The notes under the pieces were generated by a model. That model searched no databases. It saw only the letters and a list, made by a program, of their open reading frames with translations, and was not told the origin of the DNA. A stretch of 47,135 nucleotides of DNA from Haloparvum sedimenti (GTDB lineage Archaea; Halobacteriota; Halobacteria; Halobacteriales; Haloferacaceae): positions 1-47,135 of the forward strand of contig NZ_LKIR01000142.1 in assembly GCF_001462205.1 (NCBI RefSeq), written 5' to 3'. Of this stretch, positions 1 to 47,135 are shown one piece after another. The position numbers and the translations under genes were made by a program. Within the stretch, counting starts at the first letter, position 1, and each line of letters opens with the position of its first letter.

Positions 1-63
1 GAATTCCGCGAAATCGCGCTGATGTGTGTCGTCTATAACATCAAGCGCTTCGTCAAACAGTGA
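1..63 (+). CDS. Transposase, C-terminal end only (cut by window edge)
   Basis: Frame 1 is open from the first base to a TGA at 61-63 and encodes the last 20 residues of a protein ending MCVVYNIKRFVKQ. This tail resembles the C-terminus of IS4/IS5-type haloarchaeal transposases (FRE...VYNI...). Only the tail lies in the window, so the catalytic DDE residues cannot be checked. The stop is about 30 bases from the inferred end of the insertion sequence, which fits a compact IS. The family assignment rests on recall of the tail alone and is tentative. Confidence 0.5.
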   Translation, partial: EFREIALMCVVYNIKRFVKQ

Positions 64-95
64 ATCTCTACGCCTTACAGCGATTCAACACAGCC
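1..95 (+). mobile_element. Right end of an insertion sequence inside a histidine kinase gene
   Basis: The transposase tail is followed by about 30 non-coding bases ending GATTCAACACAGCC near position 95. Read inward from the kinase side this is GGCTGTGTTGAATC, which looks like an IS terminal inverted repeat. The kinase reading frame on the other strand enters this sequence and stops after six foreign residues. The other end of the element and any target-site duplication lie outside the window, so the exact boundary (about 95, plus or minus a few bases) is inferred. Confidence 0.5.
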
Positions 96-1846
96 GTTCC
101 ACCCGCGTCCTCCACGGTCCAGCGGACGAGCCAGAGCCCGATCCCCGAGGCGTGTTCCGTGGGGGTCTCGTCGGTCCCGGCCAGCGGGGCCCGGTCGGCT
201 TCCCGGATCCCCGGTCCGTTGTCCGTGACGCGGAGGACGGCGGTGGGGCCTTCGTCGACGCCGGGGTCACGCTCCAGGGAAACCCGCACATGCGGGTCGC
301 GGTCGCAGTGGACGACCGCGTTCGTCAGCAGCTCCTCGACGGCGACCGCGACGCTGTCGTTCGCGAGCACGGAGACGGACGCGAGCGTCGTCTCGATCTC
401 GGCGTGAGGGTAGTCGTCGCAGATCCCCGCGGCGGCGGTCGCGACCACCTCGTCCAGCTGGACCGGCTCCAGATCGACGTCCCCGCGCAGCGCCGAGCGG
501 AAGCGCCGCGCCGCGTTCGACAGCGACAGCAGGTTCTCGGACGCCTTCTTGATGCGGTCGACGTGGTGGGCGATCTCCCCCTCCCCGGCCTCGATCCCGG
601 ACGCGTGTCCGATCACCACGTTGAGGCGGTTGCGGAGGTCGTGTCTGAGCACGCGGTCGAGCACGGCGAGCCGCTGTTCGCGCTCCCGCCGGTCGGTCAC
701 GTCGCGCTGGAACCCGAGGAAGTACTCCACTTCGCCGTCCGGGCCGTGGATCGGCGTCACGTCCAGCGCGTTGTACCACTCGCTGCCGTCCGCGCGCCGG
801 TTGAGTATCTCGACGCTTGCGGGCTCGCCGGCGTCGATCGCCTCGCGCAGGCGAGCGACCGTCTCCGGGTCCGTGTCCTCCGTCTGGAGGATCCGCGGGT
901 TTCGGCCGAGCATCTCCTCGCGCAAGCGTCCGGTGAGCCGCTCGAACTCGTCGTTGACGTAGATCAGCGGATTGTCCGGAAGCGACGGATTGGAGATCGT
1001 GATCCCGATCGTCGCGTCGTCCATGGCGCGCCGGTAGAGCCGGAGCTGGTCCTCCCGGGCCTGTCGGCGCGACACGTCGTGAACGATCACCTGTACCGTG
1101 TCCCCGTCGACCGCGGTGGTGGCGATCTCGACCGGGACCGGGCGGTCGTTGCGGCGGATCCGCGCGTCGACGAACTCCGCCTCCCCCGCCGCGTCCGGGT
1201 CCGCGACCAGCCGTCGAACGGGGTCGCGACAGTCCGGATCGATGATGGAGACGAACTCCCGGCCGGCGAGGTCCTCGGGGTCGGTTCCGAGCAGCCGTCC
1301 CGCCGCCGCGTTGGCGTAGGTGATCGTCGCGTCGGCGACCAGGAACGCGGCCGCCGGTGCCTGCTCGATCAGCCGCCGGTAGCGCTCCCGACTCTCGGCG
1401 ACCTCGCGCGAGAGCGACCGCGCGCGGGTGACGGTGTCCAGACGCCGCTCCAGGACCGCGCTTCGGAGCGGAGTCGACAGCACGTCGGTGACCACGGTCG
1501 CGAGATCCTCGGGGAGCCGCGCCAGCACCGCTCCCGGATCGCCTTCCGCCACGAGCAGACACGGCACGAGCGTCGCCTCCCGCTCCCGGAGCCGACGGAG
1601 TCCGTCCGCGACCGACCGCACCGTTTCCGGGTCCGCGAGACAGCACTCGAAGTCCAGCCCCTCGAGGTCGGCCGGCTCGGCGATCACCGGCTCGTAGCCG
1701 TGCTCGCCGAGCCACTCCACGAGCAGTCCGCGGTCTTCGCCGGGCCGGAGACAGCAGACGACGCGCGGCCGCTCCGGGTCGTCGCCGTCGGTCGGCGGCG
1801 AGTCGATGCGGTCTGCTTCCCTCGCTCCCGGTGTGGGGTCACTCAT
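68..1846 (-). CDS. PAS/PAS sensor histidine kinase, 3' end truncated by an IS
   Basis: A soluble 592-residue sensor kinase. Residues 28-140 look like a degenerate receiver-type domain. PAS 1 spans about 150-262 and PAS 2 about 270-388. The phosphoacceptor His402 lies in RVLRHDLRN. The ATPase domain has the N box EELLTNAVVH, G1 DNGPGI and G2 GIGLWLVRW. PAS 2 is LOV-like, with GRNPRILQ at 314-321 where a flavin-binding LOV domain has GxNCRFLQ; Pro317 replaces the photoactive Cys. The protein ends right after DAGGTAV with LNRCKA, lacking the last 20-30 residues of a normal ATPase fold, because the frame runs into an IS end. The start lies 16 bp after the KaiC-like gene, so the two are probably co-transcribed. 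Loss of the last strands may impair or abolish activity. No transmembrane segment is seen. Confidence 0.85.
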   Translation of the reverse strand: MSDPTPGAREADRIDSPPTDGDDPERPRVVCCLRPGEDRGLLVEWLGEHGYEPVIAEPADLEGLDFECCLADPETVRSVADGLRRLREREATLVPCLLVAEGDPGAVLARLPEDLATVVTDVLSTPLRSAVLERRLDTVTRARSLSREVAESRERYRRLIEQAPAAAFLVADATITYANAAAGRLLGTDPEDLAGREFVSIIDPDCRDPVRRLVADPDAAGEAEFVDARIRRNDRPVPVEIATTAVDGDTVQVIVHDVSRRQAREDQLRLYRRAMDDATIGITISNPSLPDNPLIYVNDEFERLTGRLREEMLGRNPRILQTEDTDPETVARLREAIDAGEPASVEILNRRADGSEWYNALDVTPIHGPDGEVEYFLGFQRDVTDRREREQRLAVLDRVLRHDLRNRLNVVIGHASGIEAGEGEIAHHVDRIKKASENLLSLSNAARRFRSALRGDVDLEPVQLDEVVATAAAGICDDYPHAEIETTLASVSVLANDSVAVAVEELLTNAVVHCDRDPHVRVSLERDPGVDEGPTAVLRVTDNGPGIREADRAPLAGTDETPTEHASGIGLWLVRWTVEDAGGTAVLNRCKA

Positions 1847-1862
1847 CGTGCGGTGCTCACGC

Positions 1863-3308
1863 TCACTCGCCGGTGAACTCCGGCGTCCCGGTGAGGATCC
1901 CGCGCAGGTCCCGGAGGGGCTCGCCGAGGACGATCCCCTCGTCGGTTATCTCGAACTCCCGGAGCGTGCGCTCGAAGTCGCTGGCGCGCATCTTCAGGAC
2001 GCCCGCCGCCTTCCGGAGTTCGCCCTGCATCTCCAGATAGCGGAGGAACAGCATATTGTCCGCGAGGTAGCTGATCCGGTCGCTCGTCGGTTCGAAGTCC
2101 CCCGTGATCGTTCCCACGTCGTCCACGAGGATCGCCGTCACACCCATGTTCCGCAGGTACCGGCACAGCGCGTGGATCTCCCGGAGCAGTTCGTCCGACT
2201 CGCCGCGAATCGAGAGGCGGTAGCCGGAGAGGCCGTCGATCAGCACCACGCGAGCGTCGCGCTCTTCGACCTCCTCGCGGACCGCGTGGGCGAACTCGTC
2301 CGGCGAGACGGAGAGCGGTTCGACCTCCTCCAGCGCGAGCGATCCCTCACCGGTCATCTCCCCGACCGGGATCCCGACGCTCTCCGACCGGTGGGTGAAC
2401 GTCGCGGCGTCCTCCTCGAAGAGGTACGCGACGGAGCGCTCGCCGCGGGCGGCGGCCTCCTTCAGGAAGTGCGTCGCGGTGGTCGATTTCCCCACGCCGC
2501 TCGGCCCGGAGATGACCGAGACGCTGCCGCGCTGGATCCCGCCCGACAGCATGGCGTCGAGGCGCTCGACGCCGGACGAGATGCGTTCGTCGGTGAGCGA
2601 GCGCCCGTGGTCGGTCGGCACCAGCTTCGGGAACACGGACATCCCGCCCTCGTCGATCCGGACGGTGTGTTGGCCGGACTGAAAGCCGGAGCCGCGGAAC
2701 TTGGTCACCTCGACGGTGCGGCCCTTCTCGGCGTGGCTCAGGTGAACGCTGCCGTCACAGAGGAACTCCAAGTCCTCGACGCTCCCGGTGGTCCCGGGCT
2801 GGGTCGAGAAGAGGACCGTCGCGCCCCCCTCAGTGAGGTAGCGCATGAACGACGCCGCCTCCCGGCGGAACTGGTAGTCGTCGCGGACGAGGTGTCTGAG
2901 TTGCGTCAGCGGGTCGACGAACACGCGGTCGGGGTCGACGCGGTCGACGGCGTCGACGATGGCCGCCGTCACCTCCTCGGACTCCACCTCGTCGGCCGCG
3001 AACACGCCGTAGGTGCGGTCCTCCGCGAACACCTCCGTGCCCGGCGACAGGTCGAGAAATTCGACCCCGTCGAGGTCGAACCCAAGCGACGCCGCGTTCT
3101 CGCGGACGCGCTCGGTCGACTCCTCGAAGTTGACGAACAGCGTCGACTCCCCCCGGTCGCGCCCCGCCGTCAGGAAATGATAGCCGAGGATCGTCTTGCC
3201 GGTTCCCGGACCGCCCCGGAGCATGTACGATCGGCCGGAGAGAAGTCCGCCCCGGAGCACCGAATCCAGGCCGGAAATTCCCGTCTCCAACCTACCTACC
3301 TCTGACAT
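1863..3308 (-). CDS. KaiC-like double RecA-fold ATPase
   Basis: 481 residues with two tandem KaiC/RecA ATPase domains. The first P-loop is GGPGTGKT (32-39), with paired catalytic-type glutamates at 62-63 (NFEES) and Walker B VFVDP near 130. The second P-loop is GPSGVGKS (268-275), with EE at 298-299 and Walker B VVLIDG near 336. This is the KaiC CI/CII layout, although the protein is shorter than cyanobacterial KaiC (about 520). Haloarchaeal KaiC-like proteins are thought to act in signal transduction, often beside histidine kinases; a clock role cannot be assumed and kaiA/kaiB are not in the window. It heads a two-gene operon with the PAS kinase 16 bp downstream. The ATG at 3308 gives the canonical N-terminus just before the first domain. 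Confidence 0.9.
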   Translation of the reverse strand: MSEVGRLETGISGLDSVLRGGLLSGRSYMLRGGPGTGKTILGYHFLTAGRDRGESTLFVNFEESTERVRENAASLGFDLDGVEFLDLSPGTEVFAEDRTYGVFAADEVESEEVTAAIVDAVDRVDPDRVFVDPLTQLRHLVRDDYQFRREAASFMRYLTEGGATVLFSTQPGTTGSVEDLEFLCDGSVHLSHAEKGRTVEVTKFRGSGFQSGQHTVRIDEGGMSVFPKLVPTDHGRSLTDERISSGVERLDAMLSGGIQRGSVSVISGPSGVGKSTTATHFLKEAAARGERSVAYLFEEDAATFTHRSESVGIPVGEMTGEGSLALEEVEPLSVSPDEFAHAVREEVEERDARVVLIDGLSGYRLSIRGESDELLREIHALCRYLRNMGVTAILVDDVGTITGDFEPTSDRISYLADNMLFLRYLEMQGELRKAAGVLKMRASDFERTLREFEITDEGIVLGEPLRDLRGILTGTPEFTGE

Positions 3309-3383
3309 ATTGAACTGGGAAGGGATGGGACCTATTCAATGTGTATCATACCCAAAATGAAATTATTTGGATAATATTTCTCT
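3309..3383 (-). promoter_or_regulatory. AT-rich spacer holding the KaiC-operon promoter
   Basis: This 75-bp spacer lies between the YgfZ-like stop and the KaiC-like start, both on the minus strand. It is strikingly AT-rich for this genome, with runs such as AAATATTAT and AATAATTTCATTTTGG (minus strand). It must hold the 3' end of the upstream gene and the promoter of the kaiC-kinase operon. No single TATA box stands at the usual leaderless distance from 3308, so a short 5' UTR is likely. Confidence 0.5.
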
Positions 3384-4505
3384 TCAGTCGTCGTAACGTG
3401 GCAGACGCGCGGACCGGACGCTCCCGTCGACGAACGGGAGTTCAGATAGGTGTGCTGATACGTCATCGCCGCCGACGCGGACCGCGAGGTCGGTCGCGTC
3501 GAGATCGTACTCGACCAGCGCGAGCGCGATGGGTTCGCCGAGCGTTGGGCTCTCGACGGCGCGGGTCACCTCGCCGACCGCGGCGTCGCCCGCGAACACG
3601 GCCGCGTCGGCGTCCGGGAGGGCGGCGTCCCCGTCCGCGGCCGCGTCCGGCTCGCCACCCAGCCGGAGCCCCACGAGGCGGCGGCTCGGGCGGCCCTGGT
3701 TCTCGACGCGCGAGACGACCTCCTGGCCGACGTAACACCCCTTCTCGAAGTCGAGCGCGTTCCGCAGGCCGAGCACGTTCGGGACCGTCCCCTCGAGTTC
3801 GTACTCGAAGAGGGGGGTGCCCGCCTCCGTCGCGAGCACGTCCCACGTCCGGTAGCCGAACGGCGCGGCGTTGAGGCCCCGGTTGACCAGCGTGTCGAAC
3901 ACGTGGCCGGCGTCGTCGGCCGCGCAGACGACCTCGTAGCCGTCCTCGCCGAGAGGGTTGTCGGTCGCGATCACCGTGACGCCCGCGTCCACCATCGTTC
4001 CGCGCTCGAACGTCAGCGCGGGTTCGGGCGCGCCCGCGTGGTTCAGCACGGAGGCGACCTTCTCGGTCGCCTTCGGCCCGTGGACCCCGAAGACGCCGAA
4101 CTCCGCGGAGGCGTCCCGCAGCGCCACGTCCTGGATGAACACCTTCGAGGACCAGTCCTCGAGTAGCGGCTCGACGCGCTCCGGCGGCGTGAACACCAGC
4201 AGGCGCTCGCCGGCGTTGTAGACGTACATGTCCGTCTCGATGCCCCCCTGCGGGTCGAGCAGGAGCGCGTAACACCCCTTCCCGTCCTCCGCGGGCACCC
4301 GGTTGGTGACCGCGTTGTCGACGAACTCGACGCGGTCCTCGCCCGTCACCGCGAGGACGCCGTACCCCATCTCGATCGTGCCGACGACGTTGCGCACCGC
4401 GCGGGCCGCGCTCTCGGGTCGCCCGTAGTTGTCGACCACCTCGCGCCCGCCGCGGTCGCGAAACGTCGCACCGTGGTCCGCGTGGGCGTCACTGACCAGC
4501 GTCAT
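3384..4505 (-). CDS. YgfZ/GcvT-like folate-binding aminomethyltransferase family protein
   Basis: A 373-residue protein of the GcvT/YgfZ fold. The diagnostic motif KGCYVGQE lies at 255-262; its Cys257 is the conserved cysteine of YgfZ-type proteins, which bind tetrahydrofolate and support Fe-S cluster repair and Fe-S-dependent tRNA modification. True GcvT aminomethyltransferases lack this KGCYxGQE motif, and no other glycine-cleavage genes are nearby, so the YgfZ-type role is preferred. The C-terminal beta-barrel carries a small Asp/Ala-rich insertion near 289-306. The start at 4505 is supported by a T-run (CCCTTTTCCCC, minus strand) centred about 25 nt upstream, as in a leaderless promoter. 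A clean gene without visible damage. Confidence 0.85.
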   Translation of the reverse strand: MTLVSDAHADHGATFRDRGGREVVDNYGRPESAARAVRNVVGTIEMGYGVLAVTGEDRVEFVDNAVTNRVPAEDGKGCYALLLDPQGGIETDMYVYNAGERLLVFTPPERVEPLLEDWSSKVFIQDVALRDASAEFGVFGVHGPKATEKVASVLNHAGAPEPALTFERGTMVDAGVTVIATDNPLGEDGYEVVCAADDAGHVFDTLVNRGLNAAPFGYRTWDVLATEAGTPLFEYELEGTVPNVLGLRNALDFEKGCYVGQEVVSRVENQGRPSRRLVGLRLGGEPDAAADGDAALPDADAAVFAGDAAVGEVTRAVESPTLGEPIALALVEYDLDATDLAVRVGGDDVSAHLSELPFVDGSVRSARLPRYDD

Positions 4506-4670
4506 GATGGGAGAAAGTCGCGGCGCGGGGAAAAGGGCGCTGGATACGCGGTGTACGTCTGTGCGGTCGTAGATGCGGTCGTGGATCGTGCTGATCGGAA
4601 GGAGAGTGCTCGGAAAGTCGGAGCCGATTCTCTGTGCGACGTTTCTGGCTGTTCTGTTTCTGTTGCTGAT

Positions 4671-4715
4671 CCTGCTGATCTGGACAGCACCACCCAGAAA
4701 GCCCCAGCCGGCTCG
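4671..4715 (+). repeat. Dispersed repeat module a, copy 1
   Basis: A 45-bp sequence starting CCTGCTGATCTGGACAGCA and ending GCCCCAGCCGGCTCG. It recurs with few changes at 46871-46914 and 46946-46990. It contains the small inverted repeat TGCTG/CAGCA and the self-complementary AGCCGGCT. All copies are intergenic and on the same strand. Module b follows, directly in the distal copy and after about 320 bp of hairpins here. Confidence 0.75.
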
Positions 4716-4781
4716 ACCGGCCGTCGTGAGACGGTCCGGGCTGCCTGCAGTAGCGGGCTGCCGGGCTGCGACTCACGGGCT

Positions 4782-4997
4782 CCCGCTCGTTCCTCGCGGG
4801 AACGCGGCACGCGCTGCGCTCCTCGCTCCCCGCTTGGCGAGACAAACCGCGTCTCGCGAGCCTCCGGCGTGCAGTGGCGCGCCGAAAATCGGAGATTTTC
4901 GAGCCGCCGTTCGCTCCGCACCGCGCTCACGGCGACGCCGGAGACACCGCTCGCTGCGGTGCCTGAGACGAAGTCTCAGACTAGCGAGTGCTTCGCT
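4782..4997. other. Cluster of six short stem-loops
   Basis: Consecutive inverted repeats: CCCGC 4782-4786 with GCGGG 4796-4800; GCGAGAC 4837-4843 with GTCTCGC 4851-4857; CGAAAATC 4883-4890 with GATTTTCG 4894-4901 (3-nt loop); CACCGC 4945-4950 with GCGGTG 4956-4961; CTGAGAC 4963-4969 with GTCTCAG 4973-4979 (3-nt loop); AGCGA near 4983-4988 with TCGCT near 4993-4997. So many tight hairpins in about 215 bp is unusual. The block sits inside a dispersed repeat between modules a and b. Confidence 0.6.
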
Positions 4998-5037
4998 CTC
5001 GCGTCGCTTACGGCGCCGGGACCGGATCGCGCCGACT

Positions 5038-5180
5038 GCCCCTTTCAGTCCCACCCACCGCACCGCCCCGCACCGTCCCGCCCCGCAACCGCAGCCTCGC
5101 ACCTCCCCAGCCTCGGCGGCGGCGCGGCCGCGGAACCGCACCGCACAGCAGGCGGCCGCGCCGCCGCCTCCCTCGCGCGC
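5038..5180 (+). repeat. Dispersed repeat modules b and c, copy 1, with 17-bp perfect hairpin
   Basis: Module b (5038-5061) reads GCCCCTTTCAGTCCCACCC and on. Module c begins near 5092 with GCAGCCTC and CTCCCCAGCCTCGGC, followed by a perfect 17-bp stem (5115-5131 with 5152-5168) around the 20-nt loop 5132-5151, then CTCCCTCGCGCG. The same order, flanks and loop recur at 46990-47135. There the stem is 14 bp of different sequence but still perfectly paired. Confidence 0.75.
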
Positions 5181-5264
5181 GTTTCTCGCGCACGCCGACC
5201 ACACAGCACAGCACCGCGACAGCACAGCACCGCCACTCCATTGCCCCAGCACCGCCGGTGGGGT

Positions 5265-6119
5265 TCAGGGTTCGGGCAGGCGCTCTCGGACGGGGGCGAA
5301 GGCCTCCGCGGTGAGGCCGGTGACGCCGAGGTCGCGCTCGTGGGCGTCGGTGCCGCCGGTCAGCAGGAGGTCGGCCTCCTCGGCGACGCGCTCGACCGCG
5401 TCGACGTCGACCCGGCGCCCGTAGGGGTACCAGCGCTCGACGGCGTCGAGTTCGCGGGCCACCTCGAGCGCGGCCGCGGTGTCGCCGTACCGGAAGGGAT
5501 GCGCGAGGCCGACGACCGCACACGACTCCCGCAGGAGTTCGACCCCGCGGTCGAGCGGCGTCACCTCGCGCGGGACGAAGCAGGGGCCGTCGTCGCCGAT
5601 CAGCTCCGCGAACGCCCCCGCGTAGTCGTAGGGCGCCTCGGAGTCGTCGATTGCGCGCGCGATGTGGGGTCGGCCGAGTCCCGGCCGCGGCTCCAGGTCG
5701 AGGTCGACGCCGGTGTGAGCCTCCACGCGGTCGAGGATCTTTGCGCCCCGCTCCTGTCTGTCCGTCTGGAGCCGGTCGACCTCCGCCTCCAGTTCCGGCG
5801 TCGGCTCGACGCCGTACCCGAGCAGGTCGAGGCGCTCGAAGCCGGCGTCCACGCGGAGCTCGATCCCGCGGATCAGTCGCACGCCCGCGCGCTCGACGAC
5901 CGGCGCGTCGATGCCGGGATGGATCCGGTCGTGGTCGGTGACCGCCACCCAGTCGAGACCCGCCTCGGCCGCGACCGCGGGCACGTCCTCGATCTCCAGC
6001 GTCCCGTCCGAAACCGTCGTGTGGACGTGCAGGTCCGCGACCACCGACCCGTCCGTCGTCGCGGCGTCCCGCGGGGCCGTTCCCTCCACCCCTCGCTCCT
6101 CCGTCTCGCGGTCGTTCAC
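5265..6119 (-). CDS. PHP-domain metal-dependent phosphoesterase
   Basis: A PHP-family phosphoesterase, likely a trinuclear metal enzyme of the YciV/RNase AM-like branch that hydrolyses nucleotide or RNA phosphoesters; the substrate is not certain. Metal-binding motifs appear in order: DLHVHTTVSDG, TDHD, GIEL, GRPHIA, LAHPF and GGTDAHE. From the GTG at 6119 the protein is 284 residues. That start is chosen because TTTATG (minus strand 6149-6144) lies about 27 nt upstream, the leaderless distance. An ATG at 6158 in the same frame would add 13 residues but would precede the TATA box. The gene diverges from the small gene at 6275. Its 3' end abuts the repeat region. Confidence 0.85.
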   Translation of the reverse strand: MNDRETEERGVEGTAPRDAATTDGSVVADLHVHTTVSDGTLEIEDVPAVAAEAGLDWVAVTDHDRIHPGIDAPVVERAGVRLIRGIELRVDAGFERLDLLGYGVEPTPELEAEVDRLQTDRQERGAKILDRVEAHTGVDLDLEPRPGLGRPHIARAIDDSEAPYDYAGAFAELIGDDGPCFVPREVTPLDRGVELLRESCAVVGLAHPFRYGDTAAALEVARELDAVERWYPYGRRVDVDAVERVAEEADLLLTGGTDAHERDLGVTGLTAEAFAPVRERLPEP

Positions 6120-6143
6120 GGGCACCGCTCCCGCACGTGGCGA

Positions 6144-6149
6144 CATAAA
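6144..6149 (-). promoter_or_regulatory. TATA-like box of the PHP gene
   Basis: TTTATG on the minus strand is centred about 27 nt before the GTG at 6119. This fits a leaderless promoter and decides the start codon chosen for the PHP gene. Confidence 0.5.
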
Positions 6150-6193
6150 CCCGCCCATGACGGACCGTCCATGACGGCCCGCCGACCGCGTGA

Positions 6194-6207
6194 TTAATGA
6201 TCATTAA
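6194..6207. promoter_or_regulatory. 14-bp perfect palindrome in the divergent promoter region
   Basis: TTAATGATCATTAA is perfectly self-complementary and AT-rich in a GC-rich genome. It lies between two divergent genes, 75 bp behind the PHP start and 68 bp before the small gene at 6275. This is a plausible operator for a dimeric HTH regulator; the regulator is unknown. Confidence 0.5.
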
Positions 6208-6274
6208 GGAATCCCCTTCGACTAAGGTCGTACATGGACAATCGTTAAGAACCATCGGCGATTCCGAACTGGTG

Positions 6275-6559
6275 ATGCGCTTGAACGGCATCGACGAACG
6301 ACTCGAACGGCAACAGTACCCGGCGACCACGTCGGAGATCATCGCGGCTCACGGCAACGCGAGCGTAGAGCTCGCCGAGGGCTCCGAGCGGCTCGGGGAC
6401 ATCCTCACCCGCATGGGCGAGGAGACGTTCGAGCGGCCGGACGACGTGTTCACGGCGATCCGGTCGGGCGTCTGCGCCCGCGGCGTCGGGCGGCGGTTCT
6501 ACTCGGACCGCGACCCCGACGCGCTCGGCGAGCAGGGACCGGAACCGGTGTCGTTCTAA
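6275..6559 (+). CDS. Small haloarchaeal protein, DUF5789-like
   Basis: A 94-residue acidic protein beginning MRLNGIDERLERQQYPATT and ending PEPVSF. The pattern (RLN.ID.RL....YP.T..E.I...G, ELA.GSE.LGDIL.R.GEETF, YSDRDP) matches my memory of the DUF5789 family of Halobacteria, which has no assigned function. The ATG at 6275 is preferred over an upstream in-frame ATG at 6197 because the family motif begins there and GTTAAG (6244-6249) lies 28 nt before it. No membrane segment or metal motif is seen. It diverges from the PHP gene across the palindrome at 6194-6207. Confidence 0.75.
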   Translation: MRLNGIDERLERQQYPATTSEIIAAHGNASVELAEGSERLGDILTRMGEETFERPDDVFTAIRSGVCARGVGRRFYSDRDPDALGEQGPEPVSF

Positions 6560-6706
6560 CGCGGATCACGACTCCGTGGGCTGCCGCGCCGGCGCCGCCG
6601 CGGGACCGGCCGTCGGCGCGCGACGCGACGACACGCGTCACCTTCTGTCGGCGGCACGCGCCGCCTTTTCGACCGTCATAGCGGTGCGAGCACCTTCGAG
6701 ACCGCC

Positions 6707-7753
6707 TCAGACCCACTCGACGGCGTCGTCCAGATCGACCGGCACCGAGCCCTTGCTGTACGCCTCGACCCGACCGCTCGGGCGGGCGCGGAAGACGACC
6801 GCGGGCCGATGGCGCACGTCCGGCCGTTCGCCCTTGACCGCGTTCCAGTCGGCGTCGGGGAACGACGAGCAGTCAACGAACAGCGTGACTCCGCCGCCGT
6901 GGGCCTCCAGCTGCCCGTCCGTCTTCGTCTTGGCCGTGTCGCGGACGGCCGCGACCGGGCTGCCGGCCGCGCGCCCCGAGACGGGCTGGGGACGGGTCAC
7001 CTCGACGAGGTGCGCCTCGCCGTCCCCCTCGCGCTCCGCGCGGTAGTCGAGCGAGTGGCCGGTCGTCACCTCGATCTCCGGGGTGATCTCGTAGCCAGCG
7101 TCCGTGAGAACCTTCGCCGCGATGAACTCGCCCATCGTGGCGCTCATTCGGACCAGGTCCATCCCAGCGGAGGTGCCGAGCTTGCCGGCCATCGTCGCGC
7201 GGTAAGGGTCGAGCGTGCCGGGCCGGAGGATCTCCTCGACGAACGCGGTCGCGGACTCGCGGTCGGCGTCCGGGAAGCCGGCGGCGTGGTCGCGGAAGAA
7301 CGCCCGTGTCGTCTCCGCGCCATCCTTCGAGCAGAAGACCGGAAGGAAGAACCACGAGACGTGCGGGAATGCCCGTAACCACGGCTCGTCCTCGTGGAGG
7401 CCAGCCAGCAGTTCGCGCTCGGCCCACCGTCGGACGCCGTAGGGCACCTCGTCGAAGCCGTACTTGTCCGTCTTCCAGAGCCGCCGCGGCGTCTCGGTGT
7501 TGCCGATCCAGTAACCGACCGGACCCGCGGACGCCCCCGGCGGCGGGTCGTCGTCGTGGTCGGTCCAGCAGAACAGCGCCAGCGATCCGTCGTCCATCTC
7601 GAACCGCCGCCCCTCGTACCTCGGCGGCGGGCTGAACCACGGAGCCGACCCCGCCGCGCCGAGGTTCTCGTCGAGGGGGCGCTCGAGCTGGCTGCGGACC
7701 CGACCCGGATCCCACTCCCCGGGCGCGCGCCGGAATCGAAGCGGTCGTGCCAC
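6707..7753 (-). CDS. Haloarchaeal uncharacterised protein (DUF5784-like), possible nuclease fold
   Basis: About 348 residues from a GTG at 7753. Recognised from memory as a Halobacteria-only family (DUF5784-like, N-terminus ARPLRFRR); the function is not established. The C-terminal part has EFIAAKVL, then LTDAGYEITPEIEV, LDYR and HLVEVTRP. This resembles the core of a PD-(D/E)xK nuclease but lacks a clear ExK lysine, so nuclease activity is only a suggestion. The GTG start is chosen because CCTTAG (minus strand about 7782-7777) lies 26 nt upstream. The frame is open to an ATG at 7855, which would add 34 residues of less typical sequence. It diverges from the small gene at 7907. Confidence 0.7.
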   Translation of the reverse strand: MARPLRFRRAPGEWDPGRVRSQLERPLDENLGAAGSAPWFSPPPRYEGRRFEMDDGSLALFCWTDHDDDPPPGASAGPVGYWIGNTETPRRLWKTDKYGFDEVPYGVRRWAERELLAGLHEDEPWLRAFPHVSWFFLPVFCSKDGAETTRAFFRDHAAGFPDADRESATAFVEEILRPGTLDPYRATMAGKLGTSAGMDLVRMSATMGEFIAAKVLTDAGYEITPEIEVTTGHSLDYRAEREGDGEAHLVEVTRPQPVSGRAAGSPVAAVRDTAKTKTDGQLEAHGGGVTLFVDCSSFPDADWNAVKGERPDVRHRPAVVFRARPSGRVEAYSKGSVPVDLDDAVEWV

Positions 7754-7872
7754 GACCGGTCTACCGCCCGCGTCCGCTAAGGGTTTCCGATGCGGCACAG
7801 TCCGATGCGTCACAGCCTCGTTTCCGACCGCAGCCGTTTCATCCTGATCGATCATCGTGTTTCTCCGTTATC

Positions 7873-7880
7873 CTTATAAC
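7873..7880 (+). promoter_or_regulatory. TATA box of the small gene at 7907
   Basis: CTTATAAC is centred about 30 nt before the ATG at 7907, in the 153-bp gap between divergent genes. It fits a leaderless promoter for the downstream gene. Confidence 0.55.
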
Positions 7881-7906
7881 AGACTGATTCCAAGTGCAGG
7901 TGTACC

Positions 7907-8077
7907 ATGTCAATGGGTGCCTATGACGAGGACGAGCACGAGCGTCGTGAGCAGAAGACGGGCGTCGTCGACGCCGCGTTCGACGACGAGCGGACGAACT
8001 ACGAGGGTTCGTTCACGTACGACTCCGGCGACTCGGCCGAGCAGCTCCTCGACAAGTTCCGCGAGCTGAACGAGTAG
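7907..8077 (+). CDS. 56-residue acidic protein, DUF5786-like
   Basis: A short ORF of 56 codons starting MSMGAYDEDEHERREQKT and ending LLDKFRELNE. It is very acidic and hydrophilic. The sequence (MSMGAYDEDEHERRE...YEG...YDSGDSAE.LLD.F) matches the DUF5786 family that I recall as conserved across Halobacteria, function unknown. It has a TATA box about 30 nt upstream and no Shine-Dalgarno sequence. The composition and repeated acidic codons are typical of expressed haloarchaeal genes. Its size makes it easy to miss in automatic calls. Confidence 0.8.
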   Translation: MSMGAYDEDEHERREQKTGVVDAAFDDERTNYEGSFTYDSGDSAEQLLDKFRELNE

Positions 8078-8137
8078 GCACACGGTTCCCGAGCGAGACG
8101 CGGCTTCCGACCGCGTACGTTCCCGCGAACCTCTCCG

Positions 8138-8824
8138 TCAACGTCCCGTCAGCGCCGCGGCCGCGGCCGAGAGCGCGACGACGCCGACGACGTGGACGGC
8201 GAGTGCCGCCGACAGGATCGGTGCCTCGAACAGAAACGGTGCGAGCACGAGGTGAGCCAGCGCGAACCCCGCGTTGACCGCGTCCAGCCGCCGCGAGCGC
8301 GTCCGGCTCGCCGGGTCGAGCGCGACGCGACGCGCGCGACGTAGACTCACGAGCGCGACCCACCAGGAGGTGGCCGCGCGGTAACAGAGGTCCCAGATCA
8401 CCAGCAGCGCGAGGAACACCGCGGCCGCCGGCGGCGATGGCCCGAACAGCCGAGTCACGAGCGACGTGCCGTCGGCGGGGTCGACGACGAATAGGTGGAC
8501 CACGAGCGCGACGAACCCGAGCACCGCCAGCACAACCTCGGCGCTCGACGCGAACAACAACGCCGTATGGCGAGCTGGTGCGTCGATCCGGCGGTTCCCC
8601 GCGCCGAGACGGAGCAGGACGAGGCTCCCTATCCCTGCGAGGAGGACGGCGACGGTACCCGCGAGCGCCGCCTCGGGGAGTTCGTAGTGCCACCCCAGAG
8701 CCAGCACCGCCGCCTCGAAGAGCACGACCTGCACGGCCACGGCCGCCCGCGACCGCGGTCCGAACCCGGGGAGGGCTCCGACGAGCTGTTCGAAGACCCA
8801 CCGGTCCCCGCCGCCGCGACTCAC
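8138..8824 (-). CDS. Integral membrane protein, translationally coupled to the epimerase
   Basis: A 228-residue protein with about six hydrophobic segments (for example AAVAVQVVLFEAAVLALGW, VVLAVLGFVALVVHLFVV, AAAVFLALLVIWDLCY, LVLAPFLFEAPILSAALAV). No enzyme motif is recognised; the function is unknown. The GTG start at 8824 overlaps the TGA of the upstream epimerase gene as GTGA, indicating translational coupling. The longer open frame to 9028 only reads through the epimerase in another frame. It may be a membrane partner of the epimerase, for example in lipid or quinone metabolism, but the sequence does not show this. Confidence 0.7.
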   Translation of the reverse strand: MSRGGGDRWVFEQLVGALPGFGPRSRAAVAVQVVLFEAAVLALGWHYELPEAALAGTVAVLLAGIGSLVLLRLGAGNRRIDAPARHTALLFASSAEVVLAVLGFVALVVHLFVVDPADGTSLVTRLFGPSPPAAAVFLALLVIWDLCYRAATSWWVALVSLRRARRVALDPASRTRSRRLDAVNAGFALAHLVLAPFLFEAPILSAALAVHVVGVVALSAAAAALTGR

Positions 8825-9762
8825 CGGTTTCCCTCCCGGCCCGTGGCTGTCGATCCCTCCGGTCCCACGCCCTCGTCGAGCGCGCGGGCCACGGCGACGT
8901 CGAACGGGGTCGGATCGACGCCGAGCAGGTCCCGGAGCCGGTCGTCTTCCGCGACGACCGGATTGCCCATCCCCTCGACGAGCGGGCGGGCGACGGCCGG
9001 CGACACGTCGGTGACGAGCGACAGCCACCGCGCCGAGAGCCGAGGGGTCAACACCGGGACGGGGATCACGAACAGGCGGCCACCGAGGTGCGCACGCGTG
9101 CGCCGCAGGATTTCCGCGTAGGTCAGCACCTCCGGCCCACCGATCTCGTAGGTTTCACCCGCAGTCTCCGGGTGGTCGAGCACGCCCGCCAGATACGCGA
9201 TCACGTCGGCGACGGCGACCGGCTGACAGGGCGTGTTCACCCACTTCGGCGTGACCATCACCGGCAGCCGGTCGGCGAGCTGGCGGATCAGCTCGAAGCT
9301 CGCCGAGCCGTGTCCCACGATGATCGCCGCGCGCAGGACCGTGAGCGCGTACGCGCCCCCTGCCAGGACGCGCTCGACCTCGCGGCGCGAACGGAGGTGC
9401 GGCGAGAGCGCGTCGCCGTCCTCCCCCAGTCCGCCGAGGTAGACGACGCGCTCGACGCCCGCCGCCTCCGCGGCGTCCCGGAAGTTCTCGGCCGCTCGAC
9501 GGTCGCGGCTCTCGAAGCCCGGCCCCGACCCCATCGAGTGGACGAGGTAGTAGGCCGCCTCGACCGACTCGCCAGCGACCCGAAACGCGGCGGGCAAGCT
9601 CTCGGGGTCCAGGAGGTCGCCCTCGACGACGCGGACGCCAGCGGGGGCGTCGTACCGCGCGGCGTCCCGAACGAGCGCGACGACATCGTGGCCGCGGTCC
9701 GACAGCGCGGCGACCAGCCGACTACCCACGAATCCGGTCGCGCCGGTGACGAGCACGCGCAT
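8821..9762 (-). CDS. NAD(P)-binding Rossmann protein, NmrA/epimerase-like
   Basis: A 313-residue atypical short-chain dehydrogenase. The dinucleotide-binding loop GATGFVG is at residues 7-13, followed by the characteristic LVRD near 36-39 and GDLLD near 49-53. The active-site Tyr-x3-Lys of classical epimerases is not obvious (YLVHSMG occurs instead), as in the NmrA/complex I 39-kDa-like group, which may bind rather than turn over NAD(P). A TTAAG element (plus 9784-9788) lies about 24 nt before the ATG. The stop overlaps the GTG of the membrane protein gene by GTGA, so the two form an operon. The substrate is unknown. Confidence 0.85.
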   Translation of the reverse strand: MRVLVTGATGFVGSRLVAALSDRGHDVVALVRDAARYDAPAGVRVVEGDLLDPESLPAAFRVAGESVEAAYYLVHSMGSGPGFESRDRRAAENFRDAAEAAGVERVVYLGGLGEDGDALSPHLRSRREVERVLAGGAYALTVLRAAIIVGHGSASFELIRQLADRLPVMVTPKWVNTPCQPVAVADVIAYLAGVLDHPETAGETYEIGGPEVLTYAEILRRTRAHLGGRLFVIPVPVLTPRLSARWLSLVTDVSPAVARPLVEGMGNPVVAEDDRLRDLLGVDPTPFDVAVARALDEGVGPEGSTATGREGNR

Positions 9763-9834
9763 GGGGGAGATGGGTACGCTTGCGCCTTAACCGGCGCGCC
9801 CGTGTTCGCACGCCGCGCGGTCACCGCTCGGGTC

Positions 9835-10761
9835 TCACCAGCCGGGCGTCCCGGGCGCGCCGCGCCGGTCCTCCACCTCGCGGGCGAGCGTCCCGGGGTC
9901 GTCGGCCGGCGCTCCGACGCCGCCGGCGGCCGCGGCGCGTTCGGTCCACTCCTCCAGCGCGCGCCCGACCCACGAGTCGGCGCTCTCGACCGCCGCGCGC
10001 GCCTCGGCCATCCGGTCGCGATTCACCGACAGCGACAGGGGGCGCGAGCCGACCGCGGCGCCGACGAGCGTCGCTCGGTCGGCCGCCGTCGCTGGGGGCG
10101 TCTCCGAGTCGCCGCCGGGCACGGAGCCGGCTCCCGCCCGCCGTCCCGCGGCCGCGAGACGCGCGACGGTCCCCTCCAGCGCGCCCGGGTCGGGATGGGC
10201 AAACACCGTCGAGCCGAGCGCGGTGGGACCGAACCGCGGCGGCGGGAGGTCCTCGGGGACCACGGCGTCGACCAGTCGATCGCCGCCGAACGCGGCCTCG
10301 ACGCGCTCGCACTCCGTCTCGCGATCCAGCCGCAGGTTGTGGCCGGGATAGGCGGCGCAGGTCTGTGGGTAACGCTCCGACCCGTGGATCCGACACTGGA
10401 GCGTGTCGGGGTCCAGAAAGACGCAGGTCGGGAGCCAGCGCGGCGCCGCGTCGAGCGGGGCGACCGCCTTCGGTGGCTTCCGTAGCCCCACGATGAACAC
10501 CGGTCGGCCGTCGATCGCGGCGAGGTCGTGGCCGTCCACCGCCACCGCGTCGTCGCCCTCCGCCGGCGCGAACAGGCGCGGCACGAGCGCGTCGCCGAGC
10601 CCGTCGTCGACGAACGCCGCCACCTCGTCGCGGGTCAGCGGGACCAGGTCGTAGGTCTCGTCGAGGGGGTCCCGGCGGCCGGTCCGGTCCGGAGCCGGAT
10701 GGTCCGCGAGCGCTCGCCAGTCGACACAGCAGCCGGCACAGCCCTCGCAGTTGGTCTCCAT
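9835..10761 (-). CDS. YkgJ-type cysteine-cluster protein
   Basis: A 308-residue protein starting METNCEGCAGCC, giving C5-x2-C8-x2-C11-C12, with further cysteines in LPTCVFLD, LQCRIHG and PQTCAAYPGHN. This is the Cys pattern of the YkgJ/Fe-S oxidoreductase family (zinc or iron-sulfur binding, function unsettled). The C-terminal 120 residues are Ala/Gly/Pro-rich and variable. A T-rich box (CGATTTGC, minus strand) lies about 30 nt before the ATG at 10761, consistent with a leaderless single-gene unit. Confident family call; unknown reaction. Confidence 0.8.
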   Translation of the reverse strand: METNCEGCAGCCVDWRALADHPAPDRTGRRDPLDETYDLVPLTRDEVAAFVDDGLGDALVPRLFAPAEGDDAVAVDGHDLAAIDGRPVFIVGLRKPPKAVAPLDAAPRWLPTCVFLDPDTLQCRIHGSERYPQTCAAYPGHNLRLDRETECERVEAAFGGDRLVDAVVPEDLPPPRFGPTALGSTVFAHPDPGALEGTVARLAAAGRRAGAGSVPGGDSETPPATAADRATLVGAAVGSRPLSLSVNRDRMAEARAAVESADSWVGRALEEWTERAAAAGGVGAPADDPGTLAREVEDRRGAPGTPGW

Positions 10762-10803
10762 GCCCCCACTTCTTCGCAGGCGCGGGGCAAATCGTTTTCC
10801 CGG

Positions 10804-12063
10804 CTACGCGTTTCCGCCGTCGTCACGTTCCTCGTCGGCTTGCTCCCCCTCGTCGCCGCCGGTGGGTCCCGCCTCGTCCGCCTCGGGAAGGCGAAGCACG
10901 TTCTCGCGCCCGAGGCGGAAGCTCTCCAGCTTCCCGTCCTCGCGGAGTCCGGAGACGACCTGGCTCGTCCGGGCGTCGGTCCAGTCGAGCTCCGAGACCA
11001 CGTCCTGCTGTTTCATGCGCCCCCCGTTCCGCTCCAGCAGCCTGAGCACGCGTTCCTCGTTGCTCAGGAGTTCCTCGGGCGGCTCGCTCGTGTCGGTCTC
11101 CTCGGTATCGCCGGCCGCCGCGGCCGCTCCCGTCGAACCCGCGGCGTCGGGTTCCCCGGAGCCGCCGCGACCGTCGTCGCTCGCACCGGCATCGCCGTCG
11201 CCCTCGCTCTCGTCGACACCGTCGGTCAGCCCGACCGCGTCCCGGACCCACTCGCGGCGCCAGTAGAGCAGTCCAGCCACCAGCGCGACGACGACGGCGC
11301 CGGCGACCGCGGTCCCGCCAGCGTCGAGGACGCTCGGCTGTGCGGCGGTTACCCGCGGCTCGTCGGTCGAGAAGTCGCGCGGTCCCCGCCACGTCACGGA
11401 ACGGTCGTCGCTCGCGTCCGGCCCCGGCGACGCGGTCTGCCGCTCGTACCCCTCAGGCCACCGGATCGTCAGGGCGTATCCATCCTCCAGGTACAGCCCG
11501 CCGAGGGCGTCGCCCATCTCCAGACGACCGTCCGCCGCGGCGGCGAAGCCGGTCCACTCGTACTCGTAGACGAGCAGGCCCGTCTCCTCGGGGAACTGCT
11601 CTCGCGCGGTCGTCACGGTCGTGTTCCCGACGGTCATCTCGCGGCCGGTCGCGTTCTCGGCGGTCGCCGCGGTCGCGGCCATGCGCTCCTCGAAGCGCGC
11701 GGCGTAGTCGGACTCGTTCTCGGCCACGTCGGCCTCCAGGTCCTCGAATGCGGCCTCCCGGTCCTCCGTGTCGAGGCGCACGCGGTACTCGACGCGCCAC
11801 GAGGCGTCGCCCGACTCGTCGACCGAGGCCGAAAGCAGCACGCGGTCCGCGTCGACCGCCTGCGCCGAGGCGAACCCCTCGGGCTGTACGACGGAGGCGG
11901 CGCCATCTCCGGCTGCGGCCCCCCCTCCGGCGCCATCGACCAGCGCCCCGGCGCCGCCCGCGACGACCGTGACGAGCAGCGCCAGCGCCAGCGCGGTCGC
12001 GACGGCCGTCCTCGTCGACCCCGCGGCGCCCGGCGCGCCCGTCCGGTCCGAACTGCGGTCCAT
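10804..12063 (-). CDS. Membrane-anchored protein with C-terminal winged HTH (DUF7345/DUF7343-like)
   Basis: 419 residues from the ATG at 12063. An N-terminal hydrophobic stretch (VATALALALLVTVVAGGAG) serves as signal or anchor. An extracellular beta-rich domain of about 200 residues (DUF7345-like) follows, then a transmembrane segment (VAGAVVVALVAGLLYW), a low-complexity acidic linker and a C-terminal MarR-like winged helix (NEERVLRLLERNGGRMKQQ, SELDWTDARTSQVVSGLREDG). The layout suggests a one-component membrane regulator that senses outside and acts on DNA inside; the ligand and targets are unknown. CCGCTTAG about 28 nt before 12063 supports this start; the open frame upstream to 12591 is not coding. 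The family name is from memory. Confidence 0.75.
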   Translation of the reverse strand: MDRSSDRTGAPGAAGSTRTAVATALALALLVTVVAGGAGALVDGAGGGAAAGDGAASVVQPEGFASAQAVDADRVLLSASVDESGDASWRVEYRVRLDTEDREAAFEDLEADVAENESDYAARFEERMAATAATAENATGREMTVGNTTVTTAREQFPEETGLLVYEYEWTGFAAAADGRLEMGDALGGLYLEDGYALTIRWPEGYERQTASPGPDASDDRSVTWRGPRDFSTDEPRVTAAQPSVLDAGGTAVAGAVVVALVAGLLYWRREWVRDAVGLTDGVDESEGDGDAGASDDGRGGSGEPDAAGSTGAAAAAGDTEETDTSEPPEELLSNEERVLRLLERNGGRMKQQDVVSELDWTDARTSQVVSGLREDGKLESFRLGRENVLRLPEADEAGPTGGDEGEQADEERDDGGNA

Positions 12064-12187
12064 GGACGTTTTCTCTCCCCCCGGGACTAAGCGGTTTCCG
12101 CTTGCCGCAGGGGTGGCGGAGACGCGGTCGGTTCGGGGAGTGCGGTCGGCCGCAGTCCTTTTGCTCTCCCGGCCGCCACACCGAGGC

Positions 12188-12376
12188 ATGACCCGCGCCA
12201 AACTCGATGTCGAGGACCTGCTGAAGCTTATCCTCGGGCTCGTGATCGTCTGGCTCGCCCTCGAGATCCTCGGTGAGGTGCTGTCGATCACCGCCGCGGT
12301 CTTCCGTGCGATCCCGACGCTCGTCGGGGTCGCCGTCGTCGTCCTCATCGTGCTCTGGCTCACCGACCGGATCTGA
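12188..12376 (+). CDS. Small two-helix membrane protein
   Basis: A 62-residue protein starting MTRAKLDVEDLLKL. It has two hydrophobic helices (LILGLVIVWLALEILGEVL and LVGVAVVVLIVLWL) with few loops. I recall a similar Halobacteria-specific family (DUF7554-like) without known function. A T-run (GTCCTTTTGC) about 28 nt upstream fits a leaderless promoter shared with the next gene. Its TGA (12374-12376) is immediately followed by the ATG of the 2H phosphoesterase at 12377, so the two are co-transcribed and probably translationally coupled. Confidence 0.75.
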   Translation: MTRAKLDVEDLLKLILGLVIVWLALEILGEVLSITAAVFRAIPTLVGVAVVVLIVLWLTDRI

Positions 12377-12913
12377 ATGTTCAGCCTGAACGTCCCGGTT
12401 CCGCCCGCGGTGGAGCGAATCGCGGACGACCTGCACCCGCAACTGATCCCCTTCGACCGCGTCCGCGAGCGCCACACCCTCGTCTGTAAGCGCATCGGCG
12501 TCGGCGACCTCCCGGTCGCCGGTCGCGCCCCACATAAGGACCGCGCGCTCGCGGCGCTCCGCGAGGAGCTCCGCCCGCTGCTGGCCGGCACCGCGCCGAT
12601 AGACCTCCGGATCGCGGGGCTCGACGCCTTCGAACGCCCGGCGCAGGGGCCGGGACCGGTCGTCTACCTCGCGGTCGAGAGCGACGCCCTCCGACGGCTC
12701 CATCGACGACTCTGCGGCGCATTCGACCCGGTCGAGGGCATCGAGGGCGACGACTACGTCCCGCACGTGACCCTCGCACGCGGCGGCGACCGCGACGCCG
12801 TCGAGGGACTGCTGGCGGCGGACGTCGACCCCGTGACGTGGACCGCGACCGAACTGGACGTTTACGACCCCGAGTTCCGGGAGGTCGCCGCGACGGTCCC
12901 CCTTCGCGGCTGA
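12377..12913 (+). CDS. 2H phosphoesterase (2'-5' RNA ligase-like)
   Basis: A 178-residue protein with the two His-containing motifs of the 2H superfamily: HTLVCKR near residue 33 and HVTLARG near residue 131. Members hydrolyse or ligate 2',5' or cyclic phosphate bonds in RNA or nucleotides. The protein is slightly short but complete. The start directly abuts the preceding stop (TGA then ATG), so expression is coupled to the membrane protein gene. The physiological RNA substrate is not known from sequence. It converges on the P450 gene, with a T-rich tandem repeat between them. Confidence 0.75.
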   Translation: MFSLNVPVPPAVERIADDLHPQLIPFDRVRERHTLVCKRIGVGDLPVAGRAPHKDRALAALREELRPLLAGTAPIDLRIAGLDAFERPAQGPGPVVYLAVESDALRRLHRRLCGAFDPVEGIEGDDYVPHVTLARGGDRDAVEGLLAADVDPVTWTATELDVYDPEFREVAATVPLRG

Positions 12914-12926
12914 CCGCGGCGACCTA

Positions 12927-13024
12927 TTTCTGCCCCTCTGTGGGAGGGTTTCTGTCCCTTCGCGGGGCGTTTTTGCCCCTCTGCGGGAGCGTTTCTGCCC
13001 CTCAGCGGACGCATTTCTGTCTCC
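12927..13024. repeat. About 22-bp T-rich tandem repeat between convergent genes
   Basis: Four units of 21-22 bp plus a partial fifth, each starting TTTCTG or TTTTTG and continuing CCCCTC.GCGGGAG-like. The array fills the gap between the 2H phosphoesterase stop (12913) and the P450 stop (13031). Each unit gives a T-run on the plus strand, so it may act as a transcription terminator for the plus-strand operon. Confidence 0.65.
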
Positions 13025-13030
13025 AGGTCC

Positions 13031-14422
13031 CTACCGCTCTCGGACGCGCATCGTGACCGGCCCCTCGGGGTGCATCGTCAGCGACCCGCGCAGCGACAGC
13101 GCCGGCCCCTCGTAGTCGAGCCGGTAGCGGGAACAGACCGTCGCAAGAATGATCTTCGCCTCGAGCAGCGAGAAGCCGCGGCCGATGCAGTGGCGCGGTC
13201 CGCCGCCGAACGGGAAGAAGGCGAACCGCGGGCGGTCGGTGGCACGCTCCGGCGTCCAGCGGTCGGGATCGAACGCCTCGGGGTCGTCGTACCATCGGTC
13301 CGAGCGATGAACGACCCACTGCGGGAGCATCACGAGCGCGTCCGCGGGCACGCGGTAGCCGGCGTGTTTCACGTCGACTGTCGGCTGACGGAACAGGGTG
13401 TACACCGGCGGGTAGAGCCGCATCGCCTCGTCGAGGGCGTTCCCCGCGACCGTCAGTTCGCGCGCGTCGTCCGCGTCCGGTCGGCCGGTCCCGACCACGT
13501 CGTCGACCTCCGCCTCTACGCGCTCGCGCTCGGCGGGGTGCTCCGAGAGGAGGTAAAAGGCGTAGGTGAGCGTCAGCGCCGTGGTGTCGTGGCCGGCCAA
13601 CAGCATCGTGACCAGTTCGTCGCGGATCCCCCGGTCGTCGATCGCACCCGCCCCGCGAGCGCGGAGCAGCACCGACAGCAGGTCCATCGGCATGCCGTTC
13701 TCGCCCGTGACGGGGTCGGTCACCGCCGTTCCGGCATTGCCGGCGGGGTCTGCGGCCGGGTCGCGTGCGGTCCCGCGGCGTCGCGCCAGCACGTCGTCGA
13801 CGACCGACTCCAGCTCCGCGACCGCGGCGTCGAAGGCGCGGTTCTCCCGGGTTGGCGCCCAGTCAGGCAGGAGAACTCGTCGCGGGTCCGGCTCGAAGCG
13901 CGCGCCGAGCGGCTCCAGCGACTCCTGGACGCGGCGCACGGTCTCCGCGTCGGCGTCGACGCCGAACATCGCCTTCGCGATGATCCGGACCGTGAGCCGT
14001 GCGAACGCCAGCTGGACATCGACGGTCTCTCCGGGTTCCCATTTCTCAACGGCGGCCGCCGCGTGTGCCGCCATCATCTCTCCGAGCCCGGTGATCCGCC
14101 GCATGTCGAAGGCGGGGTTCGCAAGCGACCGCCGCTGCGCCCACGTCTCGCCCTCGCTCATCAGTAGACCGTCGCCGAGCAGGTCGTCGATGGCGCGGTC
14201 GCCGAGGTCGGCTTTCCGGTAGCGGTCCGACTCGCTCACGAGCACGCGCTCGACGTCGCGGGGGTTCGTGAGCATGTACGTCTCTCGAGGCCCCAGATCG
14301 AAGCGTACCACGTCGCCGTATGCCGCACCGCAGGCGGACAGAAATCGGAAGGGATCGTCGGCGTACCGGCGTGCGCTCCCCAGTACCGGGTCACCGGCGG
14401 GACCGGGCGGTTGCCGCTGCAT
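13031..14422 (-). CDS. Cytochrome P450
   Basis: A complete 463-residue P450. The haem-binding loop FFPFGGGPRHCIGRG has the axial Cys412. The I-helix oxygen-activation motif is AGHDTTA, the K-helix ExxR is EAMR, and the PERF-like region is FDPDRW. There is no membrane anchor, as in soluble bacterial-type class P450s. The substrate cannot be told from sequence and no ferredoxin or reductase is adjacent. A Pro/Ala/Gly insertion with DPAADPAGNAGTAVTDP lies near residue 220. TTATCC (minus strand about 14452-14446) about 27 nt upstream supports the ATG at 14422. It is a single-gene unit divergent from uvrC. Confidence 0.93.
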   Translation of the reverse strand: MQRQPPGPAGDPVLGSARRYADDPFRFLSACGAAYGDVVRFDLGPRETYMLTNPRDVERVLVSESDRYRKADLGDRAIDDLLGDGLLMSEGETWAQRRSLANPAFDMRRITGLGEMMAAHAAAAVEKWEPGETVDVQLAFARLTVRIIAKAMFGVDADAETVRRVQESLEPLGARFEPDPRRVLLPDWAPTRENRAFDAAVAELESVVDDVLARRRGTARDPAADPAGNAGTAVTDPVTGENGMPMDLLSVLLRARGAGAIDDRGIRDELVTMLLAGHDTTALTLTYAFYLLSEHPAERERVEAEVDDVVGTGRPDADDARELTVAGNALDEAMRLYPPVYTLFRQPTVDVKHAGYRVPADALVMLPQWVVHRSDRWYDDPEAFDPDRWTPERATDRPRFAFFPFGGGPRHCIGRGFSLLEAKIILATVCSRYRLDYEGPALSLRGSLTMHPEGPVTMRVRER

Positions 14423-14529
14423 GGCCGGTGGTCAGGACCACGCGGGGATAAGCGTTGACCGGCTTCTCACCGCGTCTCCCGGACCCGACCCCGTAGCGTT
14501 CAAACCCGCGAGGCGGCTACGGGAACCTG

Positions 14530-16278
14530 ATGGACGCCGCCGCGGTCCGCGAACGAGCGGCCGATCTCCCGGCCGAGCCGGGGGTCTACCAGTTCCAGGA
14601 CGGCGACACGACGCTGTACGTCGGCAAGGCGGTCGACCTCCGCGCCCGCGTCCGGTCGTACGCCGACCCGCGGTCGGGGCGGATCCGCGGGATGGTCGAC
14701 CGCGCGGACGGGATCGACTTCGCGGTCACGGACACCGAGACGCAGGCGCTGCTGCTGGAGGCGAACCTGATCAAGCGGCTCCAGCCGCGGTTTAACGTCC
14801 GGCTGAAGGACGACAAGTCCTACCCGCTGGTCCAGTTCACCGACCACCCGATTCCGCGAATCGAGGTGACTCGCGATCCCGAGGAGGGAGCGACCGCGTT
14901 CGGTCCCTACACGAACAAAGGCCGCGTCGAGACGGTGGTGAAGGCGGTCCGGGAGACCTACGGATTGCGCGGCTGCTCGGACCACAAGTACAGCGACCGC
15001 GACCGCCCCTGCCTCGACTACGAGATGGGGCTGTGCACGGCGCCGTGTACGGGGGAGATCGACCCCGAGACGTACCGCGAGGACGTGACCGCCGCGCGCC
15101 GGTTCTTCGAGGGCGAAACCGGCGCGCTCGCGGACCCGATCCGCCGGGAGATGGAGGCGGCCGCGGAGCGTGAGGAGTTCGAGCGCGCCGCGAATCTCCG
15201 GGACAGACTGGAAGCAGTCGAAGCGTTCCACGGCGGCGGCTCAGAGGCGGTCGCCGGGCGTCCATCCGCGGAAACGACCGACGTGCTCGCGGCCGCGGTC
15301 GAGGGGGGCTCTCCGCGCGTGGCGCGGCTCCACAGCGAGCGCGGCCAGCTCGTCGATCGGAGTCGGCACCGACTCGACGCGCCGACGGACGAGGACGGGG
15401 CCGCGGCAGATACGCCGGCCGCGGTGCTCGGTGCCTTCCTCACCCAGTACTACGCGGAGCGCGACCTCCCGGACGTCGTCCTACTCGCCGAGCGGCCGCC
15501 CGACGAGGACGTGCTCGACTGGCTGGCACGCGAGGGCGTCGACGTGCGCGTTCCCGGCGCGGGGCGCGAGGCGAAGCTGGTCGACCTCGCACTCAAGAAC
15601 GCCCGGCGGCGCGGCGGGCGGGACGACGAGCTCGGCGCGCTCGCGGACCGGCTCGGCATCGATCGCCCCGACCGGATCGAGGGGTTCGACGTGAGCCACG
15701 CGCAGGGAACCGCGGTCGTCGGATCCGACGTCTGCTTCGTCGACGGGAGCGCCGAGACGGCCGACTACCGGCGGAAGAAGCTCCCGGAGCGCAACGACGA
15801 CTACGCCAACATGCGCGCGCTGATCCGGTGGCGCGCGACGCGGGCGGTCGAGGATCGGGACGACCGCTCCGACCCGGACCTGTTGCTGATCGACGGCGGC
15901 GAGGGGCAGCTCGCGGCCGCGCGGGACGCGCTCGCGGAGACCGGCTGGGACGTGCCGGTCGTCGCGCTGGCGAAGGCCGAGGAGATCGTGATCACGCCGG
16001 ACGGCCCGCGGGACTGGCCGGACGACGCGCCGGAGCTACACCTCCTCCAGCGCGTGCGCGACGAGGCGCACCGCTTCGCGGTCCAGTACCACCAGACGGT
16101 CCGCGACGAGGTCTCGACCGTCCTCGACGACGTGCCGGGCGTCGGCCCCGAGACACGCCGGCGGCTCCTCCGTCGGTTCGGGTCGGTCGGGAGTGTCCGC
16201 GACGCGTCCGTCGAGGACCTGACCGACGTGGACGGCGTCGGCGAGAAGACGGCGCGGACCATCGCGGATCGCCTATAG
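14530..16278 (+). CDS. uvrC: Excinuclease ABC subunit C
   Basis: 582 residues, near the usual 590-610. It makes the dual incisions in nucleotide excision repair together with UvrB. The N-terminal GIY-YIG nuclease (PGVYQFQ and LYVGKA) spans residues 18-95. Four cysteines at 149, 161, 169 and 173 form the cluster seen in UvrC proteins, which can ligate Fe-S. The UvrB-binding UVR motif lies near 205-230, and the RNase H-like nuclease follows with FDVSHAQG and [12 protein letters not shown]-terminal double HhH ([26 protein letters not shown]) ends the protein. TTCAAACC about 30 nt before the ATG fits a leaderless start. uvrB is 24 kb away in this window; uvrA is not present. Confidence 0.97.
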
Positions 16279-16391
16279 CGGACGCTGACAGCCGATAATA
16301 AATGGCGAACAGGCGGCTACGGTCGCGGTTCAGGTCGGCTCGCGGGGCGACTGCCGCGCTCTCGCGTCGCGGTCGGCGACCGCGCGCGTGT

Positions 16392-16413
16392 CGGGGGCGC
16401 TGGCCCCCGTTTC
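16392..16413 (+). terminator. Hairpin with T-run after uvrC
   Basis: CGGGGGC (16392-16398), loop GCTG, GCCCCCG (16403-16409), then TTT. It lies 114 bp after the uvrC stop, in the 262-bp gap before hisA. It may terminate uvrC transcription; archaeal terminators do not need hairpins, so this is tentative. Otherwise the gap holds only the hisA promoter. Confidence 0.35.
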
Positions 16414-16540
16414 GCCCGCCCCGCGGTCGTGGTCAGGTCACGGAACGGGTGGTTCGGTCTGGTACATAAGGATCGGGGCGAGGAGAGCAGCCGTCGCCGG
16501 AACCGACCGGCTTAACCCCGGACCGACGGTAGCCGACTTC

Positions 16541-17332
16541 ATGAGCCACTTCCCGGAGTTCGAGGTGATCCCCGCCGTCGACGTGCAGGACGGCGAGGTG
16601 GTCCAGCTCGTGCAGGGCGAACGCGGCACCGGCAAGCGGTACGGCGACCCGGTCGAGGCCGCGGAGCGGTGGATCGACGCGGGCGCGCGCACGCTCCACC
16701 TCGTCGACCTCGACGGCGCGTTCGAGGGCGAGCGCGCCAACGCGGCCGCGATCGAGGCGGTGGTCGAGGCGGTCGAGAGGCTCGAGGCGGGCAGCGGGGG
16801 GACCGGAGCGATCGACCTCCAGCTCGGCGGCGGGATCAGGACTGCCGCGGGCGGGATGGATCTGCTGGAGCTGGGTCTCGACCGCGTGATCCTCGGGACG
16901 GCCGCGGTCGAGAAGCCGGAGATCGTCGCGGAGATCTCGGAGACGTATCCGGGGTCGGTGATGGTGAGCCTCGACGCGAAGGACGGCGAGGTCGTGGTCT
17001 CCGGCTGGACCGAGTCGACGGGGCTGGATCCCGCCGAGGCGGCCGCGCGCTACGAGGAGCTCGGCGCCGGCGCGGTGCTTTTCACGAACGTCGACGTGGA
17101 GGGACAGCTTTCGGGGATCGACCGCGAGGCGGTCGAAGCCGTGGTGGAAGCGGTCGACATTCCCGTCGTCGCGTCGGGCGGCGTCGCGTCGGTCGAGGAC
17201 GTGGTCGCGCTGAAGGAGGCCGGCGCGGCCGCGACCGTCGTCGGCACGGCGCTGTACGAGGGCGAGTTCACGCTCGCGGAGGCGCAGTCGGCCGCGGACG
17301 CGGTCGACGCGGGCGACGCGGGCGAGAAGTAG
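16541..17332 (+). CDS. hisA: ProFAR isomerase (histidine biosynthesis)
   Basis: HisA, 1-(5-phosphoribosyl)-5-[(5-phosphoribosylamino)methylideneamino]imidazole-4-carboxamide isomerase, the fourth step of histidine synthesis. It is a 263-residue TIM barrel with the catalytic Asp14 in EVIPAVDV and the second catalytic Asp in VSLDAKDG. Phosphate-binding loops are LQLGGGIR and VASGGVAS. The ATG at 16541 is chosen over the upstream open frame (from 16388) because MSHFPEFEVIPAVD is the canonical N-terminus and GGCTTAACC (about 16509-16517) lies about 27 nt upstream. It is followed 61 bp later by hisB with its own promoter. Confidence 0.97.
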   Translation: MSHFPEFEVIPAVDVQDGEVVQLVQGERGTGKRYGDPVEAAERWIDAGARTLHLVDLDGAFEGERANAAAIEAVVEAVERLEAGSGGTGAIDLQLGGGIRTAAGGMDLLELGLDRVILGTAAVEKPEIVAEISETYPGSVMVSLDAKDGEVVVSGWTESTGLDPAEAAARYEELGAGAVLFTNVDVEGQLSGIDREAVEAVVEAVDIPVVASGGVASVEDVVALKEAGAAATVVGTALYEGEFTLAEAQSAADAVDAGDAGEK

Positions 17333-17393
17333 CGAGGAACGCGGCGAGTTGATGAGCGCAACCACCTTATGACCGGCCCGCGAGGGGGCGTGT

Positions 17394-17984
17394 ATGAGCG
17401 ACCGGAGCGCGGCCGTCTCGCGGGCGACCGCCGAGACGGAGATCGACCTGACGCTCGCCGTCGACGGCGACGGCGACGCCGCGGTGGACACCGGCGTCGG
17501 CTTCTTCGACCACATGCTGGAGTCGTTCGCCAAGCACGGCCTCTTCGATCTGACCGTCCAGTGCGACGGCGACACCCACATCGACGACCACCACACCGTC
17601 GAGGACGTGGCGATCTGTCTCGGCGAGGCGTTCGCGGAGGCGCTCGGCGACAAGCGCGGGATCCGGCGCTACGCCGACCGGCGCGTGCCCCTCGACGAGG
17701 CGGTCGCGTCCGTCGTGGTCGACATCTCGGGCCGGCCGTACTACGAGTTCTCCGGCTCGTTCTCGCAGGAGTCGGTCGGGGAGTTCACGAGCGTCATGGC
17801 CGACCACTTCGCGATGTCGCTGGCGCACAACGCCGGCCTGACGCTGCACGCGGGGATCGAGCGCGGCGACAACGCCCACCACGAGGTCGAGGCGCTGTTC
17901 AAGGCGCTCGCCCGGGCGCTCGACGACGCGACTCGGATCGACGACCGCCGGTCCGACACGCCGAGCACGAAGGGCGAGTTGTAG
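17394..17984 (+). CDS. hisB: Imidazoleglycerol-phosphate dehydratase
   Basis: HisB, 196 residues, monofunctional, without the phosphatase domain of the enterobacterial fusion. It dehydrates imidazoleglycerol phosphate to imidazoleacetol phosphate. The paired metal-binding motifs are present: [32 protein letters not shown] and [17 protein letters not shown]. The ATG at 17394 has CACCTTATGAC about 27 nt upstream, so it is probably transcribed on its own as well as with hisA. The next gene, an ACT-domain regulator, also has its own TATA-like box. Confidence 0.97.
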
Positions 17985-18060
17985 CGGACGGCCGTCGCCG
18001 CTCCCGTCGCGGACCGCCCCGTGCCTTTTAAGCCCTGCGCGGCGGGCGTTCGAGTAACGG

Positions 18061-18561
18061 ATGTTCGACGAGATAATGGAGAAGTTCGAGGGCTCGCCGA
18101 GCCAGCAGTCGGTTATCCGGCTGCTTCTGGAGCGCGGCTTCTCCGTCAACGACGAGGGGCGTGTCGTCTCCGGGGGGATCGAGATCCCTTACACCGGGAT
18201 CGCGCGCGAGCTGGACGTGGACCGGCGCGTGGTCGACTCGACGACCGACGCGATCCTCGCGGACCCCGAGCTCCGCCGGATCTTCGCCAACATCTCCGCG
18301 ATCCCGAGCCTCATGGACCTCGCGCCGGTGCTCGACCTGACCGTGCTCACGGTGGAGGTCGCGGCCGCGGACGAGTCGGGCATCGTCGCGGAGGTGACCG
18401 GCCTGATCGCCGACCACGGCATCTCCATCCGACAGGTGATAAGTGAGGATCCGGAGTTCACCGACGACCCCAAACTGTACGTCATCACCGACGAAGCGAT
18501 CCCCGGCGACCTGCTCGTCGAGATCCGCGACCTCGCCTACGTCCGCCGCGTCGAGTTCTGA
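18061..18561 (+). CDS. ACT-domain regulator of amino acid metabolism
   Basis: A 166-residue archaeal protein of the COG2150 type. Residues 1-80 look like an HTH-type DNA-binding region (SQQSVIRLLLERGFSVND, VDRRVVDSTTDAILADPELR). Residues 90-166 form an ACT domain (LTVLTVEVAAADESGIVAEV, DHGISIRQVISEDPE) that usually binds an amino acid. Its place after hisA-hisB suggests amino acid-dependent regulation of biosynthesis, possibly of histidine, but the ligand and targets are inferred. CTTTTAAGCC about 32 nt upstream of the ATG is the likely promoter. Confidence 0.8.
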   Translation: MFDEIMEKFEGSPSQQSVIRLLLERGFSVNDEGRVVSGGIEIPYTGIARELDVDRRVVDSTTDAILADPELRRIFANISAIPSLMDLAPVLDLTVLTVEVAAADESGIVAEVTGLIADHGISIRQVISEDPEFTDDPKLYVITDEAIPGDLLVEIRDLAYVRRVEF

Positions 18562-18668
18562 AGCGGTCGCGCTCCCTCTCTTTCGCCCCGTACTTTTCAC
18601 CCGTGACGCGCCATCCGGGCTCGAGGCGGTCGTCTCTCGTTTCACTTCCACTACGGTGTTAACGGGGG

Positions 18669-18676
18669 TTTATATG
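18669..18676 (+). promoter_or_regulatory. TATA box of radA
   Basis: TTTATATG is centred about 28 nt before the radA ATG (18701). This is the clearest TATA box in the window. There is no room for a Shine-Dalgarno leader, so radA is read from a leaderless transcript. Confidence 0.7.
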
Positions 18677-18700
18677 CGGTGACGGACAAGGCGGGAGTAC

Positions 18701-19732
18701 ATGCCCGAAGACGAACTCGAGGACCTTCCCGGCGTCGGCCCCGCGACGGCCGACAAACTCGTCGACAGCGGTTTCGAGAGCTACCAGAGCATCGCCGTGG
18801 CCAGCCCCGGCGAGCTGTCGAACACCGCAGACATCGGCGAGTCGTCCGCGTCCGACATCATCAACGCCGCCCGCGAGGCGGCGGACGTGGGCGGCTTCGA
18901 GACCGGCGCGACCGTGCTCGAACGACGCGAGCAGATCGGCAAGCTCTCGTGGCAGATCGACGAGGTGGACGAGCTGCTCGGCGGCGGTATCGAGACGCAG
19001 TCGATCACCGAGGTGTACGGCGAGTTCGGCGCCGGCAAGTCGCAGGTGACCCACCAGATGGCCGTCAACGTCCAGCTTCCGAAGGAGTACGGCGGCCTCG
19101 AGGGCGGCTGTATCTTCGTCGACTCCGAGGACACCTTCCGCCCCGAGCGGATCGACGACATGGTCCGCGGGCTGGACGACGAGATCCTCGCGAACGAGTT
19201 CGAGCGCCGCGAGATCGAGGGCTCGCCGGACGACGACGAGGCGATGGAGGAGCTCGTCGCCGCGTTCCTCGACCAGATCCACGTCGCGAAGGCGTTCAAC
19301 TCCAACCACCAGATTCTGCTCGCGGAGAAGGCCAAGGAGCTGGCCGGCGAGCACGAGGAAACGGAGTGGCCCATCCGCATCGTCTGCGTCGACTCGCTGA
19401 CCGCGCACTTCCGCGCCGAGTACGTCGGTCGGGGCGAACTCGCCGACCGCCAGCAGAAGCTCAACAAGCACCTTCACGACCTGATGCGGATCGGCGACCT
19501 GTTCAACACCGCCATCCTCGTCACCAACCAGGTCGCGTCGAACCCCGACTCCTACTTCGGCGACCCCACGCAGGCGATCGGCGGCAACATCCTCGGTCAC
19601 GCCTCCACGTTCCGGATGTACCTCCGCAAGTCGAAGGGCGACAAGCGGATCGTCCGCCTCGTCGACGCGCCCAACCTCGCGGACGGCGAGGCAGTCATGC
19701 GCGTCCAGAACGAGGGGCTGAAGCCGGAGTAA
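18701..19732 (+). CDS. radA: DNA repair and recombination protein RadA
   Basis: Archaeal RadA (Rad51/RecA family), 343 residues, the standard size in haloarchaea. It forms helical filaments on single-stranded DNA and drives strand exchange. The N-terminal HhH domain ([20 protein letters not shown]) spans residues 8-60. The polymerisation and ATPase core carries Walker A GEFGAGKS at 107-114 and Walker B ending in RIVCVDSLT, with L1/L2 loop regions and ATNQV-type [10 protein letters not shown] downstream. The gene is intact. A strong TATA box lies 28 nt upstream, and a structured repeat element with a T-run begins three bases after the stop. Confidence 0.98.
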
Positions 19733-19734
19733 GA

Positions 19735-19868
19735 CGACCTTTTTCTGCGGTCGGGTGAGCGCGGCGCAGGCGCCGCGCTCACCGCTCCCTTGAAAAATGT
19801 CGATCAAAAAGGGCCGCGGTCGGCGCTGCGGGCGCTTCGCGCCCTCGCGCCGCCGCGGTACCACGACC
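19735..19868 (-). repeat. Three-stem structured repeat element, copy near radA (inverted)
   Basis: Reverse complement of the element duplicated at 44580-44801. On the plus strand it has CGACC/GGTCG around a T-rich loop (19735-19753). A perfect 13-bp hairpin follows, with GTGAGCGCGGCGC (19756-19768) and GCGCCGCGCTCAC (19771-19783). Next comes ACCGCTCCCTT...AAGGG.CCGCGGT around TTGATCGACATTTTT-type sequence, then a stretch to GGTACCAC. The outer sequence and loops are conserved with the distal copies; the 13-bp stem differs there but is still paired. Confidence 0.75.
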
Positions 19869-19876
19869 TCGCACAT

Positions 19877-20035
19877 AACCGCACAGCGACCGCATCAGCA
19901 CCGCACCGCGGCCGAAACAGAAACCCGCACAGCGACCGCATCAGCACCGCACCGCGGCCGAAACAGAAACCCGCACAGCGACCGCGACCGCCACAGCACC
20001 GCACCGCCACAGCACCGCACCGCGACCGCAGGAGA
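19877..20035 (-). repeat. Tandem repeat array beside the structured element
   Basis: Two full 46-bp units (CGCACAGCGACCGCATCAGC, then ACCGCACCGCGGCCGAAAC, AGAAACC) and shorter CACAGCACCGCACCG derivatives. The word GCGACCGCATCAGCACCGCA is the reverse complement of the 22-bp unit in the array at 44304-44540. At both loci the array is next to the three-stem element, on the same side and at the same distance. It has no coding potential beyond repetitive artefact frames. Confidence 0.7.
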
Positions 20036-20219
20036 CCGAAAATTGATCGGTAGCACGATCCCACGGTGAGGGATCCCGACCCGTCGACCCCAGAGAGCCG
20101 GGTGATGGGCCTCGAACACCGGGTGCGCGCGAGCGTTTTGGCCGTATCTCTCGGACATTCTGACACTATGGCCGTCAAGTTCCGTGGCAACACTTGCACG
20201 GTCTGTCGGCGAATTACGT

Positions 20220-20306
20220 CCTTATATTGCCCTTATTCGTCCCTATATCTGACGGCTGCTGTATTCTCGGCCTGAATTTTTGACAAACTCAACTCCAATC
20301 TTTATG
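20220..20306 (+). promoter_or_regulatory. Promoter region of the amt leader: phased CCYTAT repeats and TATA box
   Basis: CCTTAT at 20220-20225, CCCTTAT at 20230-20236 and CCCTAT at 20241-20246 are spaced 10-11 bp, one helical turn. They are followed 55 bp later by the TATA box TTTATG (20301-20306). The stretch is AT-rich. The phased repeats are candidate binding sites for a nitrogen regulator; that role is inferred only from position. Confidence 0.5.
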
Positions 20307-20331
20307 TATGGTCGTTCCACCAAGTCAAGAC

Positions 20332-20418
20332 GTGATTCACGATACGAACGCACGCAGTTCGGGTGTACCAGTGAACGATCGTTTGGAATTGGGGCTCGCT
20401 GAGGTGATGTCGGCATGA
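20332..20418 (+). CDS. Leaderless 28-codon upstream ORF coupled to amt
   Basis: GTG at 20332 lies about 28 nt after the TATA box at 20301-20306, the leaderless start distance. The frame runs 28 codons (peptide beginning [20 protein letters not shown] if GTG is read as Met) to a TGA at 20416-20418. This overlaps the amt start ATG (20415-20417) as ATGA. Without this ORF amt would have an 85-nt 5' UTR. The arrangement suggests a leader peptide that delivers ribosomes to amt. The peptide resembles nothing I recognise. Confidence 0.55.
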
Positions 20419-22094
20419 CGCTCGGCGCCGGTCTGCTCGCGCAGGTCGACCCCTCCGTCATCGCGGAGGGCGTGAACCTGATGTGGGTCGCGGTCGCCTG
20501 CTTCCTGATCTTCTTCATGCACGCGGGCTTCGCGATGCTGGAGGCGGGACAGGTCCGCGCGAAGAACGTCGCCAACCAGCTGACGAAGAACCTGCTGACC
20601 TGGAGCGTGGGCGTCATCGCCTACTTCTTCATCGGCTTCGGGCTGGAGGCGTTCGTCGGCGGTCTCACCGGCGGCGGCTCCTACGGTCTCGGCCAGTTCA
20701 CGGCCGTGATGGGCGCCGAGGACGGCGCCTGGGTCAACAGCTGGCTCTTCGGCGCCGTCTTCGCGATGACGGCCGCGACCATCGTCTCCGGCGCGGTCGC
20801 CGGCCGCGCGAAGCTCCGCGCGTACGTCGGCTACACGCTGCTGCTCGCGGCGGTCATCTACCCCGTCGTGGTCGGCTTCACGTGGGGCGGCGGCTTCCTC
20901 GCCTCGCTCGGCTTCGTCGACTTCGCGGGCGGCATGATCGTCCACGGCATGGGCGGCATCGCCGGCCTCACGGCCGCGTACGTCCTCGGCCCGCGCATCG
21001 ACCGCTACGCCGACGACGGCTCCACGAACGTCATCCCGGGCCACTCGATCACCTTCGCGGTGCTCGGGACGCTGGTGCTGGCGTTCGGCTGGTACGGCTT
21101 CAACGTCGGCACCACCGCGACCGTCTTCACGACCACCGAGGCGGGCGAACTCGCGCTCGGCGGGTACGCCTCCGTGGGCCGCGTCGCGCTCGCGACCACC
21201 GTCGGGATGGCGTTCGGCGCGGTGGGCGCCGCCATCGCCTCCCTCTCGGTCAACGGGAAGGTCGACACGCTGTACGTCGCGAACGGACTGCTCGCGGGCC
21301 TCGTCGGCGTGACGGGCATCGCCAACGTCGTCACCTGGTGGGGCGCCATGGCCGTCGCGTTAGTCTGCGGCCTCCAGCTCCCGTTCGTCTTCGAGTTCGT
21401 CTCCGACCGCCTGAAGATCGACGACGTCTGTGCCGTCTTCCCGGTCCACGGCTCCGCCGGCGTCATCGGCGTGCTGGCGCTGCCGTTCGTCCACGTCAAC
21501 GGCTTCTCCGTCGACCTGCTCGTCGCGCAGGTCGTCGGCACCGCGGTCATCACGGTCTGGACCGTCGTCGCCACCGGCGCCGTCTTCGGGGCGTTCAAGG
21601 CCGCCGGACAGGCCCGCGTCTCGCCCGAACACGAGCGCGAGGGCCTCGACGTCTCCGAACACGGCGTCGACACCTACCCCGAGTTCGGCAAGCCCATCGC
21701 CGCGGACGGCGGCGACGCCGGCGTCGTCCGCACGGACGGCGGCGAGGGCTCGGGCATCGAGATGGTCACGGCGATCATCCGCCCGGACAAGCTCGGCGAC
21801 GTGAAGACCGCGCTCGCGGAGACCGGCGCGCCGTCGCTGACCGTCACGAACGTCTCCGGCCGCGGCTCCCAGCCAGCCAAGAAGGGCCAGTGGCGCGGCG
21901 AGGAGTACGTCGTCGACCTCCACCAGAAGGTGAAGGTGGAGTGCGTGGTCGCGGACGTGCCCGCCGAGGAGGTCGCGGAAGCCATCGCCGACGCCGCCTC
22001 CACCGGCGAACCCGGCGACGGCAAGGTGTTCATCATGCCCGTCGAGGACGCGCTGCAGGTCCGCACGGGCGCCCGCGGGGTGGAAGCGGTCTGA
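20415..22094 (+). CDS. amt: Ammonium transporter fused to a PII (GlnB/GlnK) domain
   Basis: 559 residues. Residues 1 to about 425 form an Amt/Mep/Rh channel of eleven membrane helices. The twin pore histidines are His177 ([10 protein letters not shown]) and His345 ([10 protein letters not shown]). A hydrophilic linker of about 25 residues leads to a PII domain at 450-559: [14 protein letters not shown], the T-loop with WRGEEYVV (Tyr498 at the uridylylation position) and [17 protein letters not shown]. In most haloarchaea amt and glnK are separate adjacent genes; here they are one reading frame. PII normally plugs the channel when ATP and 2-oxoglutarate signals indicate nitrogen sufficiency, so the fusion would hold the gate next to the pore. 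Translation is probably coupled to the short ORF ending at 20418. A perfect hairpin with a T-run follows at 22201. Confidence 0.95.
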
Positions 22095-22200
22095 GGCGAC
22101 ACTCCATCGTCGACGGCATTCCGACCCCCGCCTGGCCGTGGCGACGCGCGGGGTGACGCTTGGGTGTGTGGCGGGCGGTCGCGCCCGTCTCGCCGCGCCA

Positions 22201-22225
22201 CGCCGCACGCGTGCGGCGCTTTTCT
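22201..22225 (+). terminator. Perfect palindrome plus T-run after amt
   Basis: CGCCGCACG followed directly by CGTGCGGCG (22201-22218, an 18-bp perfect palindrome), then CTTTTCT. This is the classic intrinsic-terminator shape, 106 bp after the amt stop. The rest of the 269-bp gap (22095-22363) shows no gene. Confidence 0.5.
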
Positions 22226-22363
22226 GCAGTTCATCGAACGCCGAGCGGCGGCGCCGGTCGCGGCCGTCCGACCCGAGCGCCGCGGTGCGAGCGGGATGCG
22301 GCCGTGCGACCCGGGCGCGGATCCGGGTTCACGGCTATGTGGCTGGCCCCGCAACGGGGAGGC

Positions 22364-22848
22364 ATGGTCTCGAACACGCGTCTGTACGGCGCCGCGGTCG
22401 GCGTGGCGTCCGGCGGCTACTCGGTGGTCAGCGCGACGACCGCCTCGCGCATGGTGACGGCCGGGTGGCTGATGCTGGTCGTCGGCGCCGTCGCGCTCGT
22501 TCACGGTCTCGCACTGTTGACGCCCGCGGCCGACCGCATCGGCGACGCCAGCGGGCCCCTGATGGCCGTCTACGCGCTGACCATGCTCGCGATCCAGGTC
22601 GCGTGGCTGCGGGATTCCTCGCCGACGGGAGCGGCATGGGCGGCGGAATGGACGGCGGCATGGGGTCGGGGATGGGGAGCGACGCGATGGGCTCGACCAT
22701 GGGGAGCGCCGGCCTGATGGGGGTCGACCTCGGGATGACCGCGCTCGCGCTGGTGATGCTCGCCAGCGGCCTGATCATGGCGCGAGGCTCCGGGATGGAC
22801 GGCGGGGAGACGGCCGCCGGCGGGACGACGGACGGCGACAGGATGTGA
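22364..22848 (+). pseudogene. Small membrane protein with a probable -1 frameshift
   Basis: ATG 22364 opens a frame with three hydrophobic helices ([56 protein letters not shown]). Near 22610-22616 this frame turns into Trp/Arg/Ala nonsense. Meanwhile the neighbouring frame becomes plausible: [16 protein letters not shown], then a Met/Gly/Ser-rich stretch and a last helix [20 protein letters not shown], ending at 22848. One extra G in the GGG run at about 22612-22614 would join them into a single protein of about 160 residues. I recall similar Met/Gly-rich small membrane proteins in haloarchaea, function unknown. The break may be real, a sequencing error or programmed frameshifting. Confidence 0.6.
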
Positions 22849-22949
22849 GCGGCCCGGCGCCCGGGCAACGTCCGGGTGGCGTCAGCCTCGATCCGGCGGC
22901 CGCCGCCGACTCGACAAGGACTTTGGGCCGCCGCGCCGAAGCCCGAGGC

Positions 22950-24287
22950 ATGAACCACGAGCGCTCGCGGGAGCTCTACGACCGCGCGCTGTCGGTGCTG
23001 CCGGGCGGCGTCAACTCCTCGGTCCGTGCCACCATGCCGCATCCCTTCTTCGTCGAGCGCGGCGACGGCGGCCACGTGATCGACGCCGACGGCAACCGGT
23101 ACGTCGACTGGGTGATGGGGTACGGCCCCCTCCTGTACGGTCACGACCTGCCCGAACCGGTGTCGGCGGCGATCCAGTCGCACGTCGCCGCGGGACCGAT
23201 GTACGGCGCGCCGACCGAGGTCGAGGTCGAGCACGCGGAGTTCCTCGCGCGGCACGTCCCGAGCGTGGAGATGACGCGGTTCGTCAACTCCGGGACCGAG
23301 GCGACCGTCTCCGCGGTCCGGCTCGCGCGCGGCCACACCGGCCGCGACAAGATCGTCGTCATGCAAGGCGGCTATCACGGCGCACAGGAGTCGACGCTCG
23401 TCGCCGGCGAGGCGGGCGACGCCCATCCCTCGACGCCGGGGATCCCGGAGGCGTTCGCGGAGCACACGCTCCCGGTGCCGTTCAACGACCCCGAGGCCGT
23501 TACGGAGGTGTTCGAGGAGCACGGGGACGACATCGCGGCGGTCCTCGTCGAGCCGATCCTCGCGAACAAGGGGATCGTGCTGCCGGTCGACGGCTACCAC
23601 GAGACGCTCCGGGATCTGTGTGACGACAACGGCGCCCTCCTGATCTTCGACGAGGTTATCACCGGGTTCCGGGTCGGCGGCCTCGGCTGCGCGCAGGGCA
23701 AATTCGGCGTCACGCCCGACGTGACCACCTTCGGCAAGATCGTCGGCGGCGGCTTCCCGGTCGGCGCCATCGGCGGCCGCGCGGACGTGATCGAGGAGTT
23801 CACGCCCAGCGGCGACGTGTTCCAGTCCGGCACCTTCTCGGGTCACCCGGTCACGATGGCCGCGGGGCTGGAAACGCTCAGATACGCCGCCGAGAACGAC
23901 GTCTACGAACACGTCAACCGACTCGGCGAGAAGCTCCGCGAGGGGATTTCGGAGATCTGCGCCGATCGGGCGCCCGAGTACACCGTCGTCGGCACCGACT
24001 CGCTGTTCAAGACGATCTTCACGCGCGAGGGGCCGCGTAACCTCGAGGGACAGTGTTCCGGCGGCTGCCGGCAGGACCCCGACTGCCCGCGCTACGACTA
24101 CTGTCCGAAGAACGGCGCGGACGTGGCGAACGCGGAAACCGACCGCTGGGAGCGCGTCTTCTGGCAGGAGATGAAGGAGCGCGGCGTCTTCCTCACCGCC
24201 AACCAGTTCGAGAGCCAGTTCGTCTCCTACGCCCACACGGAGGCGGACGTCGAGGAGACGCTCGCCGCCTACGAGGCGTCGCTGTAG
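22950..24287 (+). CDS. hemL: Glutamate-1-semialdehyde 2,1-aminomutase
   Basis: HemL converts glutamate-1-semialdehyde to 5-aminolevulinate, the C5 entry to tetrapyrroles. It is a 445-residue fold-type I PLP enzyme with the Schiff-base Lys263 ([10 protein letters not shown]), Asp234 ([10 protein letters not shown]) and the substrate loop PGGVNSSVR at 18-26. It is about 20 residues longer than bacterial HemL because of a cysteine-rich insertion, C369-x3-C373-x5-C379-x5-C385, which I recall in other haloarchaeal HemL proteins. The ATG at 22950 has GGACTTTGGG about 28 nt upstream; the open frame upstream to 22845 is non-coding. Its last 19 bp overlap the 3' end of the convergent histidine kinase gene. 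Confidence 0.95.
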
Positions 24288-25759
24288 GCGGTCCCGCGAG
24301 CCTCACCGCCGTCCTCCTCGCTCTCGTTTTCTCCCGGCGGATCCGCCGGCTCCAGAGATAGCGTCACCTCGGTGCCGTCCTCGAGGGACCGGAACGACAC
24401 ATCGCCGTCCACGTCCCGGACGATCCACGTCACGAGCCACAGCCCCAGCCCGCTGGTGTGATGAAGCTGGGTCTCGCGGTCGCGTTCGAGCACCGCCAGC
24501 TCCTCCTCGGGGATGCCCGGACCGTCGTCCCGAACGGTCACTTGGACGGGGTTACCGGGCGTCACGCGCACCTCGACCGCCGGGTCCTCAGCGTGTTTGA
24601 CGGCGTTCTCGAGCAGGTTATCCACGGCCACGTCGAGCAGGTCGTTACCGGCGACCCACACCGGGTCCGCGGGCACGGCGACCGTTATGTCGATCCCGTC
24701 GATCGAGGCGGCCGCGGCCCGCCGCCGGACCAGTGCCGCCACGTCGACCGCCTTCCGCTCGCGGGTCTCCTCGCCGAGCGCGCGTTCGACGGACCGGGCC
24801 TTCCGGCTCCGCTCGAGGAGGTCCTCCGACCGGGAGAGGATCGCCTCCGCGCAGGCCCGAACCGAGGGGTCATCGCTCGCCTCGACGATGTCCGCGGCGT
24901 GGCCCATGACCACGTTCATCGCGTTTCGGTGATCGTGTCTGAGGACGCGGTTCAGAACCTGCAACCGCTGCTCGCGCCGCTTCTGTTCGGTGATGTCGAC
25001 GTAGGTGGCGAAGCCGTGGTCGGAGGTCTCCGACAGCGGGACGGTGTACAACAGGAAGTCGCGGGTGCCGTCCGCGGCGCGGCGCTGCACCTCCACCTGG
25101 AGGTCTCGCTCGTCGAGTCGCTCGTTGAGCGCGGCGGCCTCGTCCTGGCGGTCGGGCGGGACGATCAGGTCGTCGACGGACCGGCCGAGCGCCTCCTCTT
25201 CGCTGAAGCCGAACACCTCGACGAAGGCGGGGTTGGCGTCCCTGATCAGCGGTTCCCCGTCCACGTACTCGTAGTGGACCGTGGGGCTCGGAACGCCCTC
25301 GAACAGCGTGGCGAAACGGTCGCGCTCGCGCTGGGCCTCCGTTCGCGCCTCCTCGTAAGCGCGCTCCCGCCGGCGGGTGGCCACGTCGTAGGACCCGAGG
25401 ACGACGCCGACGACCGCGCCGCCGGTGACGTTGTTCGCGAGCAGGTACGGGAGGTGCGCCATCTCGGCCCCCGCGAACAGTTCGTGGCCGATCGTCCACA
25501 GCAGGGCACACAGCATCGCGAAGACGCCGACGCCGATCCACGCCAACACGTACCCCGTCTCCCGGCGCGTGTATCCCTCCCGGCGGAGCCAGCCGGCGCT
25601 CGCGACCAGCCCCAGCGCCAGTCCGAGCGGGACCGCCGCCTCGACCACGACGAGCAGGGGATCGCTCATCAGCAGCACGTGACGAACGTGGACCGCGGCC
25701 AGCGTGACACCGAGAACCGCGACGGCCGCCTGCCCGCCGTCGCGGATCGGGTCGGTCAT
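24269..25759 (-). CDS. Membrane-bound PAS histidine kinase
   Basis: 496 residues from the ATG at 25759. Four hydrophobic helices lie in residues 10-125 (for example [64 protein letters not shown]). A short coiled coil follows ([20 protein letters not shown]), then one PAS domain (about 148-258). The His kinase core has the phosphoacceptor His275 in [10 protein letters not shown] box [11 protein letters not shown]1 DDGPGIP and G2 GLGLWLVTW. The C-terminus is complete, unlike the kinase at the start of the window. The signal and partner are unknown. The start follows from the membrane domain; the open frame to 26341 is antisense to hemC. The gene is convergent with hemL and overlaps it by 19 bp. 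Confidence 0.88.
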
Positions 25760-25883
25760 GCTCGTCCCGAGGGGGGACACCTCCAAGGCTCTTTCCCCGG
25801 CGTCGCCCGGAACGGGCCACCGGGACGGCGGCCGGCGCACCCGAACTGGTGGCCTTTTGAGGGAGCGGAGCCAGCGTTCAGGT

Positions 25884-27041
25884 ATGACAGACACGCTCCG
25901 GCTCGTCACCCGCGGCTCGGACCTGGCCCGCCGACAGGCGGCGACGGTGCGCGAGACGCTGGAGAGCCACCGCCGCGAGGTCGACATCCGCGAGGTCGAG
26001 ACGCGCGGCGACCGCATCCCGGACGAGCTGATCCACCGCCTCGGCAAGACCGGCGCGTTCGTACGCGCGCTCGACGAGGAGGTGATCGACGGCGACGCCG
26101 ACATCGCGGTCCACTCGCTGAAGGACGTGCCGACCGAGGACGCCGACGACCTCGTGGTCGCGGCCGTTCCCGAGCGCGCGCCCGCCGGCGACGTGCTGCT
26201 CTCACCGGACGGGACGGACCTGAAGGATCTCGAACCCGGCTCCGTCGTCGGGACCGCCTCGCTCCGGCGCACCGCCCAGATCAAGGCCGCCCGGCCCGAC
26301 CTGGAGGTCGAGCCGATCCGCGGCAACGTCGACACGCGCATCGAGAAGCTGATCGCGCCCGGTCTCCAGCGCGAACACGAGGCGCGCGTCGAGGCTGAGG
26401 CGGACGAGAAGGGCGCGGCGGGCGACGACGGTGCTGGGGAGGGCGGCGACGCCGACGCCGCCGACGGGGAGTTCGCCGAGTCAGTCGACGAGTGGTTCGA
26501 CGGGCTCTCCGAACTGGAGCGGTCCGCGATGGGGCGCGAGGTCGAAACGGAGTACGACGCGCTCGTCCTCGCGGAGGCGGGACTTCGCCGCTCGAACCTC
26601 TACTACGAGGTGCCGACGCAGCGGCTCCCGCGCGGGGAGTTCGTCCCCGCGGCCGGGCAGGGGGCACTCGCGGTTACCGCGGCGGACCCCGACGTGGCCG
26701 AGACGGTGCGGCGCGCGCTCGACCACCCGCGGAGCCGGGTCGCCGTCACCACCGAGCGCACGATCCTCGAGGAGCTGAACGGCGGCTGTATCGCCCCGAT
26801 CGGTGTCTCCGCGCTCGTGCAGGGCGAGTACGTGAAGACCACGGTCCGCGTGCTCTCGACGGACGGCACCGAGGAGGTCGCCGAGACGCGCGACCTCCGC
26901 ATCGACAGACACGCGCAGGAGGCGGAGTCGTTCGCCGCGGACCTCCGCGAGGACGGCGCCGCGGAGCTGGTCGCGGCCGCTCGCGAGGCCGCGGACGCCA
27001 CCGGCGCCGGAACCGACGGCGGCACGCCCGACGATGAGTGA
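25884..27041 (+). CDS. hemC: Hydroxymethylbilane synthase (porphobilinogen deaminase)
   Basis: HemC polymerises four porphobilinogens to hydroxymethylbilane. It has 385 residues with the N-terminal TRGSDLARRQA, Arg-rich substrate loops (TASLRRTAQI, PIRGNVDTRI) and the dipyrromethane-cofactor Cys302 in LNGGCIAPIG. It is longer than bacterial HemC (about 310) because of an acidic insertion at about residues 156-222 between GNVDTRIEKL and YDALVLAEAGL. The ATG at 25884 has CCTTTTGAGG about 28 nt upstream, so the long open frame before it is non-coding. It overlaps cobA by 8 bp and starts the hemC-cobA-hemD operon. Confidence 0.96.
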   Translation: MTDTLRLVTRGSDLARRQAATVRETLESHRREVDIREVETRGDRIPDELIHRLGKTGAFVRALDEEVIDGDADIAVHSLKDVPTEDADDLVVAAVPERAPAGDVLLSPDGTDLKDLEPGSVVGTASLRRTAQIKAARPDLEVEPIRGNVDTRIEKLIAPGLQREHEARVEAEADEKGAAGDDGAGEGGDADAADGEFAESVDEWFDGLSELERSAMGREVETEYDALVLAEAGLRRSNLYYEVPTQRLPRGEFVPAAGQGALAVTAADPDVAETVRRALDHPRSRVAVTTERTILEELNGGCIAPIGVSALVQGEYVKTTVRVLSTDGTEEVAETRDLRIDRHAQEAESFAADLREDGAAELVAAAREAADATGAGTDGGTPDDE

Positions 27042-27879
27042 GGACCCAGTGCGCGCCGCGGGCAAGGTGTACCTCGTCGGCTCCGGCCCCGGCGACCCGG
27101 ACCTGCTGACGGTGAAGGCGCGGCGCCTGCTGGAGGAGGCGGACGTGGTGCTCCACGACAAGCTCCCCGGCCCGGAGATAATCGACCTGGTCGACGAGGA
27201 GCGCCGCGAGGACGTGGGCAAACGCGCGGGCGGCGAGTGGACGCCGCAGGAGTACACCAACCGCCGGCTGGTCGAGCTCGCCCGTGAGGGGAAGACGGTC
27301 GTCCGCCTGAAGGGCGGCGACCCCTTCGTCTTCGGCCGCGGCGGCGAGGAGATGGAGCACCTCGCCGCGTCGGGCGTCCCCTTCGAGGTCGTCCCCGGGA
27401 TCACCTCCGCGGTCGGCGGTCCCGGCACCGCGGGCATCCCGGTCACGCACCGCGACCACGCCTCCTCGGTCTCGTTCGTCACGGGCCACGAGGACCCCAC
27501 GAAGGACGAATCCGCGGTCGATTGGGGAGCGCTCGCCGCGACCGGCGGAACGCTCGTCGTCCTGATGGGCGTCGGCAAGCTCCCGGACTACACCGCGGCG
27601 CTCCGGGAAGCGGGTATGGCCTCCGACACGCCCGTCGCGCTGGTCGAGCGCGCCACGTGGCCGGACATGCGCGTCGCGACCGGCACGCTCGCGGACATCG
27701 TCGACGTGCGCGACGAGGCGGAGATCGAACCCCCCGCGATCACCGTCATCGGCGAGGTGGCGGCGACCCGCGACCGCGTGGTCGACTTCCTGGAGAACGC
27801 GAATGCGGCGCCGGTCGACCCCAACGACCCTGACGACCCCGCCGCGGAGGCGGAGGCCGGGAACGGAGGAGGCGAATGA
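27034..27879 (+). CDS. cobA: Uroporphyrinogen-III C-methyltransferase
   Basis: SUMT methylates uroporphyrinogen III at C2 and C7 to precorrin-2, leading to sirohaem and cobalamin. It has 281 residues with the SAM-binding motif VYLVGSGPGDPDLLT at the N-terminus, the phosphate-like loop RLKGGDPFVFGRGGEE and the VVPGITSAVGG motif. There is no fused HemD or CysG dehydrogenase domain. It overlaps hemC by 8 bp and hemD by 4 bp, so the three are translated as one coupled operon. The order hemC-cobA-hemD gives uroporphyrinogen III and its first methylation in one unit. Confidence 0.95.
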   Translation: MSEDPVRAAGKVYLVGSGPGDPDLLTVKARRLLEEADVVLHDKLPGPEIIDLVDEERREDVGKRAGGEWTPQEYTNRRLVELAREGKTVVRLKGGDPFVFGRGGEEMEHLAASGVPFEVVPGITSAVGGPGTAGIPVTHRDHASSVSFVTGHEDPTKDESAVDWGALAATGGTLVVLMGVGKLPDYTAALREAGMASDTPVALVERATWPDMRVATGTLADIVDVRDEAEIEPPAITVIGEVAATRDRVVDFLENANAAPVDPNDPDDPAAEAEAGNGGGE

Positions 27880-28640
27880 GCCGCGAGGTCCGCGTCGCCG
27901 TCTTCCGCCCCGACGACGAGCGCATCGACGAGGCGGTCGACCTGCTCGACGCGCTCGGGGCGAACCCGGTCCCGGACCCCATGCTCGCGGTCGAGCCGAC
28001 CGGGGCGCTCCCGGCCGCAGGGAGCGCCGACGCCGAGGCGGACTACGTCGTCCTGACGAGCAAGACCGGCGTCGAACTCGCCGCCGACGCGGGCTGGTCC
28101 CCCGGCGACGCGACGCTCGTCGCCATCGGCCCGGCGACTGCAGGCGCAGCCCGTGAGGCGGGCTGGACCGTCGAGCTGACCCCCGAGACGTACTCCTCGG
28201 ACGGGCTGGTTGACCTGCTGTCCGACCGCGTCGACGGCGCACTCGTCGAGGTGGCGCGCTCGGACCACGGGAGTCCGGTCCTGACTGACGGCCTGCGCGA
28301 GGCCGGCGCTGAGGTCCACGAGACGGTCCTCTACCGGTTGGTCAGGCCCGAGAGCGCGGGCGAGTCGGCCGAGCTGGCCGCCGCCGGCGAGCTGGAGGCG
28401 GCGGCGTTCACCTCCTCGCTCACGGTCGAGCACTTCCTCGACGCGGCGGCCGAGCGCGGCGTCCGCGAGGCGGCCGTCGCGGGGCTGAACGACGCCGTCG
28501 TCGGCACCATCGGCCACCCCACCCGGGAGACGGCCGAGAACCACGGCATCGAGGTGGACGTGGTGCCCGACGACGCCACTTTCGAGGCGCTCGCGACCGC
28601 GGTCGTCGAGTGCGCGGCGCCCGCACACCGCGGTCGATAA
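27876..28640 (+). CDS. hemD: Uroporphyrinogen-III synthase
   Basis: HemD closes and inverts ring D of hydroxymethylbilane to give uroporphyrinogen III. It has 254 residues; the family is poorly conserved but recognisable by TSKTGVEL, ATLVAIGPATAGAAREAG, VHETVLYRLV, AAFTSSLTVEHFLD and VVGTIGHPTRETAENHG. The start ATG lies inside the last bases of cobA (ATGA overlap), showing translational coupling. A 13-bp T-rich tandem repeat begins 38 bp after its stop and may terminate the operon. Confidence 0.93.
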   Translation: MSREVRVAVFRPDDERIDEAVDLLDALGANPVPDPMLAVEPTGALPAAGSADAEADYVVLTSKTGVELAADAGWSPGDATLVAIGPATAGAAREAGWTVELTPETYSSDGLVDLLSDRVDGALVEVARSDHGSPVLTDGLREAGAEVHETVLYRLVRPESAGESAELAAAGELEAAAFTSSLTVEHFLDAAAERGVREAAVAGLNDAVVGTIGHPTRETAENHGIEVDVVPDDATFEALATAVVECAAPAHRGR

Positions 28641-28678
28641 GGGGCCGTGGCGGGCGGTCGGCACGGTCCCGGATGCAG

Positions 28679-28730
28679 TTTCTGTGGCCGGTTTCTGTGG
28701 CCGATTTCTGTGGTCGGTTTCTGTAGCCGG
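28679..28730 (+). repeat. 13-bp tandem repeat after hemD
   Basis: Four units of TTTCTGTGGCCGG with one or two changes (28679, 28692, 28705, 28718). Each carries a T-run on the coding strand, 38 bp after the hemD stop. This is a likely multi-site terminator or minisatellite. Confidence 0.7.
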
Positions 28731-28808
28731 GTTCCGGAAGCGGCCGCTCCCGACTGCCGCCGGCCGCGACCGGCTCGACCCACGGATCCAACCGCGGTCG
28801 TCCTTCTA

Positions 28809-28855
28809 AACAACTTCAGTTGTTCTACTACAACTCCGTTGGCAATCTTTATGCG
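28809..28855 (+). promoter_or_regulatory. nrdA promoter with triple inverted half-sites and TATA box
   Basis: AACAACT (28809-28815), TC, AGTTGTT (28818-28824) form a perfect inverted repeat. AGTTGT also pairs with ACAACT at 28830-28835 across TCTACT. The TATA box CTTTATGCG (28848-28855) follows 12 bp later. Transcription would start near 28880, leaving a leader of about 135 nt before nrdA. The half-sites are a candidate operator for ribonucleotide reductase control. Confidence 0.6.
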
Positions 28856-29016
28856 CGTGGCTCCGGAGAGTGTTCGGTACGGTTCGCTCCGGACCGGCGC
28901 GTCGACCGCGCCGCCGCCGACCAGCGGCGCCCCCGGCGCCGTCCAACGTTTCCGAGGAGTGGCGACGCCGTCGCTTGCGAGCGGCGGCGCCGGTCCGGAG
29001 GGACCATCCCCCGAGA

Positions 29017-31620
29017 ATGAGCACGACGACATCCGACCACGCCGCGCGCGACCTGCTGGAGCGGGCGCGCGACGGCCACGAGGACGTACTGGACGACGAG
29101 ACGCTGGACCGACTGGTCTCGGAGATCGAGCGGAACCTCTACGCGGGCGCGGACCGTTCGGAGGTCGCGGACGCGACCGTCGCCGCGCTGACCGCGCGGA
29201 TCGAGCGCGACCCCGCTTACGACGCGATGGCGGCCCGCGTGGCGCGGCACGACTACGCGCGCCGGGTGACCGGCGAGGAGCCGCCCGCGGACGCCGACGC
29301 GTTCGCGGGGACGTACCGCGAGTCCTTCCGCGAGGCCATCGAGCGCGGGTTGGACGCGGACCTGCTGGACGAGCGCATGGGTGCGTACGACCTCGACCGG
29401 CTGGCGGACGCGCTCGTGCCCGCGCGCGACGACCTGTTCGACTACACCGCGATCGACACGCTGGAGGAGCGCTACTACCTCCGGGAGGCGGACGGCGAGC
29501 CGTTCGAGCTCCCGCAGGTCTTCTGGATGCGGGTCGCGATGGGCGTCGCGCTCCGCGAGAACGAGGCGGAGCGGGCGGCGCGCGCCGAGGAGTTCTACGA
29601 GGTGCTGTCGACGCTCCGGTTCGTCCACTCGACGCCGACGCTGTTCCACGCCGGGACGACCCACCCGCAGCTCTCCTCCTGTTACCTCACCACGGTGCCG
29701 GACGATCTGGAGGGCATCTTCGACGCGTACAAGGAACACGCCAAGCTCTCGAAGTGGTCCGGCGGGCTCGGCAACGACTGGACCCCCCTGCGCGCGGATG
29801 GCGCGCTCATCGAGTCGACGGGCGTGGAGGCGACCGGCACCGTTCCGTTCCTGAAGATATCGAACGACGTGACCGGCGCGATCAACCGCTCCGGGAAGCG
29901 GCGCGGGGCCGCGGCGGCCTACCTCGAGGCGTGGCACCTCGACTTCCCGGCGTTCATCGACCTCCGGCGCAACACCGGCGATGAGCGCCGCCGCACCCAC
30001 GACATGAACACCGCCGCGTGGGTGCCGGACCTGTTCATGAAACGCGTCCGGAACGGCGAGGAGTGGACCCTGTTCTCGCCGGACGAGGTGCCCGACCTCC
30101 ACGGCACCTACGGCGCCGAGTTCGCGGAGCTGTACGAGGAGTACGAGGAGCGGGCCGCGAACGGCGAGCTTCGGCAGTACGAGACCGTCGACGCCGCGGA
30201 GCTGTGGCGCGAGACGCTTACCCGGCTGTTCGAGACGGGCCACCCGTGGATCACGTTCAAGGACCCCTGCAACGTTCGGTCGCCGCAGGACCACGTCGGC
30301 GTCGTCAACTCATCGAACCTCTGTACGGAGATCACGCTCAACACGAGCGAGGAGGAGACCGCGGTGTGTAACCTCGGCTCGGTCAACCTCGCGCGCCACA
30401 TGACGTTCCGGGAGGACGCGGCGACCCACCCCGCGCCGAACGCGGTGGCGGGCGCGGCCGCGGGCGGCGCGGAGGGCGCGAGCGAAACGGGCTCCGACGC
30501 CGGTTCCGCGTTCGGCGCGGACGGCGCGGCCGCGGAACTCGACGAAGAGCTGTTCGCCGACACCGTCGAGACGGCGATGCGGATGCTCGACAACGTCGTC
30601 GACCTCAACTTCTACCCGACCGAGAACGCGGAGCGCTCGAACATGCGCCACCGCCCGGTCGGGCTCGGCATGATGGGGTTCCACGAGGCGCTCCAGCTCG
30701 CGCGGGTCCCGATGAACTCGGAGCGGGCGCTCTCGTTCGCGGACCGGGCAGGGGAACTGCTCGGCTACCACGCCATCGACAACTCCGCGAAGCTGGCGGG
30801 CGAGCGCGGCGCCTACGAAACGTTCGAGGGGTCGAAGTGGGACCGCGACCTGCTCCCACAGGACACCCTCGACCTGCTGGAGGCCGAGCGCGACGAGGCG
30901 ATCCCGGTCCCCCGCGAGGAGTCGCTCGACTGGGACGCCGTCCGGGAGCGGATCGCCGAGCACGGCATGCGCAACTCCAACACCACGGCGGTGGCGCCGA
31001 CCGCGACCATCTCAACCATCGCGGGAACGACGCCCTCCATCGAGCCCGCCTACTCGAACCTCTACGTCAAGTCGAACATGACCGGCGACTTCACGGTCGT
31101 CAACGAGCGGCTGGTCGCGGACCTCAAAGCCGAGGGGCAGTGGGGTTCGGAGGCGCTCGACCGCCTGAAGTACCACGACGGCGCGGTCGGCGAGCTGGAC
31201 CTGCCCGGCGAGCTGTCGGAGCTGTATCGGGGGGCCTTCGAGATCGACCCGCGACACCAGCTCCGGCTCACCGCGCGCCGCGGGGTCTGGATCGACCAGA
31301 GCCAGTCGCACAACGTCTTCTTCCCGTCGACGGACGGCTCGCTGCTCGCGGACGTCTACGAGACCGCCTGGGAGCTCGGGCTGAAGACGACCTACTACCT
31401 GCGGACGCTCGGCGCCTCCAGCATCGAGAAGTCGACGCTCGACATGGCCGAGTACGACGACACGCAGTCGCGGGACGGCCGCGGGGCCGCCGGAGGACGG
31501 ACCGAGGAGTCGGACGCGGCCGCGGACGGCGGACCCGAGACGGACGGCGAGACCGCGGCCGACGGCGCCGCCTGCGACCTCCCGACCGTCGAGGACCCGA
31601 CCTGCGAGTCCTGCCAGTAG
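29017..31620 (+). CDS. nrdA: Ribonucleoside-diphosphate reductase, class I alpha subunit
   Basis: An 867-residue catalytic subunit that reduces ribonucleotides to deoxyribonucleotides. The active-site set is present: Cys222 (SSCYLTT), the radical centre N434-L-C436-T-E438 and the second redox Cys451 (AVCNLGS). The C-terminal shuttle pair is TCESCQ. The N-terminal 80 residues lack a clear ATP-cone consensus, so dATP inhibition is uncertain. A low-complexity Ala/Gly insertion lies at about 466-508 and an acidic tail linker near 820-855. ATG 29017 (MSTTTSDHAARDLL) is chosen as the first start of normal composition; the open frame upstream to 28870 is Arg/Pro-rich. nrdB follows after 36 bp, so they form one operon. 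Confidence 0.95.
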   Translation: MSTTTSDHAARDLLERARDGHEDVLDDETLDRLVSEIERNLYAGADRSEVADATVAALTARIERDPAYDAMAARVARHDYARRVTGEEPPADADAFAGTYRESFREAIERGLDADLLDERMGAYDLDRLADALVPARDDLFDYTAIDTLEERYYLREADGEPFELPQVFWMRVAMGVALRENEAERAARAEEFYEVLSTLRFVHSTPTLFHAGTTHPQLSSCYLTTVPDDLEGIFDAYKEHAKLSKWSGGLGNDWTPLRADGALIESTGVEATGTVPFLKISNDVTGAINRSGKRRGAAAAYLEAWHLDFPAFIDLRRNTGDERRRTHDMNTAAWVPDLFMKRVRNGEEWTLFSPDEVPDLHGTYGAEFAELYEEYEERAANGELRQYETVDAAELWRETLTRLFETGHPWITFKDPCNVRSPQDHVGVVNSSNLCTEITLNTSEEETAVCNLGSVNLARHMTFREDAATHPAPNAVAGAAAGGAEGASETGSDAGSAFGADGAAAELDEELFADTVETAMRMLDNVVDLNFYPTENAERSNMRHRPVGLGMMGFHEALQLARVPMNSERALSFADRAGELLGYHAIDNSAKLAGERGAYETFEGSKWDRDLLPQDTLDLLEAERDEAIPVPREESLDWDAVRERIAEHGMRNSNTTAVAPTATISTIAGTTPSIEPAYSNLYVKSNMTGDFTVVNERLVADLKAEGQWGSEALDRLKYHDGAVGELDLPGELSELYRGAFEIDPRHQLRLTARRGVWIDQSQSHNVFFPSTDGSLLADVYETAWELGLKTTYYLRTLGASSIEKSTLDMAEYDDTQSRDGRGAAGGRTEESDAAADGGPETDGETAADGAACDLPTVEDPTCESCQ

Positions 31621-31656
31621 CGCCGCCCGCAACCGTTCGATCACGAGTTACCCACC

Positions 31657-32649
31657 ATGCCAATCATCAACGACGACGCGCAACACGATCCGAACAAGAT
31701 ACTGCCGATCGACTACGACTGGGCGCGAGAGTACTACGAGGACGGCGTCAACAACAACTGGGTGCCCGAGGAGATCCCGATGGCCGACGACGTGCGCCAG
31801 TGGGAGAACGACGAGCTCACCGACGCCGAGCGCCAGCTCGTCGAGTGGAACCTCGGGTTCTTCTCGACCGCGGAGTCGCTCACCGCCAACAACCTCGTGC
31901 TTGCGGTGTACGACTACGTCACCGCTCCCGAGTGTCGCCAGTACCTGCTCAGACAGGCCTACGAGGAGGCGGTCCACACGGACACGTTCATCTACTGCTG
32001 TGACTCGCTCGGCTTCGACCCCGACTACCTCTACGGGATGTACGACCGCATCCCCGCCATCGAGGCGAAAGACGAGTTCGTCGTGGACCTCACGCGAGCC
32101 ATCGACCGACCCGACTTCACCATCGAGGACGACGCGGACGTGCGGGCGTTCCTCCGCGACCTCGTCGGGTTCTACGTCATCATGGAGGGGATCTTCTTCT
32201 ACGCCGGCTTCGCGATGATGCTCGCGCTGAAGCGGCGCGGGAAGATGGTCGGCGTCGGCGAGCAGTTCGAGTACATCATGCGCGACGAGTCGCTCCACCT
32301 CAACTTCGGCGTCGACCTGATCAACACGATCCGCGAGGAGAACCCCGGCGTCTGGACCGACGAGTTCGAGGCCGAGATCGCGGACCTGATCGAGGAGGCG
32401 GTGGCGCTGGAGTCGACCTACGCCGAGGAGGCGTGTCCCCCGGACCTGATGGGGATGTCCGCCGAGGGGTTCGTGGAGTACGTCGAGTACGTCGCGGACC
32501 GGCGGCTCACGCAACTCGGGATGGCCGAGCAGTTCGGCACGGAGAACCCGTTCCCGTGGATGTCCGAGGCGACCGACCTCGCCCGCGAGGCCAACTTCTT
32601 CGAGCGGCAGGTCACCGAGTACCAGTCCGGCGGCTCGCTCGACTGGTAG
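31657..32649 (+). CDS. nrdB: Ribonucleotide reductase beta subunit, class Ic-like (Phe at the radical position)
   Basis: A 330-residue radical-generating subunit. Metal ligands by alignment to class I R2: Glu73, Glu104 and His107 (EEAVHTDTF), Glu177 (MEGIFFY), Glu211 and His214 (DESLH). The residue four after His107, the radical Tyr in class Ia, is Phe111, and the first ligand is Glu rather than Asp. Together these are the signature of class Ic (Mn/Fe, tyrosyl-radical-free) subunits first known from Chlamydia. The C-terminal tail with the penultimate aromatic (GGSLDW) would dock on NrdA. The gap of 36 bp from nrdA shows no separate promoter. Confidence 0.93.
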   Translation: MPIINDDAQHDPNKILPIDYDWAREYYEDGVNNNWVPEEIPMADDVRQWENDELTDAERQLVEWNLGFFSTAESLTANNLVLAVYDYVTAPECRQYLLRQAYEEAVHTDTFIYCCDSLGFDPDYLYGMYDRIPAIEAKDEFVVDLTRAIDRPDFTIEDDADVRAFLRDLVGFYVIMEGIFFYAGFAMMLALKRRGKMVGVGEQFEYIMRDESLHLNFGVDLINTIREENPGVWTDEFEAEIADLIEEAVALESTYAEEACPPDLMGMSAEGFVEYVEYVADRRLTQLGMAEQFGTENPFPWMSEATDLAREANFFERQVTEYQSGGSLDW

Positions 32650-32661
32650 GCCGCGAGCGGG

Positions 32662-33876
32662 CTACTCCTCGCGCTCGAACGCCGCGTCCGGCTCGTCCGC
32701 GACCGCGGGCTCCCCCTCCACGCCGGCCTTCTCGCCCGTCGTGAGGTCGTCGTCCGCCTGCGAGACGAGGTCCTCGAGCGCCGCGTCCACGTCGTCGAGC
32801 CCCAGCAGCTCGCGGGTCTCAGCGTCGAAATCGCGGCTCTCCATGCCCGACCCCTTCCCGCCCACGTCCGACCCGGAGAGGTGTCTGCCGTACCGGCCGA
32901 CCAGACTCGTCAGCTCCTGCGGGAGGACGAACGTGGTGGACTCGCCCTGCCCGATGGCTTCGAGCGTCTCCATGCCGCGCTCGATCACCGCGCGCTCGCC
33001 CATCGACTCCGCGGCCTTCGCGCGGAGGACGGTCGCGATCGAGTCACCCTGCGCCTCGAGGATCTGGCTCTGCTTCTCGCCCTGCGCCTCGAGGATGGCG
33101 GCCGATTTCTGTCCCTCGGCGGACTCGACCGCGGACCGGCGCTCGCCCTGCGCCTCGAGAATCATCGCGCGGCGGCGGCGCTCCGCGGAGGACTGCTGTT
33201 CCATCGCGCGCTGGACGTCCCTGGAGGGGTTCACCTCGCGGACCTCCACCGCCTCGACGCGGATCCCCCACTGGTCGGTCGGCTCGTCCAGCTCCTCGTG
33301 GATCCGGTCGTTGATCAGCTCGCGGCGCGCGAGCGTGTCGTCCAGGTCCATGTCGCCGAGCGTCGCTCGGAGGGTCGTCTGTGCGAGGTTGGAGACGGCG
33401 GTCTCGTAGTCGTCGACCTCCAGGAACGCCCGCTTGGCGTCCATCACGCGGAGGTAGACGACAGCGTCCGCGGTCACCGGGGAGTTGTCCCGCGTGATCG
33501 CCTCCTGTTGTGGCACGTCGAACGTCTGCGTCCGCACGTCGAAGGGGTAGGTCCGCGAGACGAACGGCGGGATCAGGTGAACCCCCGGCTCCAGCAGGCG
33601 GCGGTACTCGCCGAAGACGGTCAGCGCCTCGCGCTCGTACGCCTCGACGATCTCGACGGCGCTGGCGACGGTCAGCGCGGCCAGAAGCAGAGCGAGCATG
33701 CCTACACCGAGTAGGAGGTCCTGACTCAGTGCGACGATCGCGACGAGGAGGGCGACCCCGACCGCGGCGACGCGCTTGGCGCCGTCGGGGACCCCGCCGC
33801 TGGCGCTGGCGTCGACCGTCGTCGTGCGCGCTGACGCACGCCCGAGCAGCCGGGCCGTGCGTCGGAGGAGACTCAT
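32662..33876 (-). CDS. SPFH/Band 7 (stomatin-like) membrane protein
   Basis: 404 residues. An N-terminal basic stretch is followed by a hydrophobic hairpin at about 33-77, which anchors the protein. The SPFH domain spans about 78-250 (EREALTVFGEYRRLLEPGVH, RTQTFDVPQQEAITRDN, VVYLRVMD). A coiled coil with three ILEAQGE/D repeats (about 235-285) follows, then a disordered acidic tail. Family members organise membrane microdomains and often pair with an NfeD protease, which is not next to this gene. GTTTACC about 30 nt upstream supports the ATG. It is convergent with nrdB, with 12 bp between stops. Confidence 0.92.
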   Translation of the reverse strand: MSLLRRTARLLGRASARTTTVDASASGGVPDGAKRVAAVGVALLVAIVALSQDLLLGVGMLALLLAALTVASAVEIVEAYEREALTVFGEYRRLLEPGVHLIPPFVSRTYPFDVRTQTFDVPQQEAITRDNSPVTADAVVYLRVMDAKRAFLEVDDYETAVSNLAQTTLRATLGDMDLDDTLARRELINDRIHEELDEPTDQWGIRVEAVEVREVNPSRDVQRAMEQQSSAERRRRAMILEAQGERRSAVESAEGQKSAAILEAQGEKQSQILEAQGDSIATVLRAKAAESMGERAVIERGMETLEAIGQGESTTFVLPQELTSLVGRYGRHLSGSDVGGKGSGMESRDFDAETRELLGLDDVDAALEDLVSQADDDLTTGEKAGVEGEPAVADEPDAAFEREE

Positions 33877-33990
33877 ACCGCTCCTTCGGCCCCCGCATGG
33901 TAAACGTTCACGCCGATCCGGCCCCCGCGAGCGGCGAGCGACGAGCGCCGCGACGGCACGCCTTATGAGTCACGGGTCCCAAGCCGACCC

Positions 33991-34305
33991 ATGGCGAGCG
34001 AGCCCTGCGAGGTCTGCGGGACGAAGGTGCGGATCGCCGGCGGCATCGGCGACCTGTGGAACTTCGCGTTCGAGTCGACGCAGGGCATGACGCTGGAACT
34101 CGCGGACGGCTCCGAGTTCTTCCTCTGTTTCGACTGCGTGGAGCGGCTGCCGGGCGACCGCGAGCCCCGGTCCGAGGACGTGGAGACGCTCCAGAAACTG
34201 GCCGCGGAGGACGCGCTCCCGGGTCCGGACGCCGACTCGGCCGCCGACACGGACTCCGACTCGACCGCCGGCGCGGACGCTGATGCCGACACACCGACGG
34301 AGTAG
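33991..34305 (+). CDS. Small zinc-ribbon protein
   Basis: 104 residues. CEVCG near the N-terminus and CFDC about 40 residues later make a four-cysteine zinc ribbon. The C-terminal third is an acidic Asp/Ala/Thr low-complexity tail. I recall a similar Halobacteria-only family (DUF7561-like), function unknown; small zinc fingers of this kind may bind nucleic acid or protein partners. CCTTATG about 27 nt before the ATG fits a leaderless start. The next gene, a helicase, begins 49 bp after its stop and has its own T-run box, so the two may be only loosely linked. Confidence 0.75.
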   Translation: MASEPCEVCGTKVRIAGGIGDLWNFAFESTQGMTLELADGSEFFLCFDCVERLPGDREPRSEDVETLQKLAAEDALPGPDADSAADTDSDSTAGADADADTPTE

Positions 34306-34353
34306 CCGGCCGGCATCCGTGAGCTTTTCTCCGGTGGCGCGCCACCTCCCGGC

Positions 34354-36258
34354 GTGGACCCCGACCGGATCCCCGCGGAGTTCCCGGCCCCGAGCCACCG
34401 CGGCGCACAGGAGCGGGCGCTGCGGGACATCCGCGACGCGTTCGCGGCCGGCAACGACGTGGTGCTCGTGCGCGCGCCGACCGGGAGCGGCAAGTCCCTG
34501 CTCGCGCGGTCGATCATGGGCGCCGCCCGCGAGGTGAGCGAGGCCGCTCCGAGCGAGGCGGCGGGCGCCTACTACACCACGCCGCAGGTGTCACAGCTCG
34601 ACGACGTGGCGACGGACGACCTGCTGGACGACCTCAACGTGATCCGCGGGAAGGCGAACTACGACTGCATCCTCCCCGGCGAGCACGACACGCCGGTCAA
34701 CCAGGCCCCCTGCGTCCGCAAGCGCGGGTTCGACTGCAGCGTCAAACACCGCTGCCCGTACTTCTCGGACCGCTCCATCGCCTCCTCGCGGCGGTTCGCG
34801 GCCATGACGCTGGCCTACTTCATGCAGACCGCCGGCTCCGAGGTGTTCCGCAAGCGCGACGTGGTCGTCATCGACGAGGCGCACGGGCTCGCGGAGTGGG
34901 CCGAGATGTACGCGACCGTCGAGCTGTCGCCCGACCGCGTCCCCGTCTGGGACGACGTGGGCGTGCCGGACGTGGAGACGGACGCCGCGGCCGACGAGGA
35001 CGCGCTCGACCGCACCGTCCGGTTCGTTGAGCAGCTCCGCGACGCCTGCGAGCGCGCGAAAGACGAGCTGATCGGCCGGCCGGAGCTGGAGCCGGCGGAG
35101 GTCGCGCGCCGCGACCGCCTGCAGGAGCTGATCTCGGAGCTCGGCTGGTTCCTGGAGGACTACCGCGAGCCGGAGAGCCCGACGACGTGGGTCGTCGACC
35201 AGCCCGGTGGCGAGGGGACGGCGATCACGATCAAGCCGCTCGACCCCGCGCGCTACCTCAGACACACCGTCTGGGACCGCGGAAATCGGTTCGCGCTGCT
35301 GTCCGCGACCATCCTCTCGAAGGAGGCGTTCTGTCGCGGCGTCGGCCTCGACCCCGCGGACGTCGCGCTGGTCGACGTGCCCCACACCTTCCCGCTCGAG
35401 AACCGCCCCCTGTACGACGTAACGCAGGGGTCGATGACCTACGAGCACCGCGACGAGACGCTGCCGCGGATCGCCCGGCTGATCGTTCGCCTGATGGCCC
35501 GCCATCCCGACGAGAAGGGGCTGATCCACGCGCACTCGTACGCCATCGCGGAGCGACTGGTCGACCGCCTCGGCGAGTTCGGCGTCGCCGCGAGGCTCCG
35601 CCGACACGCGACGGAGAACCGCGACGAGCAGCTGGAGCTGTGGAAGGACAGCGACGACCCAGAAGTGTTCGTCTCGGTGAAGATGGAGGAGGCGCTGGAC
35701 CTGAAGGGCGACCTCTGCCGCTGGCAGGTGGTCTGCAAGGCGCCGTACCTCAACACGAACGACTCCCGCGTCGCGCGCCGGTTGGAGGAGGGACAGTGGT
35801 CGTGGTACCACCGCGCCGCGCTCCGGACGGTGATCCAGGCCTGCGGGCGCGTCGTCCGCGCGCCCGACGACCACGGCGCGACCTACCTCGCGGACGACTC
35901 CCTGCTGGACCTGTTCGACCGCGCCGCGGCGGACACGCCGCCGTGGTTCCGCGAACAAGTGGACGCCATGACGACCCCGGATCTGCCGGCGTTCGACCCC
36001 GGTGCCGCCCTCGCCGGGATCGACGCGGCGCCGTCCCCTTCGAAGTCGGGCGGACCGGCCGGGGGAATCGGGTCGCGGTCGTCGGAGAGACCCGACGGAG
36101 CGACCGGTACCGGCGGATCGAGTGCGAACGAACGCGACGGCTCAGCGGGGGACGGTGCCGGCGGGAGCGGCGGGGGGTCGCCCACGCGGACCCGCTCCGA
36201 GGCCGACGCCGAGCGGCGGGAGAACCACCCCCTCTCGGACGTGTGGGGAGACGGGTGA
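34354..36258 (+). CDS. Fe-S superfamily 2 DNA helicase (DinG/XPD-like)
   Basis: 634 residues. Walker A APTGSGKS is at 41-48 and Walker B DEAH at 174-177. Between them the four cysteines 105, 120, 128 and 134 form the Fe-S cluster of XPD/DinG/FANCJ helicases, which unwind DNA 5' to 3' in repair. Later motifs include LLSATIL and QACGRVVRAPDD (motif VI, arginine finger). The last 110 residues are Ser/Gly-rich and disordered. The GTG start at 34354 lies about 27 nt after GAGCTTTTCT, so it looks leaderless. It is separate from the canonical archaeal XPD by the early Cys spacing, and a damage-repair role is likely but unproved. Confidence 0.9.
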   Translation: MDPDRIPAEFPAPSHRGAQERALRDIRDAFAAGNDVVLVRAPTGSGKSLLARSIMGAAREVSEAAPSEAAGAYYTTPQVSQLDDVATDDLLDDLNVIRGKANYDCILPGEHDTPVNQAPCVRKRGFDCSVKHRCPYFSDRSIASSRRFAAMTLAYFMQTAGSEVFRKRDVVVIDEAHGLAEWAEMYATVELSPDRVPVWDDVGVPDVETDAAADEDALDRTVRFVEQLRDACERAKDELIGRPELEPAEVARRDRLQELISELGWFLEDYREPESPTTWVVDQPGGEGTAITIKPLDPARYLRHTVWDRGNRFALLSATILSKEAFCRGVGLDPADVALVDVPHTFPLENRPLYDVTQGSMTYEHRDETLPRIARLIVRLMARHPDEKGLIHAHSYAIAERLVDRLGEFGVAARLRRHATENRDEQLELWKDSDDPEVFVSVKMEEALDLKGDLCRWQVVCKAPYLNTNDSRVARRLEEGQWSWYHRAALRTVIQACGRVVRAPDDHGATYLADDSLLDLFDRAAADTPPWFREQVDAMTTPDLPAFDPGAALAGIDAAPSPSKSGGPAGGIGSRSSERPDGATGTGGSSANERDGSAGDGAGGSGGGSPTRTRSEADAERRENHPLSDVWGDG

Positions 36259-36271
36259 GCGACGGTCGCGG

Positions 36272-37228
36272 TCAGGCGTTCTCTCGGTCGCAGAGGCCGC
36301 GATCGGCCAGGAACGTACCGACCTCCTCGCGGGTCGGAAGCCCCGGCTGAGCGAATTCCGTGGTGCAGTTGATCGCCGCCGTCGCGGCGGCGAACCGCCC
36401 GGCCGCCGTCGCCGATTCCTTGGCCAACAGCCAGCGGTCGACGAGCGCGGCGGTGAAGGCGTCGCCCGCGCCGGTCGTGTCGACCGGGTCCACGTCGAAG
36501 GCGTCGACTGACACACGGTCGCCGTTCGCGAAGAGGGTCGCCCCCTCGTCTCCCTCAGTCAGCGCCACGCGGGGACAGCCGGCCGTGGCGAAGCGCTCCC
36601 GTGCGTCCGCGAGGTCACCGTCGACGAACGCGGGCGCCGCGACCGACCCCGAGACGAACAGCGCCGCGCGGTCGAGCGCGAGGTCGGCGGTTTCCCGCGT
36701 CGTCGCCCGACCGGCGAGCTCCTCCAGGGGCCCGGAGAGGTCGAACGCGACCGGTGGGAACCCGGGGTCGGTGGCCGCATCGAGCACCGCTCTCGTCGCC
36801 GAGTCAGGCGTGTAAGCCGTCAGGAACACCGCGTCCGCGCCACGCATGTACGCGAGGTCCGCCTCGCTGATCTCGAGGTGTCTGAACTGACCGTCCGTGG
36901 TGACGATCATGCGCTCGCCCGCCGGATTCCGGAAGACGAGGGAGCGCGTCGACTGCCCCGACCCGGTCCGGACGCGGTCGGTGTCGACGGCCGTGTCCGC
37001 GAGCCGACGCCGGACCTCCTCGGCGGTGTCGTCGTCGCCGAGCCGGCTCACCAGTCCCACGTCGCGACCGAGCCGCGCGAGCGCGAGCGCGACGTTCGCG
37101 CCGACGCCGCCCAGTCCGGTTTCGACGTCGGGCGCGAAGGCGCCGCCGTCCGGCTCCGGGAGGTTCGTGACCGCGTAGTGGTCGTCCAGCAGCGCGCCGC
37201 CCACGACGACGACCGACGGGGAGTCCAT
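36272..37228 (-). CDS. PfkB-family sugar kinase
   Basis: 318 residues from the ATG at 37228. The N-terminal PfkB signature GGVGANVALALARLG is at 40-54 and the C-terminal DTTGAGDAF at about 250-258, with catalytic Asp256. These are the ribokinase-fold hallmarks. The substrate could be ribose, 2-keto-3-deoxygluconate, fructose or a nucleoside; sequence alone does not decide. TTTATC (minus strand about 37258-37253) about 27 nt upstream supports the start, and the open frame upstream to 37354 is non-coding. It is convergent with the helicase and may be co-transcribed with nothing else. Confidence 0.88.
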   Translation of the reverse strand: MDSPSVVVVGGALLDDHYAVTNLPEPDGGAFAPDVETGLGGVGANVALALARLGRDVGLVSRLGDDDTAEEVRRRLADTAVDTDRVRTGSGQSTRSLVFRNPAGERMIVTTDGQFRHLEISEADLAYMRGADAVFLTAYTPDSATRAVLDAATDPGFPPVAFDLSGPLEELAGRATTRETADLALDRAALFVSGSVAAPAFVDGDLADARERFATAGCPRVALTEGDEGATLFANGDRVSVDAFDVDPVDTTGAGDAFTAALVDRWLLAKESATAAGRFAAATAAINCTTEFAQPGLPTREEVGTFLADRGLCDRENA

Positions 37229-37319
37229 GCCTGTGAGCGCGGCCGCGGCGCTGATAAATGAGTCGTCCGCGGACGCGTCCTCCGTTCGGTCCGCGTCGTT
37301 CGCTCTGCCAGTCCGGCAG

Positions 37320-38231
37320 TCAGTCCCGCCGGTCCAGAAACGCCAGCACGCCACGGGTGTTCAACCGCGCCTCGGCGCGGTGGCGCTCCTCGTTCCAGAA
37401 GTCGCCGGCGTCCTCGGCGGCCGCCTCGACGAAGTGGTCGATGACGGCGTCGTCGTCCGCCAACGCCTCACGCTTCGCGCGGACCGCCTCCACCCACTCG
37501 ACGTACGCCCGCTTCGTCTGTTCGACGATCGCGGGGTCGTACTCGCGCGGGCCGAAGTGGCCGAAACAGAGCGTCTCGGGCGTCAGATCCGCAATGGTAG
37601 AGGCGTCCGAGAGACATTGATCGAGGTCGAACTGCGGCGGCGGCGAGGTGGTTCGCACTCGGTCGATCTTCGGGACATAAATGCCGAGCGCGTCCGCGGT
37701 GAAGACGACGCCCTCGTCGGGTTCGTGGAAGACCGTCTGGTGTGGCGCGTGACCGGGGGCCTCGATCACCTCGAGCGTCCGGTCGCCCAGATCGATCCGG
37801 TCGCCGTCTCCGATCCCCGCGATCCGGTCTTCCGGGACCGGCTCCGGTTCGACGTAGTGTTTCCACTGGTCGCCCACCGCGGCCTTGGTTCCCTCGACCA
37901 GCCGGTCGGGGTCGATGAGATGGCGGACGCCGCGTTCGTGGATCCGGACCTCGGCGTTCGGGTACTCGGCGGCGAGGTAGCCGGCGCCGCCGGCGTGGTC
38001 GAGGTGGGCGTGGGTCGGCAGGACCCACGAGAGGTCCTCGCGGCCGATTCCCAGCTCCGCGAGGGTCTCGAACAGCAGCTCCCGGTTCGTGCCGATACCG
38101 GTGTCGATCACCGCGGGCTCGGGCGTGTCGTAGACGTAGACCGTCCCGTACCCGTCGGTGTCGTACATCCCCGTGTCGTGGTAGTAGAGGTCCGTCGCGC
38201 CGCGGACCGCCTCGAACTCGCCCCGGGTCAT
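37320..38231 (-). CDS. MBL-fold metallo-hydrolase
   Basis: 303 residues from the ATG at 38231. The zinc motif THAHLDHAGG is at 73-82, with further metal ligands in APGHAPHQT, FTADALG and GHFGPREYD. These are typical of glyoxalase II/lactonase-like MBL hydrolases. The substrate is unknown. CCTTAAGG (minus strand) about 27 nt before the ATG fits a leaderless promoter; longer open frames upstream run antisense through hisG and are rejected. It lies 91 bp upstream of the PfkB gene on the same strand, so the two could be one unit with a second promoter. Confidence 0.85.
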   Translation of the reverse strand: MTRGEFEAVRGATDLYYHDTGMYDTDGYGTVYVYDTPEPAVIDTGIGTNRELLFETLAELGIGREDLSWVLPTHAHLDHAGGAGYLAAEYPNAEVRIHERGVRHLIDPDRLVEGTKAAVGDQWKHYVEPEPVPEDRIAGIGDGDRIDLGDRTLEVIEAPGHAPHQTVFHEPDEGVVFTADALGIYVPKIDRVRTTSPPPQFDLDQCLSDASTIADLTPETLCFGHFGPREYDPAIVEQTKRAYVEWVEAVRAKREALADDDAVIDHFVEAAAEDAGDFWNEERHRAEARLNTRGVLAFLDRRD

Positions 38232-38277
38232 ACCGGCGTGGTCACTCCGGAGGGGCCTTAAGGGTTCGATCGCGGCC

Positions 38278-38320
38278 GTCGGTGCGGTCCCCCGCGCTTC
38301 GCGCCCCGCGCCGCACCGAC
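38278..38320. other. 10-bp stem inverted repeat in the divergent MBL-hisG gap
   Basis: GTCGGTGCGG (38278-38287) and CCGCACCGAC (38311-38320) pair perfectly around a GC-rich 23-nt loop that itself contains CGCG..CGCG. It lies in the 312-bp gap between divergent genes. Apart from the two promoters (CCTTAAGG near 38258 and AAAACGGTTTCC near 38510) the gap holds no gene that I can support. Confidence 0.45.
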
Positions 38321-38543
38321 AGCGTCCCCGCGACCTATTCGGACTGTGGGTGGTCCCGCTCGCGAGTCGGTGCTCGTGAGCCGCTGAACCACCGCCCGCG
38401 CGCCCGAGGACGGATGGCCGCGGCTTCCGACAAAAGGGTTCGCCGCGGGGCGGAGGCGGCCGCCTCGGCACCGACCGTCTCGGCACCGGCCGCGGGCTCC
38501 GACGCGACGAAAACGGTTTCCCCCCGCCGCGCGAGGGTCGAGT

Positions 38544-39434
38544 ATGCGCATCGCCGTGCCCAACAAGGGCCGACTCCACGAGCCGACCATCGACCTGCTG
38601 GAGCGCGCCGGGCTCCACGTCGAGAAGACCGCGGACCGCCAGCTGTACGCCGACACCGTCGACCCGGACGTGTCGGTGCTGTTCGCGCGCGCGGCCGACA
38701 TCCCGGAGTACGTCCGCGACGGCGCGGCGGACCTGGGGATCACGGGCCTCGACCAGGCCGAGGAGTCGGGCGGCGTCGTCGAGACCGCCGCGGCCGCCGA
38801 AGGCGACGAGCTGGTCGACCTGTTGAACCTCGGCTACGGCAACTGCCGGCTCGTCCTCGCGGCGCCGGAGGCGGACGGGATCGAGGACGTGGCCGAACTC
38901 CGCGGCGGCACGGTCGCCACCGAGTTTCCGGCCATCACCCGCGCCTACTTCGAGAGCGTCGGCGTCGACGTGGAGGTCGTGACGGTGACGGGCGCCACGG
39001 AGCTCACCCCCCACGTCGAGATGGCCGACGCCATCGTGGACATCACTTCGACCGGGACGACGCTGCAGGTGAACCGGTTGGAGATAATCGACGAGGTGCT
39101 CCAGTCGTCGGTCCGGCTGTTCGCGCGGCCGGACGTGGCCGACGACGAGAAGGTCCAGCAGGTCCGGACCGCCTTCGAGTCCGTCACCGAGGCGGAGGGG
39201 AAACGCTACCTGATGATGAACGCGCCGACGGCGAACCTCGACGACGTGAAGGAGGTCATCCCCGGGCTCGGCGGGCCGACGGTGATGGACGTCGAGGAGA
39301 AGGCGAACGGCGAGGAGACCGTCGCGGTCCACGCGGTCGTCGACGAGCGCGACGTGTTCGAGACGATCACCGACCTGAAGGCGGTCGGCGCGTCCGGCAT
39401 CCTCGTCACCGAGATCGAGCGGCTGGTCGAGTAG
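38544..39434 (+). CDS. hisG: ATP phosphoribosyltransferase
   Basis: HisG starts histidine synthesis by joining PRPP and ATP. Its 296 residues make it the long form, with a C-terminal PII-like regulatory domain that binds histidine (about 218-296: [17 protein letters not shown]...[12 protein letters not shown]). The catalytic domains contain [11 protein letters not shown], the ITGLDQA loop and the PRPP-binding [13 protein letters not shown]. The ATG at 38544 has AAAACGGTTTCC about 30 nt upstream. hisA and hisB are 21 kb away, so histidine genes are scattered in this genome. Two TTTCTGTGACTGCG units follow the stop. Confidence 0.97.
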
Positions 39435-39454
39435 CGCTGCCGTCTGCGAGCGGG

Positions 39455-39502
39455 TTTCTGTGACTGCGGGCGTGGTCGAAGCCGGCTGTTTTCTGTGACT
39501 GC
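39455..39502 (+). terminator. Paired TTTCTGTGACTGCG units after hisG
   Basis: Two copies of the 14-mer (starting 39455 and 39490, the second with an extra T) lie just after the hisG stop and before the convergent membrane gene stop at 39509. They belong to the T-rich 3'-end motif seen after hemD, radA and others. Likely termination signals. Confidence 0.45.
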
Positions 39503-39508
39503 GTCCGA

Positions 39509-40084
39509 TCAGGGCCGCCAGCCCTCCGCGTCGACCGCCCACAGCGCCGCGACCGCGAGCCCGCCGCCGAGCAGGCCCGCGATTCCCGCGGCCGCGGGCG
39601 CGGGAGAGGCGGCGATACCCGCGAGTAGCACCACCGCACCGGCCAGCAGCGCGTAGGTGTCCTCGGTGACCGAGCCGAGCACGACCGGCGCGACCGCACC
39701 GCCGACCGCCGCGCCCGACAGCAGGAAGCCCGCGGGGACGCCCGTCACCAGCGCGCGGAGCGCGTCGGCGGAGGCGAGCGCTGCCGCGTCCGGTTCCGCG
39801 GCGCTCGCGAGCAGCGCGAGGCCCGCGACCGCCGCGACGAGGGGCGTCGCGAGCGCCGTCACGGTGTTCACAGTCCGACCGCGGACGGCGGCGACGCCGG
39901 CGACGAACAGCGTCGCGCCGGCCGCGAGCGCCGCGGGCGGGAGCACGGCGAGGTAGCTCGCGGGGTCGGAAAGCGTCGGCACCGTCGCGCTCGACACGCT
40001 CCGGAGCGCGAGCGGCTGCGTCAACACCAGCAGAGAGACGACCAGCAGCCCGACGCCGAGCAGCCGGCGGGAACCAGCGACCAT
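39509..40084 (-). CDS. Small polytopic membrane protein of unknown function
   Basis: 191 residues that are almost entirely hydrophobic Ala/Leu/Val/Gly, with six or so helices (for example LLGVGLLVVSLLVLTQPLAL, YLAVLPPAALAAGATLFVAG, VTALATPLVAAVAGLALLAS, ALLAGAVVLLAGIAA). No motif or signature is recognised. The ATG at 40084 has TTTCTTAAG (minus strand) about 27 nt upstream, a good leaderless promoter. The composition fits the genome and the stop is close to the hisG terminator units, so it is probably real. Nothing else about function can be said. Confidence 0.65.
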   Translation of the reverse strand: MVAGSRRLLGVGLLVVSLLVLTQPLALRSVSSATVPTLSDPASYLAVLPPAALAAGATLFVAGVAAVRGRTVNTVTALATPLVAAVAGLALLASAAEPDAAALASADALRALVTGVPAGFLLSGAAVGGAVAPVVLGSVTEDTYALLAGAVVLLAGIAASPAPAAAGIAGLLGGGLAVAALWAVDAEGWRP

Positions 40085-40153
40085 GTCCGACCGGAGCGGC
40101 CGACGGAACTTAAGAAAGGCGGGACGGCGTGGACCGCGGGGGCGAGGTCGGCG

Positions 40154-40217
40154 TCAGAAGTCGTCCGCCTCAGAAGTCGTCCGCCTCAGAAGTCGTCCGC
40201 CTCAGAAGTCGTCCGCC

Positions 40218-40233
<16 letters not shown>
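40154..40233 (-). repeat. Five 16-bp tandem units containing the uvrB stop codon
   Basis: Five identical units of TCAGAAGTCGTCCGCC (plus strand) at 40154, 40170, 40186, 40202 and 40218. On the minus strand each reads GGCGGACGACTTCTGA, i.e. codons for ADDF plus TGA. The gene-proximal unit (40218-40233) is the real end of uvrB; four copies follow it. As 16 is not a multiple of 3, the copies place TGA in all three frames. Confidence 0.9.
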
Positions 40234-42275
<2,042 letters not shown>

Positions 42276-42643
42276 GTTGGCCGAAGTTGGCGGCGGAGAC
42301 ACTTGAGCGGCGCGCCCGGGGGGCCGCGACCGCCCCCGTCTCCGGAGTGCGGTGTCAAACTGTGGCTGGAACCGCCGCGGAAATTCCCTCGGGACATTCG
42401 TTCTGACAGAAAAATGCACCATAGACATCACAGACGGCGGCAAGATGGGCCGAAAGAGACGTGACAGCACGCCCCGAGGTTCGTGGACGGCGGACCAGCA
42501 CCGGGGGTCGCGAACGCGAGGTCTGGCCGGGGGACCGGCCGGCGGCGAGCGACGAGAACCGGCGGCTTTTGACGCGACGCGGACGACCCGGCCGGCGTTG
42601 ACGGGGCCGCGCGCCGCTTAGGTGGGGGTCGCCAAGCGGGGGT
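42276..42643. other. 368-bp divergent promoter region of uvrB and the binding-protein gene
   Basis: No credible gene. It holds the uvrB TATA-like GCTCAAGTG (minus strand, near 42300), an AT-richer stretch around 42395-42435 (GACAGAAAAATGCACC) and CGCTTAGG (about 42613-42621), which is 27 nt before the binding-protein ATG. The small CCGG-type inverted repeat near 42525-42545 is not distinctive. Confidence 0.6.
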
Positions 42644-44269
42644 ATGACCGACACGACGGAGACTCGGAACGCGACGCGACGCCGGTTTCTGACGGCCGCG
42701 GGGGCCGCGGGCGCGACCGCGCTCGCCGGCTGTACGGGCGGCGAGGACATCGAGGAGATCGAGGAGAGCGCCGAGGGCGCGGGCGGAGAGGGCGGCGAAA
42801 CGGAGACGACGACCGAGGGCGGCGAGGAGGACGCCGACGCGATCACGATCACGCAGGGGAACCTCGTGGCGACGCTCGACCCGCAGAACCACGGCGAGAC
42901 GCCGACGACGAACGTGCTCCGGCAGGCCTACGAGACGCTCGTCTTCCGGGACGCGGACGGCCGGCTCGTCGGCCAGCTCGCGACCGACTGGGAGCGCGTC
43001 GAGGACGGGCGCGCCGACCTGACGCTGCGGGAGGGCGTGCAGTTCCACTCCGGCTCCGAGCTGGCCGCGAGCGACGCCGCCTACTCGATCAACCGCGTCG
43101 TCGACGACGACGTGGACATCGTCAGCGCGCGGAAGGACCAGCTGCCCGGCATCGACGAGGCGACCGCGGACGACGAGGCCGGCGTGGTCACGATCGAGTC
43201 GGGCGCCGTGAACCCGACCATCTTCTCGGACCTGGCGACGACCGGGAACGTGCTGGAGAAGGCGTGGGTGGCCGAGAACGACATCGCGCAGGCGGTCAAC
43301 GGCACCGGCGCCTACGAACTGGCCGAGTACGAGGAGGACGTGTCGATCACCTTCGAGCGCTTCGACGGTTACTGGGGCGAGGAGCCGGACGTCCGCGAGG
43401 TCACGTTCAACGCCGCCAGCGAGGTCAGCTCCCGCGTCTCCGCGCTGCTGGCCGGCGAGACGGACCTCACCGTCAACGTCCCGCCCAACGAGGTGCCTCG
43501 GATCGAGGAGCAGGAGGGCACCGACATCACCGCGGTGCCGAGCACGCGCATCATCTTCGCGCCGATGCGCTACGACGTGGAGCCGTTCTCCTCGCCGGAG
43601 TTCCGGCAGGCGCTCAACTACGCGGTCGACCTCGAGTCGATCATCGACAACGTGCTCGACGGCTTCGGTGACCCCACCTCGCAGGCGACGCTCGAGGGGT
43701 ACACGGGCTACAACGACGACATCGAGCCGTACCCGCACGACCCCGAGCGTGCCGAGGAACTGGTCGAGGAGTCCGGTCACGCTGGCGTGGAGATCACCCT
43801 CGAGACGCCGGTCGGACGCTACCTCCGCGACGTGGAGATCGCCGAGACGGTCGCGGGCTTCATCGACGACCTCGACAACGTCTCCTGTTCGGTCCAGCAG
43901 CGCGAGTTCGGCGCGCTGGTGCAGGAGATCGTCGACGGGAAGCTGGAGACGCGGCCGAAGTTCCACCTCATCGGCTTCGGCAACCCAACCTTCGACGCCG
44001 CGCGCAACATCCTGCCGTACCTCGTCAGCGACGGCGCGTGGATGCACTGGGCCGACGACCGCGTCGACGAGCTCATGGCGCAGGCCGGCGAGGAGGGCGA
44101 CCCCGAGGAGCGCGACGCCCTGCTGCAGGAGGCGAACGCGATCATCCACGAGCAGGCGCCGTGGGTGTTCCTGAACCGCCAGTACTCCGTCTACGGCGTC
44201 AGCGACCGCATCGAGTGGGACGCGCGCCGCGACGAGCGCATCCTCGTGAAGGAGATGGCGCTGGCCTGA
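42644..44269 (+). CDS. Oligopeptide/nickel-type ABC substrate-binding lipoprotein (orphan)
   Basis: 541 residues of the SBP family 5 (DppA/OppA/NikA). The N-terminus has a Tat motif RRRFL at 12-16 and a lipobox LAGC with Cys30, so it is exported folded and lipid-anchored. An acidic linker follows, then the binding fold (TLDPQNHGETPTTNVLRQAY, LREGVQFHSGSELAASDA, EFRQALNYAVD, YTGYNDDIEPYPHDPERAEE). No permease or ATPase genes lie next to it, although they would normally follow; a T-rich unit and a repeat array come instead. CGCTTAGG about 27 nt before the ATG supports the start. The solute is not known. Confidence 0.92.
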   Translation: MTDTTETRNATRRRFLTAAGAAGATALAGCTGGEDIEEIEESAEGAGGEGGETETTTEGGEEDADAITITQGNLVATLDPQNHGETPTTNVLRQAYETLVFRDADGRLVGQLATDWERVEDGRADLTLREGVQFHSGSELAASDAAYSINRVVDDDVDIVSARKDQLPGIDEATADDEAGVVTIESGAVNPTIFSDLATTGNVLEKAWVAENDIAQAVNGTGAYELAEYEEDVSITFERFDGYWGEEPDVREVTFNAASEVSSRVSALLAGETDLTVNVPPNEVPRIEEQEGTDITAVPSTRIIFAPMRYDVEPFSSPEFRQALNYAVDLESIIDNVLDGFGDPTSQATLEGYTGYNDDIEPYPHDPERAEELVEESGHAGVEITLETPVGRYLRDVEIAETVAGFIDDLDNVSCSVQQREFGALVQEIVDGKLETRPKFHLIGFGNPTFDAARNILPYLVSDGAWMHWADDRVDELMAQAGEEGDPEERDALLQEANAIIHEQAPWVFLNRQYSVYGVSDRIEWDARRDERILVKEMALA

Positions 44270-44303
44270 GGCGCGGCAGTCCGCGGGGCCGTCAGTGTTT
44301 CTG

Positions 44304-44540
44304 TCGCGGTCGCGGTGCGGTGCTGATGCGGTCGCAGTGCGGTGCTGATGCGGTCGCGGTGCGGTGCTGATGCGGTCGCGGTGCGGTGCTGATGCGGTCG
44401 CAGTGCGGTGCTGATGCGGTCGCAGTGCGGTGCTGATGCGGTCGCAGTGCGGTGCTGATGCGGTCGCAGTGCGGTGCTGATGCGGTCGCGGTGCGGTGCT
44501 GATGCGGTCGCGGTGCGGTGCTGATGCGGTCGCGGTGCTG
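44304..44540 (+). repeat. 22-bp minisatellite array, about ten units
   Basis: About ten tandem copies of GCGGTCGCAGTGCGGTGCTG+AT, varying only G/A at one position. The array begins 35 bp after the binding-protein stop. The same word in reverse complement makes the array at 19877-20035. It generates long repetitive open frames on both strands that are not genes. Confidence 0.85.
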
Positions 44541-44579
44541 CTCCTGTCTCGGTTGTGGTACCGCGGCGGCGCGAGGGCG

Positions 44580-44801
44580 CGAAGCGCCCGGAGCGCCGAC
44601 CGCGGCCCCTTTTTGATCGACATTTTTCAAGGGAGCGGTCAAGCCGGCGCTCTGCGCCGGCGCGACCCGACGCAAAAAAAGGTCGGGGTGCGAAGCGCCC
44701 GGAGCGCCGACCGCGGCTCCTTTTTGATCGACATTTTTCAAGGGAGCGGTCAAGCCGGCGCTCTGCGCCGGCGCGACCCGACGCAGAAAAAGGTCGGGGG
44801 A
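44580..44801 (+). repeat. Three-stem structured element, two tandem 111-bp copies
   Basis: Copy 1 is 44580-44690 and copy 2 44691-44801; they differ at about two internal bases. Each has ACCGC..CCCTT / AAGGGAGCGGT around TTTGATCGACATTTTTC, then the GC hairpin GCCGGCGC TCT GCGCCGGC, then CCCGAC / GTCGGG around an A-run. A third copy lies inverted at 19735-19868. The second copy ends just before the acyl-CoA synthetase promoter. Confidence 0.85.
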
Positions 44802-44802
44802 T

Positions 44803-44812
44803 TGTTTATTAA
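44803..44812 (+). promoter_or_regulatory. TATA box of the acyl-CoA synthetase gene
   Basis: GTTTATTAAC is centred about 27 nt before the ATG at 44835. It sits directly after the second copy of the structured element, which therefore abuts the promoter. Confidence 0.65.
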
Positions 44813-44834
44813 CTTCCCGCGGGTTGCGTGCGGT

Positions 44835-46823
44835 ATGAGTTGGCAGGAAGCCGAGCGGGAGTTCTCGGACCCGGCGATCGCGACCGAGACGCTCCCCCGA
44901 ACGTTCGAGCGGAGCGCGGACCGGAACGCCGACCGCGTGGCGCAGCGGTACAAGGGGGGGATCTACGACCGGTCGCTCGTCTCCGCGGGCGTCGTCCCGC
45001 CGGCCGCGGAGGGGGAGTACGCCGACCTCACCTACGCCGAAACGCGCGACATCGTCCGCAACCTCGCGGCCGGCTTCCGAGAGATCGGCGTCGAGAACGG
45101 GACGCGAGTCGCGATCTACGCCCACACGCGGATGGAGTGGGCACAGACGGACTTCGCGGCGCTGGCGGCGGGCGCGGCCGTCACGACCGTCTATCCCTCC
45201 TCGTCGGACGATCAGCTCCAGTATCTGCTCGAGGACCCCGAGGCGACCGTCGTCGTCGCGGAGGACCGCGACCTTCTCGAGCAGGTGCAGGGCGTCCGCG
45301 ACGACCTCGGGCACGACCTCGACGCGGTCGTGTCGTTCGACGACCCCGGCGAGGCGGGCGCGGAGCCGGACGTTTTCACCCTCGGCGACCTCCACGAGCG
45401 CGGTTCGGAGGCGTTCGATCTCGACGCCTACGAGTCGTGGCTCGACGACACGGAGATGGACGACCTCGCGAGCCTCATCTACACCTCGGGGACGACGGGC
45501 CGACCGAAGGGCGTCCAGCTCACGCACGCCAACTTCCGGGCGAACGTCAACCAGTGTTACCGGCGGTTCGCGGACCGCCCCGACCGCGACCCCGACGTGG
45601 CGGGGATCTCCGCGGAGTCGACCACGCTCTCGTTCCTGCCGCTCGCGCACGTCTTCGAGCGGCTGGCGGGTCACTACATGATGTTCGCGGCGGGCGCGAC
45701 CGTCGCGTACGCCGAGAGCCCGGACACGCTGCGGGAGGACTTCGGGCTGGTGCGACCCACCACCACCACGAGCGTTCCGCGCGTCTACGAGAAGCTCTAC
45801 GACGCCATCCGCGAGCAGGCGAGCGAGTCGCCGGTCAAGGAGCGGATCTTCGAGTGGGCCGTCGACGTGGGCCGGGCGTACCACGAGGCGGACGACCCCG
45901 GCGCGCTGCTGTCGGCCAAACGGTCGATCGCGGACCGGCTGGTCTTCTCCAGCGTTCGCGAGGGCGTCGGCGGGAACATCGACTTCTTCATCTCCGGCGG
46001 CGGGTCGCTCTCCGCGGAGCTGTGCGCGCTCTATCACGGGATGGACCTCCCGATCTTGGAGGGGTACGGGCTCACCGAGACCTCGCCGGTGATCAGCGTC
46101 AACCCGCCGGAGGAGCCGAAGGTCGGCACCATCGGCCCCCCGGTGGTCGACACGGAGATCCGGATCGACGACGCGGTCGTCGGCGAGGAGGTCGCGGACC
46201 TCGACGGCGAGGTGGGCGAACTGCTCGTCCGCGGCCCGCAGGTCACCGACGGCTACTGGCAGAAGCCGGAGGCGACCGCGGAGGCGTTCACCGAGGCCGA
46301 CGACGGCGGCGACCCGTGGTTCCGGACCGGCGACATCGTCCAGGTCCGACCGGACGGTTACATCGCGTTCCGCGAGCGCGCCAAGCAGCTGCTGGTGCTC
46401 TCGACGGGAAAGAACGTCGCGCCCGGCCCCATCGAGGACCGATTCGCTGCCAACGAGTTCGTCGAGCAGTGTCTGGTGCTCGGGGACTCCCGGAAGTTCG
46501 TCTCCGCCATCCTCGTGCCCAACTTCGAGCGCGTCGAGGCGTGGGCGGCCGACCGCGGCATCGACCTCCCGGACGACCGGACGGCGATCTGCCGTGACGA
46601 ACGCGTCCGCGAGCGCATTCAGGAAGAGATCGACCGCGTGAACGAGGAGTTCGAGGCGTTCGAGCAGATCAAGCAGTTCCGGCTCGTCGCCGAGGAGTTC
46701 ACCGAGGAGAACGACCTGCTCACGCCGACGATGAAGAAGAAACGTCGGAACATTCTGGAGCGGTTCGCCGACGAGGTGGAGATCATCTACGAGTCGCCGG
46801 ACGAGAGCCCGGTCGACGACTGA
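44835..46823 (+). CDS. Long-chain acyl-CoA synthetase (AMP-forming)
   Basis: 662 residues of the ANL superfamily, activating fatty acids to acyl-AMP and then acyl-CoA. The P-loop YTSGTTGRPKG is near residues 215-225. A5/A7-like motifs GYGLTETSPV and WFRTGDIV follow, and the C-terminal hinge and Lys region comes with GKNVAPGPIED and LLTPTMKKKRR. The size and motif set fit FadD15/long-chain synthetases rather than acetyl-CoA synthetase. The ATG at 44835 is chosen because the sequence before it is repeat DNA and GTTTATTAAC lies about 27 nt upstream. No beta-oxidation gene is adjacent. A TTTTCTGT unit follows 28 bp after the stop. Confidence 0.93.
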   Translation: MSWQEAEREFSDPAIATETLPRTFERSADRNADRVAQRYKGGIYDRSLVSAGVVPPAAEGEYADLTYAETRDIVRNLAAGFREIGVENGTRVAIYAHTRMEWAQTDFAALAAGAAVTTVYPSSSDDQLQYLLEDPEATVVVAEDRDLLEQVQGVRDDLGHDLDAVVSFDDPGEAGAEPDVFTLGDLHERGSEAFDLDAYESWLDDTEMDDLASLIYTSGTTGRPKGVQLTHANFRANVNQCYRRFADRPDRDPDVAGISAESTTLSFLPLAHVFERLAGHYMMFAAGATVAYAESPDTLREDFGLVRPTTTTSVPRVYEKLYDAIREQASESPVKERIFEWAVDVGRAYHEADDPGALLSAKRSIADRLVFSSVREGVGGNIDFFISGGGSLSAELCALYHGMDLPILEGYGLTETSPVISVNPPEEPKVGTIGPPVVDTEIRIDDAVVGEEVADLDGEVGELLVRGPQVTDGYWQKPEATAEAFTEADDGGDPWFRTGDIVQVRPDGYIAFRERAKQLLVLSTGKNVAPGPIEDRFAANEFVEQCLVLGDSRKFVSAILVPNFERVEAWAADRGIDLPDDRTAICRDERVRERIQEEIDRVNEEFEAFEQIKQFRLVAEEFTEENDLLTPTMKKKRRNILERFADEVEIIYESPDESPVDD

Positions 46824-46870
46824 GGCGCGGATCGGGGCTGGGTTCGAGGCTTTTCTGTTCGCGTTGCTGA

Positions 46871-47135
46871 CCTGCTGATCTGGACAGCAACACCTCGAAA
46901 GCCCCAGCCGGCTCTGCCTCATACAGAAATCGTTCTGTGGTAGATCCTGCTGCTCTGGACAGCAACAGCCAGAAAGCCCCAGCCGGCTCGCCCCTTTCAG
47001 TCCCACCCACCGCGACCGCACCGCAACCGCACTACGACCGCACAGCAGCCTCACGCCTCCCCAGCCTCGGCCGCGGGCCGGCCGCGGAACCGCAACGCAC
47101 CGCAGGCGGCCGGCCCGCGACCTCCCTCGCGCGGT
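46871..47135 (+). repeat. Dispersed repeat modules a, a, b, c (second locus), with 14-bp hairpin
   Basis: Module a is at 46871-46914 and again at 46946-46990, separated by ACAGAA ATCG TTCTGT (46923-46938, a perfect hairpin). Module b is at 46990-47013. Module c begins at about 47045 with a 14-bp perfect stem (47072-47085 with 47106-47119) around a 20-nt loop (47086-47105). The order and strand match the copy at 4671-5180. The 312 bp after the synthetase stop contain nothing else recognisable; the element runs to the window edge. Confidence 0.75.

Follow-up and report, generated by a model that had tools for sequence, protein, structure and literature searches.

What is the short palindromic element that follows radA in Haloparvum sedimenti, and recurs some 25 kb further along the same stretch of DNA? 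The initial annotation, made from the 47,135 nucleotides of that stretch (the window), described one composite element copied to two places, and offered a structured RNA, a terminator or a REP-like mobile hairpin as its identity. Much of this description stands. The element copies are present at both loci on opposite strands (Table 1), both of the middle stems that were named are perfectly paired, and the conserved loops match the description. At each locus an array identified by TRF lies on the stem-1 side behind a linker of about 20 nt. Copy 1 begins 2 nt past the radA stop codon, and the 46-bp array beside it is found at 19879-19985, becoming less regular up to 20030. Strand B is here the strand that reads stem 1 first, while strand A, its complement, reads away from the flanking stop codon.

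Table 1. Element copies, companion arrays and neighbouring genes in the window
Feature	Position	Strand	Evidence or remark
radA (Rad51 family), upstream of copy 1	18701..19732	+	Pfam PF08423, E 2e-73
Complete copy 1	19735..19859	- (strand B on minus)	R1 match 138.7 bits, E 7e-28
TTTTTC (T5C), strand A of copy 1	19740..19745	+	7 nt past radA stop
Middle stem of copy 1, GGTGAGCGCGGCGC-AG-GCGCCGCGCTCACC	19754..19783		14 perfect pairs
TTTTTC, strand B of copy 1, second T tract	19792..19797	-	Sequence
Stem 1 of copy 1, large GC-rich hairpin, lineage-specific	19814..19858		Consensus structure
Companion minisatellite near copy 1, 46-bp and shorter units	19879..20030		TRF
Solute-binding protein gene, upstream of the array and copies 2 and 3	42644..44269	+	Pfam PF00496, E 1e-61
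Companion minisatellite near copies 2 and 3, 22-bp unit, 10.6 copies	44306..44538		TRF
Complete copy 2	44560..44685	+	R1 match 138.5 bits, E 8e-28
TTTTTC, strand B of copy 2, second T tract	44623..44628	+	Sequence
Middle stem of copy 2, GCCGGCGC-TCT-GCGCCGGC	44643..44661		Sequence
Tandem copy 3, without the 5' arm of stem 1	44691..44796	+	R1 match 75 bits; 111-bp tandem repeat
AMP-binding enzyme gene, downstream of copy 3	44835..46823	+	Pfam PF00501, E 5e-80

A total of about 24 copies of the three-stem element were identified in the H. sedimenti genome by DNA and model searches. Nineteen of these align at a mean column identity of 91%. Stem 1, TTTTTGATCGACATTTTT and AAAAAGGTCG are nearly invariant in this genome. 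The middle stem varies in sequence, with 17 versions, and is perfectly paired over 7 to 14 bp in all 23 of the copies examined; further copies with an unpaired middle stem, which the initial annotation named as evidence against its reading, were not encountered among them. The MFE z-scores for the two strands of one copy are -5.6 and -4.4. Taken with the copy number and the pairing of the middle stem in 23 of 23 copies, these scores place the element far beyond chance. Two copies (L012 855-1028 and L021 1398-1573) share the same insert of two extra hairpins in the middle stem region (GCGAGACCC..GGGTCTCGC and CCCCGAGC..GCTCGGGG). On an H. sedimenti contig outside the window (C49:69772; L198 930-1280), there are three occurrences of the argF (OTCase) 3' end, separated by elements; in the stretch read, the first and the last of these differ at synonymous sites only.

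The first model (R1) was built from these H. sedimenti copies, and gave 13 weak matches outside this genome. It missed nearly all of the relatives because its stem 1 is lineage-specific. On reading, the weak matches proved to have the same plan with other stems, and therefore a 65-column core model (R2) was made from 11 sequences with the hairpins trimmed. R2 has matches in 103 of the 170 genomes of the host's taxonomic family (E<=1e-3) and in 290 of the 342 genomes of its order, from 81 of the 89 genera (E<=1e-4), with the copies per genome being minimum numbers. The covariance-type search of related genomes advised in the initial annotation thus uncovered many further copies, and the idea of a repeat restricted to a single genus was wrong. 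Within the order R2 reaches an E value of 5e-16, against a best of 3e-5 outside it, where a phylum-wide draw gave about 11 genomes with one to three marginal matches. Weak matches (E 5e-5 to 5e-4) recur in four genomes of about 1 Mb from one genus outside the order (G469, G498, G503 and G518; family f31, genus g118), and these may be real distant relatives. A match in an actinomycete contig (L076; 12 bits) was rejected as due to chance.

Copy number differs strongly among related species, and near-identical copies are found at unrelated loci. The element is also carried by plasmids: blastn of plasmids and phages with a 167-bp query matched ten haloarchaeal plasmids, from Natrinema, Halobellus, Haloarcula, Halorussus, Halomontanus, Halomicrobium and Natronococcus. 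No annotated feature lies under the match in any of the ten records, two of which have no annotation at all. The same blastn search had no match with the 70-bp core or with the H. sedimenti element as the query, and a strict pattern had no match in viral contigs. A literature search that covered sources other than subscription journals and supplements found no description of the family, which is apparently undescribed among haloarchaeal mobile repeats.

Across the order, the element is about 105 to 160 bp and is made up of a conserved core followed by one or two lineage-specific hairpins. On strand A the core reads CSACC-TTTTTC-NNCGTCGGGT-hairpin-ACCRCTCCTYG-AAAAA-NNTSGANN-AAAAAGG; it forms an inverted repeat whose T5 tracts point in both directions. 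The sequences of the internal loop and linker are conserved across genera, while CGTC precedes the inner stem in most copies and is not constant. In an alignment of 96 distinct cores, which was fitted to the model and so favours pairing, standard pairs account for 97.8% of the pair cells and double changes for 183 cells, versus a mean of 64 after shuffling and 6 to 38 when the partner was slid. The terminal pairs alone occur as CGA/TCG, CCA/TGG, GGA/TCC and, once, GCA/TGC.

Strong covariation of this kind is a point in favour of a structured RNA made from one strand, such as a 3' UTR element or small RNA, that has been duplicated around the genome. So are the two U5 tracts and one A5 tract of strand B and the internal-loop letters GAGY / CGA, which could form tandem G-A pairs on that strand; a U.A-U triple helix there would be speculation. 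A helix selected as a single RNA usually tolerates G-U pairs on its own strand. Here, compensatory changes are abundant, yet G-U pairs are nearly absent and symmetric, strand B having 8 and strand A 9 in approximately 1475 cells. This rarity and symmetry point to pairing in DNA, to correction by template switching, or to use of both strands. A DNA palindrome, or a function on both strands, therefore fits better than a one-strand RNA. The orientation of genes relative to the element is mixed, and searches of Rfam gave no match within the window and, at eight related loci, only an adjacent tRNA, on which two further matches below threshold were due to chance. Of the identities first proposed, the structured RNA is thus not favoured and is judged very unlikely.

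The position of the copies was compared with genes called by a simple codon-usage script. None of the copies is inside a called gene. In the frame of strand A, 15 of 29 co-oriented left neighbours outside H. sedimenti have their stop codon 0 to 6 nt from the core, and within this genome the stop codon is no more than 25 nt away in 14 of 15 cases. Some copies are directly 3' of tRNA genes (L117, L089 and L121). Gene starts that adjoin the element on this side are mostly 30 to 60 nt away, which leaves room for a promoter. About 13 of the 94 copies are between divergently transcribed genes.

Stretches of T terminate transcription in Haloferax volcanii, where an inserted T5C was enough to stop 95% of the transcripts in vivo (PMC7237163). 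Of the 96 cores, 84 carry the motif TTTTTC at the strand-A entry and 81 carry it at the second T tract of strand B. These frequencies are partly ascertained, since the model used for the search itself includes the T tracts; in the flanking DNA the motif occurs 0.18 times per kb. Judged by these motifs, the most likely effect of the element would be that of a two-way terminator. The terminator of the initial annotation is in this way retained in a modified form, with TTTTTC at gene ends on both strands and the putative signal carried by a mobile repeat. The T5C terminators of H. volcanii are likewise directly downstream of genes, but are unrelated single-gene sites (PMC7237163), whereas the signal here is on both strands of a repeated mobile element.

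Ordinary haloarchaeal terminators could have come to look alike through convergence, being neither homologous nor mobile, as a T5C and a hairpin at the end of a gene are what a terminator needs. This is scarcely credible in the face of internal-loop and linker sequences that are conserved across genera, of near-identical copies at unrelated loci, and of the clean gain of a block of 105 to 155 bp relative to empty sites.

Two such comparisons of filled and empty sites are available. The first is within one genus, where L129, L134 and L135 are filled and L145 is empty. At the empty site (G285), a putative aminopeptidase gene, named from its sequence, ends ...FEDGFEA* and the element is absent; the gene ends in the same way in the more distant G427 (L146). 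In the filled genomes (G280, G188 and G306), the final 44 bp of the aminopeptidase-like gene are doubled, with an element of about 105 bp between, and the new stop codon comes from the element (...FEDGFED*). The element at this locus is partly deleted in G367. In the second comparison, from another genus, about 155 bp have been inserted into a second repeat in G104 (L167), with duplication of CAG (3-5 bp). This repeat is uninterrupted in G126 and G108 (L209 and L211), and G110 seems to be without both the element and the repeat. The empty sites of both pairs have no T5, therefore the T5 was brought by the element. The second repeat is one of a family found in genus g21 (GGTGGCGCGCC...GAGGCTGGGGAGG, with its start near TCAGTACAG), and the insertions of the element into this family are at a constant place (L167 300-790, L163-L195). 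In one genus, many copies are separated by 11 nt from the terminus of another repeat.

Flanking duplications are found at about 16 of the 74 loci outside H. sedimenti, and measure 27 to 64 bp at those without a tandem element. Any gene segment duplicated in this way is the 3' end of the gene that flanks the stem-1 side. The lengths span 3 to approximately 67 bp, a spread which argues against one fixed staggered cut. Other than tandem arrays, no target duplication accompanies the R1-type copies of H. sedimenti, those of the window included, and the evidence that they too were inserted comes by inference from the rest of the family. At L109 (1301-1510), part of the 3' end of a tRNA-Arg gene is repeated after that gene and directly before the element, in the manner of an integration scar.

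The element may instead be a selfish mobile palindrome that is of no use to the host, its bias to gene ends reflecting selection against other insertions and its T tracts being its own transposition signal. Insertion at the two empty sites, the strongly variable copy number between related species, the nesting within another repeat and the copies between divergent genes would all be consistent with this. It accounts less readily for the retention of TTTTTC on both strands across the order and for the sharp mode 0 to 6 nt past stop codons, and is considered a somewhat unlikely explanation.

The initial annotation had the element always paired with a minisatellite. This is borne out in H. sedimenti, where, for 19 of 20 copies, TRF detected a tandem repeat no more than 250 bp away on the stem-1 side, and for none of the 20 on the opposite side; of the control gene 3' ends, 7 of 35 have one. 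Counted by eye, the exact motif CCGCATCAGCACCGC forms 14 clusters in the genome, 9 of which are next to an element. Elsewhere the pairing does not hold, with a minisatellite beside the element in 8 of 41 cases in other genera of the taxonomic family and in 1 of 33 in other families. Having been found with the element only in its own genome and a few relatives, the minisatellite was rejected as part of it, and is a lineage-specific companion rather than a defining component. The composite copied to two places was too narrow a description of an element that has about 24 copies here and belongs to a family spanning the order. Further tandem repeats are present in the window. A 22-bp repeat (TTTCTGCCCCTCTGCGGGAGCG, 4.3 copies) at 12927-13019 is exactly between two convergent genes and without the element, and a 16-bp unit (TCAGAAGTCGTCCGCC) is present in five perfect copies at 40154-40233, at the end of a minus-strand gene (40218-42275).

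The element can be compared with several known kinds of short repeat. Closest by description are the SMR-A of Haloquadratum walsbyi (HqIRS42, 43 and 55), which are about 110 bp, have inverted repeats and no transposase, are present in tens of copies per genome, and are inserted in or near other palindromic repeats (PMC3119063). The insertions of 105 to 160 bp with an inverted-repeat core seen here agree with the SMR-A in size and plan. However, no target duplication is reported for the SMR-A, and their preferred sites are said to be IS605-type elements and PATEs (PMC3119063). Here, duplications of 44 bp, 3-5 bp and up to approximately 67 bp are found, and gene 3' ends appear to dominate. The mobilization of the SMR-A has been called enigmatic (PMC3119063). 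Haloarchaeal PATEs and MITEs are also short non-coding mobile DNA with palindromes, but PATEs give no target duplication, unlike the element, and a MITE has the terminal repeats of a transposon resident in the genome (PMC3119063), while no transposon partner was found for the element.

REP elements, of the GTAG and CGTC superfamilies, are likewise palindromic, repeated, mostly downstream of genes and discussed as terminators, and their CGTC tag (PMC3733652) has a counterpart before the inner stem here. They are, however, 20 to 40 bp with stems of 5 to 13 bp (PMC3733652), as opposed to 105 to 160 bp and several stems. Those of the GTAG type go with RAYT transposases (PMC3733652). Here the Y1 (IS200-type) transposase, compared by its presence only, is absent from the element-rich genomes G104, G110 and G223 and present in the element-free G098 and G007. 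An IS200 or TnpA_REP enzyme, which the initial annotation had suggested looking for, does not, by its presence in these genomes, follow the element or its copy number and was on this basis rejected as the mobilizer. The mobility of the REP-like hairpin is upheld by the two filled and empty comparisons, while the element differs from REP families in its size, in its stems and, as judged by presence, in its lack of association with the Y1 enzyme.

Taken together, the element is probably a haloarchaea-wide non-autonomous mobile palindromic repeat that acts as a portable two-way terminator. Copies have inserted at new sites and can duplicate their target, as with the 44 bp at one empty site and 3-5 bp at the other. 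Their stems have stayed paired through double changes, a perfection that would be kept by template-switch correction in DNA, by use of both strands, or by both. The copies are outside coding regions, often directly after a stop codon or tRNA 3' end, and insertions would survive where they are harmless, either between genes or in last codons restored by the duplication. Each copy may then give its neighbours a TTTTTC terminator in both directions. Against this explanation are the approximately 13 of 94 copies between divergent genes, where a terminator is needless, the duplications of 44 and 3-5 bp, which fit no single known transposition mechanism, and the lack of target duplication at the window's R1-type copies. 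A bolder version is put forward tentatively, and is unlikely: that this is a class of archaeal mobile element spreading ready-made two-way terminators through nearly all haloarchaea, by a mechanism matching no known transposase here. Copying through RNA or template switching is considered as the possible mechanism because the target duplications are long and variable in length.

Short mobile repeats without a transposase have been described earlier in one haloarchaeon, and a similar kind is now seen across an order, with a shared core and visible insertions. The family belongs among the short non-autonomous mobile palindromes, of which it is a new variant that is unusually widespread and has a proposed function open to test. 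The pairs of filled and empty sites would offer a direct means of searching for the mobilizing enzyme. If the favoured reading is true, many haloarchaeal gene ends would carry terminators delivered by mobile DNA, and the mobility of the genome would be linked to its transcription units.

Follow-up and report, generated by a model that had tools for sequence, protein, structure and literature searches.

The 47,135-bp stretch of DNA analyzed in this work, referred to here as the window, includes a class I ribonucleotide reductase (RNR) operon. The gene hemD ends at nucleotide 28640 and is followed by a spacer and then by nrdA and nrdB. The features of this region are the following.

28807..28854, + strand: whole conserved element, a putative tandem two-dyad operator with BRE and TATA box (profile matches R2, 28808-28854, and R1, 28807-28854)
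28810..28823, no strand assigned: dyad 1, ACAACT-TC-AGTTGT, core CAA-N6-TTG (CAA in 30/33 and TTG in 29/33 nrd promoters)
28830..28842, no strand assigned: dyad 2, ACAACTCCGTTGG (AA-N5/6-TTGG; AA in 33/33 and T[TG]GG in 32/33 nrd promoters)
28830-28835: third half-site, in dyad 2
28839-28842: fourth half-site, TTGG, in dyad 2
28848..28852, + strand: TATA box TTTAT, a promoter role suggested by its position
28958..28969, + strand: second conserved leader block, AGTGGCGACGCC (27/33 nrd leaders score at least 10 of 12)
29017..31620, + strand: nrdA, class I RNR large chain (PF02867, E 9.8e-178; PF00317)
31657..32649, + strand: nrdB, class I RNR small chain (PF00268, E 3e-88)

In the spacer between hemD and nrdA, a 13-bp unit, TTTCTGTGGCCGG, is also repeated four times in tandem, with variations, at 28679-28730.

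An earlier note on this DNA had described two inverted repeats sharing their middle half-site, and both are present: AACAACT-TC-AGTTGTT at 28809-28824 and AGTTGT-TCTACT-ACAACT at 28818-28835. Each is the sole match in the window at up to 2 mismatches, about 0.2 being expected by chance. The block is AT-rich, as had been noticed, with a G+C content of 0.40 over 28806-28855 versus 0.707 for the window, where only 0.2% of the 50-mers are equally AT-rich, and the TATA box TTTAT is indeed found 12 bp 3′ of ACAACT. The description of the site as a triple half-site had to be abandoned, since four half-sites are present, the fourth being TTGG, and the conserved unit consists of two tandem dyads. The pairing of AGTTGT with ACAACT over N6 is largely confined to the window; in most relatives GAAA or another NNAA sequence replaces the third ACAA. 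The dyads are 14 bp each with 6 bp between them, which places their centers about 20 bp, or two helical turns, apart, and the second one ends at the BRE position (GCAATC), which it abuts.

A set of 80 NrdA-related loci, among which the best named relatives place the window's haloarchaeon close to Halorubrum, included 32 that are haloarchaeal by title or, for MAG L027, by our own reading. These and the window make up the 33 class I nrd promoters tabulated. The 32 haloarchaeal loci have a common design, roughly TAnnACAA-N6-TTGTnnTAnnGAAA-N5/6-TTGGnAAnnTTTAT, which over the 33 promoters amounts to CAA-N6-TTG and, about 20 bp downstream, AA-N5/6-T[TG]GG. Half-sites 1 to 4 are intact in 30, 29, 33, and 32 of the 33 promoters, respectively, and a TATA-like sequence begins 38-40 bp past the start of the first half-site in all of them. 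The offset between the dyads is 19 bp in Halorubrum and 20 bp in most other genera. Column information (10-column means) is 0.13-0.40 bits upstream versus 0.67-1.09 bits within the element, a contrast that is partly an artefact of anchoring the columns on the element.

Two profiles were built from these sites: R1, trained on 29 nrd sites including that of the window, and the hold-out profile R2, trained on 18 sites from other genera only. R2 had a single match in the 47-kb window at E≤10, located at 28808-28854 with an E-value of 1.9e-9, and it matched 14 of 14 held-out haloarchaeal nrdA loci, all at E≤1.9e-5. The dyads are therefore kept upstream of nrdA in close relatives, the point on which the earlier note had proposed that its reading be judged. 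None of 26 non-haloarchaeal nrdA loci was matched by R2, nothing falling below E 0.3, and the element was found in 0 of 19 viral NrdA loci. When the genome from which the window comes (G000) was searched with R1, all 66 first-look candidates being scored, 28807-28854 was the only match at E≤10. A looser single-dyad pattern gave 6 strand matches at 3 places in this genome, none of them the window site, versus 28 for the reversed-pattern control, and for this reason nothing further was drawn from it.

R1 was then applied to 391 genomes of Halobacteria, of which 356 had a match at E≤1; this number is not used as a count of sites because this threshold is loose and one chance match per genome is possible. 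Among the matches listed, the strongest were those in class I RNR operons with the arrangements nrdA-nrdB, nrdR-nrdA, nrdR-nrdB, and nrdB-nrdA; the two orders of nrdA and nrdB have been attributed to separate bacterial transfers (Lundin 2010, PMC3019208). In many of 22 genomes viewed closely the weaker matches were clustered on one contig. From the 87 matches of this 22-genome panel we examined 50, namely 30 supplied loci and 20 of our choice, which are not independent since related genomes recur among them; some of the other 37 are the same palindromic site on the opposite strand. Taking as a fit a target gene at most 700 bp away and pointing away from the site, 39 of the 50 loci fit: 22 with cobalamin genes (a count that includes the cbiT/regulator spacer), 10 with Co/Ni transport genes, 4 with nrdJ, and 3 with class I RNR genes. 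The site-bearing cobalamin genes include cbiT, cbiX, cobN, cbiH, and cobT, and genes encoding cobalt transporters of the CbtA type or NikA-like binding proteins are also found behind the box. CobB, CobN, CbtA, CbiH, CobT, CbiX, ChlI-like, NrdJ, NikA-like, CbiT, CbiL, and CbiE proteins were named through Pfam or NCBIfam on representatives (the CobT assignment being weak in Pfam and clear in NCBIfam), and genes at the remaining loci by similarity to these representatives. The 11 loci with no fit were L132, L135, L145, L152, L159, L233, L235, L242, L245, L247, and L248; L145 and L152, which are near ilvC, look like sites that arose by chance. The site at L132 (G052:C1:1963344), the strongest R1 match of the 22-genome set, precedes a small-molecule-methyltransferase-like gene with weak matches to staphylopine CntL and to CbiT, possibly a metallophore gene of the same regulon.

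The same site thus precedes cobalamin or Co/Ni transport genes in 32 of the 50 loci. On this sequence evidence the element can be read as a haloarchaeal cobalamin-regulon operator, and since it marks genes for cobalamin synthesis and cobalt uptake in relatives, nrdAB would best be read as a B12-independent member of that regulon. The earlier suggestion of an operator for deoxynucleotide synthesis holds insofar as the site is conserved and operator-like; it is not one of deoxynucleotide synthesis as such, cobalamin and cobalt genes having it too.

As a control, a matrix made of the two dyads alone and trained only on nrd sites was used. It had 4 matches in the 39-kb cobalamin cluster of genome G106, a cluster chosen because of its R1 matches, and 1 match in 221 kb of other loci, which turned out to be the nrdA promoter of G060; the reversed matrix had no matches in either. 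Part of the conserved block is BRE and TATA box, which any promoter has, so a chance or core-promoter pattern with no dedicated regulator had to be considered. The hold-out E-values, the lack of matches in the 26 non-haloarchaeal loci, and the fact that the two dyads by themselves recur at cobalamin genes make such a pattern extremely improbable, and as a full account of the element it is refuted.

Twenty further R1 loci were picked as not obviously nrdA. Eleven of them were class I RNR operons and the remaining 9 are not part of the 50 loci described above; at one of these 9, L121, the element is present and no gene was recognized. At L112 (contig G090:C21) the element is found directly before nrdB, and the stretch between them matches only the last 25 residues of NrdA, as if nrdA had been deleted behind its promoter. 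The same genome, G090, has a second site, before nrdR.

The proximity to nrdR bears on the possibility that the element is a variant NrdR box pair, through which dATP/ATP would be sensed. NrdR often controls its own operon, and in 21 of 24 NrdR-bearing genomes a listed R1 match ends 84-93 bp before the NrdR match (the coordinates of G006, G047, and G048 lie outside those listed). However, the genome of the window (completeness 98.2%) has no TIGR00244 match at E≤0.01, NrdR was matched in only 24 of 145 Halobacteria, 12 of 20 genomes named as NrdR-less have an R1 match at E≤2.4e-5, and boxes are found at cbi genes. The spacing is also unfit: in an NrdR box pair the palindromes are 16 bp long and must be separated by 14-17 or 24-27 bp (PMC12051234), and the present dyads are 14 bp long and 6 bp apart. 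We consider this explanation very improbable, in agreement with the earlier note, which had set the site apart from the known NrdR box. As a general reader of the element, NrdR is ruled out by its absence here, its sparse distribution in Halobacteria, and the mismatch in spacing; it is often a target of the element instead.

Other known regulatory sequences were also compared with the region. No Rfam match that would indicate a cobalamin riboswitch was found at E≤1 in 28600-29100. The TrmB motif is TACT-N7-8-GAGTA (PMC3794607), and by eye the TACT at 28826-28829 is not followed by GAGTA. The UV motif TTTCACTTTCA of Halobacterium (PMC2556686) is different from the element. As for CdrS, no nrd target was found in the passages and table rows of PMC8406309 that were inspected, and the terms sought are absent from PMC7439475.

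From the position and distribution of the element we infer that it is probably a cobalamin-regulon operator at which a B12-responsive dimeric factor represses nrdAB while NrdJ serves. A dimeric transcription factor would bind each CAA-N6-TTG dyad, so that two dimers would lie side by side on the same face of the helix, the second one covering the BRE beside the nrdAB TATA box. When B12 is plentiful, the factor, responding to B12 or to another corrinoid or tetrapyrrole signal, would block TBP/TFB at nrdAB, leaving the cell to depend on NrdJ, which requires B12; a shortage of B12 would release nrdAB. At cbiT, cbiH, cobN, cbiX, and the ChlI-like gene the box centers are about 0-40 bp from the apparent starts, a core-promoter position that fits a repressor. 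The coordinated induction of cbi genes and cobN in virus-infected Haloferax, which the authors read as a demand for B12 on the part of NrdJ (PMC12542753), is consistent with one regulon.

The box found at nrdJ in 4 loci (L146, L147, L160, and L244) would not be expected if B12-independent enzymes were simply repressed; control of the opposite sign is conceivable there. In these loci a TATA-like sequence is about 15 bp farther off from the dyads, and extra ACAACA half-sites can be seen by eye.

Activators that recruit TFB/TBP from sites just upstream of BRE/TATA are known in haloarchaea, GvpE and Bat being examples. The factor could likewise recruit TFB/TBP to nrdAB at low B12 from its position upstream of BRE/TATA, and the rigid spacing of 38-40 bp to the TATA sequence in 33 of 33 promoters would suit an activator as well. 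In addition, the second regulator of the cob/cbi genes inferred in Halobacterium, besides TrmB, is an activator (Todor et al. 2013, PMC3794607). On the other hand, at cbiT, cbiH, and the ChlI-like gene the center of the box is within about 20 bp of the apparent start codon, where an activator would be poorly placed, and we regard an activator site as improbable.

The best candidate for the protein that would read the element is a MarR-type protein with a DUF7839 domain, encoded at G000:C71:30274-31110 in the genome of the window. A match to this protein was found in 145 of 145 genomes. It exists in two forms that are mutually exclusive in the 22-genome panel, where each genome has one copy with the exception of G134, which has two. 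Among the best 30 loci of the candidate, the gene adjoins cbiT or cbiL in 18 and cobT in 1, that is, a cobalamin gene in 19 of 30. The second form, with about 43-51% identity, had a cobalamin neighbor in 0 of 14 loci viewed; genomes with this form carry boxes. In G060 the gene is located behind nrdAB. A strong dyad was found upstream of the candidate in 12 of the 13 loci where the gene was recognized, from 31 tried, and in those 12 loci it faces cbiT; the dyad may belong to the facing cbiT, since at 18 further candidate loci no dyad reached that score.

The model of the candidate encoded in the window's genome (pLDDT 85.1) has a MarR-like N-terminus. The C-terminal part of the L136 protein was modeled alone (pLDDT 94.6), and its residues 60-163, i.e., the portion beyond approximately the first 59 residues, could be aligned to tetrapyrrole methylases using VIA-align on the candidates provided by Foldseek. 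The best 19 structure matches were siroheme synthase, SUMT-type enzymes, a tetrapyrrole methylase domain, and CbiL, with Z 9.7-10.9 and rmsd 2.7-3.1 Å, 95-97 residues being aligned at Z up to 10.9; on this scale, values of 7 to 8 are typical of models that lack a clear match. With Foldseek alone, the C-terminal part had no match at E≤0.001, and its best hit in a sequence search of the PDB had an E-value of 0.24. The predicted C-terminal half thus resembles tetrapyrrole methylases. Although a common fold does not establish a function, a domain able to bind a corrinoid or tetrapyrrole is what a cobalamin regulator would need. A tentative reading, for which we hold somewhat less than even confidence, is that a MarR DNA-binding domain joined to a sensor with the fold of a B12-pathway methylase controls B12 synthesis, cobalt uptake, and the choice of RNR through the tandem dyad, and that class I RNR operons acquired independently of one another were each placed under its control.

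The signal could also be cobalt rather than B12. The element would then be a metal operator whose reader senses cobalt, or nickel, instead of a corrinoid, and nrdAB would follow cobalt status indirectly. The CbtA-type transporters and NikA-like binding proteins behind the box agree with this, as does the N-terminal region of the candidate, which matches SloR by sequence (E 5.7e-6). A B12 signal, however, accounts more directly for the cbi enzymes and for a target that is the B12-independent isozyme of a B12 enzyme, and the predicted C-terminal fold points to tetrapyrroles; a metal operator seems unlikely to us.

With respect to a B12-responsive repressor, the genome of the window, an assembly of 143 contigs, has three tetrapyrrole methylases, the uroporphyrinogen-III methylase of the window, a CbiE, and an unnamed one, so that de novo synthesis of B12 is unlikely. 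The candidate gene is divergent from cbiE-cbiA in this genome, and the spacer between it and cbiE has no box. The link of this genome to B12 is drawn from its relatives, since the nrdA site is the only one found at E≤10 and none was found before its cobalamin genes, cbiE included. An NrdJ-like protein is encoded in two pieces on two contigs (G000:C28:45172-45954 and G000:C40:34087-34728), perhaps as a result of an assembly break or an insertion. Control of nrdAB by B12 makes sense where B12 is imported and both types of reductase are present. A panel of 30 genomes was inspected for RNR alpha genes. More than one was found in 8 genomes, and in 7 of these the extra alpha gene is located directly after a listed R1 match (the matches of G006 lie outside those listed). 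Another 10 genomes, with no R1 match among those listed, have one alpha gene each, and the remaining 12 combine a single alpha gene with R1 matches elsewhere.

To our knowledge, control by B12 of a B12-independent RNR is otherwise known only through bacterial riboswitches. In Streptomyces, nrdABS is found behind a B12 riboswitch. In delta-proteobacteria a B12-element precedes nrdDG, and silencing by B12 in favor of NrdJ was proposed (PMC545781). The inferred logic would be the same in both cases, the B12-independent enzyme being turned off when B12 serves NrdJ, and the bacterial riboswitch, like the present element, is common to B12 synthesis and transport genes. The difference is that here the site would be an operator in double-stranded DNA, located at the promoter; the leader showed no riboswitch. 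An archaeal DNA operator that does the job of a riboswitch would, if confirmed, represent convergent wiring, and it would be common to many haloarchaeal genera and to class I RNR operons of differing arrangement. NrdR boxes, too, precede RNR operons as pairs of palindromes on the same face of the helix, but they differ in motif and spacing, NrdR was not found here, and the present element is also located at cobalamin genes. A CBL-box was reportedly proposed by Rodionov and coworkers in 2003 as the DNA site of a B12 regulator postulated for some archaea. It may be identical to the present element or overlap it. In the open-access literature searched we recognized no description of the element. 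The TrmB system of Halobacterium salinarum likewise involves transcriptional control of the cob/cbi pathway with a second regulator inferred, but its motif is not the present element and that second regulator was taken to be an activator (PMC3794607). If our reading is correct, it could put a name to the second regulator still missing for the cobalamin genes of haloarchaea, and it allows the dependence of DNA-precursor supply on B12 to be tested directly in haloarchaea amenable to genetics.

The leaders downstream of the element share a second block, AGTGGCRACRCY, located at 28958-28969 in the window. In 27 of 33 class I nrd leaders it lies 106-157 bp past the point where the element starts, with a score of at least 10 of 12, which is also reached by 47 of 990 random pieces of the same size from the same loci. 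The exact block was found in 39 of 268 loci, all of which had been fetched for their RNR genes, and a few of its copies lie outside the leader. In the nrdR-bearing operons of Halobellus (L022 and L079) the start region of nrdR, GTGACAAC.ATGGA, is found at about the same place, and the block may therefore be either a remnant of nrdR or a signal within the leader. By eye, a short hairpin, AGUG-GNRA-CACU, can be traced in it.
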